Positions 1 to 64,000 of a stretch of 64,000 nucleotides of DNA are shown here, in pieces. The stretch covers positions 2,259,001-2,323,000 of the forward strand of contig NZ_CP041186.1 of the NCBI RefSeq assembly GCF_006517175.1, read 5' to 3'. The notes below the pieces were generated by a model. The model was not told the origin of the DNA and searched no databases. It saw only the letters and a program-made list of their open reading frames with translations. Both the position numbers and the translations under genes were made by a program. Every line of letters starts with the position of its first letter. The stretch's first letter is position 1. Source of the DNA: Persicimonas caeni (GTDB taxonomy: Bacteria; Myxococcota_A; Bradymonadia; Bradymonadales; Bradymonadaceae).

Positions 1-2
1 AC

Positions 3-1721
3 ACCCTCGAGGGGCTCGAGCTCAACCTGCTCCACTTTGCCTCGCTGCTCCAGCAGGAGAACCTGCGCCTGAACATCGACGGCACGCCCAACCGGCGAAG
101 CCTGGTGCGCTTTGGCCGCGGGATCACCTTCCCCGGCGAATCGGGCGAGGCGGCCGACGACCTCGATCTCAACGACGCGGTCCAGCTCGACTACCTGACC
201 TTTTTGTTGGCGCTGAGCCTCGAGCTCGACTTCGTCGACAAACAGGACCAGTCGATCACGGGCAAGCAGGGACCGGTCGAAGAGTTCTTTTGCGCCGATC
301 CCGACGGGCGCAACCGCATGCTATCGAGCGCGTTCCGCGGGCTGAAATACTGGAGCGAGGTCGAGAGCCTCTCTCTGACGCGCGCAGGTGGGCCGGCCGA
401 CTCCGAGGAGCACTTCTCGCAGTTCGAGCCCACCGGCGAACCCTTTATCGGAGCGCGCGGCTACGTGCTCTCGGTGCTCAAGCGCGCTCGACTGGGCCAA
501 TGGACCCCGGTCGAGGCGATGATCGACCTGTGCGCACAGCTCGACAAGAGCTATCTGCCGCGGGCGCTGAGCAAGACCGAGCCGCCCGTCGAGCCGCGAC
601 GCTATATCGAAGCGGTGCTCCGACGCGGCCTGATCTGGCTGGGCGTCATCGAATTTGGTGAGAGTGACGACGGCGTCGAGATGATGCGGGTGACCCCGCG
701 CGGCGCGAAGTTGCTGGGCGTCAAAATCGAGCGCGAGGAGACCGACGCCGGTCCCCCTCCGTCCGAATGCATGGTCGTCCAGCCCAACTTCGAGGTGATG
801 CTCTTCCTCGATCCGGCGCCCCTGGAGATCGTCTACCGACTCTACCAGGTCGGCCAGCGCGAGAAGCTCTCCGAGCGCGTGGCCAACTTCAAGTTGACCG
901 CCGAGACCGTCCAGCGCGGTCTAGGGATGGGATTGAGCGCCGACGAGATCGTGGAGACGCTCAACAAGTTCAGCCACGCTCCGGTGCCCGACACCGTCGC
1001 CTTCCAGATCCGCGATTGGGAGCGCGTGCACCGCAAGCTCGAGTTGTTCGCCAACGGCGTGCTCATCCGCCATCCGGACCCCGACAAGCTTGACCTAGTG
1101 ATCGGCCAGCTTCGCCACGAGCAGCGTGGCAAAGACTTCGTGTCGTATCGCCTCGGCCCCGAGTCGGCCTTTTTGCCCGACAGCAATCCGGCCGGACTCG
1201 AGCGACTCGTCGAGCAACAAGACGGCGTGCTCATCGACTATCTGGGCGACATTCCGCCCAGCCTGTACTTCGTCGATATGCTCGAGGTGATGATCGATCC
1301 GCTCGAGACCGACATCGTCACCCTGAGCGAGCTCGACAAGATCGGCACGCAGCTCGAGGACAGCACCCCGCGCTCGCGTTTTTACAAGATCGAGGTCGGC
1401 AAGAGCGCCCGTCGCTGGCCCGACAACACCCTCGATCATATCGTCAAGTTCTTGGACGCACGCACCGACGGCGGCATCCCTCCCGCTCAGGCCCTCAAGC
1501 TTCGCAGCTTGCTCGACAAGCCGCTCGAGGTCGCCATGTCGAGCGGCGTGACGGTCATCGTGCTCGAAAACGCCGAGATCGCCGATCGCTTCGCTCAAAT
1601 CCCCGAGTGTGACCCGCTCATCGAGCGTCGCCTGGGCGACGTCGCCTTCTCCATCAAGAAAGGGCACGAAGACGAGCTCAACGAAATGCTCGAAGAGCTG
1701 GGGATCGAGCTGATCGAATAG
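3..1721 (+). CDS. Helicase-associated (XPB/Ssl2 N-terminal-like) domain protein, 5' partial
   Basis: The frame is open from the window edge (first whole codon at 3) to TAG at 1719-1721, so the N-terminus lies outside; the first ATG seen, at 105, need not be the start. A stretch beginning VVQPNFEVMLFLDP, then LTAETVQRGLGMGLSADEI and PVPDTVAFQIRDW, matches the pattern of the helicase-associated domain found at the C-terminus of XPB-like proteins (PF13625 type). That domain usually accompanies DNA helicases, but no Walker motif is visible in the part present. The C-terminal 100 residues are acidic. The symporter gene follows after 5 bp, so the two are probably cotranscribed. The precise role is unknown. 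Confidence 0.7.
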   Translation, partial: TLEGLELNLLHFASLLQQENLRLNIDGTPNRRSLVRFGRGITFPGESGEAADDLDLNDAVQLDYLTFLLALSLELDFVDKQDQSITGKQGPVEEFFCADPDGRNRMLSSAFRGLKYWSEVESLSLTRAGGPADSEEHFSQFEPTGEPFIGARGYVLSVLKRARLGQWTPVEAMIDLCAQLDKSYLPRALSKTEPPVEPRRYIEAVLRRGLIWLGVIEFGESDDGVEMMRVTPRGAKLLGVKIEREETDAGPPPSECMVVQPNFEVMLFLDPAPLEIVYRLYQVGQREKLSERVANFKLTAETVQRGLGMGLSADEIVETLNKFSHAPVPDTVAFQIRDWERVHRKLELFANGVLIRHPDPDKLDLVIGQLRHEQRGKDFVSYRLGPESAFLPDSNPAGLERLVEQQDGVLIDYLGDIPPSLYFVDMLEVMIDPLETDIVTLSELDKIGTQLEDSTPRSRFYKIEVGKSARRWPDNTLDHIVKFLDARTDGGIPPAQALKLRSLLDKPLEVAMSSGVTVIVLENAEIADRFAQIPECDPLIERRLGDVAFSIKKGHEDELNEMLEELGIELIE

Positions 1722-1726
1722 ACCTC

Positions 1727-2992
1727 ATGACGACCAGTCCCGACTCAGCTTGGTACAAGCAGCTCCACTGGCAGATCTTCATCGGTCTGCTGGTGGCGCT
1801 CGTTTATGGACTGGTCGTACGTGGGGCCGTCGATCCGAGCCAATTCGAGAGCTATCGCGCTCCGTTCAGCTTCGTGGGCGAGTTGTTCATTCGCCTGCTC
1901 AAGCTGATCATCATCCCGCTGATTCTGACCAGCGTCGTCACCGGCATCCAGAGCCTCAAGGAACCCTCCGAGCTCGGTCGGCTAGGCGTGTTTACCGTCG
2001 GCTACTACCTGATGACCACCCTGCTCGCCGTCACGGTGGGCATCGGCGTGGTCAACGTGCTCCAGCCGGGCAAGGGCCTCAACCTGAGCGCCCCCGAAGA
2101 CGGAGGACTCGAGCCGACACCGCTGAGCGAAGTCTTCCTGAATATCGTGCCCGAAAACCTCTTCGGAGCGTTCGCCGCCGGCGACATGCTGCCGACGATC
2201 TTCGTGGCGATCTTGACCGGCCTGGCGATCTTGGCCGCAGGCGAGCGTGCTTCGCTCATCCGTAAATTCTTCACCCAGGCCAACGATCTGGTCTTGATGG
2301 TCACCGACTGGATCATGGCCACCGCGCCGGTGGGCGTGGCGGCCTTGTTCGTGAGCACCCTGCTCGACCCAAAGCTGGGCGACTTGGCGACCTTCTTCGG
2401 CGACATGGGCATCTACATGGTGTCGGTGGTCGGCGGGCTCGCCATCCACGCGTTCGTTATCCTTCCGCTCATCCTCCTGCTCATCGCGCGCATCCAGCCG
2501 TTCTTCTATCTGAGCGCGCTCGCCCCGGCGCTCCTGACCGCCTTTTCGACCGCCTCGAGCTCGGCGACCTACCCGGTCACCCACGAGTGCGTCACCGAGC
2601 GCGCCAAAGTCGACCGCAAAGCCGCCGACTTCGTGCTGCCGCTGGGCGCGACCATCAACATGGACGGCACCGCGCTGTACGAGGCGGTCGCTGCGGTCTT
2701 TATCGCCAACGCGCTCGGCTTCGACCTGACTTTTGCCCAGCAACTCATCATCGTGTTGACCGCCACCTTGGCCGCCATCGGCGCGGCGGGTGTGCCCAGC
2801 GCGGGCCTGGTCACCATGATCATCGTGCTCGAGAGCGTCGGGCTGCCGGGCACCGGTTATGCGCTGGTGGTCGCCGTCGACCGCATCCTCGACATGTGCC
2901 GCACGTCGGTCAACGTGTGGGGTGACAGTGTGGGCGCGGCGGTCGTCGGCCGGTTCATGAGCCCCAACCGAGCAGACGTCGCCAGCGGATGA
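1727..2992 (+). CDS. Dicarboxylate/amino acid:cation symporter (SDF/DAACS family)
   Basis: A 421-aa integral membrane protein of normal family length. It has the family hallmarks in order: a serine-rich re-entrant loop (STASSSATYPVT), the TM7 motif with NMDGTA, the second re-entrant loop with AAGVPSAG, and TM8 with DMCRTSVNVWGDS, which contains the Asp/Arg/Asn residues that contact substrate and cation in GltPh-type transporters. It should import C4-dicarboxylates, glutamate or aspartate with Na+ or H+; substrate cannot be fixed from sequence. Starts ATG 5 bp after the upstream stop and overlaps the next gene by 4 bp (ATGA), indicating translational coupling. Confidence 0.93.
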   Translation: MTTSPDSAWYKQLHWQIFIGLLVALVYGLVVRGAVDPSQFESYRAPFSFVGELFIRLLKLIIIPLILTSVVTGIQSLKEPSELGRLGVFTVGYYLMTTLLAVTVGIGVVNVLQPGKGLNLSAPEDGGLEPTPLSEVFLNIVPENLFGAFAAGDMLPTIFVAILTGLAILAAGERASLIRKFFTQANDLVLMVTDWIMATAPVGVAALFVSTLLDPKLGDLATFFGDMGIYMVSVVGGLAIHAFVILPLILLLIARIQPFFYLSALAPALLTAFSTASSSATYPVTHECVTERAKVDRKAADFVLPLGATINMDGTALYEAVAAVFIANALGFDLTFAQQLIIVLTATLAAIGAAGVPSAGLVTMIIVLESVGLPGTGYALVVAVDRILDMCRTSVNVWGDSVGAAVVGRFMSPNRADVASG

Positions 2993-5391
2993 CCGAGTCG
3001 TACCCGAGCGCCCTGCCCCAGCAGGCCAGTCGACGCAGGGGCGTCCGAATCAGCTTCATTCTGGCAATTTGTGTGGGGATGCTCGCCACGCTGTTTGCGG
3101 CCGGATACCTGGTGCGCACCCCGCTGGTCGTCGGACCGACGGTGCGCGCCAAGCTGACGGCGCTCGCCGAGCGCCACGACGTCAACCTTCGGATCAACAC
3201 ATTTCGGCCTCACGGACTGCTGGGGGTGCGCTTCGAGCAGGTCCAGTTGGTCGCCCGACGCGGCGCTTATCTGGTCGAAGCCGATCTCGACGCCGTCGAC
3301 GTCACGCCCTCCTTGGCACAACTGCTCGACGGCCTTCGCGTCCACCCAAACTCCATCGACGTCGACGGCGGGCGCGTTCGCATCACACGTGCGCCGGCGT
3401 CGCCCCAACCCGAGCCCGAGCCGACGAAGCAACCTGCCAAGCCCAGCGCCTCGTCCGCGAGTAAGTCAGTCGCCCCGGCAGCCCCGGTGGCTCGCAAGAC
3501 ACGCGCGGTGCTCCACGATGTGTCGGTGTCGGTTCACCCCGCGCCCCTGCCGAGCACCACGCGGCCGCTTGTCTTGCACCGCGCCGAGTTCCTGCTGACG
3601 ACCGGCGCCGGTTCCACGCTCGAGTTTCGCCACGGCTACGGCCAGCTGCCAGACGCGACGCCCTTCGGCATGCGGCGTTTAGCTGGCGACAATGCGGGCG
3701 CCGGGGCCGCTAACGGAGCGAGCACCTACGTGCTCGAACCCGAGCAGCCCACACGGGTCGACCGATGGGTCGCCACCGGGCTTCCGCTGGGCATGGAGGT
3801 CTCCGAGATCACGATGTGCCCGCAGTGCCAACCTGCCACCGTCGAGTTGGGCGGGCTCCAATTCGTCGGACCTGCCGGAATCTCCGCCGAGAGCCGCGCC
3901 ATGCGGCTGTCGGCGAGCACCAGTGAAGTGCGCGTGAGCCTAGACGACCTTGATGTCGACACGCGGCGCACGCCTCTGCCGTACCGCCTCGAAAATTTCG
4001 AGGCCGTTCACGACAGCGAGACCAAAACGACGATTGTCCAAGGCGACGTGCGCGACGCCGACCGGGGCCTCGCCTCGTTCGCGTCGAACTGGTCGGGTCA
4101 ATGGGGCGTTCTGGAGACGCGCGTTCAATTGAGCGAGTTTCAGACCGCGCCCATCTGGCCAACCCTCGGCCTCGACGACCACGCCGGCGGCGGTGTGCAT
4201 AGCGGCAAGATCGAGGCGAGCTACGAGCCCTGGCTCGATCTCGTCGAGCTCGACGTCGACTTGAACACCCGCTCGATGACCCTCGACCTGCCGATGGTCA
4301 CCGGTGAGCCGCTCGAGTTTGGCCGCGTCGGCCTCGAACTCGTGGCGGCGTTCCAGCCGCGTGCGCGCACCGTCAGTATCTCGTCGGGCAAGGCGGCATT
4401 GGGCGAGGCCGACCCCATCGACTTTGGCGGCTACGCCCTCGACGCCGGGCGCGGGTGGGTCTTCGAGACCTTCGCGCTCGCCGAAGATCTGCACCCGCAG
4501 CGGCTGCGAGACGGCCTGCCGCCGAGCCTCGCCAAATTGGCACGCGGCACGGAGTTCGACGGCGAGTTCGGCTTCGGCATCTACAGCGCCGGGCACACAG
4601 CCTTCCCCGAGAGCATCGAGCTGACGGTCGACTTTAGCGGCGAGGTCGAGGTCAAAGGTGACTCGAGCCACGCCGACGTCCTCGCCCTTGCCGCCGACGG
4701 TCCGCCGTCGATCGATCTGCCGGGCACCCTGGCCCGTAACGTCGAGCTGGACCGCTGGGTCGATTACGACACCCTGCCCGAGCACGTCCCGCAGGTGCTC
4801 ACCGCCGCCGAGGACGCCAAATTCTTCAGCCACGACGGCTTCGACTGGCGAGGGCTTCGCCGCGCGCTCGTCCACAACGTCAAAGAAGGCGGCATCGTGC
4901 GCGGCGGCAGCACACTGAGCCAGCAACTCTCCAAGAACCTCTTTCTGGACCACGAGCGCACGCTCGCCCGCAAGCTCCAGGAGGCCTACGTCACCTGGCG
5001 CCTCGAATCCGAGTTGAGCAAAAAGCGCATCCTCGAGTTGTACATGAATATGGTCGAGTGGGGCCCGAACCTGCGTGGTCTCAAGCAAGCCGCCCGGCGC
5101 TATTTCGACATCCCGCCCGAGGAGTTGAGCGTGCCGCAGGTGGCGCTGTTGGCCTCGGTGCTTCCGGGCCCGTCGCTCTTCGGCCAGCAAGTTTTGTCAG
5201 GGTACCTGCCGTCGTCGCGCGTCGAGAAGATCGAGCATATCTTGTCGAACCTGCGCTTCTTGAAGGTCATCTCGGGCCGCGAGTACCGCAAGATGTACGC
5301 AGGTGCCCAACGGGGCGAGATTGGCGGGCTCGAATTGCAGGTGTGCGACGATGATGGCAAGGCGCCGGAGGGCACGCCGGAGTGCCCTTGA
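2989..5391 (+). CDS. GT51 peptidoglycan glycosyltransferase with large periplasmic N-terminal region
   Basis: 800 aa. An N-terminal membrane anchor (about residues 20-45) is followed by some 540 residues with a proline/alanine-rich linker (about 140-165) and beta-rich sequence resembling AsmA-like periplasmic proteins, then a complete GT51 domain from about residue 590. The lipid II polymerase motifs are present: AAEDAKFFSHDGFDW with the catalytic Glu (about 607-620), GGSTLSQQLSKN, RKLQEAY and SKKRILELYMN. No transpeptidase domain follows, so it resembles a monofunctional MtgA-type enzyme attached to a long envelope module. Start overlaps the symporter stop (ATGA). Confidence 0.88.
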   Translation: MTESYPSALPQQASRRRGVRISFILAICVGMLATLFAAGYLVRTPLVVGPTVRAKLTALAERHDVNLRINTFRPHGLLGVRFEQVQLVARRGAYLVEADLDAVDVTPSLAQLLDGLRVHPNSIDVDGGRVRITRAPASPQPEPEPTKQPAKPSASSASKSVAPAAPVARKTRAVLHDVSVSVHPAPLPSTTRPLVLHRAEFLLTTGAGSTLEFRHGYGQLPDATPFGMRRLAGDNAGAGAANGASTYVLEPEQPTRVDRWVATGLPLGMEVSEITMCPQCQPATVELGGLQFVGPAGISAESRAMRLSASTSEVRVSLDDLDVDTRRTPLPYRLENFEAVHDSETKTTIVQGDVRDADRGLASFASNWSGQWGVLETRVQLSEFQTAPIWPTLGLDDHAGGGVHSGKIEASYEPWLDLVELDVDLNTRSMTLDLPMVTGEPLEFGRVGLELVAAFQPRARTVSISSGKAALGEADPIDFGGYALDAGRGWVFETFALAEDLHPQRLRDGLPPSLAKLARGTEFDGEFGFGIYSAGHTAFPESIELTVDFSGEVEVKGDSSHADVLALAADGPPSIDLPGTLARNVELDRWVDYDTLPEHVPQVLTAAEDAKFFSHDGFDWRGLRRALVHNVKEGGIVRGGSTLSQQLSKNLFLDHERTLARKLQEAYVTWRLESELSKKRILELYMNMVEWGPNLRGLKQAARRYFDIPPEELSVPQVALLASVLPGPSLFGQQVLSGYLPSSRVEKIEHILSNLRFLKVISGREYRKMYAGAQRGEIGGLELQVCDDDGKAPEGTPECP

Positions 5392-5400
5392 GCACGCGCC

Positions 5401-6165
5401 TCACCGAGCCTGCAACCGCACACGCACCAGCAAATCGTGCAGGCGCTCTTTGGCGTCGGCCTCGGGCGTCTCGCGCAGCTCACTCGCCTCGTGTTCCTTC
5501 TCGAGACGCTCGATGAGTTCGAGCACGTAGTCGCGGTGCTTGTCGATGCTCGACGGGTCGAGCTGCATCTTCTCGGTGCCCGCCTGCTTGGCCTCGATCA
5601 GGTCGAGCAAGTCGGGGCGGTTGTACTTGGCGGCGAGCGTCGTCAGGTCGGTCTCGACCTCGCCGGTACGCATCAGGTGAATGCCGGAGAAGCAGCCGCG
5701 ATAGGCGTACAACAGCGCCTTGAGGCGCCGACTCTCCTCGAACCCCTCCCAGCGCGAGCGAGCAAACCCCAGATAGTGGTGGGCGTGGTGGCGAGTGATG
5801 CAGTCGCCGGCGATCTCTTTGAGCTCGTCGAACGCGTCGCCGCCCTCGATGAGGTGCGGCGAAAAGACCTGCTCGAGCACCATCGCGTTCTTGTTGAGCA
5901 GCAGCTCGATGAACTTCTTGAGGTCGTGCGTGACCACGTCGAGCTCCCGGCCCTCCAGGTCGTGCATGACGTCGACCGTATCACGCCTCGCCCGCAACCC
6001 CACGACATCCTCGAGCGGCAGCACATGTGCCCCGCGCACGTCATAATCCGAGTCTCCCGACGGAAACCCGTACATATGCGCTCCGCTCAACACCGCGAAG
6101 AAGATCGGATACGGATGCTCGTCAACTTGCCGCTCCAACCAACCGAAATCATATGACTTTTGCAT
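5401..6165 (-). CDS. RlaP-like predicted nucleotidyltransferase (pol beta superfamily)
   Basis: 254 aa. The N-terminus carries the nucleotidyltransferase signature SGAHMYGFPSGDSDYDVRG, with the paired Asp residues that bind metal, then RELDVVTHDLKKFIELLL, the usual position of the third acidic residue. This arrangement is typical of the YcgL/RlaP family (PF10127 type), named for association with RNA ligases; a biological substrate is not established. The C-terminal 130 residues are mostly helical. Convergent with the GT51 gene (9 bp apart). A second, diverged family member lies 265 bp upstream on the same strand, separated by repeats. Confidence 0.85.
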   Translation of the reverse strand: MQKSYDFGWLERQVDEHPYPIFFAVLSGAHMYGFPSGDSDYDVRGAHVLPLEDVVGLRARRDTVDVMHDLEGRELDVVTHDLKKFIELLLNKNAMVLEQVFSPHLIEGGDAFDELKEIAGDCITRHHAHHYLGFARSRWEGFEESRRLKALLYAYRGCFSGIHLMRTGEVETDLTTLAAKYNRPDLLDLIEAKQAGTEKMQLDPSSIDKHRDYVLELIERLEKEHEASELRETPEADAKERLHDLLVRVRLQAR

Positions 6166-6175
6166 GGGGAGTCTC

Positions 6176-6434
6176 TTAGGGTTGCTTAGGGTTACTTAGG
6201 GTTGCTTAGGGTTACTTAGGGTTACTTAGTACTACTTGGTCACTTTCGGTGAACCCGCCCTGGAGCGGCCCAGAACCACGATCGCTTCGGCGTCATTCTT
6301 CCATGATGCGCACCGGCATCGCTGTCAGAATGCCTTCTCGCGCTCGTGGCCCTGGTCTCGCTCAGGTGCGGGCCACGAAATTGACCAAGTAGTATTAGGG
6401 TTACTTAGGGTTACTTAGGGTTACTTAGGGTTAC
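6176..6434. repeat. Two period-10 TTAGGGTTRC arrays flanking an insertion
   Basis: Five copies of the 10-bp unit TTAGGGTTRC run from 6176 to 6225 and four copies of TTAGGGTTAC from 6395 to 6434, with a 165-bp inverted-repeat element between them. The right array supplies the TAA stop of the adjacent minus-strand gene. The period is exactly 10, about one helical turn, so it is not the 6-bp telomeric repeat despite the shared TTAGGG. A third array lies at 54741-54898. Confidence 0.9.
6230..6394. mobile_element. 165-bp MITE-like element with 13-bp perfect terminal inverted repeats
   Basis: TACTACTTGGTCA at 6230-6242 is the exact reverse complement of TGACCAAGTAGTA at 6382-6394. The interior has no plausible gene. 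It sits inside a period-10 repeat array that resumes directly on both sides, as expected of an insertion into a pre-existing array. No transposase is present, so a non-autonomous element is inferred from structure alone. Confidence 0.6.
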
Positions 6435-7363
6435 TTAGTCTCCCATCCATCGACGGCCCACCGCCTCGCCTCAACAAGATAATCATTCGCGCGCTCGTAA
6501 TCAGGTCGTTCGGGCAAATCGGTCGCCTCGAACACCTCGTCGAAGCGCTTGTGCAGGTCCAGTCGCCACTTGTCGACCTCCGGCCAGGGCATCTCGCCGT
6601 CTTTGATGGCGATCAAGCGCCCGCGCCACTGCTCGACGTCGACCGGCACGAAGCCCTCCTCGAGGATGGTGATCCCCGAGATGAGCAGCCGGATCAGGTG
6701 CATGGCGTGCTTGGTCTTGATCTCGCTGGTCTTCTCGAAGCGCCGGTTGAGCTTCTTGAACTGCGAGAGCACGTAGCGGTTGTAGGTCTGGTAGACGAGC
6801 TGCGACAAGAAGATATGCCGCATGTCCAACAGCTCCTGGGCCACCGGATGCACGTGCTCGACGACCGGCGTGTACAGGCACTCCAAGATATTCGGGTTGG
6901 CCTTGAGCGCGAGGCGCAAAAACTTCTGCAGCTCCCAGTACACCTCGTCGGTCGCCTTGTCCTCGAGCTGCTCGGGCACGCCGTAGAGCGACCAGTGCAG
7001 CCTGGCCGGCGGCAGGTAGATGCCGCGCCGGTCGACGTCCGACTCCTCGTGAGCCAGCCCGTAGGCCTCCGAGCCGACGATGCACCGGTAGATGACTGTG
7101 CGCCGCAGGCTGTCTTCGCCCTCGGGATGCTCGGCCTGCTCCCAGTCGGGCCGGTGGAAGTGGCTCAAGATGGCCAGATCGTCGCGTGCGACGGTCGCCT
7201 CGGCCCCGTCGGTAAAGCGAATTCGGTAGTCGCCGCCCTTCTCGTGCGGGTTACGCACGACTTGAGCGACCGCGCCCTCGGGGCGCTCGCGCGGGCCGGC
7301 CTTCGTGGGCGTCCTCAAGACGACCTTCGTGCCGACGGGCAAGATTTTGTGGACGTTTTGCAT
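6431..7363 (-). CDS. RlaP-like nucleotidyltransferase with N-terminal small beta-barrel-like domain
   Basis: 310 aa. Residues 1-70 (VGTKVVLRTP, then YRIRFTDGAEATVARDDL) look like an SH3/KOW-type small beta-barrel absent from the neighbouring paralogue. The catalytic signature VGSEAYGLAHEESDVDRRG follows at about 93-111, then ELQKFLRLALKANPNILECL, the usual continuation in this branch of the family. It belongs to a different sub-branch from the gene at 5401, so the pair is not a recent duplication. Function is predicted nucleotidyl transfer to an unknown, possibly RNA, substrate. The MFS gene ends 9 bp upstream on the same strand. Confidence 0.83.
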   Translation of the reverse strand: MQNVHKILPVGTKVVLRTPTKAGPRERPEGAVAQVVRNPHEKGGDYRIRFTDGAEATVARDDLAILSHFHRPDWEQAEHPEGEDSLRRTVIYRCIVGSEAYGLAHEESDVDRRGIYLPPARLHWSLYGVPEQLEDKATDEVYWELQKFLRLALKANPNILECLYTPVVEHVHPVAQELLDMRHIFLSQLVYQTYNRYVLSQFKKLNRRFEKTSEIKTKHAMHLIRLLISGITILEEGFVPVDVEQWRGRLIAIKDGEMPWPEVDKWRLDLHKRFDEVFEATDLPERPDYERANDYLVEARRWAVDGWETK

Positions 7364-7372
7364 AATAAAACC

Positions 7373-8554
7373 TCACTCACGCAAGGTAGCGGCGACGACC
7401 ACGACCAACAAGGCCGCCAACCCCGCGGCTCCCCAGAAGACGCCCTCATAGCTCCATGCGGCGTACAAGACCCCGGCGGCGACCGGCCCGGTGGTCTGAC
7501 CGATGCGGTAGACCGTGCCGTTGAGCGCCATGAATGCGCCGCGGTACTCGATGGGGGCGAGCCCGGCCAACAAGGTCTGCACCGACGGGATGTTTAGGCC
7601 CTGGGCGGCGCCGTACACCAGCGACGGCACGACCATCCACCACGCCGAGGGCATATACGGGAGCATCGCCATGGCGGCGACGTAGAGCACGATGGAGGCG
7701 TAGATGAGCCCCGTGGCGCTGAACCGGCGAGTGAGCGCCTCGAGGTTCGCGCTGACCAAGAAGGTCGTGATCGACGCCGACGAAATCACCAGGCCGATGG
7801 CGAACGAGTCGATGGCGAAGCGGTCGTCGAGCAACAGCGGCACGAAGGTCAGGTACGGGCCGAACAAGATGGCAAAGACGGCAAAGCTGACCAAGAAGAT
7901 GCCCACCACCTGCCGGTTCTTCAGCCCGCGGGTGACCTGAGCCAGGTACTCTTTGAAGTGGGCGTTGACCTCCGGCTCGGGGTTGTCGAGGCGAAACAGC
8001 ACGAAGAGCCCCACCGGAATGGCCACGATGGGCAGCGCGAACGGGTAGTGCCAGCCGAGCATGGCCAGCGCGCCGCCGATGGCGGGGTAGGCGGCGGTGC
8101 CGATGCTCAAGACGCTCGCGTTATAGCCCATCGCCGCGGTGCGCTCGTTGCCCGCGAAGATGTCTCCGATCAGCGTCAGGTTGAGCGCGCCCAAGGACGC
8201 CGCGCCCATCCCCTGCAAGAGCCGAAGCCCGAGCAACAACTCGAAGTCGCGCGCGAACGCGCACGCCGTTCCGGCCACGCCGAACAAAAAGAGCGACGGC
8301 ACCAGGATGCGCTTGCGGCCGATGCGGTCGGACAAGAAGCCCAGAACGGGCGTCAGAATAACCCCGGAGAGGTAGTAGAAGGTGATCAGCAGCCCGGTCT
8401 GCTCGGGGGCGACGTCGAGCGCCTCGGCGACCTTCGGAAAGACGGGCGTGATCGACGACACGCCCATGACCGCGCTCAGGGTGATACCGAAGATGATGTG
8501 CAGCCGGGGATCTTTTAGGACCCGCCGGCCGGCGGGCTTTGCTTCTCGAGTCAT
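7373..8554 (-). CDS. MFS transporter, drug:H+ antiporter-like
   Basis: 393 aa from ATG 8554, with 12 predicted hydrophobic segments. Motif A is visible as GFLSDRIGRKRIL between TM2 and TM3. Overall pattern fits the 12-TM drug/metabolite efflux branch (Bcr/TetA/AraJ-like). An in-frame GTG at 8593 would add 13 hydrophilic residues; the ATG is preferred because a GAAGG sequence lies about 10 bp upstream. It may be cotranscribed with the VWA lipoprotein ending 40 bp upstream and with the nucleotidyltransferase 9 bp downstream. Substrate is unknown. Confidence 0.85.
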   Translation of the reverse strand: MTREAKPAGRRVLKDPRLHIIFGITLSAVMGVSSITPVFPKVAEALDVAPEQTGLLITFYYLSGVILTPVLGFLSDRIGRKRILVPSLFLFGVAGTACAFARDFELLLGLRLLQGMGAASLGALNLTLIGDIFAGNERTAAMGYNASVLSIGTAAYPAIGGALAMLGWHYPFALPIVAIPVGLFVLFRLDNPEPEVNAHFKEYLAQVTRGLKNRQVVGIFLVSFAVFAILFGPYLTFVPLLLDDRFAIDSFAIGLVISSASITTFLVSANLEALTRRFSATGLIYASIVLYVAAMAMLPYMPSAWWMVVPSLVYGAAQGLNIPSVQTLLAGLAPIEYRGAFMALNGTVYRIGQTTGPVAAGVLYAAWSYEGVFWGAAGLAALLVVVVAATLRE

Positions 8555-8593
8555 GAGGGCCTTCGGCCGGTCGTGGGGCGCTTCGCGCCACAC

Positions 8594-9841
8594 CTACCCG
8601 CCGATGCACGTACCGGTCAACCCCTCCTCGATGGCGCACGTTCCCTCGCCGCAGCAGTCGCCGTTGTCGGCGCAAGTGCCGCCAAGCGGCTGGCACTGCG
8701 TACCGCAGGTACCGTCGATGCACGTGCCGCTGCAGCAGTCTCCGTCGGCGCTGCAGGAGTTGCCCGCCGGGGTGCAGCCGGCGCAGTTGACGGTCACCGC
8801 CATCACCGTGCCGTCGGCGGCGGCGTCTTGGAGCGTGTCGCACCAGCTTCCGTGGACGCTCAGGGTCGCGGTGCCCGGGTCGTAGGTAAAGCCGTCGGAC
8901 CCATCCTGGGGCACCGGCTGATTGTCGATCTCGACGCTGATCAAGTCAGCGCTGGCCGGGGCGGAGTCGAGGGTCTGCGAGCAAGCGATGACATCGGTCG
9001 AGATATTGCGCACCGCGTCGGCCAACTCGCTGGTGCTGTTGGCGGTGTAGAACCGGTTCGAGCCGGGGGCGTCGGTGCCGCCGGCTTCGGCGAGCGCGTC
9101 GAGCTTGTCGGGGTTGGCCTCGGAGCGGAAGCCGACCACGAAGATGGGCACGCCCTCGGCGGCCAGCGTCTGGGCCTCGCTCAGGTGGGGGTGCTCGTCC
9201 TCACACACGGTGGGGTCGCCGTCGGTGATGACCACGAGCGCCTTTTCGCGCTTGTCGTCGTTAGTGTCGCCCGTCTCGCTGAGCAGGTTGCGCGTGCGCA
9301 CCTCGTAGATCGCCTGGCCGGTGGGCGTGCCGCCGGCGGCGGTCAGCCCCGCCCAGGCGCCCTTGAGGTCGGCGGCGCTGTTCGTGCCCACCTCGATCAT
9401 GTCGTTGACCCCGCAGCCGGCGCTCGGGAAGGGATAGGCGCCCACGCCCAGCCGGATGCGCCCGGAGAGCGAGTCGGCGACCGCGTCGAGGCCCGCCTTG
9501 GCCTGAGTCATCGGCTCGCCCTCCATCGACGAGGAGCGGTCGACGAGCAGGTAGACGTTGGGCTGGTAGACCTCGCTAAAGGTGGTCGTCGGGCAGGTAT
9601 CGCCGTTGTTTCCGCCGCCGTCGGCCCCGGAGCCATCGGCTCCCGAGCCGTCGGCCACGGCATCGCCGGTGGTGGCGTCGCCGCCGTTATTGCCTCCGCC
9701 GTCGGTCTGGCCGTTATTCTGGCCACCGTTATTGGAGCCGCCGTTATTCGCCGAACCGGCATCGTCGTCGGAGCATGCACCGAGCACAAGGCCCGCTGCG
9801 CAGGTGAGAACCGCCAGCCACTTTGCGTGTCGCGCCGCCAT
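8594..9841 (-). CDS. VWA-domain lipoprotein with Cys-rich C-terminus
   Basis: 415 aa. A lipoprotein signal ends LVLGAC (Cys23). A Gly/Asn/Asp-rich flexible linker (about 24-80) precedes a von Willebrand A domain whose MIDAS begins VDRSSSM (Asp101), with a later TDGDPTVC segment supplying further metal-site residues. The last 70 residues are disulfide-type repeats (CSADGDCCSGTCIDGTC and CADNGDCCGEGTC). This layout is an exported, lipid-anchored surface or periplasmic binding protein. Ligand unknown. No partner gene suggests a pathway. Confidence 0.85.
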   Translation of the reverse strand: MAARHAKWLAVLTCAAGLVLGACSDDDAGSANNGGSNNGGQNNGQTDGGGNNGGDATTGDAVADGSGADGSGADGGGNNGDTCPTTTFSEVYQPNVYLLVDRSSSMEGEPMTQAKAGLDAVADSLSGRIRLGVGAYPFPSAGCGVNDMIEVGTNSAADLKGAWAGLTAAGGTPTGQAIYEVRTRNLLSETGDTNDDKREKALVVITDGDPTVCEDEHPHLSEAQTLAAEGVPIFVVGFRSEANPDKLDALAEAGGTDAPGSNRFYTANSTSELADAVRNISTDVIACSQTLDSAPASADLISVEIDNQPVPQDGSDGFTYDPGTATLSVHGSWCDTLQDAAADGTVMAVTVNCAGCTPAGNSCSADGDCCSGTCIDGTCGTQCQPLGGTCADNGDCCGEGTCAIEEGLTGTCIGG

Positions 9842-9949
9842 CTCTCTCTCGTTGTCGTGGAATCGTTACTCGCCGCGATCCATAGTACGCAATCGAGGGC
9901 CGACCTTCCAGCGCGGGCGCCAAGAGCGAGATGCACTCGCAATGAACGA

Positions 9950-10726
9950 CTACCGACGCGCGTCGACCGCTTGCAAAAACGCGTCGATCACCGCGAAGCG
10001 ATCGAGCAACTCGTCTTCGTCGGCGTGCTGGAACTCGGGATGCCACTGCAGGCCCATCGCCCAGCGCTCGTCGGAATCGAGGCGCACCGCCTCGACCACC
10101 CCATCACCCGCCGCGCGCGCCTCGATGACGAGCCCCTCGCCGACGTCTTTGATCGCCTGGTGGTGCACGCTGTTGACCAGCCCTCGGGTCTTGCCGCCGT
10201 AAATCCCGCTCAACCGGCTCTCCGGCTCGATGGCGATCGGGTGGTAGTTGCGCTCGTACAGCGGGCGGTCCATGTGGGCGAGCGGGTCGTCGACCTGCGT
10301 GGGCACGTCCTGGTAGAGCGTGCCGCCGCGAGCGACGTTCAAAATCTGGTGGCCGCGGCAGATCCCCAACAACGGCTTGTCGTGCTCGAGGCAGGCGCGC
10401 ACGAGCGCGATCTCGTAGGCGTCGCGCACGGCATCACCGGGCCACTGCTCCGACATATGAGCTTCGCCGTAAGTCTCCGGCGCCACGTCCACCCCGCCCT
10501 GCAGCACGACGCCGTCGAGCCCTTCGACAAGGTCGTGCAGGGAGGTGGCCACCTCGACGCCTTCCGGGGCGAACGGGATGACGTAGGGGCGCACGCCGGC
10601 TTCCATCAGCCAGGTGGCCATCGATTGCTCCAGGTAGAGCAAGGGGCGGCCGTTGTAGACGCGTCGATCCGGATCTTCGTGGAAGACCGACGCCGAGACA
10701 CCGATGCGGGCGGATGTGCGGATCAT
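9950..10726 (-). CDS. Gamma-glutamyl-gamma-aminobutyrate hydrolase family protein (class I GATase-like)
   Basis: 258 aa. The nucleophile elbow LLGICRGHQ contains the catalytic Cys, and GLQWHPEFQ near the C-terminus supplies the His and Glu of the triad. LQGGVDVAPETYGE is the usual oxyanion-side loop of the PuuD-type peptidase C26 family. These enzymes hydrolyse gamma-glutamyl amides, for example in putrescine catabolism, but no other polyamine genes are nearby, so the substrate is open. Divergent from the lipoprotein cluster, with 167 bp between the starts. Confidence 0.88.
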   Translation of the reverse strand: MIRTSARIGVSASVFHEDPDRRVYNGRPLLYLEQSMATWLMEAGVRPYVIPFAPEGVEVATSLHDLVEGLDGVVLQGGVDVAPETYGEAHMSEQWPGDAVRDAYEIALVRACLEHDKPLLGICRGHQILNVARGGTLYQDVPTQVDDPLAHMDRPLYERNYHPIAIEPESRLSGIYGGKTRGLVNSVHHQAIKDVGEGLVIEARAAGDGVVEAVRLDSDERWAMGLQWHPEFQHADEDELLDRFAVIDAFLQAVDARR

Positions 10727-10893
10727 GTTACTCGTCTCCTACAATTCTCACTTCTTGGGAGCCTTCGGTTGCACGCTCCTACAGCCCTACCATAGACTAC
10801 GTCCATATTCCCCAACGAAGGGGCGGCAGCGCACGGTCGGAGGACCACTCCAAGATGCTGTCGTGTGTTTGTATTAGTGTGTCTCTCGAACGC

Positions 10894-11175
10894 ATGGAGG
10901 ATACCTTGCGCCGTAAAGAGTCTGCCACCCGATCCGGTGGCTCCAATCTATTACTGATGTTTGTGGCCCTGGCCGCCATCTTCATGTCGGTCGGCTGCGC
11001 GACCCAGGTCGGGCCGCGCTACGTCGACCAGATCACGTCGTCGAAGAAGTCGGTCAAGCTCCTGTATCACCAGCAAGTGGGCGCCGAGACCAAACGTGGG
11101 CTCATCGAGTGTGAGCGCAACAAAGACGGGTCTCTGCAGAACTGCCAGAACGTCAACATCCACTTCAAAGAGTAA
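10894..11175 (+). CDS. Small lipoprotein 1 of tandem cluster
   Basis: 93 aa from ATG 10894. Its hydrophobic segment LLLMFVALAAIFMSVGC ends in a lipobox Cys. An in-frame TTG at 10906 sits 5 bp after GGAGG and could be the true start. After the lipid anchor the protein is short and ends with LIECERNKDGSLQNCQNV, a Cys pair separated by about 10 residues with Leu before the second Cys. The same pattern recurs in the next three genes. No known domain recognised. First gene of a four-gene plus-strand run. Confidence 0.75.
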   Translation: MEDTLRRKESATRSGGSNLLLMFVALAAIFMSVGCATQVGPRYVDQITSSKKSVKLLYHQQVGAETKRGLIECERNKDGSLQNCQNVNIHFKE

Positions 11176-11185
11176 GGAGCGATCC

Positions 11186-11509
11186 ATGAACACCACGCGA
11201 AATATCGCCTTCGCCCTGCTCTTGTTGGGCGTGTTGGCGCTGACGTCGGCCTGCTCGACGAGCTACCGCATCCTGAGCGTCGAAGACCACCCCAACGGGG
11301 AGGTCACCCTGATGAAGACGCTGACCACCAGCAGCGTGGGCGGGTTCTACAACACCGCCAAGTACAACTACTGGGAGTGCCGCCGCAGCGACGCGGGGCT
11401 CAGCTGCGAGAAGACCTGCTGGCACCGCGACATCAGCGGCCAGTGGCCGCAAAACGCCCCCCAAGACGGCGCCATGTGCGGCGGCGGGGTCGCCACCGCT
11501 GCTCAGTAG
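11186..11509 (+). CDS. Small lipoprotein 2 of tandem cluster
   Basis: 107 aa. ATG at 11186 follows AAGGAGC at 11174-11180. The signal sequence ends LALTSAC (Cys23 region), then about 85 exported residues. YNYWECRRSDAGLSCEKTC carries the two-Cys motif of the cluster, with extra cysteines. Separated from lipoprotein 1 by 10 bp. Function unknown; the tandem arrangement suggests a co-expressed set assembled at the membrane. Confidence 0.78.
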   Translation: MNTTRNIAFALLLLGVLALTSACSTSYRILSVEDHPNGEVTLMKTLTTSSVGGFYNTAKYNYWECRRSDAGLSCEKTCWHRDISGQWPQNAPQDGAMCGGGVATAAQ

Positions 11510-11539
11510 AGCCATCAGTCGATCGACAAGGAGTGAACG

Positions 11540-11794
11540 ATGAAAAACGCATTTCGAGCGGTAGCCGCTCTCATCGCGCTGGGCATCCTAGCCAGCGTCT
11601 CGGTGGGTTGCGTCACCCCGCGACCCGTCATGTTCAAGCAAGAGTTCGTCGAAGGAAAGAGCATCAAACACATCAAAGACCCGGTGACCGAGGAGTACCT
11701 CCTCGAGATCTGCGAGTACGATGATGCCGGCGAGCGCCTGCAATGCAGCCGCAGCACCATTTTGGTCGAGAAAGAGGAGAAGACCCTGCTATGA
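11540..11794 (+). CDS. Small lipoprotein 3 of tandem cluster
   Basis: 84 aa. ATG at 11540 is preceded by AAGGAGTG. Lipobox ends SVSVGC. The body includes PRPVMFKQEFVEGKSIKHIK and ends with LEICEYDDAGERLQCSRST, the shared C-x(10)-C pattern. Its stop overlaps the start of the next gene by 4 bp (ATGA), indicating coupled translation. No homologue recognised. Confidence 0.8.
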   Translation: MKNAFRAVAALIALGILASVSVGCVTPRPVMFKQEFVEGKSIKHIKDPVTEEYLLEICEYDDAGERLQCSRSTILVEKEEKTLL

Positions 11795-12312
11795 GCACTC
11801 GAGCCATTCGAATCAGTCTAATCGCAGCGCTCTCGCTCTTCTTTTTGTCCGGCTGCGGCATCTTCAAGCAGCAGAGCAAGCGCTATATCAGCACCACCCA
11901 CTGGGGCGAGATGGGCGGCGGCGCCTTCGCCGAAAAGGAGCAGCCTGCTCCCGAGCCCGAAGCCAAGAGTGACGTCGAGGCGGCCGCCGAAGAGAGCGCG
12001 GGCACCAAGACCGAAGAAGGCAACGAGGCCAGCGCCGAGGGCGACAATGCCCCCGAAGCGCCGCCCCAAGAGGTCGCCTCGGCCGGCAACGTCGGCAGCA
12101 CCGCCCAGTCGAGCGGCGGCGACGAGGACATGACCCTTTACATCGCCTACTACGAGCACATCACCACCGAGAATATGCTCAACGGCGAGACGAACACCGC
12201 GGCCATCCGGTCGCACCTGCGCATCTGCCAGCTCCAGGAAGACAACTCGCTGCAGTGCAGCGAGAACAAGGAGCTCAACAAGATGCTCAACCCGCACATG
12301 CAGCCACGCTAA
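11791..12312 (+). CDS. Small lipoprotein 4 of tandem cluster, with acidic insert
   Basis: 173 aa from ATG 11791; an earlier in-frame ATG at 11743 lies within the previous gene and is less likely. The signal ends FFLSGC. An Ala/Glu-rich, probably disordered segment of about 70 residues (about 45-115) separates the anchor from the C-terminal YYEHITTENMLNGET and LRICQLQEDNSLQCSENK region, which matches the cluster's two-Cys motif. YHQQVGAETKRG in lipoprotein 1 aligns loosely with YYEHITTENMLNG here, supporting common ancestry. Function unknown. Confidence 0.8.
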   Translation: MSTRAIRISLIAALSLFFLSGCGIFKQQSKRYISTTHWGEMGGGAFAEKEQPAPEPEAKSDVEAAAEESAGTKTEEGNEASAEGDNAPEAPPQEVASAGNVGSTAQSSGGDEDMTLYIAYYEHITTENMLNGETNTAAIRSHLRICQLQEDNSLQCSENKELNKMLNPHMQPR

Positions 12313-12320
12313 GCAGCATT

Positions 12321-12347
12321 GGAGGCAGGGTCGAGCGCCCTGCCTCC
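12321..12347. terminator. Hairpin between convergent genes
   Basis: GGAGGCAGGG and CCCTGCCTCC form a perfect 10-bp stem with a 7-base loop, 8 bp after the lipoprotein cluster stop and 17 bp before the end of the convergent aspartokinase gene. No clear T-run follows on either strand, so a bidirectional terminator or 3'-end stabiliser is inferred. Confidence 0.5.
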
Positions 12348-12363
12348 GCTTACCTGCCTCCCC

Positions 12364-14907
12364 TTACCTTCCTCGCAAGTTCTGCGAAATCCGGAGCACG
12401 TCGCTCAGTACACCCGCCGCGGTGACGGCGCCGCCGGCGCCCGCACCCTGCACGATGAGCGGGTAGTCCTGGTAGCGCTCGGTGGTAAACGCCACGAACG
12501 ACTCCGAGCCGCGCAGCCGCGTGGCCGGGTGGCTCGCTTCGATGGCGACCGGCCCCACCTGAAATCGGGGCTCGGCGCCGTCGACGCCCGGGTCGATGAC
12601 CGCCAGGTACCGGAGGGTCTTGTCCTCGGCTTTGATCGTAGCGATCTGCTCGGAAAACTCCTCGTCGTAGTCTTCCAGCGCCGCGAAGAACTCGTCGAGC
12701 GTGTCCGTCTCGAGGAGCCGCTGGGGCACCAGGGGCTCGACGGCGATGTCGTCGAGCTCGAGGTCGAGGCCGAGTTCACGGGCCAGGATGAGCGCCTTGC
12801 GGGCGACGTCGAGCCCGCTGAGATCGTCTTGCGGGTTGGGCTCGGTGTAGCCGAGCTCCTTGGCGGTGCGGATCGCCTCGGACAGCGGCACGCCGGCCAT
12901 CACCTCGTTGGTCAGGTAACCGAGCGTGCCCGAAAACGAGCCCTCCACGAGCATGACGCGGTCGCCGGTGCGCACCAGGTTTTGCAGCGTGTCGACCACC
13001 GGCAGGCTCGCGCCCACGGTCGTCTCGTAGTGGTAGGCGCGGTGATTCTTGCGCGCGCTGGCCATCAGAGCTGCGTAGTCGTCGAGTGAGGCGGTGACTG
13101 GTTTTTTGTTGGCCGCCACCACGTGCACGCCGCGCTCGAAGGCCTTCTCGTAGAGCGCCTCCATGCCGCCGGCGGCGGTCACGTCGACCAAAATGGGCAC
13201 CGACAGGCGCGTGAGCTTGTCGAGCATTCTCTCGAGCGCCTCGGGAGAGTTCGGCTCGCTGTGCAGCTCGTCGGCGGCGTCCGCGTCGAGCAGCTCCGAC
13301 CAACCATCGAGCTCGAGGCCGGCAGGGTCGAAGGTGATGCGCCGGCTATTCGACAGGCCGACGACGCGCACGTCGACGTCGTGCTCACGCTCGAGCTTTT
13401 GCTGCTGGCTGCGAATCTGGCCGAGCAGCTCGCTTCCGACCACCCCGCAGCCCATCACGAAGAGGTTGACCTCCTGGTGGGCGAAGTTGAAGGCGGCGTG
13501 GACCGTGCGCACGGCCACCTCGGTGTCGGCGGCGTCGATCACGCACGAGATCGACCGCGAGCTCTCGCCCTGGGCGATGGCCAAGACCTTGATGCCCACC
13601 GCGCCGAGCGACTGGAAGAACTTGCCGGCGATATTGTGGCTGTCGCGCATCTTCTCGGCGACCAGGCTCAACAAGGTCACCGGGCGGCGCACGTCGACCG
13701 GCTCGACCTCGCCGCGCTCGAGTTCCCAGGCGAACGCCTCTTCAATCGCCGCTTTGGCGCGCTCGACCTCGTCGACGGGCACTACGACCGAGACGGCCTG
13801 GCCGTGGGCGGCCTGCGTGGCCATCCACACGGTCACCCCTGCCTCTTCGAAGGCGCGCAACACGCGACGGCCCATCTGGGCCTGTCGGGAGAGTTCGCGC
13901 CAGCGAAGGTCGACCAGAGCCAAGTTCTCCAGCGAGGTCACGCACGTGGGCTGGTCGCCCTCGCCCACCCCGAGGGCGTCGATGCGCGTGCCCGGCTCGT
14001 CGGGGTCCATCGTGTTGCGAATGCGCATCGGGATGCCCGACTCGATGAGCGGGAGCATCGTGCGGTTGTGGAACATGCGCGCGCCGTAGTTGGCCAACTC
14101 GAGCGCCTCGAGATAGCTCAAGCTGGCGACCGGGTAGGCGTCGTCGACGATGAACGGATCGGCGGTCATCACGCCGGATACGTCCGTGCAGATGACGACC
14201 TCGTCGGCGTCCAAGCCGCGCCCCAGGAGCGTGGCGGTGTAGTCCGAGCCGTTTCGCCCCAGGGTGGTCGTGCGCCCGTCGGGCGTCTGCCCCAAAAAGC
14301 CCGTGTGGATGGGCACCGCGTCGCCCCACCCTTCGCGTAGTGCGTCGAGGCGCGCTTTGGAGGCCTCCCAGTCGACCCGGGCGCTGCCGAAGGTGGCGTC
14401 GGTCACCACCCAGTCGCGCGCGTCGACAAAGGTCGCCTCCACCCCGCGCGCCGCCACCAACTCGGCCACGATCGTCGCGCTCAAACGCTCGCCGAAGGAG
14501 AGCACGAGATCGAGCGACTGCTCGGTTTTCTCGCGAAGCAGACTGATGCCGAGCAAGAGCTTTCGCAGCGGCTCGAGCATCTCGCGCACGACCGGGGTAA
14601 TCTGGGCGTGCGGGGCGCTCGCAGGCGCCGGGCCGTCGGCCTCGAGCGCGTCCCCTTCTAGCACGACGAGCGCGTTGCTCGTGGCCAGGTCGGCGATGCG
14701 ATCGACGAGCGCCTCGGCGCCGTCGAGATCGCCCCCAGCGGCCAACTCGACCGCCTCGAGCAGCCAGTCGGTGGTGTCGCCCATCGCCGAGCAGACCACG
14801 GCCAAGGGGCTCTCCTCGCGCTCCTCGACGATGAGGTCGACGACCTGGCTCAAACGCGGGGCGGCGCCCAACGACGATCCGCCGAATTTCAGAACACGGT
14901 AGCTCAT
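12364..14907 (-). CDS. thrA: Bifunctional aspartate kinase / homoserine dehydrogenase I
   Basis: 847 aa, normal for fused ThrA/MetL enzymes. The kinase starts with KFGGSS at residues 7-12 and contains GRNGSDYTATLLG. A central region (about 310-460) fits paired ACT-type regulatory domains. The dehydrogenase half begins LFVMGCGVVGSELL, its NAD(P) loop, followed by VAANKKPVT and SGTLGYLTNE. It catalyses the first and third steps from aspartate to homoserine, for threonine and methionine. GAGGAGGTG ahead of ATG 14907 overlaps the end of the upstream cystathionine gamma-synthase gene; the stop and start are only 1 bp apart, so the two are coupled. Thr or Met feedback cannot be decided here. Confidence 0.93.
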   Translation of the reverse strand: MSYRVLKFGGSSLGAAPRLSQVVDLIVEEREESPLAVVCSAMGDTTDWLLEAVELAAGGDLDGAEALVDRIADLATSNALVVLEGDALEADGPAPASAPHAQITPVVREMLEPLRKLLLGISLLREKTEQSLDLVLSFGERLSATIVAELVAARGVEATFVDARDWVVTDATFGSARVDWEASKARLDALREGWGDAVPIHTGFLGQTPDGRTTTLGRNGSDYTATLLGRGLDADEVVICTDVSGVMTADPFIVDDAYPVASLSYLEALELANYGARMFHNRTMLPLIESGIPMRIRNTMDPDEPGTRIDALGVGEGDQPTCVTSLENLALVDLRWRELSRQAQMGRRVLRAFEEAGVTVWMATQAAHGQAVSVVVPVDEVERAKAAIEEAFAWELERGEVEPVDVRRPVTLLSLVAEKMRDSHNIAGKFFQSLGAVGIKVLAIAQGESSRSISCVIDAADTEVAVRTVHAAFNFAHQEVNLFVMGCGVVGSELLGQIRSQQQKLEREHDVDVRVVGLSNSRRITFDPAGLELDGWSELLDADAADELHSEPNSPEALERMLDKLTRLSVPILVDVTAAGGMEALYEKAFERGVHVVAANKKPVTASLDDYAALMASARKNHRAYHYETTVGASLPVVDTLQNLVRTGDRVMLVEGSFSGTLGYLTNEVMAGVPLSEAIRTAKELGYTEPNPQDDLSGLDVARKALILARELGLDLELDDIAVEPLVPQRLLETDTLDEFFAALEDYDEEFSEQIATIKAEDKTLRYLAVIDPGVDGAEPRFQVGPVAIEASHPATRLRGSESFVAFTTERYQDYPLIVQGAGAGGAVTAAGVLSDVLRISQNLRGR

Positions 14908-14908
14908 C

Positions 14909-16096
14909 TCACACCTCCTCGAGCGCCTGCTCGAGATCGTCGATCAGGTCTTGGGTGTCTTCGATGCCGATAGCAAAGCGCACCAGGTTGTCGCGAATGC
15001 CGATGTCGAGCCGCTGCTCGGTGGTCAACTCGTAGAACGACATCAGGGCGGGCTGCTCGATGAGGCTCTCGACGCCGCCGAGCGACGGGCCGATCTGGGG
15101 GATCTCACACGCGTCGATAAACCGCGACACGTCGTCGAGATCGCCCTCGACGAGAAAGCTGACGACCCCGCCGAAGCCGTGCATCTGCCGGCTGGCGACC
15201 TCGTGGCTCGCGTGGCTCTCGAGGCCGGGATAATAGACTCTCTCGACCTTCGGATGCGCCTCGAGCCACCGGGCGATCTGCAGCGCCGAGTCGTTCTGGC
15301 GGTGCACCCTGAGGTCGAGCGTCTTGATGCCCCGGATGAGCATGTAGGCGGTGTTGGCGTCGACCACGCTTCCGAGCACACCGCGAAAGTCGCGGATCGC
15401 GTCGATGATCCCGGCGTTGCCGCAGATCGCCCCGGCGAGCAGGTCGTTGTGGCCGCCCAGGTACTTGGTGGCCGAGTGAACGACCAGGTCGACGCCGAAG
15501 TCGAGCGGCTTCTGATTGATTGGGGTGGCGAACGTCGAGTCGATCATGATCTTGACGCCGCGGTGGCGGTCGCGAATCTCGACGAGCTTCTCGAGATCGG
15601 CCACATGCAGGTACGGGTTGGTCGGCGACTCGGCGATGATCAGCCGGGTCTCACCGGGGCGAATCGCCGCCTCGAGCGCCTCGTAGTCGCCCGGCTCGAC
15701 GAGGGTCGCCTCGACGCCGAATTTACCCAGCGTGCGCGTGACGAATTGGCGCGTGCGTCGGTAGCAATCGCTGGTCATCACCACGTGCTGGCCGCTGCGC
15801 AGCATGGCCAGCAGCGTGGTCGTGATCGCGGCCATGCCGCTCGAGAAGAGCGCTGCGCCGCCGGCGCCGTCGAGCGCGGCGATCTTCTGCTCGGCCACGC
15901 TCACCGTCGGGTTGCCGTAGCGCCCGTACTCCTCGCGCTCGATGCGCCGCTCGAAGTGCGCACGCAACTCGGCGGTATCCTCGAACACGTACGTCGCCGT
16001 GCTCTGGATGGGCATGGTGATCGCATCGCCGGCCTTTTTGCGCGGCTCACCGCCGTGCACTGCGATCGTCGATAGCTTCTTCCCGTCCGTTGCCAT
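14909..16096 (-). CDS. metB: Cystathionine gamma-synthase (PLP-dependent transsulfuration enzyme)
   Basis: 395 aa from ATG 16096; an earlier frame opening at 16168 adds an unlikely leader. The PLP lysine is in HSATKYLGGHND, and YGNPTVS, SSGMAAI and ESPTNPYLHV are typical of the Cys/Met-metabolism PLP family. The details (SATKYLGGHNDLLAG, IRGIKTLDLRV, VYYPGLESH, QPALMSFYELT) recall plant-type cystathionine gamma-synthase more than MetB of E. coli, from memory of the family. It would join cysteine to an activated homoserine ester. Its operon partner makes homoserine, which supports the assignment over a gamma-lyase. Confidence 0.85.
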   Translation of the reverse strand: MATDGKKLSTIAVHGGEPRKKAGDAITMPIQSTATYVFEDTAELRAHFERRIEREEYGRYGNPTVSVAEQKIAALDGAGGAALFSSGMAAITTTLLAMLRSGQHVVMTSDCYRRTRQFVTRTLGKFGVEATLVEPGDYEALEAAIRPGETRLIIAESPTNPYLHVADLEKLVEIRDRHRGVKIMIDSTFATPINQKPLDFGVDLVVHSATKYLGGHNDLLAGAICGNAGIIDAIRDFRGVLGSVVDANTAYMLIRGIKTLDLRVHRQNDSALQIARWLEAHPKVERVYYPGLESHASHEVASRQMHGFGGVVSFLVEGDLDDVSRFIDACEIPQIGPSLGGVESLIEQPALMSFYELTTEQRLDIGIRDNLVRFAIGIEDTQDLIDDLEQALEEV

Positions 16097-16211
16097 GGCG
16101 TCCCTCGGGCAAAAGGCAAAGCATAGTTGTGTGGTAGGATTTGTAGCAGGTGGGCTGGGACGTGGCAAGATCGAGCCTGGCGGCGCGGTCTTGGGTCTTG
16201 TAGGCGGGGTG

Positions 16212-17918
16212 TCAGTACAGCTCTTTGACTTCGATGCCCGAGTAGTAGTGGGTGAGGATGTCTTTGTAGGACTTGCCGTCGTGCGCCATGCCGGTCGCGC
16301 CGGTCTGGCACATGCCGACGCCGTGGCCGAAGCCGGCGCCGCGGAAGGTGAACTCGGTGATATTGCCCTTGTTGTCCTTGCTGTACTTCATCAAGAACAG
16401 CCCGCTCTTGAGGCCGCCGAAGAGCCGGCGCACGTTGAGTTCGCGCTCGATGACCGCCTTGCCCTTCGAGCCGGTAACCTGCAGGCGGATGACCCGCCCG
16501 CTCACACCGCGACTCTCGATGGCCACCTTGCGCAGGTCGCCGACGTTGTAGCCGTGCTCGTCGAGCCACGCTTTGGCCTTGGAGGCGGGTACGGTTTTGG
16601 TCCAGCGGTAGTATTTGGTGCTGCTCACCGGCGCGGTCTTGCTGTGGGCGGGCATGTCGCTCTTCAGGAAATCGTCGAGCTCCGACACGCTGATGCCGTC
16701 CCTAAACTTCTTGGGCACCTTGCCCGACGGGGCGTCGGCTTTGCCGCGTAGGTAGGGCCTGGGCTCGGCGTCCCAGACGTTGTCGTTATTCTCGGTGAAC
16801 CCGCCGGCGTTCGAGCTGTAGACCGCCTCGATGATCTGCTTGCCGTAGAACATGACCTGGCCGCGGGTGGCCTTGACCGCCTTCGTCGTGCGCGGATGCT
16901 CGGCGCCCACGCCGCCGTAGACCTGGTCGTAGATGTCGGCGCGCTGCATGTAGGGGTCGGCCAGGTTGCGTACGCCGATGGCCGCGAAGATCTCGTTGCG
17001 CGCGGCCACTGCCTGGGCGCGAAGCGCGCCTTCCGGGGCGCTGGCGTAGATCTCGGCGGGGACGACGCCGCGCAGCAGGCGCTCGGCGCCCAAGCTGTTC
17101 ATCGCCACGAGCTTGCCCTTTTTATCGGGCGCAAAGATCAAGGTGCCCGTGTAGGTGCGCGTCTCGGTGCCGGGCCGGTAGTTCTTCTTGATGCCGGGGA
17201 CCGTGTAGCGAATCTCCTCTTTGCGCCCCTCTTTGGCCGACACCCACATCACGCTCGGGTTTTTGACCTCGACGTCGACGCCCTCGCCGGTCAGCGTGAG
17301 CGTGCCCGACGGGTATTCGGTCGCCTGGGAGTGGATGCGCCCGATGATGCCGTATTTCGCCTCGAGCTTGCGCTTGAGCTTGTGGGCCTCTTTGAGGTCG
17401 TCGGTGCCCCCCACGCCCACCAGAATCTGCCGCGAGTCGAAGACCTTACCGCGGATGGCGAAGAGCCCGCCCACCTCGAAGGTGTCGGGCAGGTAGCCGC
17501 GCTTGGTCCACTCCTGAGTGACCTCGCCGACCTTCTTTCGCTGGCGCACGCTCAGCCCGTCGACGACGACCCAGTGCTTGTACTTGCCCGGCTGGGTATC
17601 CGAAATCTCGACGGTGTACTTCTTGTTGCCCGGCAACACGATCTCGGTGCCGCCCTCGCCCTGAGGGAGCACGCGGATCGACTCCGACGGGGTGAACTCG
17701 ACGGACTTTTTGCCCTCGAGGATACCCACCCGAATGATCGGGTCGCCCTCGGCGGTGAAGTTGAGCTGGGGGGCGTACAGAATCGCCAGCCGGTCGGCCG
17801 CGGTCAGCTCGCGCTGCTGGGCGGTGGCGGGGATGGAGAGCGTGACAAACGCCAGAGCCACCAGCGCGGCGAAGACGATGCGACGCGCGCCGGAGGTGAT
17901 GTGGATGAGGTACTTCAT
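16212..17918 (-). CDS. SpoIID/LytB-domain exported protein
   Basis: 568 aa with a signal peptide ending SIPATAQQ. The N-terminal 250 residues include a sporulation-related-repeat-like segment (VGGTDDLKEAHKLKRKLEAK). The SpoIID domain follows: LLRGVVPAEIYASAPEGALRAQAVAARN, with the Glu expected for lytic cleavage, then the C-terminal GAGFGHGVGMCQTGA motif. SpoIID enzymes are peptidoglycan lytic transglycosylases acting on peptide-stripped glycan. The organism need not sporulate; such proteins are common in Gram-negatives. The PEGA gene lies 16 bp upstream on the same strand. Confidence 0.85.
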   Translation of the reverse strand: MKYLIHITSGARRIVFAALVALAFVTLSIPATAQQRELTAADRLAILYAPQLNFTAEGDPIIRVGILEGKKSVEFTPSESIRVLPQGEGGTEIVLPGNKKYTVEISDTQPGKYKHWVVVDGLSVRQRKKVGEVTQEWTKRGYLPDTFEVGGLFAIRGKVFDSRQILVGVGGTDDLKEAHKLKRKLEAKYGIIGRIHSQATEYPSGTLTLTGEGVDVEVKNPSVMWVSAKEGRKEEIRYTVPGIKKNYRPGTETRTYTGTLIFAPDKKGKLVAMNSLGAERLLRGVVPAEIYASAPEGALRAQAVAARNEIFAAIGVRNLADPYMQRADIYDQVYGGVGAEHPRTTKAVKATRGQVMFYGKQIIEAVYSSNAGGFTENNDNVWDAEPRPYLRGKADAPSGKVPKKFRDGISVSELDDFLKSDMPAHSKTAPVSSTKYYRWTKTVPASKAKAWLDEHGYNVGDLRKVAIESRGVSGRVIRLQVTGSKGKAVIERELNVRRLFGGLKSGLFLMKYSKDNKGNITEFTFRGAGFGHGVGMCQTGATGMAHDGKSYKDILTHYYSGIEVKELY

Positions 17919-17934
17919 GGGTCCTTGGATTGCG

Positions 17935-19146
17935 CTACCAACTGAAGAGCGCCGAGACGCCCCGGGGCGAGACGCTGACGTCCCAGTTGCGCTCGTCGGC
18001 GAGCGGGTCGTCGGCCTCGGCGCCGTCGACGAAGAGCCAGACGGTGCCGGCGACGACGCTGACCGCCCCCACGCCCAGCAACACGCGGTGGGCGAGCTCG
18101 TAGCTCTCGCCGGTGTCGATGATTTCTTGGCGGTCGGAGATGTAGGCGTCGCGGCTCATCTGGAAGCGCTGGGCGTCGTGGTCGGCCAGCTCGTCTTCCT
18201 GGCCCTTCATCAACAGGGCCATCGCCCCGCTGCCGGCCAGGGCCACACCGCCCACGCCGATGGCGCTCCAGGCGCCCCAATTGGGCCCGCCGCCACCGCC
18301 GGTGACCGGCGGCTTGGACGAGTCGCCCATGCCCGACGAATCACCCAGGCCCGACGAGTCGTCGACCTTAACGCCGGTGTCGCCCTCTTGTGTTCCCTCA
18401 CCCGCTTCTTTCTGAGCCACCGCCTCGGGTTGCTTCGTCTCGTTGAGCGGCGCCCACAGCCGGATGTCGGCCCCTTCGGTCAGCTCGATGCTCACCTTCC
18501 AGGTGTCGTAGCCCTCTTGAGAGACTTCGACCGAGTAGTTCCCCGGCGGCAGCCCCTTTCGCTCGACCGGGGCGTTGCCGATCATCGTGTCGTTGACGCG
18601 CACTTCGGCGCCCTCGACGTTCGAGCCGATCTGCAGCCGTGTCCCCTCGGTTGCCTGATCGGGGGCGAACATCGACTGGATCTGCTTGCGAAAGGCGATG
18701 ACCGGGTCGTCCTTGTTGACGATGGTGCGCACCAGGCGCTGTTCGACCTTGGAGGTGTCGGCGTCGAAGACTTCGATGGTGACCGTATGGGCCTGCTCGA
18801 CCTTCTCGACACGCCCATAGATGAGCACGCGCGCCTCGAGTTGGTCGGCGGCCTGCTTCAAACACGTAGGGTTGTTGGTGTCGCAGCCGAGCACGACCAC
18901 GATCTCGGACAGGTTGATCGGCGACTGGTTGACGATGTCGTAGTCGCTGTATTGCTGCGCCTCGTTACGCAACACCGAGGTGAGCGTCTCGAGCAACTTT
19001 TGGTCGACGCCCTCCCCTTCGAGGTTGAGCACGGCCACATTGATCGACTCTCCTGTGTCCTGCGCGTGAGCCATGGGCACGGCCGCGAAGAGGGTCACCA
19101 GGAGGGCGAGCAGCGTGCGTACAAGGGAGACTGCAGTTGTATTCAT
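17935..19146 (-). CDS. PEGA-domain exported protein with TolB-like N-terminal region
   Basis: 403 aa from ATG 19146. Signal peptide ends VPMAHAQ. Residues 30-140 (VAVLNLEGEGVDQKLLETL through ARVLIYGRVEK) resemble the curli/TolB-type domain often seen with PEGA. A PEGA domain follows (LPPGNYSVEVSQEGYDTW). A Gly/Ser-rich linker leads to a hydrophobic helix ([20 protein letters not shown]), then a short tail with a second hydrophobic stretch. Probably an inner-membrane-anchored periplasmic protein. Operon with the SpoIID gene. No function is established. Confidence 0.75.
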   Translation of the reverse strand: MNTTAVSLVRTLLALLVTLFAAVPMAHAQDTGESINVAVLNLEGEGVDQKLLETLTSVLRNEAQQYSDYDIVNQSPINLSEIVVVLGCDTNNPTCLKQAADQLEARVLIYGRVEKVEQAHTVTIEVFDADTSKVEQRLVRTIVNKDDPVIAFRKQIQSMFAPDQATEGTRLQIGSNVEGAEVRVNDTMIGNAPVERKGLPPGNYSVEVSQEGYDTWKVSIELTEGADIRLWAPLNETKQPEAVAQKEAGEGTQEGDTGVKVDDSSGLGDSSGMGDSSKPPVTGGGGGPNWGAWSAIGVGGVALAGSGAMALLMKGQEDELADHDAQRFQMSRDAYISDRQEIIDTGESYELAHRVLLGVGAVSVVAGTVWLFVDGAEADDPLADERNWDVSVSPRGVSALFSW

Positions 19147-19253
19147 GATAACTGCCCGAGGTGCGAGCGGGGTACGAATCGTCCTCGGAGTATATGAGGG
19201 CGCCGCAGGGAAGTAAAGAAATGCAGGCGGCGCCCGGCTCGGGCCACGAAGAC

Positions 19254-19964
19254 CTACTGGAGGACCCATTCACCGTAGGGCCGCCCGAAATTCGAGCGCA
19301 AGTGTTCTTTGTGGAGAGGGCTGCCGGGAGGCGGCGTATACGGCTCGCCCCAACGTGCGCCGGGGGCGAGAAGTTCGCCGTCGGAGGTGCGATCCATGAC
19401 CGGCTCGCCGGGCTTGCGTTTGCTGAGCGGCTTGACCTTGGGGGCGGCTTTGGTCTTGGCCGACGCCTGCTTGGCGTTGGCCGCGTCGTCGGCGCCGTCA
19501 GCGGCTTCATCCGGCGTGGGCGCGGGCATGTAGACCACGAAGCTGTAGGGGCCGTAGGGGTAGGCGTAGACCTGCGGCATGAACTCGCGCAGCCCCACGG
19601 CGCGCACCTGGTCGCCCGGGCGCAGCACTTCGTAGTCGGTCAGCCGGGTTTTGAAGAAGGCTTCGATTTCGTCGAGGGACATGCGCGTCTTGACGCGAAT
19701 CTCGTCGCCGTGCTCCTCGATACCGCGCACGCTGGGAGGCAGCGGCAGGCCAAAGGCGCTGCGCATGCGCTCCATGGTGTCGGTTTCTTGCGACGAGGCG
19801 TCCTCTTTGGCGGCCTGCTCCTCTTTGGGAGCCGACTTCTCGGCCTCCTCGTCACCACACCCGCCGCAGCCCACAGGTCCGGCGGCGAGCACGCTCAAGC
19901 CCATCGCCAGCCACAGGGCGTGGCGACGGGCCGAGCGGGTCCAATCGAATGATGCGAAATTCAT
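19254..19964 (-). CDS. Lipoprotein at end of pilus operon
   Basis: 236 aa from ATG 19964; a TTG at 19973 overlapping the pilY1 stop (TTGA) is an alternative that would add three residues. The signal ends LAAGPVGC and is followed by a Glu/Lys-rich linker. Residues 70-150 (SVRGIEEHGDEIRVKTRMSLDEIEAFF through YGPYSFVVYMP) form a compact alpha/beta-looking segment. The C-terminal half is proline/lysine-rich. It is the last gene of the minor-pilin operon, so a role in pilus assembly or PilY1 anchoring is a guess from context. Confidence 0.7.
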   Translation of the reverse strand: MNFASFDWTRSARRHALWLAMGLSVLAAGPVGCGGCGDEEAEKSAPKEEQAAKEDASSQETDTMERMRSAFGLPLPPSVRGIEEHGDEIRVKTRMSLDEIEAFFKTRLTDYEVLRPGDQVRAVGLREFMPQVYAYPYGPYSFVVYMPAPTPDEAADGADDAANAKQASAKTKAAPKVKPLSKRKPGEPVMDRTSDGELLAPGARWGEPYTPPPGSPLHKEHLRSNFGRPYGEWVLQ

Positions 19965-19969
19965 GAGAC

Positions 19970-22900
19970 TCAATTGTCGATGACCGCCCAGCTAAGTGGG
20001 ATATGCTGACTCTCGAGCGCGTCGAGTTGCTGCTCGATAGCGTGCAACTCGCCGGTGTCGCCGGCGTCGAAGGTGTCGCTGCCGGTCTCCGACATCGCCC
20101 CCGAGCTCGACTGCGCGATGAGCGTGGGTTGCTTGGACTGTTGCTGGACTTTGCCGCCGGTGGCGCTGCCGGGGTTCGCCACGCAGCTCGCCCCCAGGGT
20201 GATCGTCAGGCCGCGCACGACCACCGGCTCGGTGAGGTTGGCAGTGTTCGACGGCTCGTAAGCCAGACGCGCCGAGGTGGTGCCGCCCACGCCGTTGGTG
20301 CCGCTGGGCAGGTCGGCGTCGGTCCACAGGCCCTTGGGTCCTTTGGAGCCGTCGCCTTCGAAGTCGAGCGCGTAGATGCGCGACCAACCGGCTTGGCAAC
20401 GATCGCTGGTCGGCTCGACGAAGCTGGTGAAGTACAGGCCTTTGTTGAAGACCACCGCCTCACTGGTCAGCTTCTCGATCTGGGCGTCCGTCTCGTCTTG
20501 GAACTCGTGGCTCCAAAGGTGGGTGCCTTCGGCCACGGCCTCGTAGTCGCCGTTATTCTCGACCGTCGAGATCTCCTCGCGCACCGCGATCATCATCTGC
20601 TTGGTACCGGTGCTGCTCAAATCACCGCGCTCGCCGAGTCCGTAGAAGACCAGCAGGTCGTTACCCACGTCGGTGGTGCCCAGCGCCAGCGCCGGCTTGT
20701 AGGCCGCCGGGCCGAAGATGGGCCGGTCGTTCTCGTCCATCTGCTTGTACTTGTCGATGTCGACGCGCGGGTCGAAGAACAGCTCGACCGACCAATCCTC
20801 GGGGTCGTCGTTCGAAAGGTCGATGCGATACAGACGCCCGGCGCCGTCGCCCACGAAGCCGCGGGTGGCCAGGCTGCCGGGCTTGGCGTTGTAGAGCGCC
20901 GGCGAGCCGGTGATCGGATGCTGGAAGCGCTTCTCGACCGGCGAGCCGCTCTCGTTGTCGATATACGACACGAAGCGTCGCAGCAGGGTGCCCGTCTGCA
21001 GGTCGACCACGTAGATGGCGCGGCCCACGCGCTGCTCGGCGTCACAGTCCGTGCCGAATTCACCGTACGCACCACCGCTGATCACGGCGACCGGGCGACG
21101 AAGGCGCGGGCGGGTGTCGGCGTTGGGGAAGGTCGCGTGCAGCGCGATGGTGCCGATGGCGGCCTTGCCGACACTGGCGCCCAAAAACGGCTGGTCCCAG
21201 AAGTACTCGTTGACGCCGTCGCTGTCTCGGTCGTCGCTGCGGTCGTCGTCACACTCGGCGATGAACCCGCCGCTTGTGCCGTCACGCAGGCTCGACTCGC
21301 TCGGGTAGACCAGCTCGTCGCGGCCGGCGTCCGACAGGGTCTTGACCTGGCCGCGCTCCCAGTTGGAGTCGAACTCCCACAGCGGAATCGGGTCCGGCGC
21401 CTCGATCTTGAGGCTGTTGGTCGACTCGACGAATTTGCCGCCCGGGCGGGTCACGTCGACGGCGAAGTAGCCGGCGCCGGCCTCCCCCAAGCCCTGCACG
21501 AGCACGGTGCGCCACTGGTCGGCAGGCTCGACGGTGCAGCTCGAGCCGGTGCATCGGCACGCCTGGCGGTTCAGGTTGTAGTCCTGCGAGCCGTGGCACA
21601 GACGCACGTCCTTGACGCTGGGGGTGCCGTCCATCAGGTAGGGCTGCTGGCCTTTGAAGAGGGCGAGCTTCTTGTGGAGCATCTGCGGGATATAGGCCCA
21701 CGCCTCGCGCTGCTCGGGCATCGAGCCGTTCGTGCCATCCTTCTTCATGATCTGGGTGTCGGCCGTCGCCGGATCTTCGTCGAGCTCACCCGAGTAGATG
21801 CCGTGGAGCAAACCGTCGGTGGTGGCCACGTAGATCATGCTGGGGCGATCGGCGAACTGCGCTTTGTAGGCGCGGTAGCTGTCGATAGGCAGGTCCAGAT
21901 TCGGCGGCTCGACGGCGACCGGCGACGAGTTGAGGATGGCGCCAAACGCCCGCCCCTCGCCGTTGGTGAGGTCGTACTCTTTGGCCTCCGCACGGCCGCG
22001 CACCTCGTGGATGAGCTGTTTGAGGTCTGTCTCGTCGAGAGCGTTGAAATAGTCGAGCAGCTCGATGTCCGGGTCGACGTCGGCGTTGAGGTTGGCGATG
22101 ACCTGCTCGAATTCATCGAATTCGAAGGGCACGCGCCCGGTGAGCAGCTGGTCGGGATCGAAGCCCAGGTAGGTGCTGTCTCCGTTGGAGTCGCGGAACT
22201 GGTCTTCGTCGCCCGACTCGAGGTCCATGCCGAACCAGAAGCGGTGGCGCTCGAAGTCGATGGAGCTGGCCGTGTCGAGGTTGCCGGCCAGACGTGTGTT
22301 GTAGTCGAACGAATCGTGGGTGGCGAACGAGGTGAAGATGCGTCGCCGGTCATTGGTGACCGTACCCGTGTCGTAGATGCCGTCGCTGGCGTCCGGATCG
22401 CCCACCGAGCCGGCCAGTTGGTTGATCTGGTCGTGGATGGTGGTCTCGGACTTGTCGATGGAGGCGCTGGCGGTGCACACGTTGTTCTGACGATACAGAA
22501 GACCGCGCCAGAAGATCTCGCCGTTGTCGACGCCCACACCCGAGAAGAAGCGGTACTGACCGCCGTAGGTGTTGTCGTCGTCGAGGCGGTTGACGAAGGT
22601 CGGGCGGGTGCGCGACTGCAGGCCACCGCCGACGATGTCGTTGAACAGAAGCTGCAGGGCGTCGGCAGTGTAGCGTACCAGGTTGACGTCGGGATCGTCG
22701 GTCGAAAGGATCAGCGCCGGGTAGCGGCACTTGACGGTGTCGCCGTCGGGCTTGATGTACTCGTAGGCCCCGCCGGTATTGTTCTCGCGCAGGTCCATAT
22801 ACTCACCCTGGCGCGCATCCAAGCAGGCGCGCACCGACGGGTCACAACTGCCCTGGGTGCCGTCGTACATCGTCTCGCCGTCCGGGACCCAATTCGACCC

Positions 22901-24658
22901 CAGGTAGTACTCGGCGCAGGTGCGGCCTTCGACGGCCATCGCGGCGAGCTTTTGAACCACGCGGTCCTCGAGCGTCTCGAGGTCGGCGTTGGGGTCACCG
23001 TCGTCGTCGACCTGGCCGACCTGGCCGACCACGTGCACGCGCGGGTTGTACTTGCAGGCATCTTCATACGAGGACGCCGTCGAATCCCACGAGCCGACCA
23101 GGTACGAGTCGGGATACGGCGGGCTGCTCGTGTAGCGCGGGTTGTTGACGCCGGTATGCTCGGTGTCGGTCATGAACGAGCGGATCGCCTTTTCGGTGTA
23201 GGTGTACGGATATTGTGCCGGGTCGTAGCCGAACGCCGAGCTCAGCGTGTTCGTGCCTACGTCGACACCACCGGGAAGCTCGGGCTCCGGGTTGCCGTCG
23301 GTGAGCATGATCACGTGCTTCGGACGGCAGTTTTTGTACGAGTCCTCGATGATCGGGCTGTCGTCGCTCAGCTTTCCCTTACGCCCGTGGGCGAAGTAGT
23401 GGTGGATGTCGTACATCGCTGCGGCCAGCGGCGTGGCGCGCGCGATGGGCTGGCGGCCGAGGGTGTATTTGTCGACGAACTTGTCGAGATCGTCGGAGAA
23501 CTGCACGCCCAGCGCATCGTTGAGCGCACCGCTGAGGAGCCCCTCATCGTCGGCCTTCTTGGGCTCGAGCTTCATGTCCTCGTCGTCGCGCAAGTATCCG
23601 GCGTCGATCAAGGCGTATTGCACGTAGCTCGAGATCTGGCCGGCGATGCTCGTCGACATCTCCAGGGACTTGGGCCCGATCATCTGAAAGACGCCCAAGT
23701 TGTAGTTGAACTTGTCTGGCTCGCCGGCCTTGTCGGGCTCACCCTTGCCTTCGGTGACCCCGGCGAAGGTGTCGTCCTCCTTCATCGGATCCTGGAGGTG
23801 GTCGGCGCCCGACGAGCCCTTCCAATCCTTCCAAGCGTCATCCTCGCGGTCCTTGTAGCCGTCGAACATCGCCACGGCGAAGATGGCGTTACCGGCGACC
23901 GTGTCCATCAGGCCGTTGGGCACCTGGCCGTCGAAGACCTCCTGGAAGTGCGGGCGCGGCTCGGAGTAGTCGGGGAACTTGTCGAATTTGTTGTAGTCGC
24001 TCGACGCCAGATCGTCGCACAGGTCGCCGGTCTGAGCCGTGGCGTTGCGCTGGCGCGGCACCAACCAGCAGCCCGGCGCGTCGACGTTGGGGTTGAGGTC
24101 GCCGATCGAGCGGGTGTCGCCGTCGTAGCGAAGCACCATCTCTCCGGACAGAATCTCCTTGAGGCTGACGTGGCGCGGCTGGCTTTTGTTCTGCAGACGG
24201 GGGCCGACGCCGGTGGCATCACCGCGCATCGCCTCGATGCGGTTGTTGATGGTCGCGTCCGAGTAGTTGTCGCTCCAATCCGAACCAGTCTGCCAACCGG
24301 GACGGTCGTAGTCGGAGCAGTCGGCCTTCCAGACGTAGCAGGGCCCGTAGCGCTCGGTGTCGAGCAGCGACTTGCCGGCTTTCCACTCCGGGGCGCCGTC
24401 GTTGTTGTTGGGGTACTGCTCGTCGCCCTCGTCGGTCCATTCCATGCTCGCCGAGGTGTCCATCAAGATCATGATGAACGGCTTTTGCGACGCTCCCGTC
24501 GACTGGGCGTAGGCGGTGGTGCTCACGGTGCCGAAAAGCGCCGTCAGCGCGGCCACCGTCAGGGCGCGACGTCCAAATGTTGCGAACGCGGTAGGGCTGA
24601 GCATGGGGATCCTCACACGATTGCCGGAGCTATCAAAAATCCATCGTCGGTTGGCCAT
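19970..24658 (-). CDS. pilY1: PilY1/PilC-type type IV pilus tip adhesin
   Basis: 1562 aa from ATG 24658. A signal-like segment (FGRRALTVAALTALFG, ending TTAYAQ) is followed by a VWA-like region beginning MILMDTSASMEW with a DxSxS MIDAS, and later HVIMLTDGNPEPELPG. The C-terminal half (from about FGAILNSSPVAVEPP through YVATTDGLLHGIYSG and YVVDLQTGTLLR) matches the PilY1 beta-propeller, with Asp-rich loops (DDDRSDDRDSDG) that could bind calcium. PilY1 proteins sit at the pilus tip and control retraction and adhesion. Gene order after fimT, pilV, pilW and pilX supports the call. Start choice is complicated by repeated in-frame starts at 24659-24718. Confidence 0.88.
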   Translation of the reverse strand: MANRRWIFDSSGNRVRIPMLSPTAFATFGRRALTVAALTALFGTVSTTAYAQSTGASQKPFIMILMDTSASMEWTDEGDEQYPNNNDGAPEWKAGKSLLDTERYGPCYVWKADCSDYDRPGWQTGSDWSDNYSDATINNRIEAMRGDATGVGPRLQNKSQPRHVSLKEILSGEMVLRYDGDTRSIGDLNPNVDAPGCWLVPRQRNATAQTGDLCDDLASSDYNKFDKFPDYSEPRPHFQEVFDGQVPNGLMDTVAGNAIFAVAMFDGYKDREDDAWKDWKGSSGADHLQDPMKEDDTFAGVTEGKGEPDKAGEPDKFNYNLGVFQMIGPKSLEMSTSIAGQISSYVQYALIDAGYLRDDEDMKLEPKKADDEGLLSGALNDALGVQFSDDLDKFVDKYTLGRQPIARATPLAAAMYDIHHYFAHGRKGKLSDDSPIIEDSYKNCRPKHVIMLTDGNPEPELPGGVDVGTNTLSSAFGYDPAQYPYTYTEKAIRSFMTDTEHTGVNNPRYTSSPPYPDSYLVGSWDSTASSYEDACKYNPRVHVVGQVGQVDDDGDPNADLETLEDRVVQKLAAMAVEGRTCAEYYLGSNWVPDGETMYDGTQGSCDPSVRACLDARQGEYMDLRENNTGGAYEYIKPDGDTVKCRYPALILSTDDPDVNLVRYTADALQLLFNDIVGGGLQSRTRPTFVNRLDDDNTYGGQYRFFSGVGVDNGEIFWRGLLYRQNNVCTASASIDKSETTIHDQINQLAGSVGDPDASDGIYDTGTVTNDRRRIFTSFATHDSFDYNTRLAGNLDTASSIDFERHRFWFGMDLESGDEDQFRDSNGDSTYLGFDPDQLLTGRVPFEFDEFEQVIANLNADVDPDIELLDYFNALDETDLKQLIHEVRGRAEAKEYDLTNGEGRAFGAILNSSPVAVEPPNLDLPIDSYRAYKAQFADRPSMIYVATTDGLLHGIYSGELDEDPATADTQIMKKDGTNGSMPEQREAWAYIPQMLHKKLALFKGQQPYLMDGTPSVKDVRLCHGSQDYNLNRQACRCTGSSCTVEPADQWRTVLVQGLGEAGAGYFAVDVTRPGGKFVESTNSLKIEAPDPIPLWEFDSNWERGQVKTLSDAGRDELVYPSESSLRDGTSGGFIAECDDDRSDDRDSDGVNEYFWDQPFLGASVGKAAIGTIALHATFPNADTRPRLRRPVAVISGGAYGEFGTDCDAEQRVGRAIYVVDLQTGTLLRRFVSYIDNESGSPVEKRFQHPITGSPALYNAKPGSLATRGFVGDGAGRLYRIDLSNDDPEDWSVELFFDPRVDIDKYKQMDENDRPIFGPAAYKPALALGTTDVGNDLLVFYGLGERGDLSSTGTKQMMIAVREEISTVENNGDYEAVAEGTHLWSHEFQDETDAQIEKLTSEAVVFNKGLYFTSFVEPTSDRCQAGWSRIYALDFEGDGSKGPKGLWTDADLPSGTNGVGGTTSARLAYEPSNTANLTEPVVVRGLTITLGASCVANPGSATGGKVQQQSKQPTLIAQSSSGAMSETGSDTFDAGDTGELHAIEQQLDALESQHIPLSWAVIDN

Positions 24659-24718
24659 CTTGTCCTGCTCCATCTGATCGGGCTCCATCTTATTGGACTC
24701 CATCTTATTGAGCTCCAC
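24659..24718 (-). repeat. Four 15-bp tandem SD-start modules ahead of pilY1
   Basis: Four 15-bp units (start codons GTG 24718, ATG 24703, ATG 24688, ATG 24673) lead into ATG 24658. Each begins RTGGAG, and each GGAG lies 9 bases before the next unit's ATG, so every unit is both a start codon and a ribosome-binding site for the next. All starts are in the pilY1 frame. The first unit overlaps the pilX stop. Confidence 0.75.
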
Positions 24719-25361
24719 ATTCGATGGGACCGATATACGTTTCGATCGCGGTGCGCTTGTCGGCGACCATGCCCGAGCCGCTCCAGTCGTGCGAGGGCTC
24801 GCCGACCAGCCCGCGGCTGACCACGGTGATCTTCTTGAAGCAGTAATTCTCGCCGTAACCCGCTGCCGGCGGCCCGTCCATCGGGTCGCGCAGCACGACC
24901 TCGAACTGCGAGCTCGACTCGCGGGCTTCGAACGACTTCTTGGAGCCGTTGGTCAGCAGGCCGGTCTCGCCGGTGATCGCGGTGACGTTCGGAAAGACCT
25001 TGTCGCCGCTGCCCGCCTTCTGCTTCAGGTGCAGATAGGCGCCGCGACGCGCCTCGGCTTGGCGCGCATTGGCGCTGGACAACTGCGACAGGTTGGTCAC
25101 CTGCGGGCTCTGCATCATCGCCCAAAAGCCGCTGGCGTCTTTGCCGGCCATGTAAGCGGTGTAGCCGCTGGCCGCTTCGGCCAGGCCGGTGGCCTGGGCG
25201 CGCACGCGGTATGCCCCCGACTGCTGCAGGCTGGCGCGCGTGTCACGCATCGCCAGCATGCCCAGACCGGTGAGCACCAGGAGCACGAGCATCGTCAAGA
25301 TCAGCGCGCTGCCCTGCTGCTGGGCGAGCCACTTTCGAGTCGTTGTGCGGTTCGTATTCAT
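24705..25361 (-). CDS. pilX: PilX-like type IV pilus assembly protein
   Basis: 218 aa. The N-terminus (QQQGSALILTMLVLLVLTGLGML) is the hydrophobic start typical of PilX N-terminal domains, with Gly-Ser before the helix and no Phe+1/Glu+5 prepilin signature, as is usual for PilX. RDTRASLQQSGAYRVRAQATGLAEAA continues the pattern. The C-terminus contains two cysteines (YCFKK and IECGAQ). It is a minor pilin-like component helping to assemble the fibre. Stop lies 14 bp inside the repeated pilY1 start region; pilW ends 15 bp upstream. Confidence 0.8.
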   Translation of the reverse strand: MNTNRTTTRKWLAQQQGSALILTMLVLLVLTGLGMLAMRDTRASLQQSGAYRVRAQATGLAEAASGYTAYMAGKDASGFWAMMQSPQVTNLSQLSSANARQAEARRGAYLHLKQKAGSGDKVFPNVTAITGETGLLTNGSKKSFEARESSSQFEVVLRDPMDGPPAAGYGENYCFKKITVVSRGLVGEPSHDWSGSGMVADKRTAIETYIGPIECGAQ

Positions 25362-25375
25362 CGGAAACTCGGCTC

Positions 25376-26830
25376 CTAGTAGACGACGTTGCGCATCGAG
25401 AAGGTCGCCAGCTCGACATCACTCTGGACGGTCACCACGCGAGCGGCTCCCTCGGCGTCGGGGTTGACGTCGAAGTAGCGCATCGACATCTCCTTGTTGA
25501 CCGTACCCGTCGAGTCCATGAAGAAGGCTTTGATATTGTCCGGGGCGTCTTTGCGCTCGTACTTGGTGCGCACCGACAGGCGAATGTGGGCCATGCGCGC
25601 CTCGCCGAATTCGCCGGTGTTCGGGTCCATGCACGCGCCTCCGCCCGGGTTGGCCCACTCGGTCAGCCAGGCCGCACCGGCCAACTCGCCCTGAGCGTTG
25701 CCGGCACAGTCGAACCAGACCTGGAAGTCGACCACGCGGTCGGCAATGACGACCTTGTCGCCGGTGGCGAGGCCCTCCAGCTTGGTCGTGGTGATGGCGT
25801 TGGGGTTGGTCGCCAACTCGCTGGCGATGCCGTCGCCGTTGAGTCGCTCGCGCACCAGGCGGAAGTTGAGCGGGTCACGCGGGTCACTCTCGACATGGTA
25901 CCAGTACACGTCGATGAGCGCGGCGTCGTAGCCGATATCCTGATTGTCCTCGGTCTGACGCTGCAGCCCCACGGCGTGGTCGGCGCCGGCGCTGTCGTCG
26001 GCCTCGTTGTTACGCACCAACAGGTTGGTGGTGAATTCGATGGGAATCCCACCGAGCGACGCCGCCGGGATGGCCGTATCCGAGTAGGTCGGCACCGGAT
26101 CGGCGGCGATGCCGCTGACCTGGCTGTTGCCCTCACGGTCCATCACGCGGATGAGCCGGTCGGACAGGTCGTTGGTCAGCACCGCCGAGGCCTCGCTCAA
26201 TTTGAGAGCGTCACCGCCGGCGTCGGCCGAGTCATCGGGCACGATGCCCTGCGGCAGGCCGGGGTCGGTGTGAAACGGATTGTTGACCAGCAGCTTGAAC
26301 ATCCCGCGCTCGTTGGCCGGGATGGTCGCCCCTTTGACCCGCTCGTTGCCGGAGTTGAACGTCAACGAGGTGATCTCGAAGCTCTGCGGAAAGTCGATGG
26401 CGCCCATGACGATGAACCCGTCGTACCCCACCGCCGGCACCGAGCCTGACACCGCGGAGTCGGTGTGAGCCGCGTCCAAGCCATGGGTGGTCAGCAGAGT
26501 GTGGTCGTTCTGCCAGCCGTTGTAGCTGGCCACCCCGGCCAGGCGCACCGAGCTGGAGCCGGCGTTGTTCACCGACGGATACCAGCGGTCGCCCTGGGAG
26601 TCCGGGCTGCCGAACGAGCCGGCGTTGCGCACCTCGGCCGACAGCCGCTCCATGGCAAACCGAGTACGGTCGAGGGTGTCGGCCAAGCTATCCGCCTCTT
26701 TGAGCGTGTCGGAGGTCGAGGCGAAGAGCGAGAAAATCACCCCGACGATCAACCCCAGCAGGGTCACCGCCACCATCAACTCGACCAGCGTAAAGCCACG
26801 GCGCAACAATTTGGGCAAACGAATCTTCAT
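25376..26830 (-). CDS. pilW: PilW-like minor pilin
   Basis: 484 aa from ATG 26830, longer than typical PilW (about 350 aa). The class III/type IV prepilin signal RRGFTLVELMVAVTLLGLIVG is complete, with cleavage expected between Gly and Phe and Glu at position 5 of the mature protein. The rest is a long, Asp-rich globular region of beta-strand character with one CMDPNTGEF loop. It lies between pilV (8 bp upstream) and pilX in the canonical minor-pilin order. Confidence 0.83.
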   Translation of the reverse strand: MKIRLPKLLRRGFTLVELMVAVTLLGLIVGVIFSLFASTSDTLKEADSLADTLDRTRFAMERLSAEVRNAGSFGSPDSQGDRWYPSVNNAGSSSVRLAGVASYNGWQNDHTLLTTHGLDAAHTDSAVSGSVPAVGYDGFIVMGAIDFPQSFEITSLTFNSGNERVKGATIPANERGMFKLLVNNPFHTDPGLPQGIVPDDSADAGGDALKLSEASAVLTNDLSDRLIRVMDREGNSQVSGIAADPVPTYSDTAIPAASLGGIPIEFTTNLLVRNNEADDSAGADHAVGLQRQTEDNQDIGYDAALIDVYWYHVESDPRDPLNFRLVRERLNGDGIASELATNPNAITTTKLEGLATGDKVVIADRVVDFQVWFDCAGNAQGELAGAAWLTEWANPGGGACMDPNTGEFGEARMAHIRLSVRTKYERKDAPDNIKAFFMDSTGTVNKEMSMRYFDVNPDAEGAARVVTVQSDVELATFSMRNVVY

Positions 26831-26838
26831 AGGGAGCC

Positions 26839-27498
26839 TCACAGGTAACCGCGCCGGTAAATATGCGAGCCGAAAAACTGGACCTTGTAGCCTTCCATCT
26901 GCAGCGAATTGTTGTCCAGCGGGTCCATCGACGCATCGAGTTTGGCGGCGGCGTACTGCGGACACTGCGTGGCCGGCGGCGCATTATTCGAAGCCGGGAA
27001 GGCCTTGTTCGCCGACGGAAAGACCACCGCGATCTGGACGGTGAAGACGTCACCCGCCTCCAAGTATCCGCCGCGGGCATAAGCGCAGTAGCGCGTGGTG
27101 CCGGTGGTGGTCAGCCGGGGGTCGACCGGGTTGGCAAATAGCCGCGTCCACGAAGTCCATCCACCGCCGTCGACCGCCGCTAGCACCGGCGAGGAGATGA
27201 ATGCCGTGCCGTTGAAGGCGGGGGTGTCCACGTCGTTGGCGATCGTACCGCCGCGCCACTGGCCCGACTCGGCGCGCATCACGTCGAAGATGCGCTTCGC
27301 GATATCAGACGCATTGGAGTTGTCGCGCGAGATCATGGCGCTTCCCATCGAGCTGAACTGCATCTGCAGGATGGCCATGATGCCGATCGCCAGAATCAGC
27401 ATCGCAATCAACAGCTCGACCAGAGTAAAGCCGGCGCGTGTGCGACGGCCCGTCGAGCGGTTGGGAGACTGGGTTTGGACTCGTGTCGTTTTCATCAC
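26839..27498 (-). CDS. pilV: PilV-like minor pilin
   Basis: 219 aa. The prepilin motif RAGFTLVELLIAMLILAIGIMAIL gives a Gly-Phe cleavage site and Glu5, and the IAMLILAIGIMAIL-QM helix is characteristic of PilV. Start codons at 27498 and 27495 are adjacent; the gene overlaps the fimT stop by 4 bp. Role: minor pilin priming type IV pilus assembly, processed by the prepilin peptidase, which is not in this window. Confidence 0.83.
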   Translation of the reverse strand: MMKTTRVQTQSPNRSTGRRTRAGFTLVELLIAMLILAIGIMAILQMQFSSMGSAMISRDNSNASDIAKRIFDVMRAESGQWRGGTIANDVDTPAFNGTAFISSPVLAAVDGGGWTSWTRLFANPVDPRLTTTGTTRYCAYARGGYLEAGDVFTVQIAVVFPSANKAFPASNNAPPATQCPQYAAAKLDASMDPLDNNSLQMEGYKVQFFGSHIYRRGYL

Positions 27499-28259
27499 TG
27501 GATGACCGAGACGGCGCCGTTGTAGGGAACGTGAATGCTATAAAAGTTGGTCAGGTCGCGCCCATCCTTTTGGGCTTGGCGTTTGGTCGCGTCCTCGGTG
27601 GCCTCGTTCACGCACTTGTCGAGCGCCGGGGCGGTACCTCCGAGCGGGTTGGACGTCAGGCCGGTGTCGCCCGGCTCGCCCAGTCGCACGTAGATGCGCG
27701 TGTTGATCGCGTCACAATCGGACTCGAAGGGGGTGCCCGCCTGGCTCAGCACACGGCCGCTGGGCGAGAAGCACAGCGTCAGCGTATTGCCCGCCGGAGC
27801 AGGCGTGGCGTCGAAGCCGCTGATCAGCATGTCGGGATGCTTGTCGGCGAAGTCGAGCTCGGCGACCTGCACCTTGGTCAGCGCGTTGGTCTGCGTGCAG
27901 CTCAACGCGAAGCAGTCGGTGTTGTGCGGGTCGTAGTTGGCGTTGGTGGGGTCGCACTCGGCGGCCCCGCTGTTGGTGGTGCGGTAGAGCACCACCTCGC
28001 CCGCATCTCCACTGCCCTCTTTGGTCACTTCCACCAGCAGCGCTTCGCCGCGGCTCATCGCCTGGTTGCGCGCAGCGCGAATGATATTGGCCACGTCGCG
28101 CGCGGCCGATTGGCCTTTGGCGCGGCGCATATAGGTCATCACACTCGGAGCCAGAAAGCCGGCCAAGATGGCAATGATCGACACCGCGATCATCAACTCG
28201 GTCAGCGTAAAGCCCCGCGGGTCACGCCAAATTTGGTTGTTGGGCAGTCTTGATTTCAT
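27495..28259 (-). CDS. fimT: FimT/GspH-like pseudopilin
   Basis: 254 aa from ATG 28259. The prepilin signal PRGFTLTELMIAVSIIAILAGF is followed by LAPSVMTYMRRAKGQSAARDVANIIRAARNQAMSRGEAL, which fits the GspH/FimT N-terminal helix region. First gene of the six-gene pilus operon. FimT-type minor pilins can bind DNA in competent species; whether this one does is not visible. An upstream in-frame start (28316) would add 19 residues and is less likely. Confidence 0.83.
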   Translation of the reverse strand: MKSRLPNNQIWRDPRGFTLTELMIAVSIIAILAGFLAPSVMTYMRRAKGQSAARDVANIIRAARNQAMSRGEALLVEVTKEGSGDAGEVVLYRTTNSGAAECDPTNANYDPHNTDCFALSCTQTNALTKVQVAELDFADKHPDMLISGFDATPAPAGNTLTLCFSPSGRVLSQAGTPFESDCDAINTRIYVRLGEPGDTGLTSNPLGGTAPALDKCVNEATEDATKRQAQKDGRDLTNFYSIHVPYNGAVSVIQ

Positions 28260-28389
28260 CGCAATCGACTCGCGCTCCGCAGATAGAGTTTCAGTCTGAC
28301 CATATTTTAGCAGCAAGAATCACACCAACCGCACAGCCAGTAAGATCACGTCAGCATCGGCACTGAGTCATGGTACCCCGTTTGATGCA

Positions 28390-28408
28390 CTATGAAAACT
28401 TTTCATAG
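28390..28408. promoter_or_regulatory. Perfect 19-bp palindrome between divergent pilus and barrel/cytochrome operons
   Basis: CTATGAAAACTTTTCATAG is a 9-1-9 perfect inverted repeat in the 285-bp region between fimT and the barrel gene. Its AT-rich content contrasts with the surroundings. It looks like an operator for a dimeric regulator. No regulator gene is adjacent. An ATG lying in it (28392) opens the barrel frame but is probably not the start. Confidence 0.5.
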
Positions 28409-28544
28409 TCATGAAAAAGGTTCGCACTGCAGCCGACTACTGCGGTCGTTGGGTCGTGGGGCTTGGGGGCTTGGAGGGTTGGGTGGGTGTGGAGTAAAAC
28501 GGGGGGTGAGCGGAGAATGGTGTTCGTTTGGTGGAGATCGGTGC

Positions 28545-30014
28545 GTGTCGTCTTTTTGTGGCTCGATTGCAGTCCGACGCTTGTTGGTGGGCTGTGCGGT
28601 GCTTGCCTGGGGGCTGTTGGGTCCCGGCGAGGCGGGTGTGTCGAGTGCGCAGGCGGCGAATTACCGGGTTCGGTCGATCACGATTGGGCGTGCGACCCAG
28701 TATTTTCGTTCCGATCAGACGATCAGCGCGCCGCGTATCTTTACGCAGGGGTTGAGCGTCTGGGGCTATGACCTGCTCGATGACCGCACCGGCTCGCTCA
28801 ACCTGCACGTGTCCATCCGGTACAACACCGACTTTTCACTGACGCGCGTCGAGCGCGACAACCCCTACTTTGGCGACCAGTGGAACGAGTTGAGCCTCGA
28901 TCTGGCTTACCTCGACTGGCGGCCCTACGACTCCTTGCAGGTTCGCTTCGGCCGCCAGTGGAGCCAGGGCGCGCTGGGCGTGCGTGATTTCGACGGCGCG
29001 CTGGCCGCCTGGCGGCCCAGGGTGGGGCCAAACACTCACGCGCGCCTGGAGGTCTACGGCGGCCACGATATTCAGACCGCCTTCGGCGAGTTCGACGCTG
29101 CCCAGTGGGATGTGCAGGGACTGCCGCCCGACGACTCCATCCTGACCGACCGACTCGACGGCTTCCACCTGCTCGGCGGCGCCAGCGGCGGCATGCAGTG
29201 GGGCGGCGACGCGAGCTTCGAGCTGAGCTACCGGCGCCGCTGGGCCGTCGGGGTCGACTCGCCGGTCGAGGGCGCCGACACCGTCGTCGGAAGTGAGCGC
29301 TTCGGCGCGGCCGCCAGCGGCTCGTTCCACCCGCGCCTGGCGGTGTCCGCCTACGGCTCGATCCACTCGATGCTCGAAGACGTCGACCGCGCCGGAGCGC
29401 AACTCAGCTGGCAGATTCCGGGCCTCGAGGGCATCGCCACCGGCGGCGTGGAGCATCGCCACCCATGGTTCGACAGCTCGAGCATCTTCAACCTCTTCGG
29501 CCCTCGGGCCTACCAGAGCGCGTTCGGCATCTATCAATTCGAAGTGGAGTCGCTTCGCACCGAGTTCGGGGTGCGCGGCTGGGGCAGGATCTATCACGGC
29601 GACGACGACGCGGTCGCCCTGGGGGTCGACGCGCAGGACGAGCGCGCGGTGGGAGGAGCTGTGAGCCAACTGAGCCGCTTGAAATGGGGCGAAAAGCCGA
29701 TCAACTGGCACTCGCTGGTGAGCTACCAGACGAGCATCGACCGGGGCACCGACCAGCTCTTGGCAGACAGCCGAGTGCGCATGCCGCTGCTCGCCGACGA
29801 CCTGTACGTCTCGGCGCGCGGCCTCGTTTTGGCCGCGATGACCGACAACCCCCGCTTCGACGACGAAGGCTATGCGCTGACCGGGGTGTTGGGGGTCGAC
29901 CTGCCGATCTCGACGCTCGGCACGCTCAGCGCCGCGCTGGAGACGACCGGCGGCAACTTTTATCCGACGCAGACCAGCGTGTACGCGACCTTTGCAGTGG
30001 AGCACTGGCCTTGA
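28545..30014 (+). CDS. Outer-membrane beta-barrel candidate linked to multiheme cytochrome
   Basis: 489 aa from GTG 28545, which has GGAG about 8 bp upstream and gives a sensible signal peptide (RRLLVGCAVLAWGLLG, ending SSAQA). Starting at ATG 28392 would add an odd Gly/Cys-rich leader. The mature protein shows alternating amphipathic beta-strand stretches ending in aromatic residues (LNLHVSIRYNTDFSL, LSLDLAYLDWRPYDSLQVRFGRQW, SVYATFAVEHWP), typical of a barrel. No named family recognised. It overlaps the cytochrome gene by 4 bp (TTGA), so both are probably made together, as in porin-cytochrome conduits. Confidence 0.65.
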   Translation: MSSFCGSIAVRRLLVGCAVLAWGLLGPGEAGVSSAQAANYRVRSITIGRATQYFRSDQTISAPRIFTQGLSVWGYDLLDDRTGSLNLHVSIRYNTDFSLTRVERDNPYFGDQWNELSLDLAYLDWRPYDSLQVRFGRQWSQGALGVRDFDGALAAWRPRVGPNTHARLEVYGGHDIQTAFGEFDAAQWDVQGLPPDDSILTDRLDGFHLLGGASGGMQWGGDASFELSYRRRWAVGVDSPVEGADTVVGSERFGAAASGSFHPRLAVSAYGSIHSMLEDVDRAGAQLSWQIPGLEGIATGGVEHRHPWFDSSSIFNLFGPRAYQSAFGIYQFEVESLRTEFGVRGWGRIYHGDDDAVALGVDAQDERAVGGAVSQLSRLKWGEKPINWHSLVSYQTSIDRGTDQLLADSRVRMPLLADDLYVSARGLVLAAMTDNPRFDDEGYALTGVLGVDLPISTLGTLSAALETTGGNFYPTQTSVYATFAVEHWP

Positions 30015-30733
30015 GACGACGACGCCGACACATCAAAAAGCGGCGCCGAGCGTGGCTCCGAGGGGGCGTGCTGGCTCTCGTGCTCACCGCCCTCTTCGCT
30101 GGCTGCCAGACGCGCCAGAGCACGGTGCCGGCCGAGTTGCGCGAGGGTGAGTCGCCCGACTATCGCTCGCTGCTCGCCGACGAGCCGGCCAGGCTGCGCC
30201 CGCGCAACCACGAGGTCGGCTGGCTCGAGCGCCACGGCGTGGCCGCCCGCGCCATGTCGAGTGACTGCATGAGTTGCCACCAAGAGGAAGACTGCGCGTC
30301 GTGCCACACCGAGAATCTGGCGAAGCCACTGACGGTCCACCCACCTAATTTCGAGACGATCCACGCCATCGACGCCCACCTCGACCAGGACAACTGCACC
30401 GACTGCCACAAGGTGGAGACGTTCTGCGCGTCGTGCCACATCCGCACGCGGGTCAGCGCCATCGAGCCCAACGACCCGCCGACGCGCGTGGAGTTCCACC
30501 CACCCGGCTGGCTCAACGCCTCGTCGCCGAACAACCACGGCGTGGCCGCCCGGCGCAATATCACCGACTGCGCGAGCTGCCACCAAGAACGCGATTGCGT
30601 GACCTGTCACCAGGGCATCAATCCGCACCCGCCGCAGTTTCGCTTGAATTGTGGGAGATGGTTGGAAGCAGATCCGCGAGCATGTGTGACGTGTCATGCG
30701 GATCTGAGCGCCTTGAAGAGGCGCTGCCTCTAA
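30011..30733 (+). CDS. Seven-heme c-type cytochrome lipoprotein
   Basis: 240 aa if translation starts at TTG 30011, which overlaps the barrel stop (TTGA). A very Arg-rich n-region and hydrophobic segment end in the lipobox LFAGC (Cys32). Seven CxxCH heme c motifs lie at about residues 86, 95, 129, 139, 187, 196 and 225, with extra His residues that can serve as distal ligands. Residues 66-100 and 175-200 repeat each other (HGVAAR then DCxSCHQExDC), indicating internal duplication. The small spacing resembles c3/c7-type cytochromes. It should carry electrons at the periplasmic or outer-membrane face. Confidence 0.82.
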   Translation: MRRRRRHIKKRRRAWLRGGVLALVLTALFAGCQTRQSTVPAELREGESPDYRSLLADEPARLRPRNHEVGWLERHGVAARAMSSDCMSCHQEEDCASCHTENLAKPLTVHPPNFETIHAIDAHLDQDNCTDCHKVETFCASCHIRTRVSAIEPNDPPTRVEFHPPGWLNASSPNNHGVAARRNITDCASCHQERDCVTCHQGINPHPPQFRLNCGRWLEADPRACVTCHADLSALKRRCL

Positions 30734-30796
30734 CATCGACGCAAATAACACCTAACATCGACGCAAATAACACCTAACATCGACGCAAATAACACC
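30731..30796 (+). repeat. Three perfect 22-bp tandem repeats
   Basis: TAACATCGACGCAAATAACACC occurs three times head to tail (30731, 30753, 30775). The first copy begins with the TAA stop of the cytochrome gene. No spacer variation and only three units, so not a CRISPR array. Confidence 0.9.
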
Positions 30797-30810
30797 GACA
30801 CAAAGGCAAC

Positions 30811-31020
30811 ATCTCCCTCCCCGTGCAAAGCATGGGGAGGGCCGGGGAGGGGCGCCCTCCTCCGCGTAGCGTAGCGAAGTGGAGGAGGATCCAGGAGGAG
30901 GAAAGTAGGCGTTCGATCAAAGAAAAGACCTCTCCCTCGGTCCCTCTCCACTACGCTTCGCTTCGTGGAAAGGGAGGCCTCTCCTTTGTCCTCTCCTTCC
31001 CTTCGCTTCGCTACGGGCGG
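30811..31020. repeat. Pyrimidine-rich hairpin cluster downstream of cytochrome and S1 genes
   Basis: Four stem-loops lie in the space between convergent genes. The first has stems CCCTCCCC (30815-30822) and GGGGAGGG (30834-30841). The others pair CCTCCTCC with GGAGGAGG, CCCTCTCCAC with a GTGG-containing arm, and CTCTCC with GGAGAG. Three carry GCTTCGCTTCG-type loops. CCCTTCGCTTCGCTACGGG at 30999-31017 recurs inverted at 51883-51901. Nothing else gene-like lies between 30734 and 31044. Confidence 0.65.
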
Positions 31021-31044
31021 AGAGGAAAGCTAGCTTTAGCGCGC

Positions 31045-32925
31045 TCACTCCCCCTTAAACTTATCCCCAAGCAAATCCCCGAGCGTACCAAACCCACCGC
31101 CGTCACCACTATCGTCGGTATACCCTCGCGAGCCCGACGACTGTGATTTCTGCGATGACTTGGACTTGCTGCTCGACGTACTCGCCGAGCGGTCGATGTC
31201 GCTCGCGCTCTTCTCGGTGAGCGCCATTTTGCGCTCGGCCGAGTCGACGTTGAGCACGCGCGCGGTCGCCTCCGAGCCGACGTCGTACTTGCGATGCGGG
31301 GTGACGCCGCTGGGCAGGTCCATCTCGCTGCGCGGGATGAGGGCGGTGATGCCCGAGTCGAGGCGCACGAACGCGCCGAAGTCCTCGACGTTCTCGACCG
31401 TGCCGGTGACCTCCATGCCGATGCTGTAGCGATCGGCGGCGGTGTCCCACGGGTCACCCTCGACAGCCTTCATGCTCAGGCTGATGCGCTGGCGGATCTG
31501 GTCGATGTCTTGGATCTGGACGGTGATCTTGTCACCCGGCGAGACGACGTCGCGCGGGTGCCGCACGTGCTCTTTCCAGCTCATCTCGGAGACGTGGACC
31601 AGCCCGTCGATGCCGGGGGCGATCTCGACGAAGGCGCCGAAGGGAGCCAGGCGAACGACCTCGCCTTCGACCTGCTGGCCGACGGCGAACTTCTTGTTCA
31701 CCTCTTCCCACGGGTCGCCCTGGGTCTCCTTGATGGAGAGCCCGATGCGAAGGTCGCCCTTCTTCTCTTCGATGTTGAGGATCTTGACCTCGACGCTGTC
31801 GCCGGGGCTGACGACCTCGGAGGGCTTGTCGAAGTAGCCGTGCGCCAACTCGGAGACGTGGCACAGGCCTTCGACGCCGCCGATGTCGATGAACGCGCCG
31901 AAGTCGACCACGCGGGTCACCTTGCCCTGGACGACCTTGCCTTCTTGGAGGCTCTCGAGGGTTTCCTTGCGCTTGGCGGCGCGCTCTTCTTCGAGCAGCG
32001 CGCTGCGGCTGACGACGACGTTGCGCCCGCCCTCGGCGACCTTCTCGACGCGGAAGCGGTAGGTCGCGCCCACGTGGACCTGCGGCTCTTCGGTGTAGCC
32101 GAGCTCGATCTGGCTGATGGGGCAGAAGGCCCGGACGCCGCCGATGACGACCTCGTAGCCGCCCTTGTTGGTGTCGGCCACGCGACCCTCGATGGGCACG
32201 CCGGTGTCGTGGGCGGTCTGAATCGCCTCCATGGCGCCCTCGCGCCCGCCGAGCTTTTTGCCCAGCCGGACTTCGTCGGAGCCGACGGACAGGACGTAGA
32301 ATTCCTTCTCGTCACCGACCTCGACGGTCAGCTCGCCTTCTTCGGTCTGGAAGTCCTCACGCTTGGCCACGCCCTCGAGCTTGGTGCTGCCGATCGACAC
32401 GAAGACGAATTTTTCGCCAATCGCCTCGATGACGCCCTTGATGCGGTCACCGGCGGCGATGTCTGCCGACTGCGGCGCGCTCACCGAGCCTTCACCGGCC
32501 AACAGGGCCTCGAAGTCGGCCGTCGACACGTCCGGCTCCTCGACCTTGAACTCGACCTTGGGCTTATTCTTGGGACGGGGCTTCTGCTTTCCTCCCCCTT
32601 TCTTCCCCTTTCCTCCCCCTTCCTTACCCTTCTTCTCCTCTTTTTTCTCCACCGTCACAGCCCGACGCCCAGGCTTCTTTTTGCTCGCCTGTTCCTTCTG
32701 GGCGTCAGCATCGGACGAGGAGCCAAGGCCCTCCGTGGAGCGCGCAACGCGCACCTTACTGCCGGCCTGATGCTCGGTTTGGTAGTCTTTTTTGCCCTCC
32801 TGGGCCTCTTCGGCCTGAGCTTCTTCTTCGGAGGGCTTATCTTCGACGACTTCTTCGACGACTTTGACGCGCTTGCGCACGGTGTTCTTCTCTTCGTCGT
32901 TCTGTTTCGGCTTTTTGTCCGACAT
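31045..32925 (-). CDS. rpsA: 30S ribosomal protein S1-like protein, five S1 domains
   Basis: 626 aa from ATG 32925. A 160-residue low-complexity N-terminus, first acidic then Lys/Gly-rich (KKEEKKGKEGGGKGKKGG), precedes five S1 RNA-binding repeats starting about residue 165. The clearest are VTRVVDFGAFIDIGGVEGL, VRLAPFGAFVEIAPGIDGL and VENVEDFGAFVRLDSGI. A Ser-rich tail ends the protein. Canonical S1 has six repeats and no such N-terminal extension, so this could be the ribosomal protein or a second S1-like RNA-binding protein. Monocistronic by position. Confidence 0.75.
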   Translation of the reverse strand: MSDKKPKQNDEEKNTVRKRVKVVEEVVEDKPSEEEAQAEEAQEGKKDYQTEHQAGSKVRVARSTEGLGSSSDADAQKEQASKKKPGRRAVTVEKKEEKKGKEGGGKGKKGGGKQKPRPKNKPKVEFKVEEPDVSTADFEALLAGEGSVSAPQSADIAAGDRIKGVIEAIGEKFVFVSIGSTKLEGVAKREDFQTEEGELTVEVGDEKEFYVLSVGSDEVRLGKKLGGREGAMEAIQTAHDTGVPIEGRVADTNKGGYEVVIGGVRAFCPISQIELGYTEEPQVHVGATYRFRVEKVAEGGRNVVVSRSALLEEERAAKRKETLESLQEGKVVQGKVTRVVDFGAFIDIGGVEGLCHVSELAHGYFDKPSEVVSPGDSVEVKILNIEEKKGDLRIGLSIKETQGDPWEEVNKKFAVGQQVEGEVVRLAPFGAFVEIAPGIDGLVHVSEMSWKEHVRHPRDVVSPGDKITVQIQDIDQIRQRISLSMKAVEGDPWDTAADRYSIGMEVTGTVENVEDFGAFVRLDSGITALIPRSEMDLPSGVTPHRKYDVGSEATARVLNVDSAERKMALTEKSASDIDRSASTSSSKSKSSQKSQSSGSRGYTDDSGDGGGFGTLGDLLGDKFKGE

Positions 32926-33052
32926 GATCCCTGTTTTCGGTGGGTAATCGTATAGAGACAGTGTTCTGACGGGGGAAGTGTTAGCGCAGCGGCCTATTTG
33001 CTGCAAGCCCGCCCGCAATAGATCGCCCCACAAGGGTCGAACATTCCACGTT

Positions 33053-33496
33053 TTAGCCGTCTGTGGACTGCGTCGGCGTCATCGTCACGGTCTCTTCTGC
33101 CTCACGGCACTCCGGCGGACAAAACTCTCCGTTGGGATAATACTCGCCGTAGTCCAAGTCCACCGAACCGACGTACGCCAGCGCGCTAGCATCGTCGCTC
33201 GTGCGTATGTCGAGTTGCAGCGAGTCGACGTCGGGGGCCTCGAACAGCACGACACTGGCCCTTCTACACTCGTAGCTCTCGCCGATTTGGGCCCCGTCTG
33301 GGCCGCAACTTACCGAGATCGTTTCGTCACCAGCGGTAATCTCTCCCTCGAAACCGTCGATCGGCTCACCGTTGGAGTCTTCGAAACTCAGCGTGATCGG
33401 ATACCCACAACCCACCTCGGTACAGCCAATCAGGTCACAGCCAGCCGCACCTGCGCTGAACGCTACCAAGACCGACATCAGGACCAACTTCTTCAT
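33053..33496 (-). CDS. Small exported lipoprotein, unknown function
   Basis: 147 aa. Signal peptide MKKLVLMSVLVAF ends in the lipobox GAAGC. The mature part contains eight or so cysteines (CDLIGCTEVGCG, FCPPECREAEE) and a segment ITLSFEDSNGEPIDGFEGEITAG that reads like a small beta-sandwich of the carboxypeptidase-regulatory type. Divergent from the glutamine-rich lipoprotein, 196 bp apart. No family recognised. Confidence 0.7.
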   Translation of the reverse strand: MKKLVLMSVLVAFSAGAAGCDLIGCTEVGCGYPITLSFEDSNGEPIDGFEGEITAGDETISVSCGPDGAQIGESYECRRASVVLFEAPDVDSLQLDIRTSDDASALAYVGSVDLDYGEYYPNGEFCPPECREAEETVTMTPTQSTDG

Positions 33497-33692
33497 CTCT
33501 TCTCCCCTGCTTTTGATGGATATCTATTCGAGTCCTCAATGAGTCGGGCACCGTAGCGACTCGGGCGTCCGCTTTCAAAAGGACGCGGCCCGATATGTAC
33601 GCCAACCCTTGATATATCCGACAACCTACTGACATTCATACTGAATCGCGCGACAACCCAACGATGCAGTAGTCTTTCAAAGGGAGTAAGCG

Positions 33693-34553
33693 ATGAGACA
33701 TACGATTCTAACGAGGTTTGGTAAGCTCGGTGTTCTTCTGTGTGCCCTGGCGCTCGCCCTGACGGCTTGCGAGAGGGAGCAAGAGGAGCCGACCGGGCTC
33801 GAGCTCGAAGAAAAGGAGATCGAGCGTGACGACGGACAGATCGAAGAGGCCGAGATCGAGGTCGAGCGTGAGGAGCTCGACGAGATCGACGAGCCTGTCG
33901 GCGAAGAGCTCGCCGGCGCGCTCGAAGAGGGCGAGCAGCCGGGCGAACAGGCCGGCATGGAGCCGCAGCAAGACCAGCTCGCCCAGCAAGATCAGATGCA
34001 ACAAGACCAGATGCAGCAAGGCCAGCAAGGCCAGATGCAGCAAGGCCAGCAAGGCCAGATGCAGCAAGGCCAGCAAGGCCAGATGCAGCAAGGCCAACAG
34101 GAGCAGCAGCTCACCACGGTCATGGTCGCCCCGGTCGACTATATCGGCATGCCGGTCAAGGGAACTGCGACTGTCGACAAGGTCATCTCAGACCGCGGCT
34201 TCTGGCTGAGCGAAGGGGATAACCGCCTCTTCACCGTCGTGCGCGAAGACGTGCCCAGCGAAGAGATGATCGACATCAACGAGGGCGAGAAAGTGCAGGT
34301 CACCGGTATCCTGATGGCGCCGGCGGACCCCAGCGACATCGCCGGTAACCTCGAGGAACAAACCAAAAAGGTCGCCGAGGAACAAACCAGCATGCTGGTC
34401 GTCTCGTGGAGAGACGTCCAGAAGGCCGATGAGAAGGGCGCCGTCGGAGGCGGCCCCAACCAAGGCCAGCAAGACCAAATGAAGCAAGACCAGCAGAACC
34501 AGCAGAACCAGCAGAACCAGCAGAACCAAAAGCAGAAGGACGAATCGTACTAA
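33693..34553 (+). CDS. Glutamine-rich repeat lipoprotein with OB-fold-like domain
   Basis: 286 aa. AAAGGGAG precedes ATG 33693. Lipobox ends LALTAC. An acidic segment (about 30-85) is followed by a Gln-rich tract built from a 24-bp repeat (34008-34100) encoding QMQQGQQG, then a compact domain (about 140-235) with GTATVDKVISDRGFWLSEGD and VQVTGILMAP, which fits a small OB-fold, and a second Gln/Asn-rich tail with QQN repeats. The 24-bp repeat can change copy number without breaking the frame. Function unknown. Confidence 0.72.
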   Translation: MRHTILTRFGKLGVLLCALALALTACEREQEEPTGLELEEKEIERDDGQIEEAEIEVEREELDEIDEPVGEELAGALEEGEQPGEQAGMEPQQDQLAQQDQMQQDQMQQGQQGQMQQGQQGQMQQGQQGQMQQGQQEQQLTTVMVAPVDYIGMPVKGTATVDKVISDRGFWLSEGDNRLFTVVREDVPSEEMIDINEGEKVQVTGILMAPADPSDIAGNLEEQTKKVAEEQTSMLVVSWRDVQKADEKGAVGGGPNQGQQDQMKQDQQNQQNQQNQQNQKQKDESY

Positions 34554-34593
34554 GAGCTGGTTTCAACACCAACTGAGCAGCCCCCAGTAGGAT

Positions 34594-34634
34594 CTAGCGC
34601 GGCGCGTCTCCATGGCGCGCCGCGCTAGTTTTTT
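34594..34634 (+). terminator. Intrinsic terminator of the glutamine-rich lipoprotein gene
   Basis: CTAGCGCGGCGCG (34594-34606) pairs perfectly with CGCGCCGCGCTAG (34616-34628) and is followed by six T. It overlaps the TAG stop of the convergent gene at 34625. Confidence 0.88.
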
Positions 34635-35440
34635 GTTCCCTCAGCGTCCTCGGTGCACTCGTAGCTCAACCGCACCACTTCGGTCTGCCCGGCGTCCATC
34701 GTGGCGAGCTTGCGCTCGACCTTGAGGAGTCGGTCCTCCCGGTAGTGAAACGAAGCGTAGCCGACCTCCTCGCCGTCGGCGTGCCTTTCAGACACGCGGA
34801 TGAGTTTGCCGGCGCGGTAGTCGGCCTCCAGCTTATGCTCACCTTGCCCTGCGGGCAGCGTCAGCGACACGAGCCTCCCGTCGACCACTTTCACGTCGTC
34901 GATGGGCTGCGGGCCGAGGTTGTAGCCCGTGCGCGTGACCAAGAACGAGAAGTCGCCCGGCGCCGTGACGTAATGGTAAGTCAACTCGCCGTCGGGAAAG
35001 GTGAGCGCGACGAGGTTCGAGCCGTCGACGGCCCGAAGCTGCGAGGTCTCACTCGGCTCGGTCTTCGCCGAGCAGACACCCTCTCGAACGCCTTTGCTCA
35101 CGAGGCGGCCGTCGGTGTAGCCGAGCGAGATGCAATTGGTCAGCTCGTCGCCCTCCCCGAATTTCGCCTCCACCTTCCGGGGAAGCTTCCCTTCGTACGC
35201 GACGTCGAAGGTCCCGTCGACCTCACCGTCAGCCGGCGAGTCGACCTCGAGGCGGCACGGCTTCAGTGTGACGGCGACCCCCGCGGCTTGCACGTCGGCT
35301 GTTTCCGCGGCGGTCTGTCGAGAACGCGCCTCCTGCTCTTTGTCACAGCCCACTGCCCCCCAAGTCGTCGCGCACGCCAACAGCCACCCCATACGGCGCA
35401 AAGCGCGGGCTCGAGATCGGTCGAATTCGAAGAGATTCAT
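34625..35440 (-). CDS. Exported lipoprotein, unknown function
   Basis: 271 aa from the ATG giving MNLFEFDRSRARALRRMG; a TTG at 35509 would add 23 residues ahead of the signal and is unlikely. Lipobox ends TWGAVGC (Cys near residue 32). The mature protein alternates short strands (KVEAKFGEGDEL, LVSLTLPAGQGEHKLEADYRAGKL, YASFHYREDRLLKVERKL), suggesting a repetitive beta structure like other tyrosine-rich YD-type or toast-rack repeats. No known domain is certain. Stop codon lies within the opposite-strand terminator. Confidence 0.7.
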   Translation of the reverse strand: MNLFEFDRSRARALRRMGWLLACATTWGAVGCDKEQEARSRQTAAETADVQAAGVAVTLKPCRLEVDSPADGEVDGTFDVAYEGKLPRKVEAKFGEGDELTNCISLGYTDGRLVSKGVREGVCSAKTEPSETSQLRAVDGSNLVALTFPDGELTYHYVTAPGDFSFLVTRTGYNLGPQPIDDVKVVDGRLVSLTLPAGQGEHKLEADYRAGKLIRVSERHADGEEVGYASFHYREDRLLKVERKLATMDAGQTEVVRLSYECTEDAEGTKN

Positions 35441-35556
35441 AGCAGTCAGGTCGTCATCGTCACACAAGCGGGCGGAGACAGAAGGTGCGAACCCAACATC
35501 GTCGGTCAACCACCCCGAGCCACGACGCTGGAATGTCCTGCGCCCGTCGTCTAGTT

Positions 35557-35722
35557 TAAGGCCTGTATGAAAATAAATGCCCGAGCGAGGGCGAGCTGAT
35601 TTTGAGACCAGTTTTGTTCGTAAAACGTAGGCTTAGCAGCGCTAAGTCGAGGCTTTGCGGGCAAAAATGGGCCAAAACTCAGCCGTCATTCGCGACCAAA
35701 TTAATTTTCATACAGGCCCTAA
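35557..35722. mobile_element. 166-bp MITE-like element with about 20-bp terminal inverted repeats
   Basis: GGCCTGTATGAAAATAAAT at the left end matches the reverse complement of ATTAATTTTCATACAGGCC at the right end with one mismatch. The element is flanked by TTAA on the left and CTAA on the right, a possible imperfect target duplication. Inside is a short hairpin (CTTAGC-AGC-GCTAAG). No gene is contained. It occupies most of the 315-bp gap between 35441 and 35755; the remainder shows nothing recognisable. Confidence 0.75.
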
Positions 35723-35755
35723 GCCCATGCCATCGAGCAGGGGATCTGCACCCAC

Positions 35756-37417
35756 ATGACCGACGCAAATGAACATAACGAGCCCGACGAGAGCTCGGAG
35801 GCCGCTCCCGAAGAGGAGGAGGCCGAGCGCGATGGACTCCTGTGGCTCGGCCTGCCGGTCTTGTTCTGGTCGTTGGTCATCAGCCTCGTGCTGCATGGCC
35901 TTGGCGCCGCGCCGTTTCTGATCTGGGAGTTCGCGCCCAACGGTCAGAGCCTCGACGCCGAATGGGCTGAACAATTCGAGGATTTGGAGGGTATTGGACA
36001 CGGCATGAGCCAGGGACGATGGGCCAACCTCGAAGATTTGCCGGAGGTGGAGACGGAGACGGACACGGAGACGGACACGGAGACGGACACGGAGACGGAC
36101 ACGGAGACGGAGACGGACACGGAGACGGAGACGGAGACGGAGACGGACACGGAACCGGACACGAACACGGACACGGAGCCGGAGACGGACACGGAGACGG
36201 ACACGGAAACCGGAGACCGGCAGCCGGATACCGAAAAGCCGGAACCGGACCCGGACCCGGACCCGGACCCGAACCCGCCATCCAAAGCCAAACCCAAACC
36301 CAAAGCCAACGAGGTCGCCCGCGGCCCCTTTCGCCCAGACAAGCCTCTGCCCGCCCTGGAGCGTGCGGGCCCCACGAATATCCCCGACCTCAAGCATTAC
36401 GGGCCGGGTAACGCCCGCATGACCGCGCTCGTGCGCATGGACCGGGTGCGCGGCACCGTCTACGAGGCTCCGATTCGACAGATCATGCAGGCCGTGCCAG
36501 ATTTTCGCATCTTGGCGCACTCCACGGGCTTCGATCCCGTCGACGACATCGACTCCTTTTTCATGGCGTCGGCCAAGCCGCAGTACATCCAGCACACGTT
36601 TTTGGCGGTGCGCCACTCGAAGTCGCAAGACGAGATCAAGAGCGTGCTCGACCGGCGCTTCGCCGAGCCGGTGCCCTGGCAGAAAAAGGGCGACTACGAC
36701 GTACGCCGCCTGGTGCCCCGCGACAGCGAGTACTGGGACCCGCGCAAGATCATGCTCGCCCGCCCCGGGCTGACGATCGTGGGCAAGGACAAGTGGCTCG
36801 ACACGCTGGCCGCGAATCTCCCCAAAGATTCGCCACTGCGTGGGGAGCAGACCGAAGGCAACCAAAAGCAGGCCGACGCGCCGGCCCCGGCGACGCTGCT
36901 CGACGGCCTCGCCCAGATCGAGCGGGCGGCCAACGACAACGACACCCTCGTGATGATGAGCGCCCAGGGCCTCGTCTACACGATTCCGGGGCTCGGACGG
37001 ATGACCTTCGAGGGGGTCCGACTCGCCGTCACCAACCCCAAATCACCCACCCTCGACGTCGACCTCAAATTCGAGGACGCCGAGCAGGCCAACCAATTCG
37101 CCGGCTCCTGCCCCGCCCTGCGCGCCCGCCTCAAAAAGGCGCTCAAGCTCGACAATTTCGTGATGCGCAACTCCACGCCCGCGCAGGTCATCAACGGGCT
37201 GAAATGCCGCGCCGACGACAACTACGTCAACATCCACGCCCAGTACACCGCCGAGCAGATTCGCGCGGTCGCCGGCATGGCCGCCCCCTGGATGCCCAAG
37301 CCAAAGGCGCTCGACGAGTTGCCGCCGCCTCCGCCGCGGCCAGCCGAGAACGAGCAGCCGGACGCCGGCACCTCGCCGGATGCGGGTGCGTCGGAGGATG
37401 CCGGAGATGTGATGTAA
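35756..37417 (+). CDS. Membrane-anchored protein with Thr-Glu/Thr-Asp hexanucleotide repeat tract
   Basis: 553 aa. An acidic cytoplasmic N-terminus, one hydrophobic segment (LPVLFWSLVISLVLHGLGAAPFLI, about 29-52), then a roughly 55-residue Thr-Glu/Thr-Asp tract encoded by GAGACG and GACACG hexamers (36050-36209), then Asp-Pro repeats. The C-terminal 350 residues are globular, with internal similarity suggested by MTALVRMDRVRGTVYEAPI and LVMMSAQGLVYTIPGLGRM. It ends in a Pro-rich and Asp-Ala-Gly-rich tail. No family recognised; probably a periplasmic domain on a flexible stalk. Confidence 0.72.
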   Translation: MTDANEHNEPDESSEAAPEEEEAERDGLLWLGLPVLFWSLVISLVLHGLGAAPFLIWEFAPNGQSLDAEWAEQFEDLEGIGHGMSQGRWANLEDLPEVETETDTETDTETDTETDTETETDTETETETETDTEPDTNTDTEPETDTETDTETGDRQPDTEKPEPDPDPDPDPNPPSKAKPKPKANEVARGPFRPDKPLPALERAGPTNIPDLKHYGPGNARMTALVRMDRVRGTVYEAPIRQIMQAVPDFRILAHSTGFDPVDDIDSFFMASAKPQYIQHTFLAVRHSKSQDEIKSVLDRRFAEPVPWQKKGDYDVRRLVPRDSEYWDPRKIMLARPGLTIVGKDKWLDTLAANLPKDSPLRGEQTEGNQKQADAPAPATLLDGLAQIERAANDNDTLVMMSAQGLVYTIPGLGRMTFEGVRLAVTNPKSPTLDVDLKFEDAEQANQFAGSCPALRARLKKALKLDNFVMRNSTPAQVINGLKCRADDNYVNIHAQYTAEQIRAVAGMAAPWMPKPKALDELPPPPPRPAENEQPDAGTSPDAGASEDAGDVM

Positions 37418-37420
37418 GGC

Positions 37421-37499
37421 AACCATAAAGCACCCCGCCGCTTCGCGCGGGGTGCCGGGAGCGAAGGCGACCGGAGGCATTGCCGCTGACCTGCAATGC
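37421..37499 (+). repeat. Solo half-copy of the paired-REP element
   Basis: Starts ACCATAAAGCACCCCGCCGC and ends GGCATTGCCGCTGACCTGCAATGC-like sequence, matching the arms of the elements at 55311-55528 and 60042-60259. It contains a CACCCCGC/GCGGGGTG hairpin and lies between two convergent genes. Confidence 0.75.
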
Positions 37500-37525
37500 G
37501 ATCACCAGGGGCATCCACTGCGCAG

Positions 37526-38878
37526 CTAAAACAGCGTCTCCACCGGCGCACGCTTATCCTCGTTCGTCCCGTCCCCCAACTGCCCGTGCTCGTTCGCCCC
37601 CCAACACCAAACCTTGCCGTCGGAGGTCACCGCACAGGCATGCGCCTCGCCAGCGTCGAGCGCGACCACATCCTGCAATCCGGCGACCACCGCTTCCCCA
37701 TAGCTTGCCGGCAGCGCCCGCGGCCCCTCACCGCGGCCCAACTGACCGTTGCTGTTACTCCCCCAGCATTCCACATGACCGCCCTCGGCCAGCGCACAAG
37801 TGAAATGCGCCCCGCAGGCAATGTCGATTGCGTCGATGACCAGCGTCTCGATTCCCCACTCGTCGAAGCCGTGATCACCCACGGCTCCCTCGGTATTTCG
37901 CCCCCAGCACGTCACATGACTCGATCGTCCACTTCGGCTGCAAACGTGTCCGTCCCCCACGCACAGTTGCACGGCTTCATCAGCGCGCTCGTTCTCGAGC
38001 GGACTTGGCTCGTGGTCATTTTGGTAGTCGGGTGTATGCCGACGAAGCTGGCCGAAGGTGTTGTCGCCCCAGCAAAAGACGCGCCCGTCGCGAAGACGCG
38101 CACATGCATTCGCACCACCCGCTGCGACTTCGATCACGTCAGTGAGCCCCGCCACCACGCTCGGTTGGGAGGCCAGCATCTGGCTACCGCCCTCCCCGCC
38201 GCGCCCGTCGCCGACTTGTCCTCGTGCGTTGTCACCCCAGCACTCCACGCGCCAGTCTAAAAGGCGTGCGCAGGTGAAATTGTCGCCCACGGCGATCTCG
38301 ACTACGTCATCCAGGCTCGGAATGGTGATAGGAGGCGTCCCGGACCCGGGCGGCGCAACGTCGGTGAGCTGGTACGACGCGTTTTCGCCCCAACACGTCA
38401 CTTGACCGGGCATGAGAGCCGCGCAGAAATGTGAGGAAAAAGACTCGACTGCGTGCACGTCCTCGACACCGTCGACAATCGCCGGCTCATTCACGTCACC
38501 CCGCTCGACAGCACCGCCAAACGCCCCAAACTCGTTATCGCCGGCGCACTTGATGCGCCCGTTCGAGTACGTGACACAGGTATTCCGACCGGCCGCCACC
38601 GCCACGGGCACGACTTCAGCTTCGCCGGAGTCCGATGCGTCCCGAACATCGCCGCCCCCTCCAGAGTCGAGATTTGGGGCATCGTGGTCGGAAGTATCGG
38701 ACGTCGCATCGCGAAGGGCGTCCCGGTCGTCATACGTCGCCGAATCCCGGTCGTCGTCGAGCTGCCAGCCTGGCCCCGACGAAGCCGACTCCAACGAACA
38801 CGACGGAAAAAGGCAAAGCGCAGCCAGCAGGTATCCGACCCGTGCCTTTCGTCTATCAGGTCCCCTCAGCACTTCCAC
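37526..38878 (-). CDS. RCC1-repeat lipoprotein
   Basis: 450 aa from GTG 38878, which has GAGGAAG just upstream and overlaps the TPR gene by 23 bp. Signal ends LAALCLFPSC. After an Asp/Ser-rich linker come RCC1-type blade repeats, recognisable by VxCWGxNxxGQLGxG (VTCWGENASYQL, VECWGDNARGQVGDG, VFCWGDNTFGQLR, VECWGSNSNGQLGRG, VWCWGANEHGQLGDG) alternating with CAL/CAV segments, enough for a seven-bladed propeller. Predicted exported lipid-anchored propeller; binding partner unknown. Confidence 0.82.
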   Translation of the reverse strand: MEVLRGPDRRKARVGYLLAALCLFPSCSLESASSGPGWQLDDDRDSATYDDRDALRDATSDTSDHDAPNLDSGGGGDVRDASDSGEAEVVPVAVAAGRNTCVTYSNGRIKCAGDNEFGAFGGAVERGDVNEPAIVDGVEDVHAVESFSSHFCAALMPGQVTCWGENASYQLTDVAPPGSGTPPITIPSLDDVVEIAVGDNFTCARLLDWRVECWGDNARGQVGDGRGGEGGSQMLASQPSVVAGLTDVIEVAAGGANACARLRDGRVFCWGDNTFGQLRRHTPDYQNDHEPSPLENERADEAVQLCVGDGHVCSRSGRSSHVTCWGRNTEGAVGDHGFDEWGIETLVIDAIDIACGAHFTCALAEGGHVECWGSNSNGQLGRGEGPRALPASYGEAVVAGLQDVVALDAGEAHACAVTSDGKVWCWGANEHGQLGDGTNEDKRAPVETLF

Positions 38879-39239
38879 GTTCTTCCTCGACCTGTGCGAT
38901 GAGCTTCTTGGCTGCGCCGTAAGTAGTGTTCGCCCGGAGCACGTCCTCCAGCAACTCAAGAGCCTCATCAACTCTCTGATTGGCTAGCAGTACACGAGCA
39001 TAGTCGACGGCAACCTGAGAATTCGCGGGATTCGCCTGGTGCGCACGCTCATAGTACTCTTCCGCTTCCGTTGCACGCCCAAGTTTCTCCAGTACTTGTG
39101 CAATCCGTTGCCACGTCTTGAAGTGTTCGTCGATTCGGCTCGACTCGCGAAAGTAACGAAGTGCCAGCTCATACCGCTCTTCGTCAAAAGCCTGCATTCC
39201 ATTCAGGTACTCTCGACGAGCCTTTTCTTCGTCTTCCAT
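38856..39239 (-). CDS. TPR-repeat protein
   Basis: 127 aa with about three tetratricopeptide repeats (AFDEERYELALRYFRESSRI, LEKLGRATEAEEYYERAHQA, LLANQRVDEALELLEDVLRA). No signal peptide, so cytoplasmic. It overlaps the RCC1 lipoprotein start, and it lies 93 bp downstream of the Hint/toxin remnant on the same strand, the position where immunity genes are normally found. TPR proteins are protein-interaction scaffolds; any immunity role is only positional inference. Confidence 0.75.
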   Translation of the reverse strand: MEDEEKARREYLNGMQAFDEERYELALRYFRESSRIDEHFKTWQRIAQVLEKLGRATEAEEYYERAHQANPANSQVAVDYARVLLANQRVDEALELLEDVLRANTTYGAAKKLIAQVEEERGSAEGT

Positions 39240-39332
39240 GTTGCTTCTCCCAGAACTTCAAGACTGGTCTACCTTGCAAATATGACGCGCATTTTCACAT
39301 CCCAAACTTGCACCAGATCGCCATTTCCTGGA

Positions 39333-39923
39333 TCAGTCAAGATTCTTCTGAACATGTTCTACTAATCGATTGATGTCATTTCGGACGGTCTTCGGTAGCT
39401 CGCTTGGCTTCCTGAGGACGGTGCCTCCGTGCGTTTTAGCAAATGCTCCGGTACCAGCCACCTTGGCCACCTCTACGTCTCGTCGATAGATGTGAATGTG
39501 AAACCTGCCTTCTCCTGGCGCGACCGCTCCAGGATTTGTGTCGATTCGGTAGTTATATCGCTTATTGCGAAATTTTCCGGTCACTCCATGCACTGAGCGC
39601 ACTTTCTTCGGACGCTTGAACTTGCAGTTATGTACCCACGCCCCACTCTCGCCGACAAAGTACGAGCGAAAGTCGTCGACGGCAAAGTTGTAGACCGTCT
39701 CGACCCGCTGCGTCAGAAACACGCTCGCGACGGTCAAGCTCGATCCGTCACCGCTGGGCACTTGGTCGCCCGTACGTAGCTGGTCGACACGCGTCCAGCC
39801 CTTGCCGTCCACCCAGAAGGGGTGGTTGTTCGTCGTCTCGATCACCTCCGCCACGCCATCTTCGTCGACGAGCTCGAGCTCGACGATGACCCGCTCGGGA
39901 TTTGCATACGGGTCATGGGTGCG
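39333..39923 (-). pseudogene. Truncated Hint-domain polymorphic toxin remnant with intact C-terminal cassette
   Basis: The frame starts inside a pretoxin Hint domain: THDPYANPERVIVELEL, then EVIETTNNHPFWVDGKGW, LRTGDQVPSG and VYNFAVDDFRSYFVGESGAWVHNC are typical second-half Hint motifs, including the TxxHPFW block and terminal HN. A roughly 95-residue C-terminal domain follows (RFHIHIYRRDVEVAKV, THGGTVLRKPSELP), as in effectors released by Hint autoproteolysis. The N-terminal half, with the catalytic Cys, and any delivery domain are missing; upstream sequence becomes repeats. The first usable start (GTG 39854) leaves a 173-aa frame. The domain family is not identified. Confidence 0.7.
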
Positions 39924-40530
39924 GGCGCATCTTGCCCTCGCCTGCGAGCGCTGGAAGCACCCGCACCGAACACTGGGTGCGGGGCATCTTGCCCTCGTCG
40001 GTGGTCACGGGGCCGTGTTGACCCCAGCCTGTGCGGCCCCGGGTCACGATACTTCCGACTGAAGTCGCACCCCTCGTGGCCTCGGGTCACGAGACCGAGG
40101 GCTCGAGAGCGTGTTGTTCCGGCCTCGGGTCGGGCTCTTCGCGGCTCGACCGCTCTCATTCCAGCCTCAGGTCACCCCTCGAGCAACTTTTTGCGACGCT
40201 TACATGACCCAAGGTCACCCCTTCGAGCCATTTTTCGCGACGCTTACATGACCCAAGGTCACGCTGCGATCGATTTTGCGCGACGCCGTGAGACCTGTGG
40301 CCGCGTTGTGAGGCACTCGGGTCCGAGATCGTCCGGCCTCGGGCCGGGATGAATTCGCCCTGAGCCCGACCTCGTCCGACGCAAGGCCGGAAACGGAGGG
40401 GCTCTGGCCCCTTCTCGTCCGGCCTCGGGCCGGGATGGATTCGCCCCGAACCCGACCTCCTCCGACACGAGGCAGTGATCTGAGCGACCCAGGTCCCTTC
40501 TCGTCCGGCCTCGGGTCCCGCGGCGAGGCG
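39924..40530. repeat. Gene-free region of degenerate direct repeats
   Basis: A region of about 600 bp without a credible gene. GGTGCGGG-GCATCTTGCCCTCG occurs at about 39917 and 39975. A 43-bp unit (AGGTCACCCC through GCGACGCTTACATGACCCA) repeats at 40169 and 40212, with a third, decayed copy at 40256. A 50-bp unit (CGTCCGGCCTCGGGCCGGGATG through CGACCTC-TCCGAC) repeats at about 40327 and 40417, with a fragment at 40500. Probably the eroded site of the missing toxin 5' end. Confidence 0.7.
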
Positions 40531-40534
40531 CGGA

Positions 40535-40566
40535 CAAACAAAAACGGCGCCCCGAAAGGCGCCGCC
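40535..40566 (-). terminator. Intrinsic terminator of the ATP synthase operon
   Basis: Read on the minus strand, CGGCGCC and GGCGCCG form a stem around a short loop and are followed by TTTTTGTTTG. It lies 60 bp after the atpC stop. Confidence 0.85.
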
Positions 40567-40625
40567 ATTCACACAACCATCCAATTTAATTCATTCAGTT
40601 CCGGAACTGGTCCGTGTTGGCCTGG

Positions 40626-41069
40626 TTAGGCCCGATCTTCGCCCTCGCTGGCGACCACCAGACGGGTGCGCGCACGCTTGAGCGATTCGCGGTAGCGCTC
40701 GAGGAGTTCCTCCTCGTCTTCGGCCACCTCAGTCTGCGCCTCGAGGCGAGCGATCTCTTCCTCGGCGACGGTGATTTCTTCCTGGGCGTGCTCGATGTCG
40801 ATGTCGCTGACGCCCTCGCAGCCCTGGGTGAGCACGCTGACCTTGTCGTCGAGGACTTCGGCGAAGCCTTTGTCGACAAAGAAGCGACGCTCGCCGCCCT
40901 CGCTACGGATGACCATCTCGCCGATGCCCAATCCGGTCAGAAGCGGAAGGTGGCCCGGCAGGATGCCGACTTGACCCTCGGAGCCGGGCAGGACGACTTC
41001 GTCGACGTCCTCGCTGAGCACCGCCTTTTCGGGCGTGACGACTTCCAATTTGATTTGCTCTGCAGCCAT
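40626..41069 (-). CDS. atpC: ATP synthase F1 subunit epsilon
   Basis: 147 aa. The beta-sandwich is recognisable from LEVVTPEKAVLSEDVDEVVLPGSEGQVGILPGHLPLLT, which is highly typical, and the C-terminal helical hairpin (IDIEHAQEEITVAEEEIARLE, ERYRESLKRARTRL) is present and acidic. Epsilon couples the rotor to F1 and can inhibit hydrolysis. Last gene of the operon, separated from atpD by a strong 11-bp hairpin. Confidence 0.95.
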   Translation of the reverse strand: MAAEQIKLEVVTPEKAVLSEDVDEVVLPGSEGQVGILPGHLPLLTGLGIGEMVIRSEGGERRFFVDKGFAEVLDDKVSVLTQGCEGVSDIDIEHAQEEITVAEEEIARLEAQTEVAEDEEELLERYRESLKRARTRLVVASEGEDRA

Positions 41070-41100
41070 GACTCAACCTTACAAAAAACGTTCGGCGAAT

Positions 41101-41126
41101 CAGCCGGCGCGCGCACGCGCCGGCTG
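41101..41126 (-). other. 11-bp perfect stem-loop between atpD and atpC
   Basis: CAGCCGGCGCG (41101-41111) and CGCGCCGGCTG (41116-41126) pair perfectly around a 4-base loop in the atpD-atpC gap. No T-run, so an mRNA processing or stability element is more likely than a terminator. Confidence 0.7.
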
Positions 41127-41138
41127 ACTTGCATCTGC

Positions 41139-42812
<1,674 letters not shown>

Positions 42813-42855
42813 CTACTACGTTGACTTCGGTATATGTGGCGTTGGTGCCGTTTGC

Positions 42856-42929
42856 CGCGCCCGATCCCAAGGCAAGCCTTGGGGCTGCACCGGCGAGGGC
42901 TCCGCTGGGGGCAAGCCCCCGCTCCGCTG
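42856..42929. repeat. Two-hairpin dispersed repeat, copy 1 (between atpG and atpD)
   Basis: Matches 47972-48046 over about 75 bp. It contains CCCAAGGCAAGCCTTGGGG and GGGGGCAAGCCCCC, two adjacent hairpins, separated by the shared CTGCACCGGCGAGGGCTCCGC segment. It occupies half of the 144-bp atpG-atpD gap. Confidence 0.8.
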
Positions 42930-43829
42930 TTAGCCTTTGAGCGACTCGGCTCCACTGACGATCTCGCAGATCTCTTTGGTGATATAGGCCTGACGCGCCC
43001 GGTTGTACTGGGTGGTCAGGCTGTCGATCATGTCTTCGGCGTTGCTGGTCGCGTTGTCCATCGCCGTCATACGCGCGCCCTGCTCGGCGGCGTAGGACTC
43101 GAGGAGCGCCTGCAAAAACTTTACTTCGACATAGCCCGGGAGCGTCTGCGCCAAGAGTCCCTCTTCATCGGGCTCGTAGATATACTCCGAGGCGCCCATG
43201 CCCTCTTCGGCCTCTTCGCCGTCGGCTTCACCGGCGCCGAAGATCTCTTTGGACAGCGGCAGGACCGGCTCGACGAGCGTGTTGTATTCGATGGCCGAGA
43301 CGAACTCGTTGTAGGCCACGTAGACCGCGTCGTACTCGCCGGTCAGGAACTGCTTGGTTGCGTGCTTGGCGAGGCGCTTGGCCTCGTCGTAGCCCGGGCC
43401 GTCGACCACATCCATGAAGTTCTTCTCGACCTCATGTTTGCTGCGCCGGAAGTAGTCGCGCGACTTGCGACCGGCGGTCACCACGGCGACCTCTTCTCCG
43501 CTGAGCTCTTCGTCGCGGATGAAGTTCTCGACGCCGCGGAACAGGTACGAGTTGAACCCACCACACAGGCCGCGGTCACTGGCGATCGCGTACACGAGGA
43601 CCTTGTCGACCGGGTCACGCTGCTCCAAGAGCGGGTGCGACCCCTCTTCGGCGCGCGCCACGAGGTTCGAGATCACCTGGTGCATCTTGTGGGCGTAGGG
43701 CCGAGCGGCCTGCACCGAGCTCTGGGCTCGGTTGAGCTTGGCCGCCGCGACCATCTTCATCGCCTTGGTGATCTTCTGGGTGTTTTTGACGGAGTTAATC
43801 CGCGTCTTGATGTCTTTCAGGCTAGGCAT
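42930..43829 (-). CDS. atpG: ATP synthase F1 subunit gamma
   Basis: 299 aa. Conserved ends identify it: MPSLKDIKTRINSVKNTQKITKAMKMVAAAKL at the N-terminus and ARMTAMDNATSNAEDMIDSL, then YNRARQAYITKEICEIVSGA at the C-terminus, forming the central coiled-coil shaft. SDRGLCGGFN is typical. Residues about 200-225 form an acidic insert (GEADGEEAEEGMG) not usual in the family. It lies between atpA and atpD, each side separated by structured spacers. Confidence 0.95.
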   Translation of the reverse strand: MPSLKDIKTRINSVKNTQKITKAMKMVAAAKLNRAQSSVQAARPYAHKMHQVISNLVARAEEGSHPLLEQRDPVDKVLVYAIASDRGLCGGFNSYLFRGVENFIRDEELSGEEVAVVTAGRKSRDYFRRSKHEVEKNFMDVVDGPGYDEAKRLAKHATKQFLTGEYDAVYVAYNEFVSAIEYNTLVEPVLPLSKEIFGAGEADGEEAEEGMGASEYIYEPDEEGLLAQTLPGYVEVKFLQALLESYAAEQGARMTAMDNATSNAEDMIDSLTTQYNRARQAYITKEICEIVSGAESLKG

Positions 43830-43908
43830 GGCTTGTTGCCTACTTCTAGTTGAGGCGCCTATCGAACCAATCGGTCGATACGCAACCCCTAAAACCTTAA
43901 TTGCTCAT

Positions 43909-44002
43909 GTAGAGGGCCCTGCAGCAATCGAAGCGCCCTCTACTTGGGCATCTAAATTCTAATGGGTTGCCCCGGCGCAGCGTGATCGCGCGACGGGGCA
44001 AC
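43909..44002 (-). other. Two stem-loops in the atpA-atpG spacer
   Basis: GTAGAGGGC (43909) pairs with GCCCTCTAC (43935), and GTTGCCCCG (43966) pairs with CGGGGCAAC (43994), each a 9-bp perfect stem. They fill the 181-bp spacer between atpA and atpG without a T-run, suggesting transcript processing or stability control inside the operon. Confidence 0.6.
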
Positions 44003-44010
44003 TCATCTGC

Positions 44011-45567
44011 TTATTCCGCCGCTGCCGTCTGCTTGCCGGCCAAGAAGTTCTCGGTGTACTCGTCGAGAATCTCCAGGGCGTGAGCGGTCACGTCGGACTG
44101 ATTTTCCGTGCGGATCTTCTTGCCGAACTTGCCGTCGCCTTCGATCTTGCTCCAGATCTCGGGGTCCTTGCTCTCGGCGAAGTCGTACAGGCCGTTCTCG
44201 TACTCTTTGAGATCGGCGACGTCGAGCTTCATCAGGTAGCCGGCGTTGGCCGAGAAGATGATCAGAATCTGCTTGCCCACGCGAAGCGGCTGGTACTGAC
44301 CCTGCTTGAGGATCTCGACCAAGCGCTCACCCTTGGCCAGCTGACGCTGGGTCGTCTCGTCGAGGTCGGAAGCGAACTGCGAGAACGCCTCCAGCTCGCG
44401 GAACTGAGCCAGGTCGAGCTTCAGGGTACCGGCGACGTTCTTCATCGCCTTGATCTGGGCGGCACCACCGACACGGCTAACCGAGATACCGACGTTGATC
44501 GCCGGGCGGACACCGGCGTTGAACAGGTCGGTCTCCAGGAAGATCTGACCATCGGTAATCGAGATGACGTTGGTCGGGATATACGCCGAGACGTCGCCTG
44601 CCTGGGTCTCGATGATCGGCAGCGCGGTCAGGCTACCGGCGCCTTCCTCGTCGCTCATCTTCGCGGCGCGCTCGAGCAGGCGGCTGTGAATGTAGAAGAC
44701 GTCTCCGGGATACGCCTCGCGGCCGGGCGGGCGACGAAGCAGCAGCGAAAGCTGGCGATAGGCGACAGCCTGCTTGGAGAGGTCATCGTAGATGATCAGG
44801 GCGTGCTGGCCGTTGTCACGGAAGTACTCACCCATGGCGACACCGGCGTACGGCGCCAGGAACTGCAGCGGCGCCGGGTCCGACGCGCCTGCGTTGACGA
44901 CCGTGGTGTACTCGAGGGCGCCGTGCTGGCGCAGGCGGTCGACGACCTGAGCGACCGTCGATTCCTTCTGGCCCACCGCGACGTAGATGCACTTCACGTC
45001 GAGGCCCTTCTGGTTGATGATCGTGTCGACGGCGACCGCAGTCTTGCCCGTCTGACGGTCACCAATGATGAGTTCGCGCTGGCCACGGCCGATGGGGACC
45101 ATCGAATCGATAGCTTTGAGGCCGGTCTGCAGCGGCTCGTGGACCGACTTACGCTCGATGATGCCGGGAGCCTTGACCTCGGCGCGACGACGCTCGCTGG
45201 CGTCGAGCGGGCCCTTGCCGTCGATGGGCTGGCCCAGCGGGTTGACCACGCGTCCCAGAAGCTCGGGGCCGACCGGCACGTCGGTGATACGACCGGTACG
45301 CTTGACCTCGTCGCCCTCGACGATCTTGGTGTCTTCACCCAGAAGCGCCGCACCGACGTTGTCTTCCTCGAGGTTCAGAACCATGCCGAAGACACCGTGC
45401 GGGAACTCGAGCAATTCGCCGGCCTGCGCCGACTCCAGCCCGTAGATACGCGCGATACCGTCGCCCACCGAGATGACAGTGCCGGTCTCTTCGACCTCGA
45501 CACGCTTATCGTAGTTCTCGATCTGGTCCTTAATGATGGAACTGATCTCTTCGATATTGATGTCCAT
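44011..45567 (-). CDS. atpA: ATP synthase F1 subunit alpha
   Basis: 518 aa, normal length. Walker A is [13 protein letters not shown], followed by [17 protein letters not shown] and [33 protein letters not shown], the standard alpha-subunit sequence. N-terminal crown includes [26 protein letters not shown]. Noncatalytic nucleotide-binding subunit of the F1 hexamer. Separated from atpH by 81 bp. Confidence 0.97.
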
Positions 45568-45648
45568 CGTCCTTCCTGTTTCGGGGGGCCTTGAGGCTGG
45601 CCCGTTTATCTCTGTGACAACTCTTTAAAATCTATCGGATGCCGGGGT

Positions 45649-46194
45649 TCAGACCTCGGCCAAGATGCTCTCTCGCAGCCGCTCGATCTGGCTTCGGATC
45701 GACCCGTCGTACACCATGCTGCCGATGCGGGTGACCGCACCGCCGAGCAACGACTCGTCGACGTCGGTCTCCAGCAACACGTTCTTGCCGGTGATCTCGC
45801 CGAGGGCTTTTCGGATATTGCTTTTTTGCGCTTCGTTTAGGTCGACCGCGCTGGTCACCTTGGCGCGAATGTTGCCAGCCTTCTCGTCGACACGCTCGCC
45901 GAAGGTGCGTGCGATGGTGGGCACGAGCCGGAAGCGGTCGTTATCGAGCAGGAGCAAAGCGAAGTTGGTGATCATCTGGTGCCAGCCGCGCTTCTGCGCG
46001 ATGGCACGCACGATCTTGCGGCGCTCGTCGAGCCCGATGCTCGGGTTGAGCAACGCGGTGCGAAACGGCTTGCTCTGCCCGTAGATCTCGGCGAGCTCGT
46101 CGAGCTGATCGCGAAGCTTCTCGTAATTGTTTTGCTCGACGCCGATGTCCAACAGCGCCTGAGCGTATCGTCTTGCTACCGGTTCGCCTGCCAT
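45649..46194 (-). CDS. atpH: ATP synthase F1 subunit delta
   Basis: 181 aa. VARRYAQALLDIGVEQNNYEKLRDQLDEL, then LLNPSIGLDERRKIV, and a C-terminal ALGEITGKNVLLETDVDESLLGGAVTRIGSMVYDGSIRSQIERLRE fits the OSCP/delta family closely. It links the peripheral stalk (b and b') to alpha. Starts ATG 46194; atpF ends 65 bp upstream. Confidence 0.95.
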   Translation of the reverse strand: MAGEPVARRYAQALLDIGVEQNNYEKLRDQLDELAEIYGQSKPFRTALLNPSIGLDERRKIVRAIAQKRGWHQMITNFALLLLDNDRFRLVPTIARTFGERVDEKAGNIRAKVTSAVDLNEAQKSNIRKALGEITGKNVLLETDVDESLLGGAVTRIGSMVYDGSIRSQIERLRESILAEV

Positions 46195-46259
46195 GAGGAC
46201 TTACTCCTTGAAGTTGGCGCGCGAGGCCGACGCTTCGGCCCGTGCGCACCGTCCTAAAC

Positions 46260-46868
46260 TTATGCGGCGCGCTCGGAGTCGCCGGAATCCAGGGTCGAAA
46301 GCTCGCTGACGTAATTGTCGACCAGCGTCTTCTGCGTGCCGCCGTCGAGCTTCTCGCGGGCCATCGTCTCGGTCATGCCGACGGCCAGATCGACGACCTG
46401 ACGCTCCAGGTCGGCGATCGCCTTTTTGACCTCTTGTTCGATGGTGACTTCGGCGTCGGCGCGCATCTTCTCGACCTGCGTCTTGGCCTCTTCGACGATG
46501 CGCTTTTTCTCGCGCTCGCCCTGCTCGTGGTACTCCTCGAGCAGCTTTTTGCGCTCGTCTTCGAGCGCGTCGAGCCGCGCGGTGTACTCTTCGAGACGGG
46601 CCTCGGCCTCTTCGCGAAGCTTGCGAGCCTCCTCCAGATCATGGATGAGGGTCTCGCGGCGGGTTTTGAAGAAATTGGTGATTCCTTCGCCACCGAACTT
46701 GTAGATGATCCCGAGGAAGATCAGCAGGTTGATGATGCTGACGATCCAGCTTCCCCACGGGAAGCCGTGGCCGCCACCTGCGGCGGCGAAAGCCGGCTGG
46801 GCGAACAGCAGCACGGCACAACCGGCCAGCACTGCCAATTTAACGGGAGTTGGGGCTCGAAATTTCAT
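46260..46868 (-). CDS. atpF: ATP synthase F0 subunit b
   Basis: 202 aa from ATG 46868 (a GTG-type start at 46898 adds ten residues). The N-terminus looks like a signal peptide (LAVLAGCAVLLFAQPAFAA), as is common in deltaproteobacterial b subunits, followed by the true membrane helix (WIVSIINLLIFLGIIYKF) and a long charged coiled coil (EARKLREEAEARLEEYTARL). One of two b-type stalk subunits here, forming a b/b' heterodimer with the preceding gene product. Confidence 0.92.
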   Translation of the reverse strand: MKFRAPTPVKLAVLAGCAVLLFAQPAFAAAGGGHGFPWGSWIVSIINLLIFLGIIYKFGGEGITNFFKTRRETLIHDLEEARKLREEAEARLEEYTARLDALEDERKKLLEEYHEQGEREKKRIVEEAKTQVEKMRADAEVTIEQEVKKAIADLERQVVDLAVGMTETMAREKLDGGTQKTLVDNYVSELSTLDSGDSERAA

Positions 46869-46939
46869 CGGTTCAGCCTCTGGTAAACTCGCGTCCACTA
46901 CTGCTAGCGAGCCACGACTGCTAGCAAACAGGTGGCTCG

Positions 46940-47419
46940 TTAGCTCGGAAGAATCTTGGCGGTCATCGCGTCGGCCAGGCCCTGGGCGCGCTTCTCGATG
47001 TCGGATCGAGCCGAATCGACCTTCTTGGCGATCCGATCGCGCTCCTCTTTGAGCTTGCCCTGAATCTCTTCGCGCACCTCTTGGACCATGTCGTTTTGCT
47101 TTTGGATCCCTTGGTTGCGAAGCGACTCGCGCACGTCCTGGGCGTCACGACGCGCCTGGCGCATCTTCTCTTCGTACTCTTCGATCACCCGCCCGGCGCG
47201 CGTCTCCATCTCGGCGGCCTCTTCGCGGGCGCCTTCCACCCCGTCTTCGCGCGCGTCGACCGCCTGTAGATAGGGGCGGAAGAGCACGAAGTGCAGGAAG
47301 AAAAGCACGAAGAAGAACAAGATCATCTGAACGATGATCGTTCCATCGACATCGATAGCAGCAGCCGCCATCACAGGGGCGACTTGACTGGCGGAAATGG
47401 TGGCCATTGTATTGAACAT
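46940..47419 (-). CDS. atpF': ATP synthase F0 subunit b'
   Basis: 159 aa from ATG 47419; GTG 47422 and ATG 47407 are alternative starts. A single membrane helix (IIVQMILFFFVLFFLHFVLFRPYLQ) is followed by charged coiled coil (VEGAREEAAEMETRAGRVIEEYEEKMRQ). The FRPYLQAVDARE continuation is typical of b' stalk subunits. It is the first gene of this operon; subunits a and c are not in the window, so the F0 rotor genes must be elsewhere, a split arrangement known in deltaproteobacteria. Confidence 0.9.
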   Translation of the reverse strand: MFNTMATISASQVAPVMAAAAIDVDGTIIVQMILFFFVLFFLHFVLFRPYLQAVDAREDGVEGAREEAAEMETRAGRVIEEYEEKMRQARRDAQDVRESLRNQGIQKQNDMVQEVREEIQGKLKEERDRIAKKVDSARSDIEKRAQGLADAMTAKILPS

Positions 47420-47789
47420 CACCGGCTCTCGGCTTTGAAAAGAACTACCAAGATGCAGCCTCTAGCGCTGCGCCAGAAGGCTTCGACGAGCCCTCCGGAG
47501 AACGCGCGGCGGAACTAACACGCGTGATTTACGGGTGTCAAGCTATAGAGTGGGGGGAATTCAGCACGTTGCGCGCCCTGCCCTCATTGCGCACCGCCGA
47601 GACATCTGTGCAACGCGTCGGATCGCGCGGACACTCCCGAGTAATAAGGTTTCGGGGCGGGGGGGAAACTCGAGAAGTGACAATCGGTGTGACGACTAGA
47701 AGGTGTTGTCGTCGGCGCGCACACCTTTCTTTCAGACCATCCGAAGCGCCGAACAGCTTTGCGTTCGGGCCCCATCGTCTGTTTTGGGG

Positions 47790-47880
47790 AGGCCGGTCAC
47801 GGTTTCGGTTTCGGTTTCGGTTTCCGGTCGCCGGTCGCCGGTTTCCGGTCGCCGGGTGCCGAACCCGTGACCGTGACCGT
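47790..47880. repeat. CGGTTT/CGGTCG hexamer block, left copy
   Basis: Begins GGTCACGGTTTCGGTTTC and ends ACCCGTGACCGTGACCGT, so its ends are inverted repeats of each other. The same block, expanded, occurs at 48490-48760. It is the first recognisable item in the 1.4-kb gene-free region 47420-48847; 47520-47780 shows nothing identifiable. Confidence 0.75.
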
Positions 47881-47971
47881 CTGATCATCCCACACATCTC
47901 ATTTGCCGATGCGGAGCCGGGGCTTGCCCACTTGTTTTGCTAAGCAGGGGTTGGTCGGCGTTGAGGAATCG

Positions 47972-48046
47972 CACGCCCGACCCCAAGGAGAGCCTTGGGG
48001 CTGCACCGGCGAGGGCTCCGCGGGCAGCAAGCAGCCGCTCCGCGTG
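47972..48046. repeat. Two-hairpin dispersed repeat, copy 2
   Basis: Shares GCCTTGGGGCTGCACCGGCG and the following AGGGCTCCGC with 42856-42929, and the hairpin-forming flanks (CCCCAAGG-AGAG-CCTTGGGG). Confidence 0.8.
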
Positions 48047-48050
48047 CCGC

Positions 48051-48417
48051 AACACGGTGCCTGACACCTCGTCGACGCCATCCCGCACATCTTTGTTGAT
48101 GCGCTGCGTTGACGGTCGGGGCGCGGTCGTCCCCGGCCGCCGGGGTCCGTCTCGGGCCCCGCACGTGTTCGCGCAAGGCGTGTGCCTTGCTTCAGACACG
48201 CGACAACACGGCGCCTGACACCGCGTCGACCGCTCCGTGATCGTGATCGTCGTCGTGATCGGCGGTTGTCGTTCGCGGCGAGACAAACGGCCGATCACGA
48301 TCACGACGACGATCACGGCCGCACAACACGGTGACTGACACCTCACCGTCAACCCACTTCGTGGGCCTCGATGGACGGGTTCGCCGACCACAACACGGTG
48401 TCTGGCACCTCGTCGTC
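48051..48417. repeat. Four AACACGGTGYCTGRCACC REP-like copies
   Basis: AACACGGTGCCTGACACCTC (48051), AACACGGCGCCTGACACCGC (48205), AACACGGTGACTGACACCTC (48325) and AACACGGTGTCTGGCACCTC (48392), all same orientation. GGTG...CACC gives a small stem. Between copies 2 and 3 is a 25-bp imperfect inverted repeat of GATCGTGATCGTCGTCGTG. A 59-bp direct repeat (GGGTCCGTCTCGGGCCCCGC onward, including GCAAGGCGTGTGCCTTGC) occurs at 48143-48201 and 48421-48479. Confidence 0.8.
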
Positions 48418-48489
48418 GCGGGGTCCGTCTCGGGCCCCGCACGTGTTTGGGCAAGGCGTGTGCCTTGCAAAAGACACGCAAGCTGGGGC

Positions 48490-48760
48490 GCCGGTCACGG
48501 TCACGGTTTCGGTTTCGGTTTCCGGATCCGGTTTCCGGTCGCCGGTTTCCGGTCGCCGGTTTCCGGATCCGGTTTCCGGCCGCCGGTCGCCGGTCGCCGG
48601 GTGCCGGACCCGTGACCGTGACCGTAATCCGTGACCGTAACCGTAATCCGTGACCGTGACCGTAATCCGTGACCGTGACCGTGACCGTAATCCGTGACCG
48701 TGACCGTAATCCGTGACCGTAACCGGACCCGTAACCGTGACCGTAAACGTAGCCATCCCC
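48490..48760. repeat. Hexamer/decamer microsatellite block upstream of sucA
   Basis: CGGTTT, CCGGTCG and CCGGATCCGG units (48494-48610) are followed by about 150 bp of GACCGT and ACCGTAATCC units (48611-48760). The first part repeats the 47790-47880 block. The block ends about 90 bp before the likely sucA start, so it occupies the sucA 5' region. Confidence 0.85.
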
Positions 48761-48847
48761 ACGATCCTCCTCACCGATGTTCTTGACCCTGCCCCCACCA
48801 TGCGCCATGTTGTTCGGGAAAATTCGTGGACCGCTGTACCAACATTA

Positions 48848-51733
48848 ATGCCACAAACGAGACACGACGCCGTGACTGACCAACCTTCGGAAAAGACCGA
48901 ATTTACAGGCGATAACCTCACCTATATCGAACAGTTGTACGCTCAGTACCTGGACGACCCCTCCTCGGTCGATCCGAGCTGGAAGCCGGTGTTCGATGAG
49001 TATCTGGCCGATCGCGGCGCCGCCAAGCAGAAGCCGTCGTTTCGGCCGCGCACGATCTTTCGGTCGGGCACGACCACGACCAACGGCAACTCGAACGGCG
49101 AGGCGGTCTACGTCGACAAGGTGCACAACACCACCGTCGGCGCGCCGGGGCGCACCGAGGGGTTTGCCGCGCGTATCGAAGCTCTCGTGCGCGCGTACCG
49201 TCTTCATGGCCACTTGATCGCCAAGATCGACCCCCTCGACCGAAGCCGCCCGCCGGCGCCGCCCGAACTCGATCCGGCCACCTACGGCTTCTCGGACAGC
49301 GATCTCGACACGCCCGTGCGCTGCGAGCCGCTGTTCGGCTCCAACGAGACCAGCTCGCTGCGCGAGGTGCTCGAGCGCCTCAAGCAGCTCTACTGCGACG
49401 GGATCGCCGTCGAGTACCAGGACATGCCCGTGTCTCGGTCGCGCTCCTGGCTGCGCGAGCAGATCGAAAAGAATAGCTACGCGTCCATCGACGGCGCCGA
49501 CGAGAAGAAGCGCATCCTGCAGCGCCTCATCGAGGCCGACTCCTTCGAGTCGTTCCTGCACAAGAAGTACGTGGGTGCCAAGCGCTTCTCGATCACCGGC
49601 GGTGACACGCTCATCCCGATGCTCGACGCCATGCTCAACGAGTTGGGCCGTCTGGGCGCCGAGGAGATCATCTTCGGCATGGCGCACCGCGGCCGGCTTA
49701 ACGTGCTGCACAACATCATGGGCAAGCCGGCCGATGCGATGCTCTCGGAGTTCGAGCGCAGCCCCGAGCCCGAGGAGTATATCGGCTCGAGCGACGTCAA
49801 ATATCACATGGGCTACTCGAGCGACTTCGAGACGACCTCGGGGCGCAACCTGCACCTGTCGTTGTGCTTCAACCCGAGCCACCTCGAGTTCGTCAACCCG
49901 GTCGTCCAGGGCCGCGCCCGCGCCAAGCAGCACCGTCGCGGCGATGCGCTCGCCCGCGAGGAGATCGTGCCGGTGCTCATGCACGGCGACGCCGCCTTCA
50001 GCGGCCAGGGTATCGTGACCGAGTCGCTCAACCTGAGCCGGCTCGACGCCTACAACGTGGGCGGCACGATCCACATCGTCATCAACAACCAGATCGGCTT
50101 TACCACCGAGCCCAAAGACGGCCGCTCGACGACCTACGCCACCGACGTCGCCAAGATGCTGTCGGTGCCCATCTTCCACGTCAACGGCGACGACCCGGAA
50201 GCGTGCGTGCGCGTGATGAAGCTGGCGGCCAAGTACCGCCAGATGTTCCAAGAGGACGTCATCATCGACCTGGTCTGCTACCGCGAGTACGGCCACAACG
50301 AGGGCGACGAGCCGCGCTACACCCAGCCGGTCATGTACCAGCGCATCGAGGGCCTGGCCCCCGTGCGCAAGAAGTACACCCAGGAACTGCTCGAAGAGGG
50401 CGTCATCGACCAAGAGGAGGCCGACCGGCGCTGGGACGAGCGCATGGAGATGTACTCCAGGACCTTCGAGAAGGTGCACACCTCGCCTAAAAAGAAGACC
50501 GTCGACACCATGAACGGGCTCTGGGAGCCCTACGAGGGTGGCGACGTCGACGCCACGGCCGAAGTCGAGACCGCCGTCGCTCGCGAGCGCCTCGAAGAAT
50601 TGGGCACGCTGCTCTCCGAGGTCCCCGACGACTTTACGCCCCACCGTACCCTCAAGCGTCTACTCAAGACGCGCAAGGAGATGGCCACCGGCAATAAGCC
50701 GCTCGACTGGGGCATGGGCGAAGCGCTGGCGTACGCCACGTTGCTGACCGACAACCACTCGATTCGCATGAGCGGCCAAGATGCCATCCGCGGCACGTTC
50801 AGCCACCGCCACGCGGCGGTCTTCGACGCCGAGACCGGCCTCGATTACTGGCCGGCGCGCCACCTTCAAGACGAGCAGGGCGAGCTCGAGGTCTACAACA
50901 GCCTGCTCTCGGAGGCGGCCGTGGTCGGCTTCGAGTACGGCTACAGCCTCGACTACCCCGACGGCCTGACGATCTGGGAAGCGCAGTTCGGCGACTTCTC
51001 CAACGGCGCTCAGGTGATCATGGACCAGTTCATCAGCTCGGGCGAAGACAAGTGGAAGCGCTTGAGCGGTCTGGTCATGCTGCTTCCGCACGGCTACGAG
51101 GGCCAGGGCCCCGAGCACTCGAGCGCGCGTCTGGAGCGCTACCTGCAGCTTTGCGCCGAAGACAACATGTTCGTGTGCAACCCGACCAACCCGGCGCAGT
51201 ACTTCCACATGATGCGCCGGCACATGATGCGCGCGGTCCGAAAGCCGCTCATCGTCATGACCCCCAAGAGCCTGCTGCGCCACCGCGACGCGACCTCCAC
51301 GCTCGAAGATCTGAGCGAGGGTAGCTTCCAGCCGATCTTGGGTGAGACCGACGAGCGCGTCGACCCGAAGAAGGCCAAGCGCGTCATCCTGTGCTCGGGC
51401 AAGGTCTACTACGACCTGGCCAGCTACCGTGCCGAGAACGAGCACTTCGACACCGCGATTCTGCGCGTCGAGCAGCTCTTCCCGCTGCGCGAGGCCAAGC
51501 TCGAAGAGGCGCTCGCCAAGTTCTCCAACCGCGAAGAGGTGGTCTGGGTCCAAGAAGAGCCCAAGAATATGGGCGCTTGGACGTACATCTTCCCGCGGCT
51601 GCTCGACGTGCTCGGCCCCGAGCATATGCCCAGCTACGTGGGCCGTCGCGCCAGCGCCAGCCCGGCGACCGGCTCGCCGGAGGCCCACGACATCGAGCAG
51701 GCGACCCTGGTGCGTGAGGCGTTCGGCGACTGA
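48848..51733 (+). CDS. sucA: 2-oxoglutarate dehydrogenase E1 component
   Basis: 961 aa from ATG 48848 (GTG 48872 is a close alternative). The frame is open back to 48713, but that part translates microsatellite DNA and is excluded. N-terminal YIEQLYAQYLDDPSSVDPSWK is the E1o signature that binds the complex. TPP-site motifs include HGDAAFSGQGIV, IVINNQIGFTT and the C-terminal VWVQEEPKNMGAW. E1 decarboxylates 2-oxoglutarate and succinylates the lipoyl arm of E2, which is encoded next at 52098. TCA-cycle function. Confidence 0.95.
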   Translation: MPQTRHDAVTDQPSEKTEFTGDNLTYIEQLYAQYLDDPSSVDPSWKPVFDEYLADRGAAKQKPSFRPRTIFRSGTTTTNGNSNGEAVYVDKVHNTTVGAPGRTEGFAARIEALVRAYRLHGHLIAKIDPLDRSRPPAPPELDPATYGFSDSDLDTPVRCEPLFGSNETSSLREVLERLKQLYCDGIAVEYQDMPVSRSRSWLREQIEKNSYASIDGADEKKRILQRLIEADSFESFLHKKYVGAKRFSITGGDTLIPMLDAMLNELGRLGAEEIIFGMAHRGRLNVLHNIMGKPADAMLSEFERSPEPEEYIGSSDVKYHMGYSSDFETTSGRNLHLSLCFNPSHLEFVNPVVQGRARAKQHRRGDALAREEIVPVLMHGDAAFSGQGIVTESLNLSRLDAYNVGGTIHIVINNQIGFTTEPKDGRSTTYATDVAKMLSVPIFHVNGDDPEACVRVMKLAAKYRQMFQEDVIIDLVCYREYGHNEGDEPRYTQPVMYQRIEGLAPVRKKYTQELLEEGVIDQEEADRRWDERMEMYSRTFEKVHTSPKKKTVDTMNGLWEPYEGGDVDATAEVETAVARERLEELGTLLSEVPDDFTPHRTLKRLLKTRKEMATGNKPLDWGMGEALAYATLLTDNHSIRMSGQDAIRGTFSHRHAAVFDAETGLDYWPARHLQDEQGELEVYNSLLSEAAVVGFEYGYSLDYPDGLTIWEAQFGDFSNGAQVIMDQFISSGEDKWKRLSGLVMLLPHGYEGQGPEHSSARLERYLQLCAEDNMFVCNPTNPAQYFHMMRRHMMRAVRKPLIVMTPKSLLRHRDATSTLEDLSEGSFQPILGETDERVDPKKAKRVILCSGKVYYDLASYRAENEHFDTAILRVEQLFPLREAKLEEALAKFSNREEVVWVQEEPKNMGAWTYIFPRLLDVLGPEHMPSYVGRRASASPATGSPEAHDIEQATLVREAFGD

Positions 51734-51794
51734 GCAATGGGCGAGAGCCTTGCTTTGCGTCGCCCCCCATCCGCCTCGCGCTGTACGACGCGCG

Positions 51795-51901
51795 AGGCAC
51801 CTTCCCCGAGGGGAAGGGATGCCCCTGCGAAAAGCTACGTGGTCCAGAAAAGCTAAGGCAGCCCTTCCCCCGGGGGAAGGTGCCCGTAGCGAAGCGAAGG
51901 G
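51795..51901. repeat. Palindromic hairpins between sucA and sucB
   Basis: CCTTCCCCGAGGGGAAGG (51800-51817) and CCTTCCCCCGGGGGAAGG (51863-51880) are both perfect 18-bp palindromes, and their flanks also pair (GGCACCTTCCCC with GGGGAAGGTGCC). CCCGTAGCGAAGCGAAGGG (51883-51901) is the inverse of 30999-31017. The rest of the 364-bp gap is unremarkable apart from a palindrome at 52061. Confidence 0.75.
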
Positions 51902-52060
51902 CGGATGGGGGGCGCCAAGAACCCACCACTTCCTAAATCTCCACTCTCCCCTTGAAACCTAGCACTAAGCGCGTAGACTGCCCGTGGTTTGCGTGAGGGT
52001 GCGATTCGCAGTCGCACGCACAACTCCAAATTTCTTTGTAATTAAGTAGATGTAATCAGC

Positions 52061-52078
52061 CGGTGCGTCGACGCACCG
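52061..52078. promoter_or_regulatory. 18-bp perfect palindrome upstream of sucB
   Basis: CGGTGCGTCGACGCACCG lies 19 bp before the sucB ATG, spanning the 5' leader. It could be an operator or a leader hairpin; no partner regulator is visible. Confidence 0.45.
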
Positions 52079-52097
52079 CGAGCCAAAGAGGCAACCC

Positions 52098-53318
52098 ATG
52101 AGCGTTACCGTCGAGGTCCCGTCGCTGGGAGAATCGGTCACCGAAGGCTACGTCGCCGAGTGGAAGAAAAAAGAGGGCGACTACATCGCCGAGGACGAGG
52201 TCCTCGTCGAGTTGGAGACCGACAAAATCACTATCACGGTGCCGTCGCCGGTGTCGGGGACCATCACCGCGCTCAAGGCCGACATCGATGATGCCGTCGC
52301 CGTCGGCGAAGTGATCGCCGAGATCGAGCCCGGCGAGGCTCCCGAAGGCGCCGGTGAAGCCGAAGAGACCGTCGAAGCCGAAGCCGAGACGGCCGAAAAG
52401 GCTGCCGAGCCGGTCGAGACTCACGAGGGCCTGAGCCCGGCGGTCGCCCGCCTGGTCGAAGAGCACAACCTCGACCCGTCCGACATCGAGGGCAGCGGCC
52501 CCGACGGGCGCATCCTCAAAGGCGACGTCCTCGCCCACGTCGAGGGCGGCAAGGCCAAGAAGAAGCCCGCCGACGCCGGCGTCGAAGTGCGCCGCGCCCC
52601 GCAGGTCGAGACGCAGCAGACCGAAGAGCGCGTCAAGATGAGCCGGCTTCGCCAGACCATCGCCAAGCGACTGGTCTCCGCGCAGCAAGACGCGGCCATG
52701 CTGACGACCTTCCAAGAGGCCGACATGAGCGGCGTCATGGAGCTTCGCAAGAAGTACAAGCAGAAGTTCCTCGACAAGTACGACGTCAAGCTCGGCTTCA
52801 TGAGCTTCTTCGTCAAAGCGGCCATCGAGGCGCTCAAGGCCTACCCGGCGGTCAACGCCGAGATCGACGGCAACGAGATCGTCTACAAGAACTACTACAA
52901 TATCGGCGTGGCCGTCGGCGGCGGCGAGAAAGGCCTGGTCGTCCCGGTCATCAAGAATGCCGACCAGCTCAGCTTCGCCGAGGTCGAGCTGACCATCAAC
53001 GAGCTCGTCGGCAAGGTGAAGAGCAACTCCCTGACGATGGAAGATCTGCAGGGTGGCACCTTCTCGATCACCAACGGCGGCATCTACGGCTCGATGCTCT
53101 CCACGCCCATCCTCAACCCGCCGCAGAGCGGCATCTTGGGCATGCACAACATCGTCGAGCGCCCCGTCGCCGTCGACGGCGAAGTGGTCATCCGCCCGGT
53201 GATGTACCTGGCGCTGAGCTACGACCACCGCATCATCGACGGACGTGAAGCCGTGTCGTTCCTGGTGCGTCTCAAAGAGTGCATCGAGAATCCGGAGCGG
53301 ATTCTTCTCGAAATCTAA
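52098..53318 (+). CDS. sucB: 2-oxoglutarate dehydrogenase E2, dihydrolipoyl succinyltransferase
   Basis: 406 aa. Lipoyl domain residues 1-80 with [15 protein letters not shown] carrying the lipoylated Lys; Glu/Ala-rich linker; peripheral-subunit-binding domain ([33 protein letters not shown]); then the catalytic domain ending [17 protein letters not shown] with the active-site His and Asp. A single lipoyl domain is normal for this enzyme. It transfers succinyl groups to CoA at the core of the complex. The E3 gene follows after 11 bp. Confidence 0.96.
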
Positions 53319-53329
53319 AAGGTTTTACA

Positions 53330-54733
53330 ATGTACGATCTAGTAGTCATTGGTTCGGGCCCCGGCGGCTATATCGCCGCCATTCGTGCTGCTCAACTCGG
53401 CATGAACGTGGCCTGCGTGGAGAAGTACGACAGCTACGGCGGCACCTGCCTCAACGTCGGGTGCATCCCGTCGAAGGCGCTGCTCGACTCGAGCGAAAGG
53501 TTCGCCGAGGTCAACCACGCGCTTGCCGACCACGGCATCAACGTGGGCGAGGTCGAGCTCGACCTCGACAAGATGCAGGCGCGCCGCCGCAAGGTCGTCG
53601 AGGACTCGGCCAACGGCGTCAACTTCCTGTTCGGCAAGAACAAGATCGACGGCATCCACGGGTTCGCGACCATCAAGGACAAGAATACCGTCGAGGTCGA
53701 TCTCAACGACGGCGACACCAAGACGCTCGAGACCAAGAAGATCTTGATCGCCACCGGCTCGAAGCCCTCGCAGCTTCCCGGCATCGAGTTCGACGACGAG
53801 CATATCCTCGATTCGACCTGGGCCCTCGAGCTCGACGAAGTCCCCGAGCACCTCATTGTGATCGGTGCCGGCGTCATCGGACTCGAGATGGGCTCCATCT
53901 GGTCGCGCCTGGGCGCCAAAGTCACCGTCATCGAGTACCTCCCCCAGATTCTGGGCGGTCGTGCCGACAAAGAGGTGATGAAGAAAGGCAAGCGCATCTT
54001 CGAAAAGCAGGGCCTCGAGTTCGTCATGAACGCGATGGTCACCGGCGCCGAGGTCAAAGACGGCCAGGTCGAGGTGAGCTACCAGCCGCGCGACGACGAA
54101 GAGAAGACCGAGACGCTCACCGGCGACAAGCTTCTGGTCGCCGTGGGTCGCTCGCCGTACACCGAAGGTCTGGGCCTGGAGAATATCGGGCTGGAGACCG
54201 ACGATCGCGGCTTCATCCACGTCGACGGCAACTACGAGACGAGCGTCGAGGGCGTCTACGCCATCGGCGACGTCATCCCCGGCCCCATGCTCGCCCACCT
54301 GGCCGAGCACGAGGGCGTGGTCGCCGTCGAGCGCATGAACGGCATGGGCTCGCACGTGCTCTACGAAGCGGTGCCCGACGTGGTCTACACCCACCCCGAG
54401 ATCGCCAGCGTCGGCAAGACCGCCGCACAGCTCGACGAAGAGGGCGTGGAGTACAAGACCGGCAAGTTCATGTTCCGCGCCAACGGTCGCGCCCGCGCCA
54501 TCAACGACACCGACGGGTTCGTCAAAGTCCTGGCCGACGCCAAGACCGACCGCATCCTCGGCGCCCATATCCTGGGCCCGCAGGCCGGCGACCTGATCGC
54601 CGAATTGGCCGTCGCGATGGAATTCTGGGGAAGCTCGGAAGACGTCGCGCGCAGCTCGCACGCACACCCGAGCTTGGCCGAGGTGGTCAAAGAGGCTTGT
54701 TTGGCCGTCGAGGGTCGGGCGCTCAACTCTTAA
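53330..54733 (+). CDS. lpdA: Dihydrolipoyl dehydrogenase (E3)
   Basis: 467 aa from ATG 53330. FAD-binding VVIGSGPGGYIAAIRAAQLG, redox-active disulfide GGTCLNVGCIPSKALL, NAD-binding GAGVIGLEMGSIW, and the C-terminal AHAHPSL-type His motif (SSHAHPSLAEV) complete the family pattern. It reoxidises dihydrolipoamide for the 2-oxoglutarate complex and probably others. Completes a sucA-sucB-lpdA cluster, although sucA and sucB are separated by 364 bp, so they may be separate transcripts. Confidence 0.95.
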   Translation: MYDLVVIGSGPGGYIAAIRAAQLGMNVACVEKYDSYGGTCLNVGCIPSKALLDSSERFAEVNHALADHGINVGEVELDLDKMQARRRKVVEDSANGVNFLFGKNKIDGIHGFATIKDKNTVEVDLNDGDTKTLETKKILIATGSKPSQLPGIEFDDEHILDSTWALELDEVPEHLIVIGAGVIGLEMGSIWSRLGAKVTVIEYLPQILGGRADKEVMKKGKRIFEKQGLEFVMNAMVTGAEVKDGQVEVSYQPRDDEEKTETLTGDKLLVAVGRSPYTEGLGLENIGLETDDRGFIHVDGNYETSVEGVYAIGDVIPGPMLAHLAEHEGVVAVERMNGMGSHVLYEAVPDVVYTHPEIASVGKTAAQLDEEGVEYKTGKFMFRANGRARAINDTDGFVKVLADAKTDRILGAHILGPQAGDLIAELAVAMEFWGSSEDVARSSHAHPSLAEVVKEACLAVEGRALNS

Positions 54734-54740
54734 GAGCTAC

Positions 54741-54898
54741 TAAGGGTGACTTAGGGTTACTTAGGGTTACTTAGGGTTACTTAGGGTTACTTAGGGTTAC
54801 TTAAGGCAGCCTGTTTGAAACGCACTGCTTAGTTCCCCTTAGTTCCACTTAGTCACCCTTAGTCACCTTTAGTTCCCCTTAGTCACCCTTACCTCCCC
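54741..54898. repeat. Period-10 TTAG-N6 array, both orientations
   Basis: TAAGGGTGAC (54741) and five TTAGGGTTAC units (54751-54800), a 28-bp spacer, then seven TTAGTTCCCC/TTAGTCACCC-type units (54829-54898). The last units extend into the 3' end of the globin gene, encoding its Gly-rich tail. It lies between convergent lpdA and globin genes. Confidence 0.88.
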
Positions 54899-55295
54899 CC
54901 AACATCTCATCTCGCGCCTCGCCGCCGGTTCGAACGACCAGGTCGCGAAGCTTCAAATCGAGATCGATCCACGCATCGAAGACGTGCTGTGGGACTTCGT
55001 AGTCCTGCAGCACGTCTTTTAGTATCTGGTGGCGGCGGTCGAAGTGACCGACGAGGATGGGGTGGTCTTGGTGGCCGCGCCGAATGGGCTTGCCGGTGTA
55101 CTCGACGTCCTCGTTGCCGAGGCGAGCACGGGTGTACTCGCCCTGCAGTCGGGCGATCTCGTCAAGGTCGGTGTCGACGAAGAAGAAGCCGATCATGACG
55201 TCGTCGAAGAGACGACGGTAGAAGTCGCGCATCATCTCGTCGAGGCGGTCGAGACCGCCGACCTCTTCGGAGAGGCTCCAGTTTTGGTCGGTCAT
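54879..55295 (-). CDS. Truncated hemoglobin (2-on-2 globin)
   Basis: 138 aa from ATG 55295. VGGLDRLDEMMRDFYRRLFDD, then FFFVDTDLDEIARLQGEYTRARLG, YTGKPIRRGHQDHPI and FDRRHQILKDVLQDY follow the truncated-globin pattern, with a His in RRGHQ as the likely proximal ligand, best fitting group I. Such globins bind O2 or NO. The C-terminal GGGKGD is encoded by repeat DNA. Its upstream region holds the 218-bp paired-REP element. Confidence 0.85.
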   Translation of the reverse strand: MTDQNWSLSEEVGGLDRLDEMMRDFYRRLFDDVMIGFFFVDTDLDEIARLQGEYTRARLGNEDVEYTGKPIRRGHQDHPILVGHFDRRHQILKDVLQDYEVPQHVFDAWIDLDLKLRDLVVRTGGEARDEMLGGGKGD

Positions 55296-55310
55296 GGTGC
55301 TTATTTGGTC

Positions 55311-55528
55311 GGATGGCTGGTTCGTAGCGATGCCCCCGGCCGGCCTCCACCGGCCCCCCCGCGCGGAGCGGCGGGGGGCTTTATGGTCGGCTTCTCGGAA
55401 GTGTCTCAGGGGCGAACGGTCGAGAATCGACCACTTTGAATAGATCGACCATATAGGCCCCCGCCGCTCCGCGCGGGGGCCGGGGGTGCGGAGGCACCCC
55501 GGGGGCATCGCCACTCACCTGCAATGCC
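55311..55528. mobile_element. 218-bp paired-REP/MITE element, copy 1
   Basis: Two arms of about 80 bp in inverted orientation (55311-55389 minus, 55445-55528 plus) flank a 55-bp core. Each arm runs CGACCATA, a CCCCC-GCGGGGG hairpin, a second GC hairpin, GGGGGCATCGC, ending near GCAATGC at the outside. The element at 60042-60259 has the same architecture and length. It fills the 246-bp gap between the globin and the next gene. Confidence 0.8.
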
Positions 55529-55541
55529 CACACAACCAAAA

Positions 55542-57341
55542 TCACCCAATCCGCCCGGTCGACATCAGCGATTCGTAAACCAGCAGGCGCACCGAATCAT
55601 TCTCGATCGACTTGAGCACCGTCTCGGTCTTGTGCTCCTCGACGGTCTGCAGCGTCACATCGAGGTCGCCGCCCCAGATGCACTGGTCGGTGTCGTCGAA
55701 CACCTCGACCACGCGCACGCGCACCGGCGTGTCCTGGAAGGTATTTCGCAAGGCCGCCAGCGGCACGTGGAGCATCGTGCGGTCGGTGTCTTCGGGGCGC
55801 GGCACGATCACGGTGAACGTGGGCACCATGCGAAGCTGCGATTCGCGCGGGTCCTGGAAGGGATCGAAGATCACCTGCGCGCCGAGCACGTGGCGAACCT
55901 CGGTGCACAAGATGGTGAACGCCTCGCGCTCGTCCCACTTTTGCCACGCCTGAAAACGGCGGTCCCACACCGCCTTGGCCTCGCCGAAATAGCCGCCGTA
56001 GGCCGATCGAAGCGTCTGGAGCAGCCGCTTTCGCTGCGAAGCTTCGAGGCGCTCGAACTGACGGAGCATCGCCTGGTGATTGGCCTGCAACGCCCGGGCG
56101 AGCAACTCGTCGTAGTTGTCGGGCAAGGAGTGCTCACCGGCCACGACCTGGACTTGCAGCGCGGAGTCGGCGACTGCCACCTGCAGCGGCTTCTCGTCGC
56201 TCTTGGTGGTGATGTCGCAAATCTCGCCGTGGGAGTTGGGGAGCGTCTCGGCCAGTGAGCGGCGCATGCCCACGAGCAGGTCGCGAAGCGCGTTATGCTC
56301 GCGCATGCTCCACGATAGCAGCGGCGCGTCCCACGGGAGGCTGTCGGGCTCGCACAAGCGCATCGTCTGCAGCGGGAGACCGAAGACCGACACCGGCGGC
56401 GTGCTTCGCCGGCCGGGGGCGAAGGCCAAGGCGCGCTGCTCTTCGCGGAAGAGCTCACTCCACGCATTCGCCAACTCGCCATAAGCCGACCACTCCTGGA
56501 GTTGCCCGGTCAGCTCGCCGCTCTCCTCGTCGACGATGCGCGCCAGCTTGAGCAGCGCTTGCTCGACGTCCACCCTGCTCTGCTCGGCGCGAAGCTTTTG
56601 GGCGGCGTGGCGCAGGAACGATTGCGGCGACAGCGCCAGGCTCTCCCAGCACAGCTCGACGAGCGCCGCCGGGTCGGGCGCGTCCTCCAAGCCCTCGACG
56701 GCCACGCCGATCTCTTCGACGGCGCCCTTCATGAAGCTCGAGCGCTCGACCACGCTCCAGTCGGGCCAGCCGCGCTTGGCGCGCTTGAGCTTCTCGGTGA
56801 AGTCGTCCATGCCGCTGAGCAGCAAAAAGACGCTGTCGCCGAACTGTTCGGCGAAATCGCTCAGCCGCTCTTCGAACAGGCTCATGCGCTGCTCGACGAT
56901 CGCCGGAATCTGGGTGAGGTGGACGCGATCGCCGCCGAGCTGACGCGCGGCCTTGTTCGTCAGGCTCTTGAGCTTGCGGTCGTCGCGGCTCTGCAGCACC
57001 AGGCCCACGCCCACCTGCGAGATCCCCAAGATTTCGGAGACGGGCTGCTGGAAAGCGAGCAGCAACTCGGAGTCGTCGACGTTGTCGATCAGCTTTTTGT
57101 GCAGGCGGATGCTCGGCGGCGACTGCGACAGGTCGGTCATCACGGGCACGGGGCGCCCCCCGTCGCTCAGGGTATCGTCGACGCCCACGTCGAGCAGGGC
57201 ACGCACCAGCGCATCCATGCGGCGACGCTGGTCGGCGACGGCGACCCCCTCCTCGGCCAACAAAATCAAAAAAGGATCGAGATGGACGGTCAGCAGCTCG
57301 CGAACCAAGCGTTTGGTTCTGAGCTCGATCGATTCACTCAC
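55542..57341 (-). CDS. Uncharacterised 599-aa protein
   Basis: From GTG 57341, with GAGGAG about 12 bp upstream; a longer frame reaches 57401 but lacks a better start. No signal peptide or membrane segment. The N-terminal 150 residues include LHKKLIDNVDDSELLLAFQQPVSEIL; the middle is helical (LFEERLSDFAEQFGDSVFLLLSGMDDF, LVELCWESLALSPQSFLRHAAQKL); the C-terminal 120 residues look like a beta-rich domain (YGGYFGEAKAVWDRRFQAW, VPTFTVIVPRPEDTDRTMLHVPL). No family recognised. Same strand as the P-loop NTPase 106 bp upstream. Confidence 0.7.
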   Translation of the reverse strand: MSESIELRTKRLVRELLTVHLDPFLILLAEEGVAVADQRRRMDALVRALLDVGVDDTLSDGGRPVPVMTDLSQSPPSIRLHKKLIDNVDDSELLLAFQQPVSEILGISQVGVGLVLQSRDDRKLKSLTNKAARQLGGDRVHLTQIPAIVEQRMSLFEERLSDFAEQFGDSVFLLLSGMDDFTEKLKRAKRGWPDWSVVERSSFMKGAVEEIGVAVEGLEDAPDPAALVELCWESLALSPQSFLRHAAQKLRAEQSRVDVEQALLKLARIVDEESGELTGQLQEWSAYGELANAWSELFREEQRALAFAPGRRSTPPVSVFGLPLQTMRLCEPDSLPWDAPLLSWSMREHNALRDLLVGMRRSLAETLPNSHGEICDITTKSDEKPLQVAVADSALQVQVVAGEHSLPDNYDELLARALQANHQAMLRQFERLEASQRKRLLQTLRSAYGGYFGEAKAVWDRRFQAWQKWDEREAFTILCTEVRHVLGAQVIFDPFQDPRESQLRMVPTFTVIVPRPEDTDRTMLHVPLAALRNTFQDTPVRVRVVEVFDDTDQCIWGGDLDVTLQTVEEHKTETVLKSIENDSVRLLVYESLMSTGRIG

Positions 57342-57446
57342 GAAAAGACTCCTCGAGGCGCGCGCGTATGCCAGCTCGTATCGGCCGGCACGCTCACACA
57401 AAAAACCCGCGCAGAAATTGGCGACAAATGTTGCTCGTCGACTATC

Positions 57447-58484
57447 TTACGCGTGAGCGGCCGCCGAGTGAAGGGGATTAAAGACACAAATTTGTGGCCA
57501 ACGCTCGCGCAGTTTGTGCGCCAATGCGGCCGCATCGACGCGGTGCCCCTGAATGCCACTGGGGTTGATGCTCAACGCCAGAATACGAGCCGGCTGCAGG
57601 GCGCGCACTTGCCAGCGTCGCTCGAGTCGCCCCAACCGCCGCGCAGAAGCCTGCAGCACCGTGCCGTCGGGCACGAGCAGCATACGCCCCTTCCCCGTCA
57701 CCGCGAGCAAATGCTCGACGACGCTGTCGCTCACGAGCCCCGGAATGGCGATGGCCTCGATCTCCTCGGTCCACAACGCCCCCGCTCGTTTGAGCCCCAA
57801 AAGAGCGCTCTTCGAGGGCAACTCGACCGGTTCGACCCCCTGTCCGCCCAACAGCGAACGGTCTTGGCTGATCGCCTCGCCCAAGAGCTCGCGCTGCCAG
57901 TCCTCCTCGACTTCCGCGAGCGCCAGCCGGTCGACCAACTGCGCGGTGCGCGCGCAGATCTCGTCGACGTCACTCGACAGCACCGCCCCGGTCGACACGA
58001 TGAGCGCATCGCTCAGCTCGGCCTTGGCGGCCACGGTGCGCCCGTACGCCCCGTCGATGAGCACGAGATCGACCCCGTGCTTCTCGAGCACGTCGATGCC
58101 CTTGCGCAAATCTCCGCGGTGGCGAACTCCCGCCAACACCACGGTCCCCTCCTCGATGACCCTTCCGACGAGCACCTCGCCGAGTGGCGTCGAGAACCCG
58201 AGCGACTCGACGTACTCCACCCGCGCAGTCGACTTGGCCAGCGCATCGCGCGCCGTGACAATCCAGTGGCCACGTTTCACGTGGATCGGCGGCTTCTTAG
58301 TCCCGATGAGCAAATCGGCCGATTCGCCGTCGATCCCGATCGACACCAGCCCCACACACCGATCGGCGCACGCCGGCGAGCCGAGCAAGAAGTTGAGCGT
58401 GGTCGTCTTGCCGCAGTTCTTCGCCACGCCGACCAGTGCCAGGCGGCTTACTTCGTCTAGTAAATTTGGAGGGATTGTCGTCAT
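57447..58484 (-). CDS. P-loop NTPase, possibly KamB-like
   Basis: 345 aa. Walker A is LVGVAKNCGKTTTLNFLL at residues 17-34 (GxxxxGKT), and VLIDGAYGRTVAA is a plausible Walker B/switch. The opening resembles the P-loop proteins found with lysine or ornithine aminomutases (KamB/OrfX type), recalled as beginning with GMAKNAGKTTTLN, but no aminomutase genes are here, so that link is tentative. The C-terminal half (LLALTGKGRMLLVPDGTVLQ-like) has no recognised domain. Soluble. Confidence 0.6.
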   Translation of the reverse strand: MTTIPPNLLDEVSRLALVGVAKNCGKTTTLNFLLGSPACADRCVGLVSIGIDGESADLLIGTKKPPIHVKRGHWIVTARDALAKSTARVEYVESLGFSTPLGEVLVGRVIEEGTVVLAGVRHRGDLRKGIDVLEKHGVDLVLIDGAYGRTVAAKAELSDALIVSTGAVLSSDVDEICARTAQLVDRLALAEVEEDWQRELLGEAISQDRSLLGGQGVEPVELPSKSALLGLKRAGALWTEEIEAIAIPGLVSDSVVEHLLAVTGKGRMLLVPDGTVLQASARRLGRLERRWQVRALQPARILALSINPSGIQGHRVDAAALAHKLRERWPQICVFNPLHSAAAHA

Positions 58485-58503
58485 ATCGTCGGTCTATTTG
58501 GGC

Positions 58504-58567
58504 AAACAAAAAACAATTTGAGGGTCGTCCAATTCACCATTTGTGGTGATTGACACGACCCTCAAAT
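58504..58567 (-). terminator. Intrinsic terminator of the M42 peptidase gene
   Basis: On the minus strand, ATTTGAGGGTCGT and ACGACCCTCAAAT form a 13-bp perfect stem with a further inner pairing (AATCACCA with TGGTGAATT), followed by TTGTTTTTTGTTTG. It lies 100 bp after the peptidase stop. Confidence 0.85.
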
Positions 58568-58653
58568 CGTCGTTTGTCCGCTCTAATAGGGTCCAATTCA
58601 CCATTTATGGTGATTCACACGACCCTCAAATCGTCGTTTGTCCGCTCTAATAG
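58527..58653. repeat. 63-bp direct duplication of the terminator region
   Basis: The 63-bp sequence GTCCAATTCACCATTTGTGG through GTCCGCTCTAATAG (58527-58589) is repeated at 58591-58653 with two substitutions. The second copy has half the terminator stem but no T-run, so it looks like a duplicated, partial terminator. Confidence 0.9.
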
Positions 58654-58660
58654 CACACGT

Positions 58661-59923
58661 TTAGTCGTCTTCGCCCTCGGGCTTGTCGCTGCCCTGGTGG
58701 CCGAGCGGCTCGGCCTGGTCGAGGCGCGGGTGGTTGTTCTGGAACTGGCGGCGAAGCTTGCCGCTGCCGTCGTCCATCGCGTCCATCGCCTGCACCGACT
58801 CGGCGATCGCGTGGACCGCGGCGAGCACGTCGGAGGTGTTCCCGGTCTCCGAGATGGTGTGCATGTTGCGGATCGGGAAGCCGATCGAGGTCGCAGCCGT
58901 GTCGACCGCGGCGAGCACGCCGGCCATGCCGTCGGTGCCGGTGTCGCGGCCGCAGACGTCGCGCTGGAACGGGATGTCCTTCTCTTTGGCGGTCGTCTCG
59001 ATGATGCGGTTGAGCTGCTCGCTCGCAATCGAGCCGACCGACATCGTGAAGCCCTTGCCCATCTCGAGCGGGGTGAACCGGCGGTCGCCGATACCCGGAG
59101 CGGCCACGTAGTCGTGGTTGACGTCGACGGCGATGATCGCGTCGGGGTTCAGCTCGCCGGCGAACACACGGCTGCCGAAGCGGCCGATCTCCTCGTAGCT
59201 CGCAATCGCGAACATCACGCGCACGTTGTCCGTGCCGCCGTTCTCGGCGATGAGGCGGGCGACCTCGGCGGCCACGAAGCAGCCCAGGCCGTTGTCCAGA
59301 TACGCGCCGTAGAAGGTGTCGGGGCTGAAGCCGCGCTTGATCGGGCGGTTCAAGATGATCGAGTCGCCCGCGCGAATGCCCAGGTTTTCGATCTGCTGCT
59401 TTTTGTTCTCACCGTGGATCTGCAGCTCGAGGTAGAGTTGCTCTTTCTTGATCCCCTTGTCGCCGGTGCGCAGCGCGCTGTCGGCGAAGTGAATCGCGCC
59501 CAAGGCCTCGACGGTGCCACCCTCGATGGTGCGGTAGTTGCCGGGATTCTCCGGATCTTCGCTGAAGACCTTGACCTCGTGACCGATGAGCGTCATCGGC
59601 AGGAACGAATCGCTGTCGATCCAGATCTTGCCGTCGTCACCAATGGAGCGCACCTGCATGCGGATCTTGTCGGCGTGGCCGATGATCATGACCGAGAACA
59701 TCTCGTCCTGGCCCGGGTGCGTGTCGAGCACGACGCCTGCGTGGCCCTTGAACTGGTGCAGCTTCCAGCCGTCCTGCGAGAACGACTCGAAGTACGGCTT
59801 GAGCACGCCGTAGGTCATCGCCCCTTCGAGCCCCACGGGGCTGGGAGCGGCGAGGATGTCACGCATCAGCGCAAATTGGTCCTCGGGCATCGACTCGTTC
59901 CACGGCTTCTTTGCATCACTCAT
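58661..59923 (-). CDS. M42-family metallopeptidase
   Basis: 420 aa. Dinuclear-metal aminopeptidase motifs: IGHADKIRMQV (the usual HxDE has Lys in place of Glu), YLDNGLGCFVA, SYEEIGRFGSR with the catalytic Glu pair, VDVNHDY, and RNMHTISETGNTSDV supplying the last ligand. M42 enzymes trim peptides as large tetrahedral complexes. The C-terminal 45 residues are hydrophilic and variable. Followed by an intrinsic terminator; its start faces the acyl-CoA dehydrogenase end across 354 bp. Confidence 0.86.
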   Translation of the reverse strand: MSDAKKPWNESMPEDQFALMRDILAAPSPVGLEGAMTYGVLKPYFESFSQDGWKLHQFKGHAGVVLDTHPGQDEMFSVMIIGHADKIRMQVRSIGDDGKIWIDSDSFLPMTLIGHEVKVFSEDPENPGNYRTIEGGTVEALGAIHFADSALRTGDKGIKKEQLYLELQIHGENKKQQIENLGIRAGDSIILNRPIKRGFSPDTFYGAYLDNGLGCFVAAEVARLIAENGGTDNVRVMFAIASYEEIGRFGSRVFAGELNPDAIIAVDVNHDYVAAPGIGDRRFTPLEMGKGFTMSVGSIASEQLNRIIETTAKEKDIPFQRDVCGRDTGTDGMAGVLAAVDTAATSIGFPIRNMHTISETGNTSDVLAAVHAIAESVQAMDAMDDGSGKLRRQFQNNHPRLDQAEPLGHQGSDKPEGEDD

Positions 59924-60041
59924 GACGTCACTCTATTTGTGAGAATTCTGCTACTTTGGAGTTGTTCTAAGCGCTCGACGCTTGTCGCGGGGGAATATAC
60001 CACGCGATGCGCGGAGGTAAAGGTGGGAGGAGGGATTTGCA

Positions 60042-60259
60042 GGCATTGCTGATTCGGGGCGATGCCCCCCGGCGCCTTCGCGCCGCCACCCCCGTGCGAG
60101 GCAACGGGGGTGGATATGGTCGGTCTTTCACAGGTGGTCCCCTTCTGCAGTTTCGCTCCTGCGACCACGTATGCCAGGTCGACCATAACGCCCCCCAGAG
60201 CTTCGCCTGGGGGGCAGCGGCGAAGGCCGCGGGGGGCATCGCTACGCATCAGCAATGCG
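60042..60259. mobile_element. 218-bp paired-REP/MITE element, copy 2
   Basis: Inverted arms 60042-60123 (minus) and 60178-60259 (plus) end in GCATTGCTGA and TCAGCAATGC. Inner ends are CCGACCATA-type. Same length and order of hairpins as copy 1, with diverged stem sequence that keeps pairing. It fills most of the 354-bp gap 59924-60277; nothing else is seen there. Confidence 0.85.
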
Positions 60260-60277
60260 CCTCAAAGAAGACGCACC

Positions 60278-62065
60278 TCAAAGGCTGCGCGCAACCTTAT
60301 TCAGCCGCGCCAACACACCCTCGTCGACATAGTCGACCTCGCCGGTCACCCGGTTCGCAATGAACTGGTCCACCGACGCCGTATCGACGTCGCCTTCGAC
60401 GCCCAACTCGGCGCGCTCCCACAGGCGGACCGTCGCGTAGAAGAGCCACGCCAACTTGTCCATCTGCGGGCGCATGGCGAGCGTCGCCGGGCCCATGTCC
60501 ATCTGGGCGATCTTGCCCAAAGCTTTCATCGACTCGCCGAGGCCGGCTTTGACCGCCGCGACGCGCTCCGAATCAGCCTCGTCACACTCGTCGAGCAGGG
60601 CGTTGAGGTGGCTGAAGAAGCCCTCGTGCACGCCGTACTTTTGCATGTCGCGCATCACCTGCATCTGCAGGGTGTTGTGGGTGCCCTCCCAGTTCTCGGT
60701 GACGATGGAGTCACGCAGCATACGCGGCAGGACCGAGAAGGTCTCGATGGCGCCGTTGCCGCCCAAGATCTCGATGCCGTCGACGGCGGCGTAGCGCGCC
60801 GACTTGGCGGTGCGCACCTTGTTGAGGTTCAGGGCCATGCGGAAGAAGCCCTTCTCGACGTCCGTCGCCTCGCCCTTGTCCAGCTTGTCCTGCAGCCAGG
60901 CAAGGTGCATCGTGCCGGACATGCACGCGTCGATCTCGGCTTTGACGTTCGCCAAGGTCTCTTGGACGAGCGGGTAGTTGATGATCGGCTGGTCGAAGGC
61001 CACGCGGTGCTCCGCGTAGGTCTGCGCGGTCACATAGGCCCGACGCGCGATGCCCATGCAGGCCGCCGCGTTGAACAGGCGGCTGGTGTTGATGACCAGG
61101 CGCATCATGTTCTTGAAGCCGTCTTTCGGCGCGCCCATGTGATAGGCGACCGCGCCGCGGAAGTCGCACTCGCCCGAGGCCATCGAGCGCGTGCCGATCT
61201 TGTCTTTGAGGCGGCGCACCGTGAAGTGGTTGACGCTGCCGTCCTCGAGCTGGCGCGGCACGAAGAAGAGGCCCAGGCCGCGGGTGCCCTCTTGCTTGGG
61301 CTTGCCGTTGGCGTCCTCGAACCGCGCGGTCATCAAGAAGATGTCGGCGTCGATATTCGAGCAGAACCACTTTTCGCCATAAATCCGGTACGAGCCGTCG
61401 GGCTGCTCGACGGCGCGCGAGGCGTTCCGGCCCACGTCGCTTCCGCCCTGCACTTCCGTCAGAAACTGCGCGCCCTCGAGGTGCTTGGCGTAGTCGCGGT
61501 CGAGGAAGCCCGGTAGGTACTTCTCGCGGATATCGTCCGGGGCGAGTTCTTGGAGCACGCGAATGACGCCCGCGGTGCACGCGGCCGGGCAGTTGTGGCC
61601 CGCTTCGCCGTTGTAGCTCGAGATGTAGAAGCGCGACAGCACGCCCGTAGCGTTCGGGTGGTGCGCGTACGCGGCCATCATGCCGCCGCCGTACATGTAG
61701 GCGCCCGCCTCGTGATAGGTCGGGTGGTGCTCGATCTGCTCGCTGCGCTCGCCGATGCCGCTGTAGCGGTCCAGGCGCGGCAGGTTCTCGTTGAGGTTGT
61801 TGCGCCGCACCAGCTTGTCGACCGGGCCGGCGACCTCGGCGCCAAATTTGGTGAGCTCTTCGGTCAGATCTTCGGCCGACTCGGTGGTCGCGTACAGCGG
61901 AACCAGTCGCTTGAAGTGGGTGTCCGAGGTGAACGCGTTGTCCGGCTGCGAGGCTTCCCACGCCTTCAGGTCGTTGCGGCCCTCCGCCTGCCCCGGCTGC
62001 ACGGCATCGGGCTGCGCCTCGGTGACCACCTTAGTGATATTCGACTCTGGGTTTTCCTTGTTCAT
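60278..62065 (-). CDS. AidB-like acyl-CoA dehydrogenase family protein
   Basis: 595 aa from ATG 62065. The acyl-CoA dehydrogenase middle and C-terminal domains are clear: GAQFLTEVQGGSDVGRNASRA (the AidB-type signature TExxGGSD), YRIYGEKWFCSNIDADIFL, RLKDKIGTRSMASGECDFRGA, and ILGGNGAIETFSVLPRMLRDSIVTENWEGTHN. About 45 hydrophilic residues precede the family region. The TENWEGTHN and QGGSD details fit the AidB/long-chain flavoprotein subgroup rather than short-chain enzymes. Substrate unknown. Confidence 0.88.
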   Translation of the reverse strand: MNKENPESNITKVVTEAQPDAVQPGQAEGRNDLKAWEASQPDNAFTSDTHFKRLVPLYATTESAEDLTEELTKFGAEVAGPVDKLVRRNNLNENLPRLDRYSGIGERSEQIEHHPTYHEAGAYMYGGGMMAAYAHHPNATGVLSRFYISSYNGEAGHNCPAACTAGVIRVLQELAPDDIREKYLPGFLDRDYAKHLEGAQFLTEVQGGSDVGRNASRAVEQPDGSYRIYGEKWFCSNIDADIFLMTARFEDANGKPKQEGTRGLGLFFVPRQLEDGSVNHFTVRRLKDKIGTRSMASGECDFRGAVAYHMGAPKDGFKNMMRLVINTSRLFNAAACMGIARRAYVTAQTYAEHRVAFDQPIINYPLVQETLANVKAEIDACMSGTMHLAWLQDKLDKGEATDVEKGFFRMALNLNKVRTAKSARYAAVDGIEILGGNGAIETFSVLPRMLRDSIVTENWEGTHNTLQMQVMRDMQKYGVHEGFFSHLNALLDECDEADSERVAAVKAGLGESMKALGKIAQMDMGPATLAMRPQMDKLAWLFYATVRLWERAELGVEGDVDTASVDQFIANRVTGEVDYVDEGVLARLNKVARSL

Positions 62066-62251
62066 TTTGTCTCTCGAGCGATGGAGCGTGTGAGACCCGG
62101 TAGTTGTGAATTGCCATTCAGCGCAATGGTACTCGATAGGTGCATAGATGCAACGCGTGAGGTGGGGCGAGGCTTCCGAGGCGACCGTTTGACGAGCTGC
62201 GACCCTTCCGAGGGTGCGCTTCATCGAAGGCGCCGAAGGCGCTTCGATTTT

Positions 62252-62465
62252 GCTTACCCCCGGTGACGAGGTCGAGATTGAGCTCGCTTCCGGCAATGAG
62301 GTTGGGATCTTGAAAACGATTTGCCGATTCGGTCGCTAGGGCGTAGGACTAAGTGCTAGTCGGTCGAAAATGCGACCTCGTCACCGAATGCTAGTCGGTC
62401 GAAAATGCGACCTCGTCACCGAATGCTAGTCGGTCGAAAATGCGACCTCGTCACCGGGGCTAAGC
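62252..62465. mobile_element. 214-bp element with 23-bp inverted ends and 35-bp tandem repeats
   Basis: GCTTACCCCCGGTGACGAGG (62252 onward) matches the reverse complement of 62443-62465 at 22 of 23 positions. Inside, a 35-bp unit containing GGTCGAAAATGCGACC and CGACCTCGTCACCG is repeated at 62354, 62389 and 62424, each carrying a partial copy of the inverted end. The rest of the 484-bp gap holds only a hairpin at 62224-62247. Confidence 0.78.
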
Positions 62466-62549
62466 TCAGCCGGGCGCGCCTCGCGCGACCGGCGTAGCGC
62501 CCCCCCGGCGAGGCTCGCAGCTCTACAAGACCTCAACCTTAAAGCCCCT

Positions 62550-64000
62550 ATGAACCTCACCTTCAAAGTCCCCGTCGAGCATCACCCCAAGACTCTCTCG
62601 CAGCTTCTGCGCCGCGCGTGGCTCGACGCCACCGAGGAGCAGCTCGCCAAGGCGTTCGCCGACGGCAACGTGCGCATCAACGAGCGGCTGTCGAAGAACC
62701 CAGACAAGGTGCCCTCGCCCGACGAGGAGGTCACCGCCGCGGTCGGCGCCGGCGAGGAGCCGTTCGGGCTTCCCGAAGCGGCCGAGCTCGCCCGCGGCGA
62801 GGGCTGGGTGGTGGTGGAGAAGCCAGTCGGCATGCCCGGAACGCTCGATCGCGACGACCCGATGAACTCGGTCTTGTTTTTGGCCGACACGCTCGGGCTC
62901 GACCGCGACACATTTACGCCGGTGTGGGAGATGCCCGCCGAGGGAGGCGGGCCGTGGCTCTTTGGCGATGATCCACAGAATGCCGACGAGCTTTTGGAGG
63001 CGTGGGCCTCCGGCGAGCTCATGATCACCTGGGTGGTGCTCACGCCGACGCCGGGGCGCGCCCAGGGGCGCATCGAGGCGGCGCACGGCATACCGATCGA
63101 CTACAGCGCCACCCAGATCCGCGAGGGCATCGCCGAGCTTCAGCTCACCCCGATGCCCCAGCAGGCGGAGTTCGAGGATGCGCCCGACCCGGTCGAGCTT
63201 GTGCTCGACGCGCTCGCCAAGGCGCAAATCCCGGTGCTCGGCGACGCGCAGCGCGGCGGCTATATGATCGACGGCGGACTTCGCCTACGCGTGACGGCGC
63301 TGTACCAGGCGGGCAGCGACCTCGCTCATAGCTGGAACCCCGACGAGGATTGGTGGCCCACCGACCCGGTGGTCGAGCTTCCCGAAGAAGAGGAAGAAGA
63401 GATCCCGCGCAAAAAGAGCAAGCGCCGCAAAGAAGAGATTGAAGAGCTTCTGGTCTCGGCCAAGACCATCGAGGTGCTCACCCGCCACGGCCACCCGTGG
63501 GTGCTCGCCGACCGCCAGACCGGCAGCCGCGGGCACCTGGCGCCCGGCAGCGTCGTCCAGCTCGTGGGCACCGACGGGGCGACCGGTCCGACTGCGCTCG
63601 TCGAAGGCACCGGCAAGCTCGCCGCGCGGGTGTGGAGCAGCGATCGCGAGGCGGCCGAATACTTCGCCGACGAGGTCGACATGCGCGTCGACGAGGCGTT
63701 TACCCGCCGCGCCGACCTGCTCGGCCAGACTCAGAAGACCGACCTCTTCCGGCTCATCCACAGCGAAGCCGACGGCCTGCCGGGCCTGCAGCTCGACCGC
63801 GTCGGCCCGCTGCTCCGGGCGACGCTGGTGGGCGCGACCGCCTTCGGCTTCCGCGAGCGCGTCTACCAGAATATCCTCGATTTCGACCCCGAGATGATGA
63901 TTCTGGAGGTCGAGCACCTGCGCGATATCCGCACCGAGGAGATGCCCGAGGCGCGCGTGGTCGCCAAAGGCGCGTCCTACGTGCGCCCCGGCGAGCGCGT
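62550..64000 (+). CDS. Degenerate RluA-like domain fused to RlmI-type rRNA methyltransferase, 3' partial
   Basis: Open from ATG 62550 to the window end (at least 483 codons). Residues 1-250 follow the RluA pseudouridine synthase plan: an S4-like start, GWVVVEKPVGMPGT, and a late IPVLGDAQRGG, RLRVTALYQAG. The active-site HRLD block aligns with WEMP, so the catalytic Asp appears lost. An acidic/basic linker (about 280-295) leads to an RlmI-like PUA domain (LTRHGHPWVLADRQTG) and FRLIHSEADGLPGLQLDRVG, the usual entry to the SAM-dependent methyltransferase domain, whose SAM motifs are beyond the window. Confidence 0.78.
   Translation, partial: MNLTFKVPVEHHPKTLSQLLRRAWLDATEEQLAKAFADGNVRINERLSKNPDKVPSPDEEVTAAVGAGEEPFGLPEAAELARGEGWVVVEKPVGMPGTLDRDDPMNSVLFLADTLGLDRDTFTPVWEMPAEGGGPWLFGDDPQNADELLEAWASGELMITWVVLTPTPGRAQGRIEAAHGIPIDYSATQIREGIAELQLTPMPQQAEFEDAPDPVELVLDALAKAQIPVLGDAQRGGYMIDGGLRLRVTALYQAGSDLAHSWNPDEDWWPTDPVVELPEEEEEEIPRKKSKRRKEEIEELLVSAKTIEVLTRHGHPWVLADRQTGSRGHLAPGSVVQLVGTDGATGPTALVEGTGKLAARVWSSDREAAEYFADEVDMRVDEAFTRRADLLGQTQKTDLFRLIHSEADGLPGLQLDRVGPLLRATLVGATAFGFRERVYQNILDFDPEMMILEVEHLRDIRTEEMPEARVVAKGASYVRPGER

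Follow-up and report, generated by a model that had tools for sequence, protein, structure and literature searches.

The window analysed here, a stretch of 64,000 nucleotides from Persicimonas caeni (contig NZ_CP041186.1, positions 2,259,001 to 2,323,000), contains a gene for an outer-membrane β-barrel that runs into a gene for a multiheme lipoprotein cytochrome c (Table 1). A preliminary description of the locus had named a signal-bearing barrel overlapping a lipoprotein with seven CxxCH motifs; both reading frames, the overlap, the lipobox and all seven motifs were found again. The longest ORF for the barrel covers 28392-30014 on the + strand and encodes 540 amino acids. However, the probable start is GTG 28545, since it is preceded by a Shine–Dalgarno-like GGAG (28535-28538) and opens a normal signal peptide, whereas ATG 28392 sits inside a palindrome and was set aside for that reason. 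The stop of the barrel gene and the start of the cytochrome gene share the four bases TTGA, which points to coupled translation. A sigma-70 promoter search at the locus gave no match, and a terminator search gave one terminator-like match, located inside a gene. Right where the cytochrome gene ends (30730-30796), a 22-bp unit, CTAACATCGACGCAAATAACAC, is present in three identical repeats.

Table 1. Features at the barrel–cytochrome locus, in window coordinates.
Feature	Position	Strand	Basis or remark
Divergent type IV minor pilin operon	19970..28259	-	Adjoins the pair in class Bradymonadia
1582-aa PilY1-like protein	19970-24718	-	Size and place only; no Pfam match
PilX_N-like gene	24705-25361	-	PilX_N match just below cut-off
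Three N-methylation pilins	25376-28259	-	Three N_methyl matches
Perfect palindrome of 21 bp, ACTATGAAAACTTTTCATAGT; a candidate operator, with the barrel gene on one side and the divergent pilins on the other	28389..28409		Conserved in relatives
Outer-membrane β-barrel gene	28545..30014	+	489 aa from GTG 28545; probable start, from GGAG and signal peptide
Barrel signal peptide, predicted cut SSAQA/ANY	28545..28655	+	Sequence inspection; aligned relatives start at the same place
Mature barrel of 22 predicted strands, without a plug	28656..30011	+	Structure model
Heptaheme lipoprotein cytochrome c	30011..30733	+	TTG start within TTGA, overlapping the barrel stop
Lipoprotein signal peptide, lipobox FAG/C (Cys32)	30011..30106	+	Sequence
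Stretch with seven CxxCH heme-binding motifs	30266..30697	+	Motif search

The palindrome had been described as a perfect one of 19 bp and as a possible operator; it is indeed perfect, and its length is 21 bp. Seven perfect palindromes with arms of at least nine bases occur in the window, compared with a mean of 1.05 in shuffled sequences, so that the palindrome alone means little. A search of 21 genomes of the family for CTATGAA-N5-TTCATAG, allowing at most one mismatch, returned 14 places (two for a control pattern), and seven of these lie upstream of the pair, in five genera (G000, G003, G006, G013, G016, G018, and G019). Versions with two mismatches are present at L086, L087, and L095, and none was found upstream of the pair in G008. 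The palindrome is thus a conserved site; its being kept in place in five genera lends support to the operator reading, and it probably is one. It need not serve the conduit proposed below, and its target may be the pilin operon. Five of the 14 sites precede a sigma-factor-like gene (G013, G016, G018, G019, and G020), which from its appearance we take to be that of the primary sigma factor. There, in two genera, the palindrome lies between MerR-like and primary-sigma-factor-like genes (G013:C1:556593, L208; G016:C1:575345, L210; G018:C34:10720, L209; G019:C6:9592, L213; and G020:C309:6035, L212). Its occurrence at the pair and at these MerR/sigma loci suggests a small regulon in common. In the window's own genome, the stretches examined beside the two closest sigma-factor genes contain no palindrome, with up to three mismatches allowed.

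The seven CxxCH motifs of the cytochrome start at 30266, 30293, 30395, 30425, 30569, 30596, and 30683. Chance was rejected as their origin by 5000 shuffles of the protein, which gave a mean of 0.07 motifs and a maximum of 2. Across 14 diverse cytochromes, all seven motifs and exactly seven further histidines (67, 75, 110, 118, 163, 176, and 206) are invariant, a pattern that would supply each heme with bis-histidine ligation. Against Pfam and NCBIfam, the window protein gave sub-threshold matches only; TIGR03508 matched four of the 14 cytochromes weakly (best 1e-4) and did not match the window protein. Modelled alone, the cytochrome gave a poor structure (pLDDT 70.8, pTM 0.31), unfit as a query for a fold search.

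The mature barrel, in contrast, was modelled with AlphaFold2 from 56 sequences as a closed 22-strand barrel (mean pLDDT 89.3, pTM 0.83). It has no plug domain, with strand 1 opening at residue 2, and would leave a wide opening through the outer membrane. This is not a non-porin fold, the outcome that would have spoken against the preliminary description. Foldseek and VIA-align place the model among outer-membrane barrels, with TonB-dependent receptor barrels as best matches (Z 15-19); the top VIA-align match has a Z of 19.0 and an rmsd of 3.9 over 385 aligned residues with 10% identity. These matches show a common fold and make no statement on function, and the lack of a plug led us to reject a TonB-dependent receptor. 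No curated Pfam or NCBIfam family could be assigned to the window barrel. When the 56 barrels of alignment A3 were compared with the curated models, weak and scattered matches resulted, the commonest being a generic barrel domain in four of the 56, and none to an MtrB-type model. The lack of any such match, together with 22 rather than 26 strands, also led to the rejection of MtrB; its absence from the Foldseek and VIA-align lists excludes nothing. PDB sequence searches with the barrel alone and the cytochrome alone returned nothing useful, and one with the barrel profile gave nothing better than stretches of OmpA with an E of at least 0.24.

The two genes are almost always adjacent. In 95 genomes, comprising that of the window and 94 relatives, the cytochrome was detected in 61 and the barrel, with a single-sequence query, in 20. 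A scan of named genomes yielded 79 cytochrome loci, mostly in Myxococcota (Lujinxingia, Bradymonadaceae, Sandaracinaceae, Polyangiaceae, Labilithrix, and Sorangium among them), with two in Gemmatimonadota and one in Calditrichia. A homologous barrel lies directly upstream of the cytochrome in 70 of the 71 testable loci. With an iterated profile, for which a reversed-sequence control gave no match, the upstream ORF fell into one barrel family in 68 of the 69 loci with a candidate ORF, and in the window. Ten loci initially lacked a candidate ORF: two of them (L114 and L156) do have a barrel, and the other eight begin about 400 bases or less from the first heme motif. The sole exception is L160 from Calditrichia, where an ORF of barrel size gives no match to the profile.

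The same emerged from profile searches of 377 genomes of the phylum, which found the barrel in 152 and the cytochrome in 187. We tabulated 129 barrels and 134 cytochromes, mainly the better-scoring part of these matches; 120 of the 129 barrels are followed directly by the cytochrome on the same strand. The remaining nine lie at contig ends: six start no more than about 330 bases from base 1, and three leave 3, 9, and 470 bases. Among the 14 tabulated cytochromes without a tabulated barrel, those of G119 and G334 have one after all and the rest are near contig ends; in G055 and G362, about 1 kb of contig is left, most of which the remainder of a long cytochrome gene would take up. The pair is widespread in the phylum, and the pairing on which the preliminary description had staked its reading holds in both samples.

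The relatives differ from the window protein in heme number. Most have 13 CxxCH motifs, a few have 12, and those of Gemmatimonadota 16, whereas seven were counted in 11 of the 79 loci (L085, L086, L089-L091, L093-L095, L097, L138, and L141). A 13-heme relative consists of an N-terminal hexaheme arm followed by a heptaheme part like the window's. The motifs of the window protein are spaced 9,34,10,48,9,29, and the last seven motifs of the relatives 9, 33-44, 10, 43-57, 9, 29-45 (L157, L158, and L160, with other layouts, excluded), so the spacing is mostly preserved while the preceding part varies. A heptaheme part of constant spacing with an N-terminal part that comes and goes is as expected if the former is fitted into the barrel. 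The six N-terminal hemes are akin to cytochrome c7, QrcA, and ActA (PDB 8k9e, 6lod, and 6btm, with E down to 2e-15, and a QrcA model).

In a quick tree of 66 barrels, for which the cytochrome was not used, seven-heme and long forms are separated by five changes, and the starred branches force at least four. The seven-heme form arose several times. The tree does not separate gain from loss; loss of the hexaheme arm is the probable course, because 13 hemes is the more frequent and more widely distributed state. The armless cytochrome usually, though not always, goes with a lipid anchor: a lipobox pattern is present in the window and in seven of the ten seven-heme loci whose N-terminus is complete, versus five of 68 other loci, some of them cut. 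The seven-heme members L090, L097, and L062 have no lipobox, and L085 has a near-box. We also searched for the arm elsewhere in 14 genomes, ten with the seven-heme and four with the 13-heme form. Nine seven-heme genomes of family f1 contain strong matches (E 1e-16 to 1e-22) that are ActA-like by similarity. As the four 13-heme genomes carry such a match too, these proteins are no substitute for the missing arm. Weaker matches near E 1e-4 and 11 matches in G025 were also obtained. The window's own genome has two ActA-like genes (G000:C1:935615, L200; G000:C1:1808156, L201), in clusters that from gene order and size are presumably those of alternative complex III with terminal oxidase genes.

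In class Bradymonadia, a type IV minor pilin operon usually lies beside the pair in divergent orientation; in the window, we take the largest protein of this operon to be PilY1-like. At least two prepilin motifs were found by the pair in 11 of the 79 loci (L084-L087, L089-L091, L093, L095, L097, and L121), which include ten of the 14 loci from L084 to L097 (contig ends cut the remaining four); two such motifs occur by the pair in none of the other 67. At L072 pilins are divergent from the pair too, in G005 (L064) they lie downstream instead, and in the stretch of G008 examined (L062) none was found, the pair being present all the same.

Other multiheme genes are scarce around the pair. The window has no other ORF with at least three CxxCH motifs, and of 107 loci, some of which cover a short stretch, 100 have no other multiheme gene by the pair. 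Six of the 107 have further ORFs with 3 to 32 motifs near the pair (L157, L158, L160, L079, L080, and L172), and in a seventh, L075, such an ORF lies 11 kb away. The six belong to Gemmatimonadota, Calditrichia, and some Myxococcota. At L157 (6940-11814) and L158 (2329-5965), both Gemmatimonadota, a pair with a 16-CxxCH cytochrome stands beside ORFs with 8 to 32 motifs, and at L172 (G334:C233:7000-14000) the pair is part of a five-gene run in which four genes have CxxCH motifs (7, 12, 5, and 5).

The barrel model and the near-constant pairing support the porin–cytochrome reading offered by the preliminary description, and we consider it likely that the two proteins form a two-gene conduit for electrons through the outer membrane. 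Its lipid anchor would fix the heptaheme lipoprotein to the inner leaflet, and the protein would thread the barrel with its seven bis-histidine hemes in a chain, along which electrons could cross between the periplasm and the cell surface. The hexaheme arm of the relatives would extend into the periplasm; the armless window protein would depend on a soluble or inner-membrane partner there. As to direction, our guess slightly favours outward over inward flow, with menaquinol as the donor and an acceptor outside the cell at low oxygen. The additional multi-CxxCH ORFs at six of the 107 loci, which resemble known extracellular electron transfer clusters, speak for such a conduit. The poor cytochrome model, the want of a further multiheme gene in the window and in 100 of 107 loci, and the three seven-heme members without a lipobox count against it, and seven hemes may be too few when the published two-gene systems have 12-14. 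According to the account in PMC7188933, Bradymonadales are facultatively anaerobic predators able to use nitrate, among them P. caeni YN101, itself a facultatively anaerobic predator, and Bradymonas sediminis FA350. That we saw no report of metal respiration in the order in the literature consulted also counts against a conduit.

Other assignments of the two genes have to account for the same observations. The barrel could channel a metal or small molecule whose redox state a periplasmic cytochrome alters, the electrons never reaching the surface; such reductive uptake or detoxification would agree with siderophore and vitamin receptors as the nearest structural neighbours, with a lipid anchor that alone would hold the cytochrome at the inner leaflet, and with the absence of an outside cytochrome gene near the pair. 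We nevertheless hold it to be unlikely, because the plug-free model is not a TonB-dependent receptor, an unfilled open 22-strand hole would leak, and some relatives adjoin giant multiheme proteins. The divergent pilin genes, in all ten testable loci of L084-L097 and at L121 and L072, and the palindrome conserved between them and the pair in many Bradymonadia loci, would suit a device serving the tip or assembly of the type IV pilus (through redox of a pilin or PilY1, or contact sensing), its conduit look being secondary. The pair is kept where pilins are absent, elsewhere among the 79 loci and in the G008 stretch, which makes this explanation very unlikely. That the two genes lie side by side through descent alone, each with a job of its own, is scarcely credible given an adjacency preserved over families, classes, and into Gemmatimonadota at about 16-20% barrel identity. 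A bolder version of the conduit, which we regard as quite unlikely, is a minimal wire, arrived at repeatedly through loss of the hexaheme arm, in which the seven-heme lipoprotein alone spans the barrel and in Bradymonadia is tied to type IV pilus contact, so that the predator would swap electrons with gripped prey or surfaces.

Should the two-gene conduit hold, outer-membrane conduits would be far commoner in Myxococcota, predators included, than the Anaeromyxobacter case implies, and would belong to families not captured by Pfam and NCBIfam. The recurrent contrast of 13 with seven hemes would offer a natural comparison of the heme-chain length needed to cross the outer membrane. In the PMC literature searched, we recognised no paper on the pair in Bradymonadales or on the barrel families.

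Comparison with known conduits places the pair close to Pcc systems, whose porins are given 18-22 membrane motifs and whose cytochromes are given 5-14 hemes in the account of Shi et al. (2014, PMC4245776). It shares a porin-like barrel adjoining a multiheme c-type cytochrome gene, and both its 22 strands and its seven CxxCH motifs fall within those ranges, as reported for the Geobacter OmbB-OmaB-OmcB type. Compared by description only, it differs from the latter in having no OmcB-like outside cytochrome and in its lipoprotein cytochrome. With MtrAB, PioAB, and MtoAB it has in common the idea of a barrel and a multiheme wire, but the barrel has 22 rather than 26 strands and no curated MtrB-type match, and there are seven hemes rather than ten. 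The hexaheme arm at the N-terminus of the 13-heme relatives is related to QrcA and to ActA from alternative complex III; the window protein lacks this arm. A Pcc outer-membrane cytochrome gene, 12-14 hemes, an MtrA decaheme, a 26-strand barrel, and a TonB-receptor plug are all absent. The preliminary description was right that the barrel is not a recognised MtrB or OmbB, as no useful curated match was found; the pair is less of a new version than it had supposed, two-gene clusters having been described in 2014 (PMC4245776). These clusters, as presented there, occur in Anaeromyxobacter spp. and Candidatus Kuenenia stuttgartiensis and have 12-14-heme cytochromes, and Shi et al. suggest that the extra hemes offset the absent outer-membrane cytochrome, a suggestion that a seven-heme pair puts to the test. 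Like the window pair, they are described as two adjacent genes, for a porin-like barrel and one multiheme cytochrome, with no outer-membrane cytochrome gene, and Anaeromyxobacter belongs to the same phylum. The window cytochrome, compared by description only, differs in having seven hemes instead of 12-14 and in being a lipoprotein, and the 13-heme relatives, by the same kind of comparison, lie within the range of 12-14. These relatives would thus appear to be of the Anaeromyxobacter and Kuenenia kind, and the window pair is best read as a reduced variant of those two-gene clusters.

Follow-up and report, generated by a model that had tools for sequence, protein, structure and literature searches.

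Why should a bacterial gene carry, in front of a methyltransferase, a pseudouridine synthase domain that has lost its catalytic residues, and what would such a domain do? The question is raised by a gene at the end of the window, by which we mean the whole 64,000-nucleotide stretch of Persicimonas caeni DNA that was analysed (G000:C1:2259001-2323000, within a single contig of 8,047,206 bases). The open reading frame starts with an ATG at position 62,550 of the forward strand and continues past the window end, with residues 1–483 lying inside. Completed from its own genome, the gene encodes a protein of 692 amino acids, and its stop codon is at G000:C1:2323626-2323628. The protein has the order S4 domain, RluA-fold domain, linker, PUA domain and RlmI-class SAM methyltransferase (Table 1). 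The catalytic domain of the methyltransferase, from about residue 481, is almost wholly beyond the window.

Table 1. Positions of the features of the fusion gene, numbered along the window unless a contig position is given.
Feature	Position	Strand	Evidence or remark
S4-like N-terminal domain (residues 1–66)	62550..62747	+	RluD S4 alignment; Pfam S4; pLDDT ~90; charge below that of intact fusions
RluA-fold pseudouridine synthase domain lacking catalytic residues (67–285)	62748..63404	+	hhalign; model against RluA and RluD, partly circular; dN/dS ~0.08
WEMP, the HRLD equivalent (residues 126–129)	62925..62936	+	column-by-column alignments
TW (residues 160–161), replacing the K.Y motif of the active-site Tyr	63027..63032	+	alignment
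Lost GRTHQIR position (residues 213–219); final Arg column is Leu in 16/17	63186..63206	+	alignment
Charged linker	63405..63449	+	length and sequence vary between homologues
PUA domain (residues 312–363)	63483..63638	+	Pfam PUA_3, E 9.1e-5, exactly at the cut-off
Middle domain, PUA to methyltransferase (residues 366–480), containing FRLIHSEADGLPGLQLDR	63645..63989	+	alignment to E. coli RlmI 3c0k
Rossmann-fold methyltransferase domain (481–692), first bases	63990..64000, on to G000:C1:2323625	+	motifs GFFADQR, NLFCHTGAF, DPPT and CRN

A frame or assembly error behind the missing motifs was ruled out, as orthologues of 37–67% identity agree. In the flanks of the fusion genes (mostly 1.5 kb), the shared open frames listed were mainly shadow frames of the fusion gene. 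A perfect 35-bp tandem repeat of 2.9 copies, with the unit TGCTAGTCGGTCGAAAATGCGACCTCGTCACCGAA, was found at window positions 62,354–62,456, about 95 bp upstream of the start codon. Each unit contains the inverted repeat GGTCG-AAAATG-CGACC, and the 28-base core of the unit had no other occurrence genome-wide at two or fewer mismatches. It is possible that this is a regulatory array.

Alignment of the family f1 N-terminal domains against canonical RluA proteins gave an hhalign probability of 99.7 and an E value of 9.8e-26 over 263 columns, with the S4 part included. The segment PVWEMPAEGGG was paired with P.HRLDR.TSG, and WEMP also fell on HRLD in a MAFFT alignment with unrelated RluA proteins from viral contigs. 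A small RluA HMM made from three sequences was matched singly by 15 f1 proteins (best E 2e-7; window protein 1.8e-4). Twelve of the 17 f1 members matched the NCBIfam model rluA_subfam at E≤1, the best at 4.8e-5 and the window protein alone at 0.2, and Pfam returned no family for the N-terminal half of the window protein alone. The RluA homology of this half becomes visible when relatives are added, a single sequence being nearly invisible to Pfam and NCBIfam. The Pfam S4 model matched f1 members with a best E of 5e-4, and the K.xG of RluA motif I is present, with K91 invariant. A PDB profile search with the N-terminal domain ranked RluD first, weakly (0.004), over the S4 part and motif I. AlphaFold without an alignment was uninformative (pLDDT 37); with RluA relatives, the pLDDT was about 90 in the S4 part and below 50 in the C-terminal third. 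The resulting model matched the folds of RluA (Z 12.8) and RluD (Z 11.5), matches which are partly circular because the input alignment held RluA proteins. Judged from the alignments with 17 family members, the N-terminal domain is an RluA homologue of firm ancestry. The sequence-only reading had described an RluA plan, a Pro for the catalytic Asp where WEMP replaces HRLD, and a junction to a PUA domain and a methyltransferase. All three were borne out, the first two by the profile and multiple alignments and the HMM matches of single proteins, and the third by Pfam matches to PUA_3 and Methyltrans_SAM (residues 481–645, E 1.8e-14).

Measured against RluA enzymes, the window protein has no catalytic Asp, a Trp for the Tyr, and no GR.HQ[IL]R. 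In an alignment of 17 family f1 proteins and 10 intact proteins, HRLD, the active-site Tyr and GRTHQIR were jointly absent from all 17. The D129 column holds Pro in 14 of the 17 f1 proteins, Glu in two and Asp in one. At Y161 there is Trp in 15 and Phe in two, against Tyr in every aligned intact RluA. The columns invariant in intact proteins and lost in f1 are H98, H126, R127, L128, D129, F152, Y161 and GR.HQ.R (213–219). As read from these columns, the f1 active site was removed as a whole, beyond a change of one residue. Other residues are conserved in its place. W126, P135, W136, W161 and L219 are conserved replacements in the old active-site region, and D113, Q198, S261 and W262 are further f1-specific conserved positions; in total, 18 f1-specific conserved columns were found, several of them at the old active site. 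From the old scaffold, K91, G231-D232 and R245 remain conserved, and many of the conserved positions of the domain are glycines, prolines and hydrophobic residues. One f1 protein, L009 (genome G010), alone has an Asp in the catalytic position (WTMD), and its Tyr and Arg motif are gone.

The domain has also become acidic. Its net charge per 100 residues ranges from −9.7 to −3.0 in f1 (17 related rows) and from −1.5 to +2.6 in intact fusions, with no overlap, and the S4 part in f1 has kept little of the positive charge seen in the intact fusions. The Persicimonas genome retains five intact RluA/RsuA-type synthases, none as acidic as the dead domain.

In the methyltransferase half, motifs X, I, II and IV are present as GFFADQR, NLFCHTGAF, DLS and DPPT. 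Motif VI of the window protein is CRN, family members having C/S/T-R-N or QN there, and in the alignment no Cys stands at the RlmI motif VI position. The protein scored 138 bits against the NCBIfam RlmI equivalog, for which the cut-off is 712, a strict value that just a single genome among 14 controls reached. The scores of the methyltransferase domain against RlmI and RlmK are close together (92 and 82 bits). The description "RlmI-type" in the sequence-only reading therefore holds for the architecture of PUA, middle and Rossmann domains but not for motif VI, where CRN resembles the SNN of RlmK and the CTN of 3vse more than the SCSG of RlmI. Past position 64,000, where that reading had suggested looking for SAM motifs and a Cys, we found the former but no RlmI-type motif VI Cys. 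Because CRN replaces SCSG, an m5C activity of the RlmI type is unlikely, and we infer that methylation of a base other than as m5C is more likely. A search of the same genome found no second RlmI-type enzyme, the fusion protein being the sole one of its class.

Of the 21 family f1 genomes, 20 have an orthologue of the fusion, which also occurs in several further families within the same phylum. The methyltransferase HMM gave at least 344 bits for 59 fusion-family members and at most 287 for ordinary RlmI-like proteins. HRLD, K.Y and GR[TW]HQ[ILV]R are all intact in seven fusions from non-f1 families (L054, L057, L059, L167, L170, L175 and L179). On the methyltransferase tree, f1 is a single clade (100/96); L054, L167 and L170 are in its sister clade, and L057, L059, L175 and L179 are in the next outgroup. 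Loss of the synthase active site is placed on the f1 stem because intact fusions bracket f1 on the tree, and an intact ancestor with loss on this stem would be the simplest reading. The samples for the tree and the rates comprise 17–59 sequences, most relatives being drafts or MAGs. The seven proteins are apparently intact bifunctional pseudouridine synthase-methyltransferase fusions, and as such they are candidates for two-site rRNA modification by a single polypeptide.

Many members of the f1 sister clade have the synthase centre deleted, with the S4-like start and a C-terminal GD..RGG part left, and a few apparently have no N-terminal domain (some starts are uncertain). By these comparisons, lineages outside f1 shortened or lost the domain in separate events while the methyltransferase stayed intact; outside f1 the domain is therefore dispensable. 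The methyltransferase thus appears as the more persistent half across the phylum, but not within f1. A contig profile search beyond the phylum gave, among the matches listed, two further fusions (L071 and L072), both apparently from genomes that the analysis already included as G287 and G175. The f1 profile found no fusion in viral contigs, and on plasmids no match spanned 80% of the query. Full-text searches of the open-licence literature returned no description of an RluA-RlmI fusion.

Among three close relatives within f1 whose dS is not saturated (0.36–0.44 in the N-terminal domain), dN/dS was 0.078–0.088 for the dead domain and 0.069–0.092 for the methyltransferase. On these estimates, purifying selection on the dead domain is strong and on par with that on the methyltransferase. 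In five f1 members from two separate clades, the methyltransferase is eroded: L021, L023 and L025 (genomes G017, G019 and G016) in one, and L022 and L024 (G004 and G003) in the other. Motif X, motif I, DPPT and motif VI are largely lost, except that L025 keeps motif I. Median identity in members with intact motifs is 0.56 for the methyltransferase and 0.39 for the dead domain; in the five eroded members it is 0.28 and 0.42, respectively. Because constraint on the dead domain persists where the methyltransferase motifs are eroded, this domain is not kept merely for methyl transfer. All five keep an open reading frame, a point against their being simple pseudogenes, and saturation of dS precludes an exact dN/dS for them. 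No other RlmI-class gene was found in these five genomes, which are drafts of 86–93% completeness and may hold an unseen intact methyltransferase copy.

Taken together, the account we prefer, tentatively and at slightly less than an even chance, is that of a bifunctional ancestor whose active site was lost on the f1 stem and whose dead domain was retained for a noncatalytic task, most likely a contact with the pre-50S particle. In the ancestor, one polypeptide would have joined an S4-RluA synthase to an rRNA methyltransferase of the RlmI class with a PUA domain. On the f1 stem, the synthase would have lost its Asp, Tyr and Arg motif with the domain itself retained. It would then have been remodelled: its surface turned strongly acidic, and conserved hydrophobic or rigid residues took over the former catalytic positions. 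In Persicimonas, the methyltransferase half would act on a base of 23S rRNA, though probably not by making m5C as RlmI does. The dead domain would let the protein dock on the pre-50S particle, where it would provide a contact for assembly or for a checkpoint. That the f1 dead domain has a noncatalytic job of its own is very likely from its conservation. The pre-50S contact is plausible by analogy with E. coli, in which non-functional RluD mutants support growth; deleting RluD or TruB causes growth defects that mutants without function can reverse (PMC7356742). Since the acidic surface speaks against ordinary RNA binding, such docking would go through proteins or a small patch.

A bolder extension, which we consider rather doubtful, is that a two-enzyme fusion turned stepwise into a noncatalytic assembly protein. 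The synthase would have died first and the methyltransferase later, at least twice independently, with the domain that died first still selected. As selection still preserves the dead synthase domain after the death of the methyltransferase, the selected role would not be modification.

The sequence-only reading had proposed that the dead synthase is an rRNA-binding guide, which brings the methyltransferase to its target base and has dropped catalysis but kept RNA binding. The retained S4 and RluA folds agree with this, as do the still conserved scaffold residues K91, G231-D232 and R245; the lineages with a truncated domain, which keep the S4-like start and GD..RGG and lose the catalytic centre, are what would be expected if binding outlasts catalysis. 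However, the S4 and catalytic parts are strongly acidified to a range that intact fusions do not share, the Arg of HRLD and the basic residues of GRTHQIR are gone, and the domain is still constrained in the five genomes where the methyltransferase motifs are lost. These points weaken the guide proposal, which we now regard as unlikely; it may still be true as a special, less probable case of a noncatalytic contact role, and an independent noncatalytic role fits the data better. Equally improbable in our view is a passive relic, needed only for folding or solubility of the fused protein and contacting no ligand. Conserved positions that are often glycine, proline or hydrophobic would suit it, and so would truncation or loss of the domain in other lineages. 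Acidic surfaces help solubility in saline habitats, which would suit it too. But a relic would hardly show a dN/dS near 0.08 matching that of a catalytic domain, constraint that persists when the methyltransferase relaxes, or 18 f1-specific conserved columns, several of them at the old active site.

The charge shift, seen in 17 of 17 members, could also point to an acidic RNA mimic or lid, covering the RNA surface of the PUA and methyltransferase domains and keeping the enzyme inactive until a proper pre-50S particle displaces it, with conserved Trp, Pro and Leu filling the old active-site positions. Yet neither the PUA nor the middle part of the f1 proteins is basic, and the acidic charge persists where the methyltransferase no longer needs gating, which makes this quite improbable. 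Continued pseudouridine synthesis by means of another acid, for which the Asp of L009 and the Glu of two members at the aligned position might be cited, is scarcely credible: Pro occupies that position in 14 of 17 proteins, and none of the 17, L009 included, has the Tyr or the GRTHQIR block.

Pseudouridine synthases have long been suspected of a second, noncatalytic job in ribosome assembly. Family f1 offers a natural separation-of-function experiment on this point in a free-living bacterial family: the catalytic residues are gone, the domain is under selection, and intact fusions are available for comparison. Strains of Bradymonas, Lujinxingia and Persicimonas are cultivated, which makes direct testing feasible.

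Comparison with known systems places the f1 protein between several of them. With the 23S rRNA synthases RluD and RluA, the best structural relatives of the N-terminal model, it shares the S4 and RluA folds, colinear over about 263 columns; unlike them, it has no HRLD, Tyr or GRTHQIR, is acidic, and is fused to a PUA domain and a methyltransferase. The seven intact fusions of the same phylum have the same domain order and methyltransferase clade but keep all synthase motifs and are not acidic. RlmI (YccW, 23S rRNA m5C1962, PDB 3c0k) has the same PUA, middle and Rossmann domains, collinear over 391 amino acids, whereas the f1 protein has CRN for SCSG and an additional N-terminal dead synthase. 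The RlmK half of RlmKL (m7G2069, PDB 3v8v) is similar in DPPT, in the Asn at motif VI and in a motif II like YLEW.E.NL.LNGL; RlmKL, however, is two joined methyltransferases, while the f1 protein combines a PUA domain and a dead RluA domain with a middle part like that of RlmI. The vertebrate protein RPUSD3, a further precedent for a retained inactive synthase, also belongs to the RluA family, has lost its catalytic Asp and is without activity (PMC12716993), but it is mitochondrial, its Asp is changed to Gly, and a methyltransferase fusion is not known. The kinetoplastid mt-LAF3 and its relatives (6yxx_EC, 7aoi_XP and 7am2_BZ) differ in being eukaryotic and of another architecture. They gave weak profile and fold matches to the N-terminal domain, and they present an RluD-like fold on large-subunit assembly intermediates.
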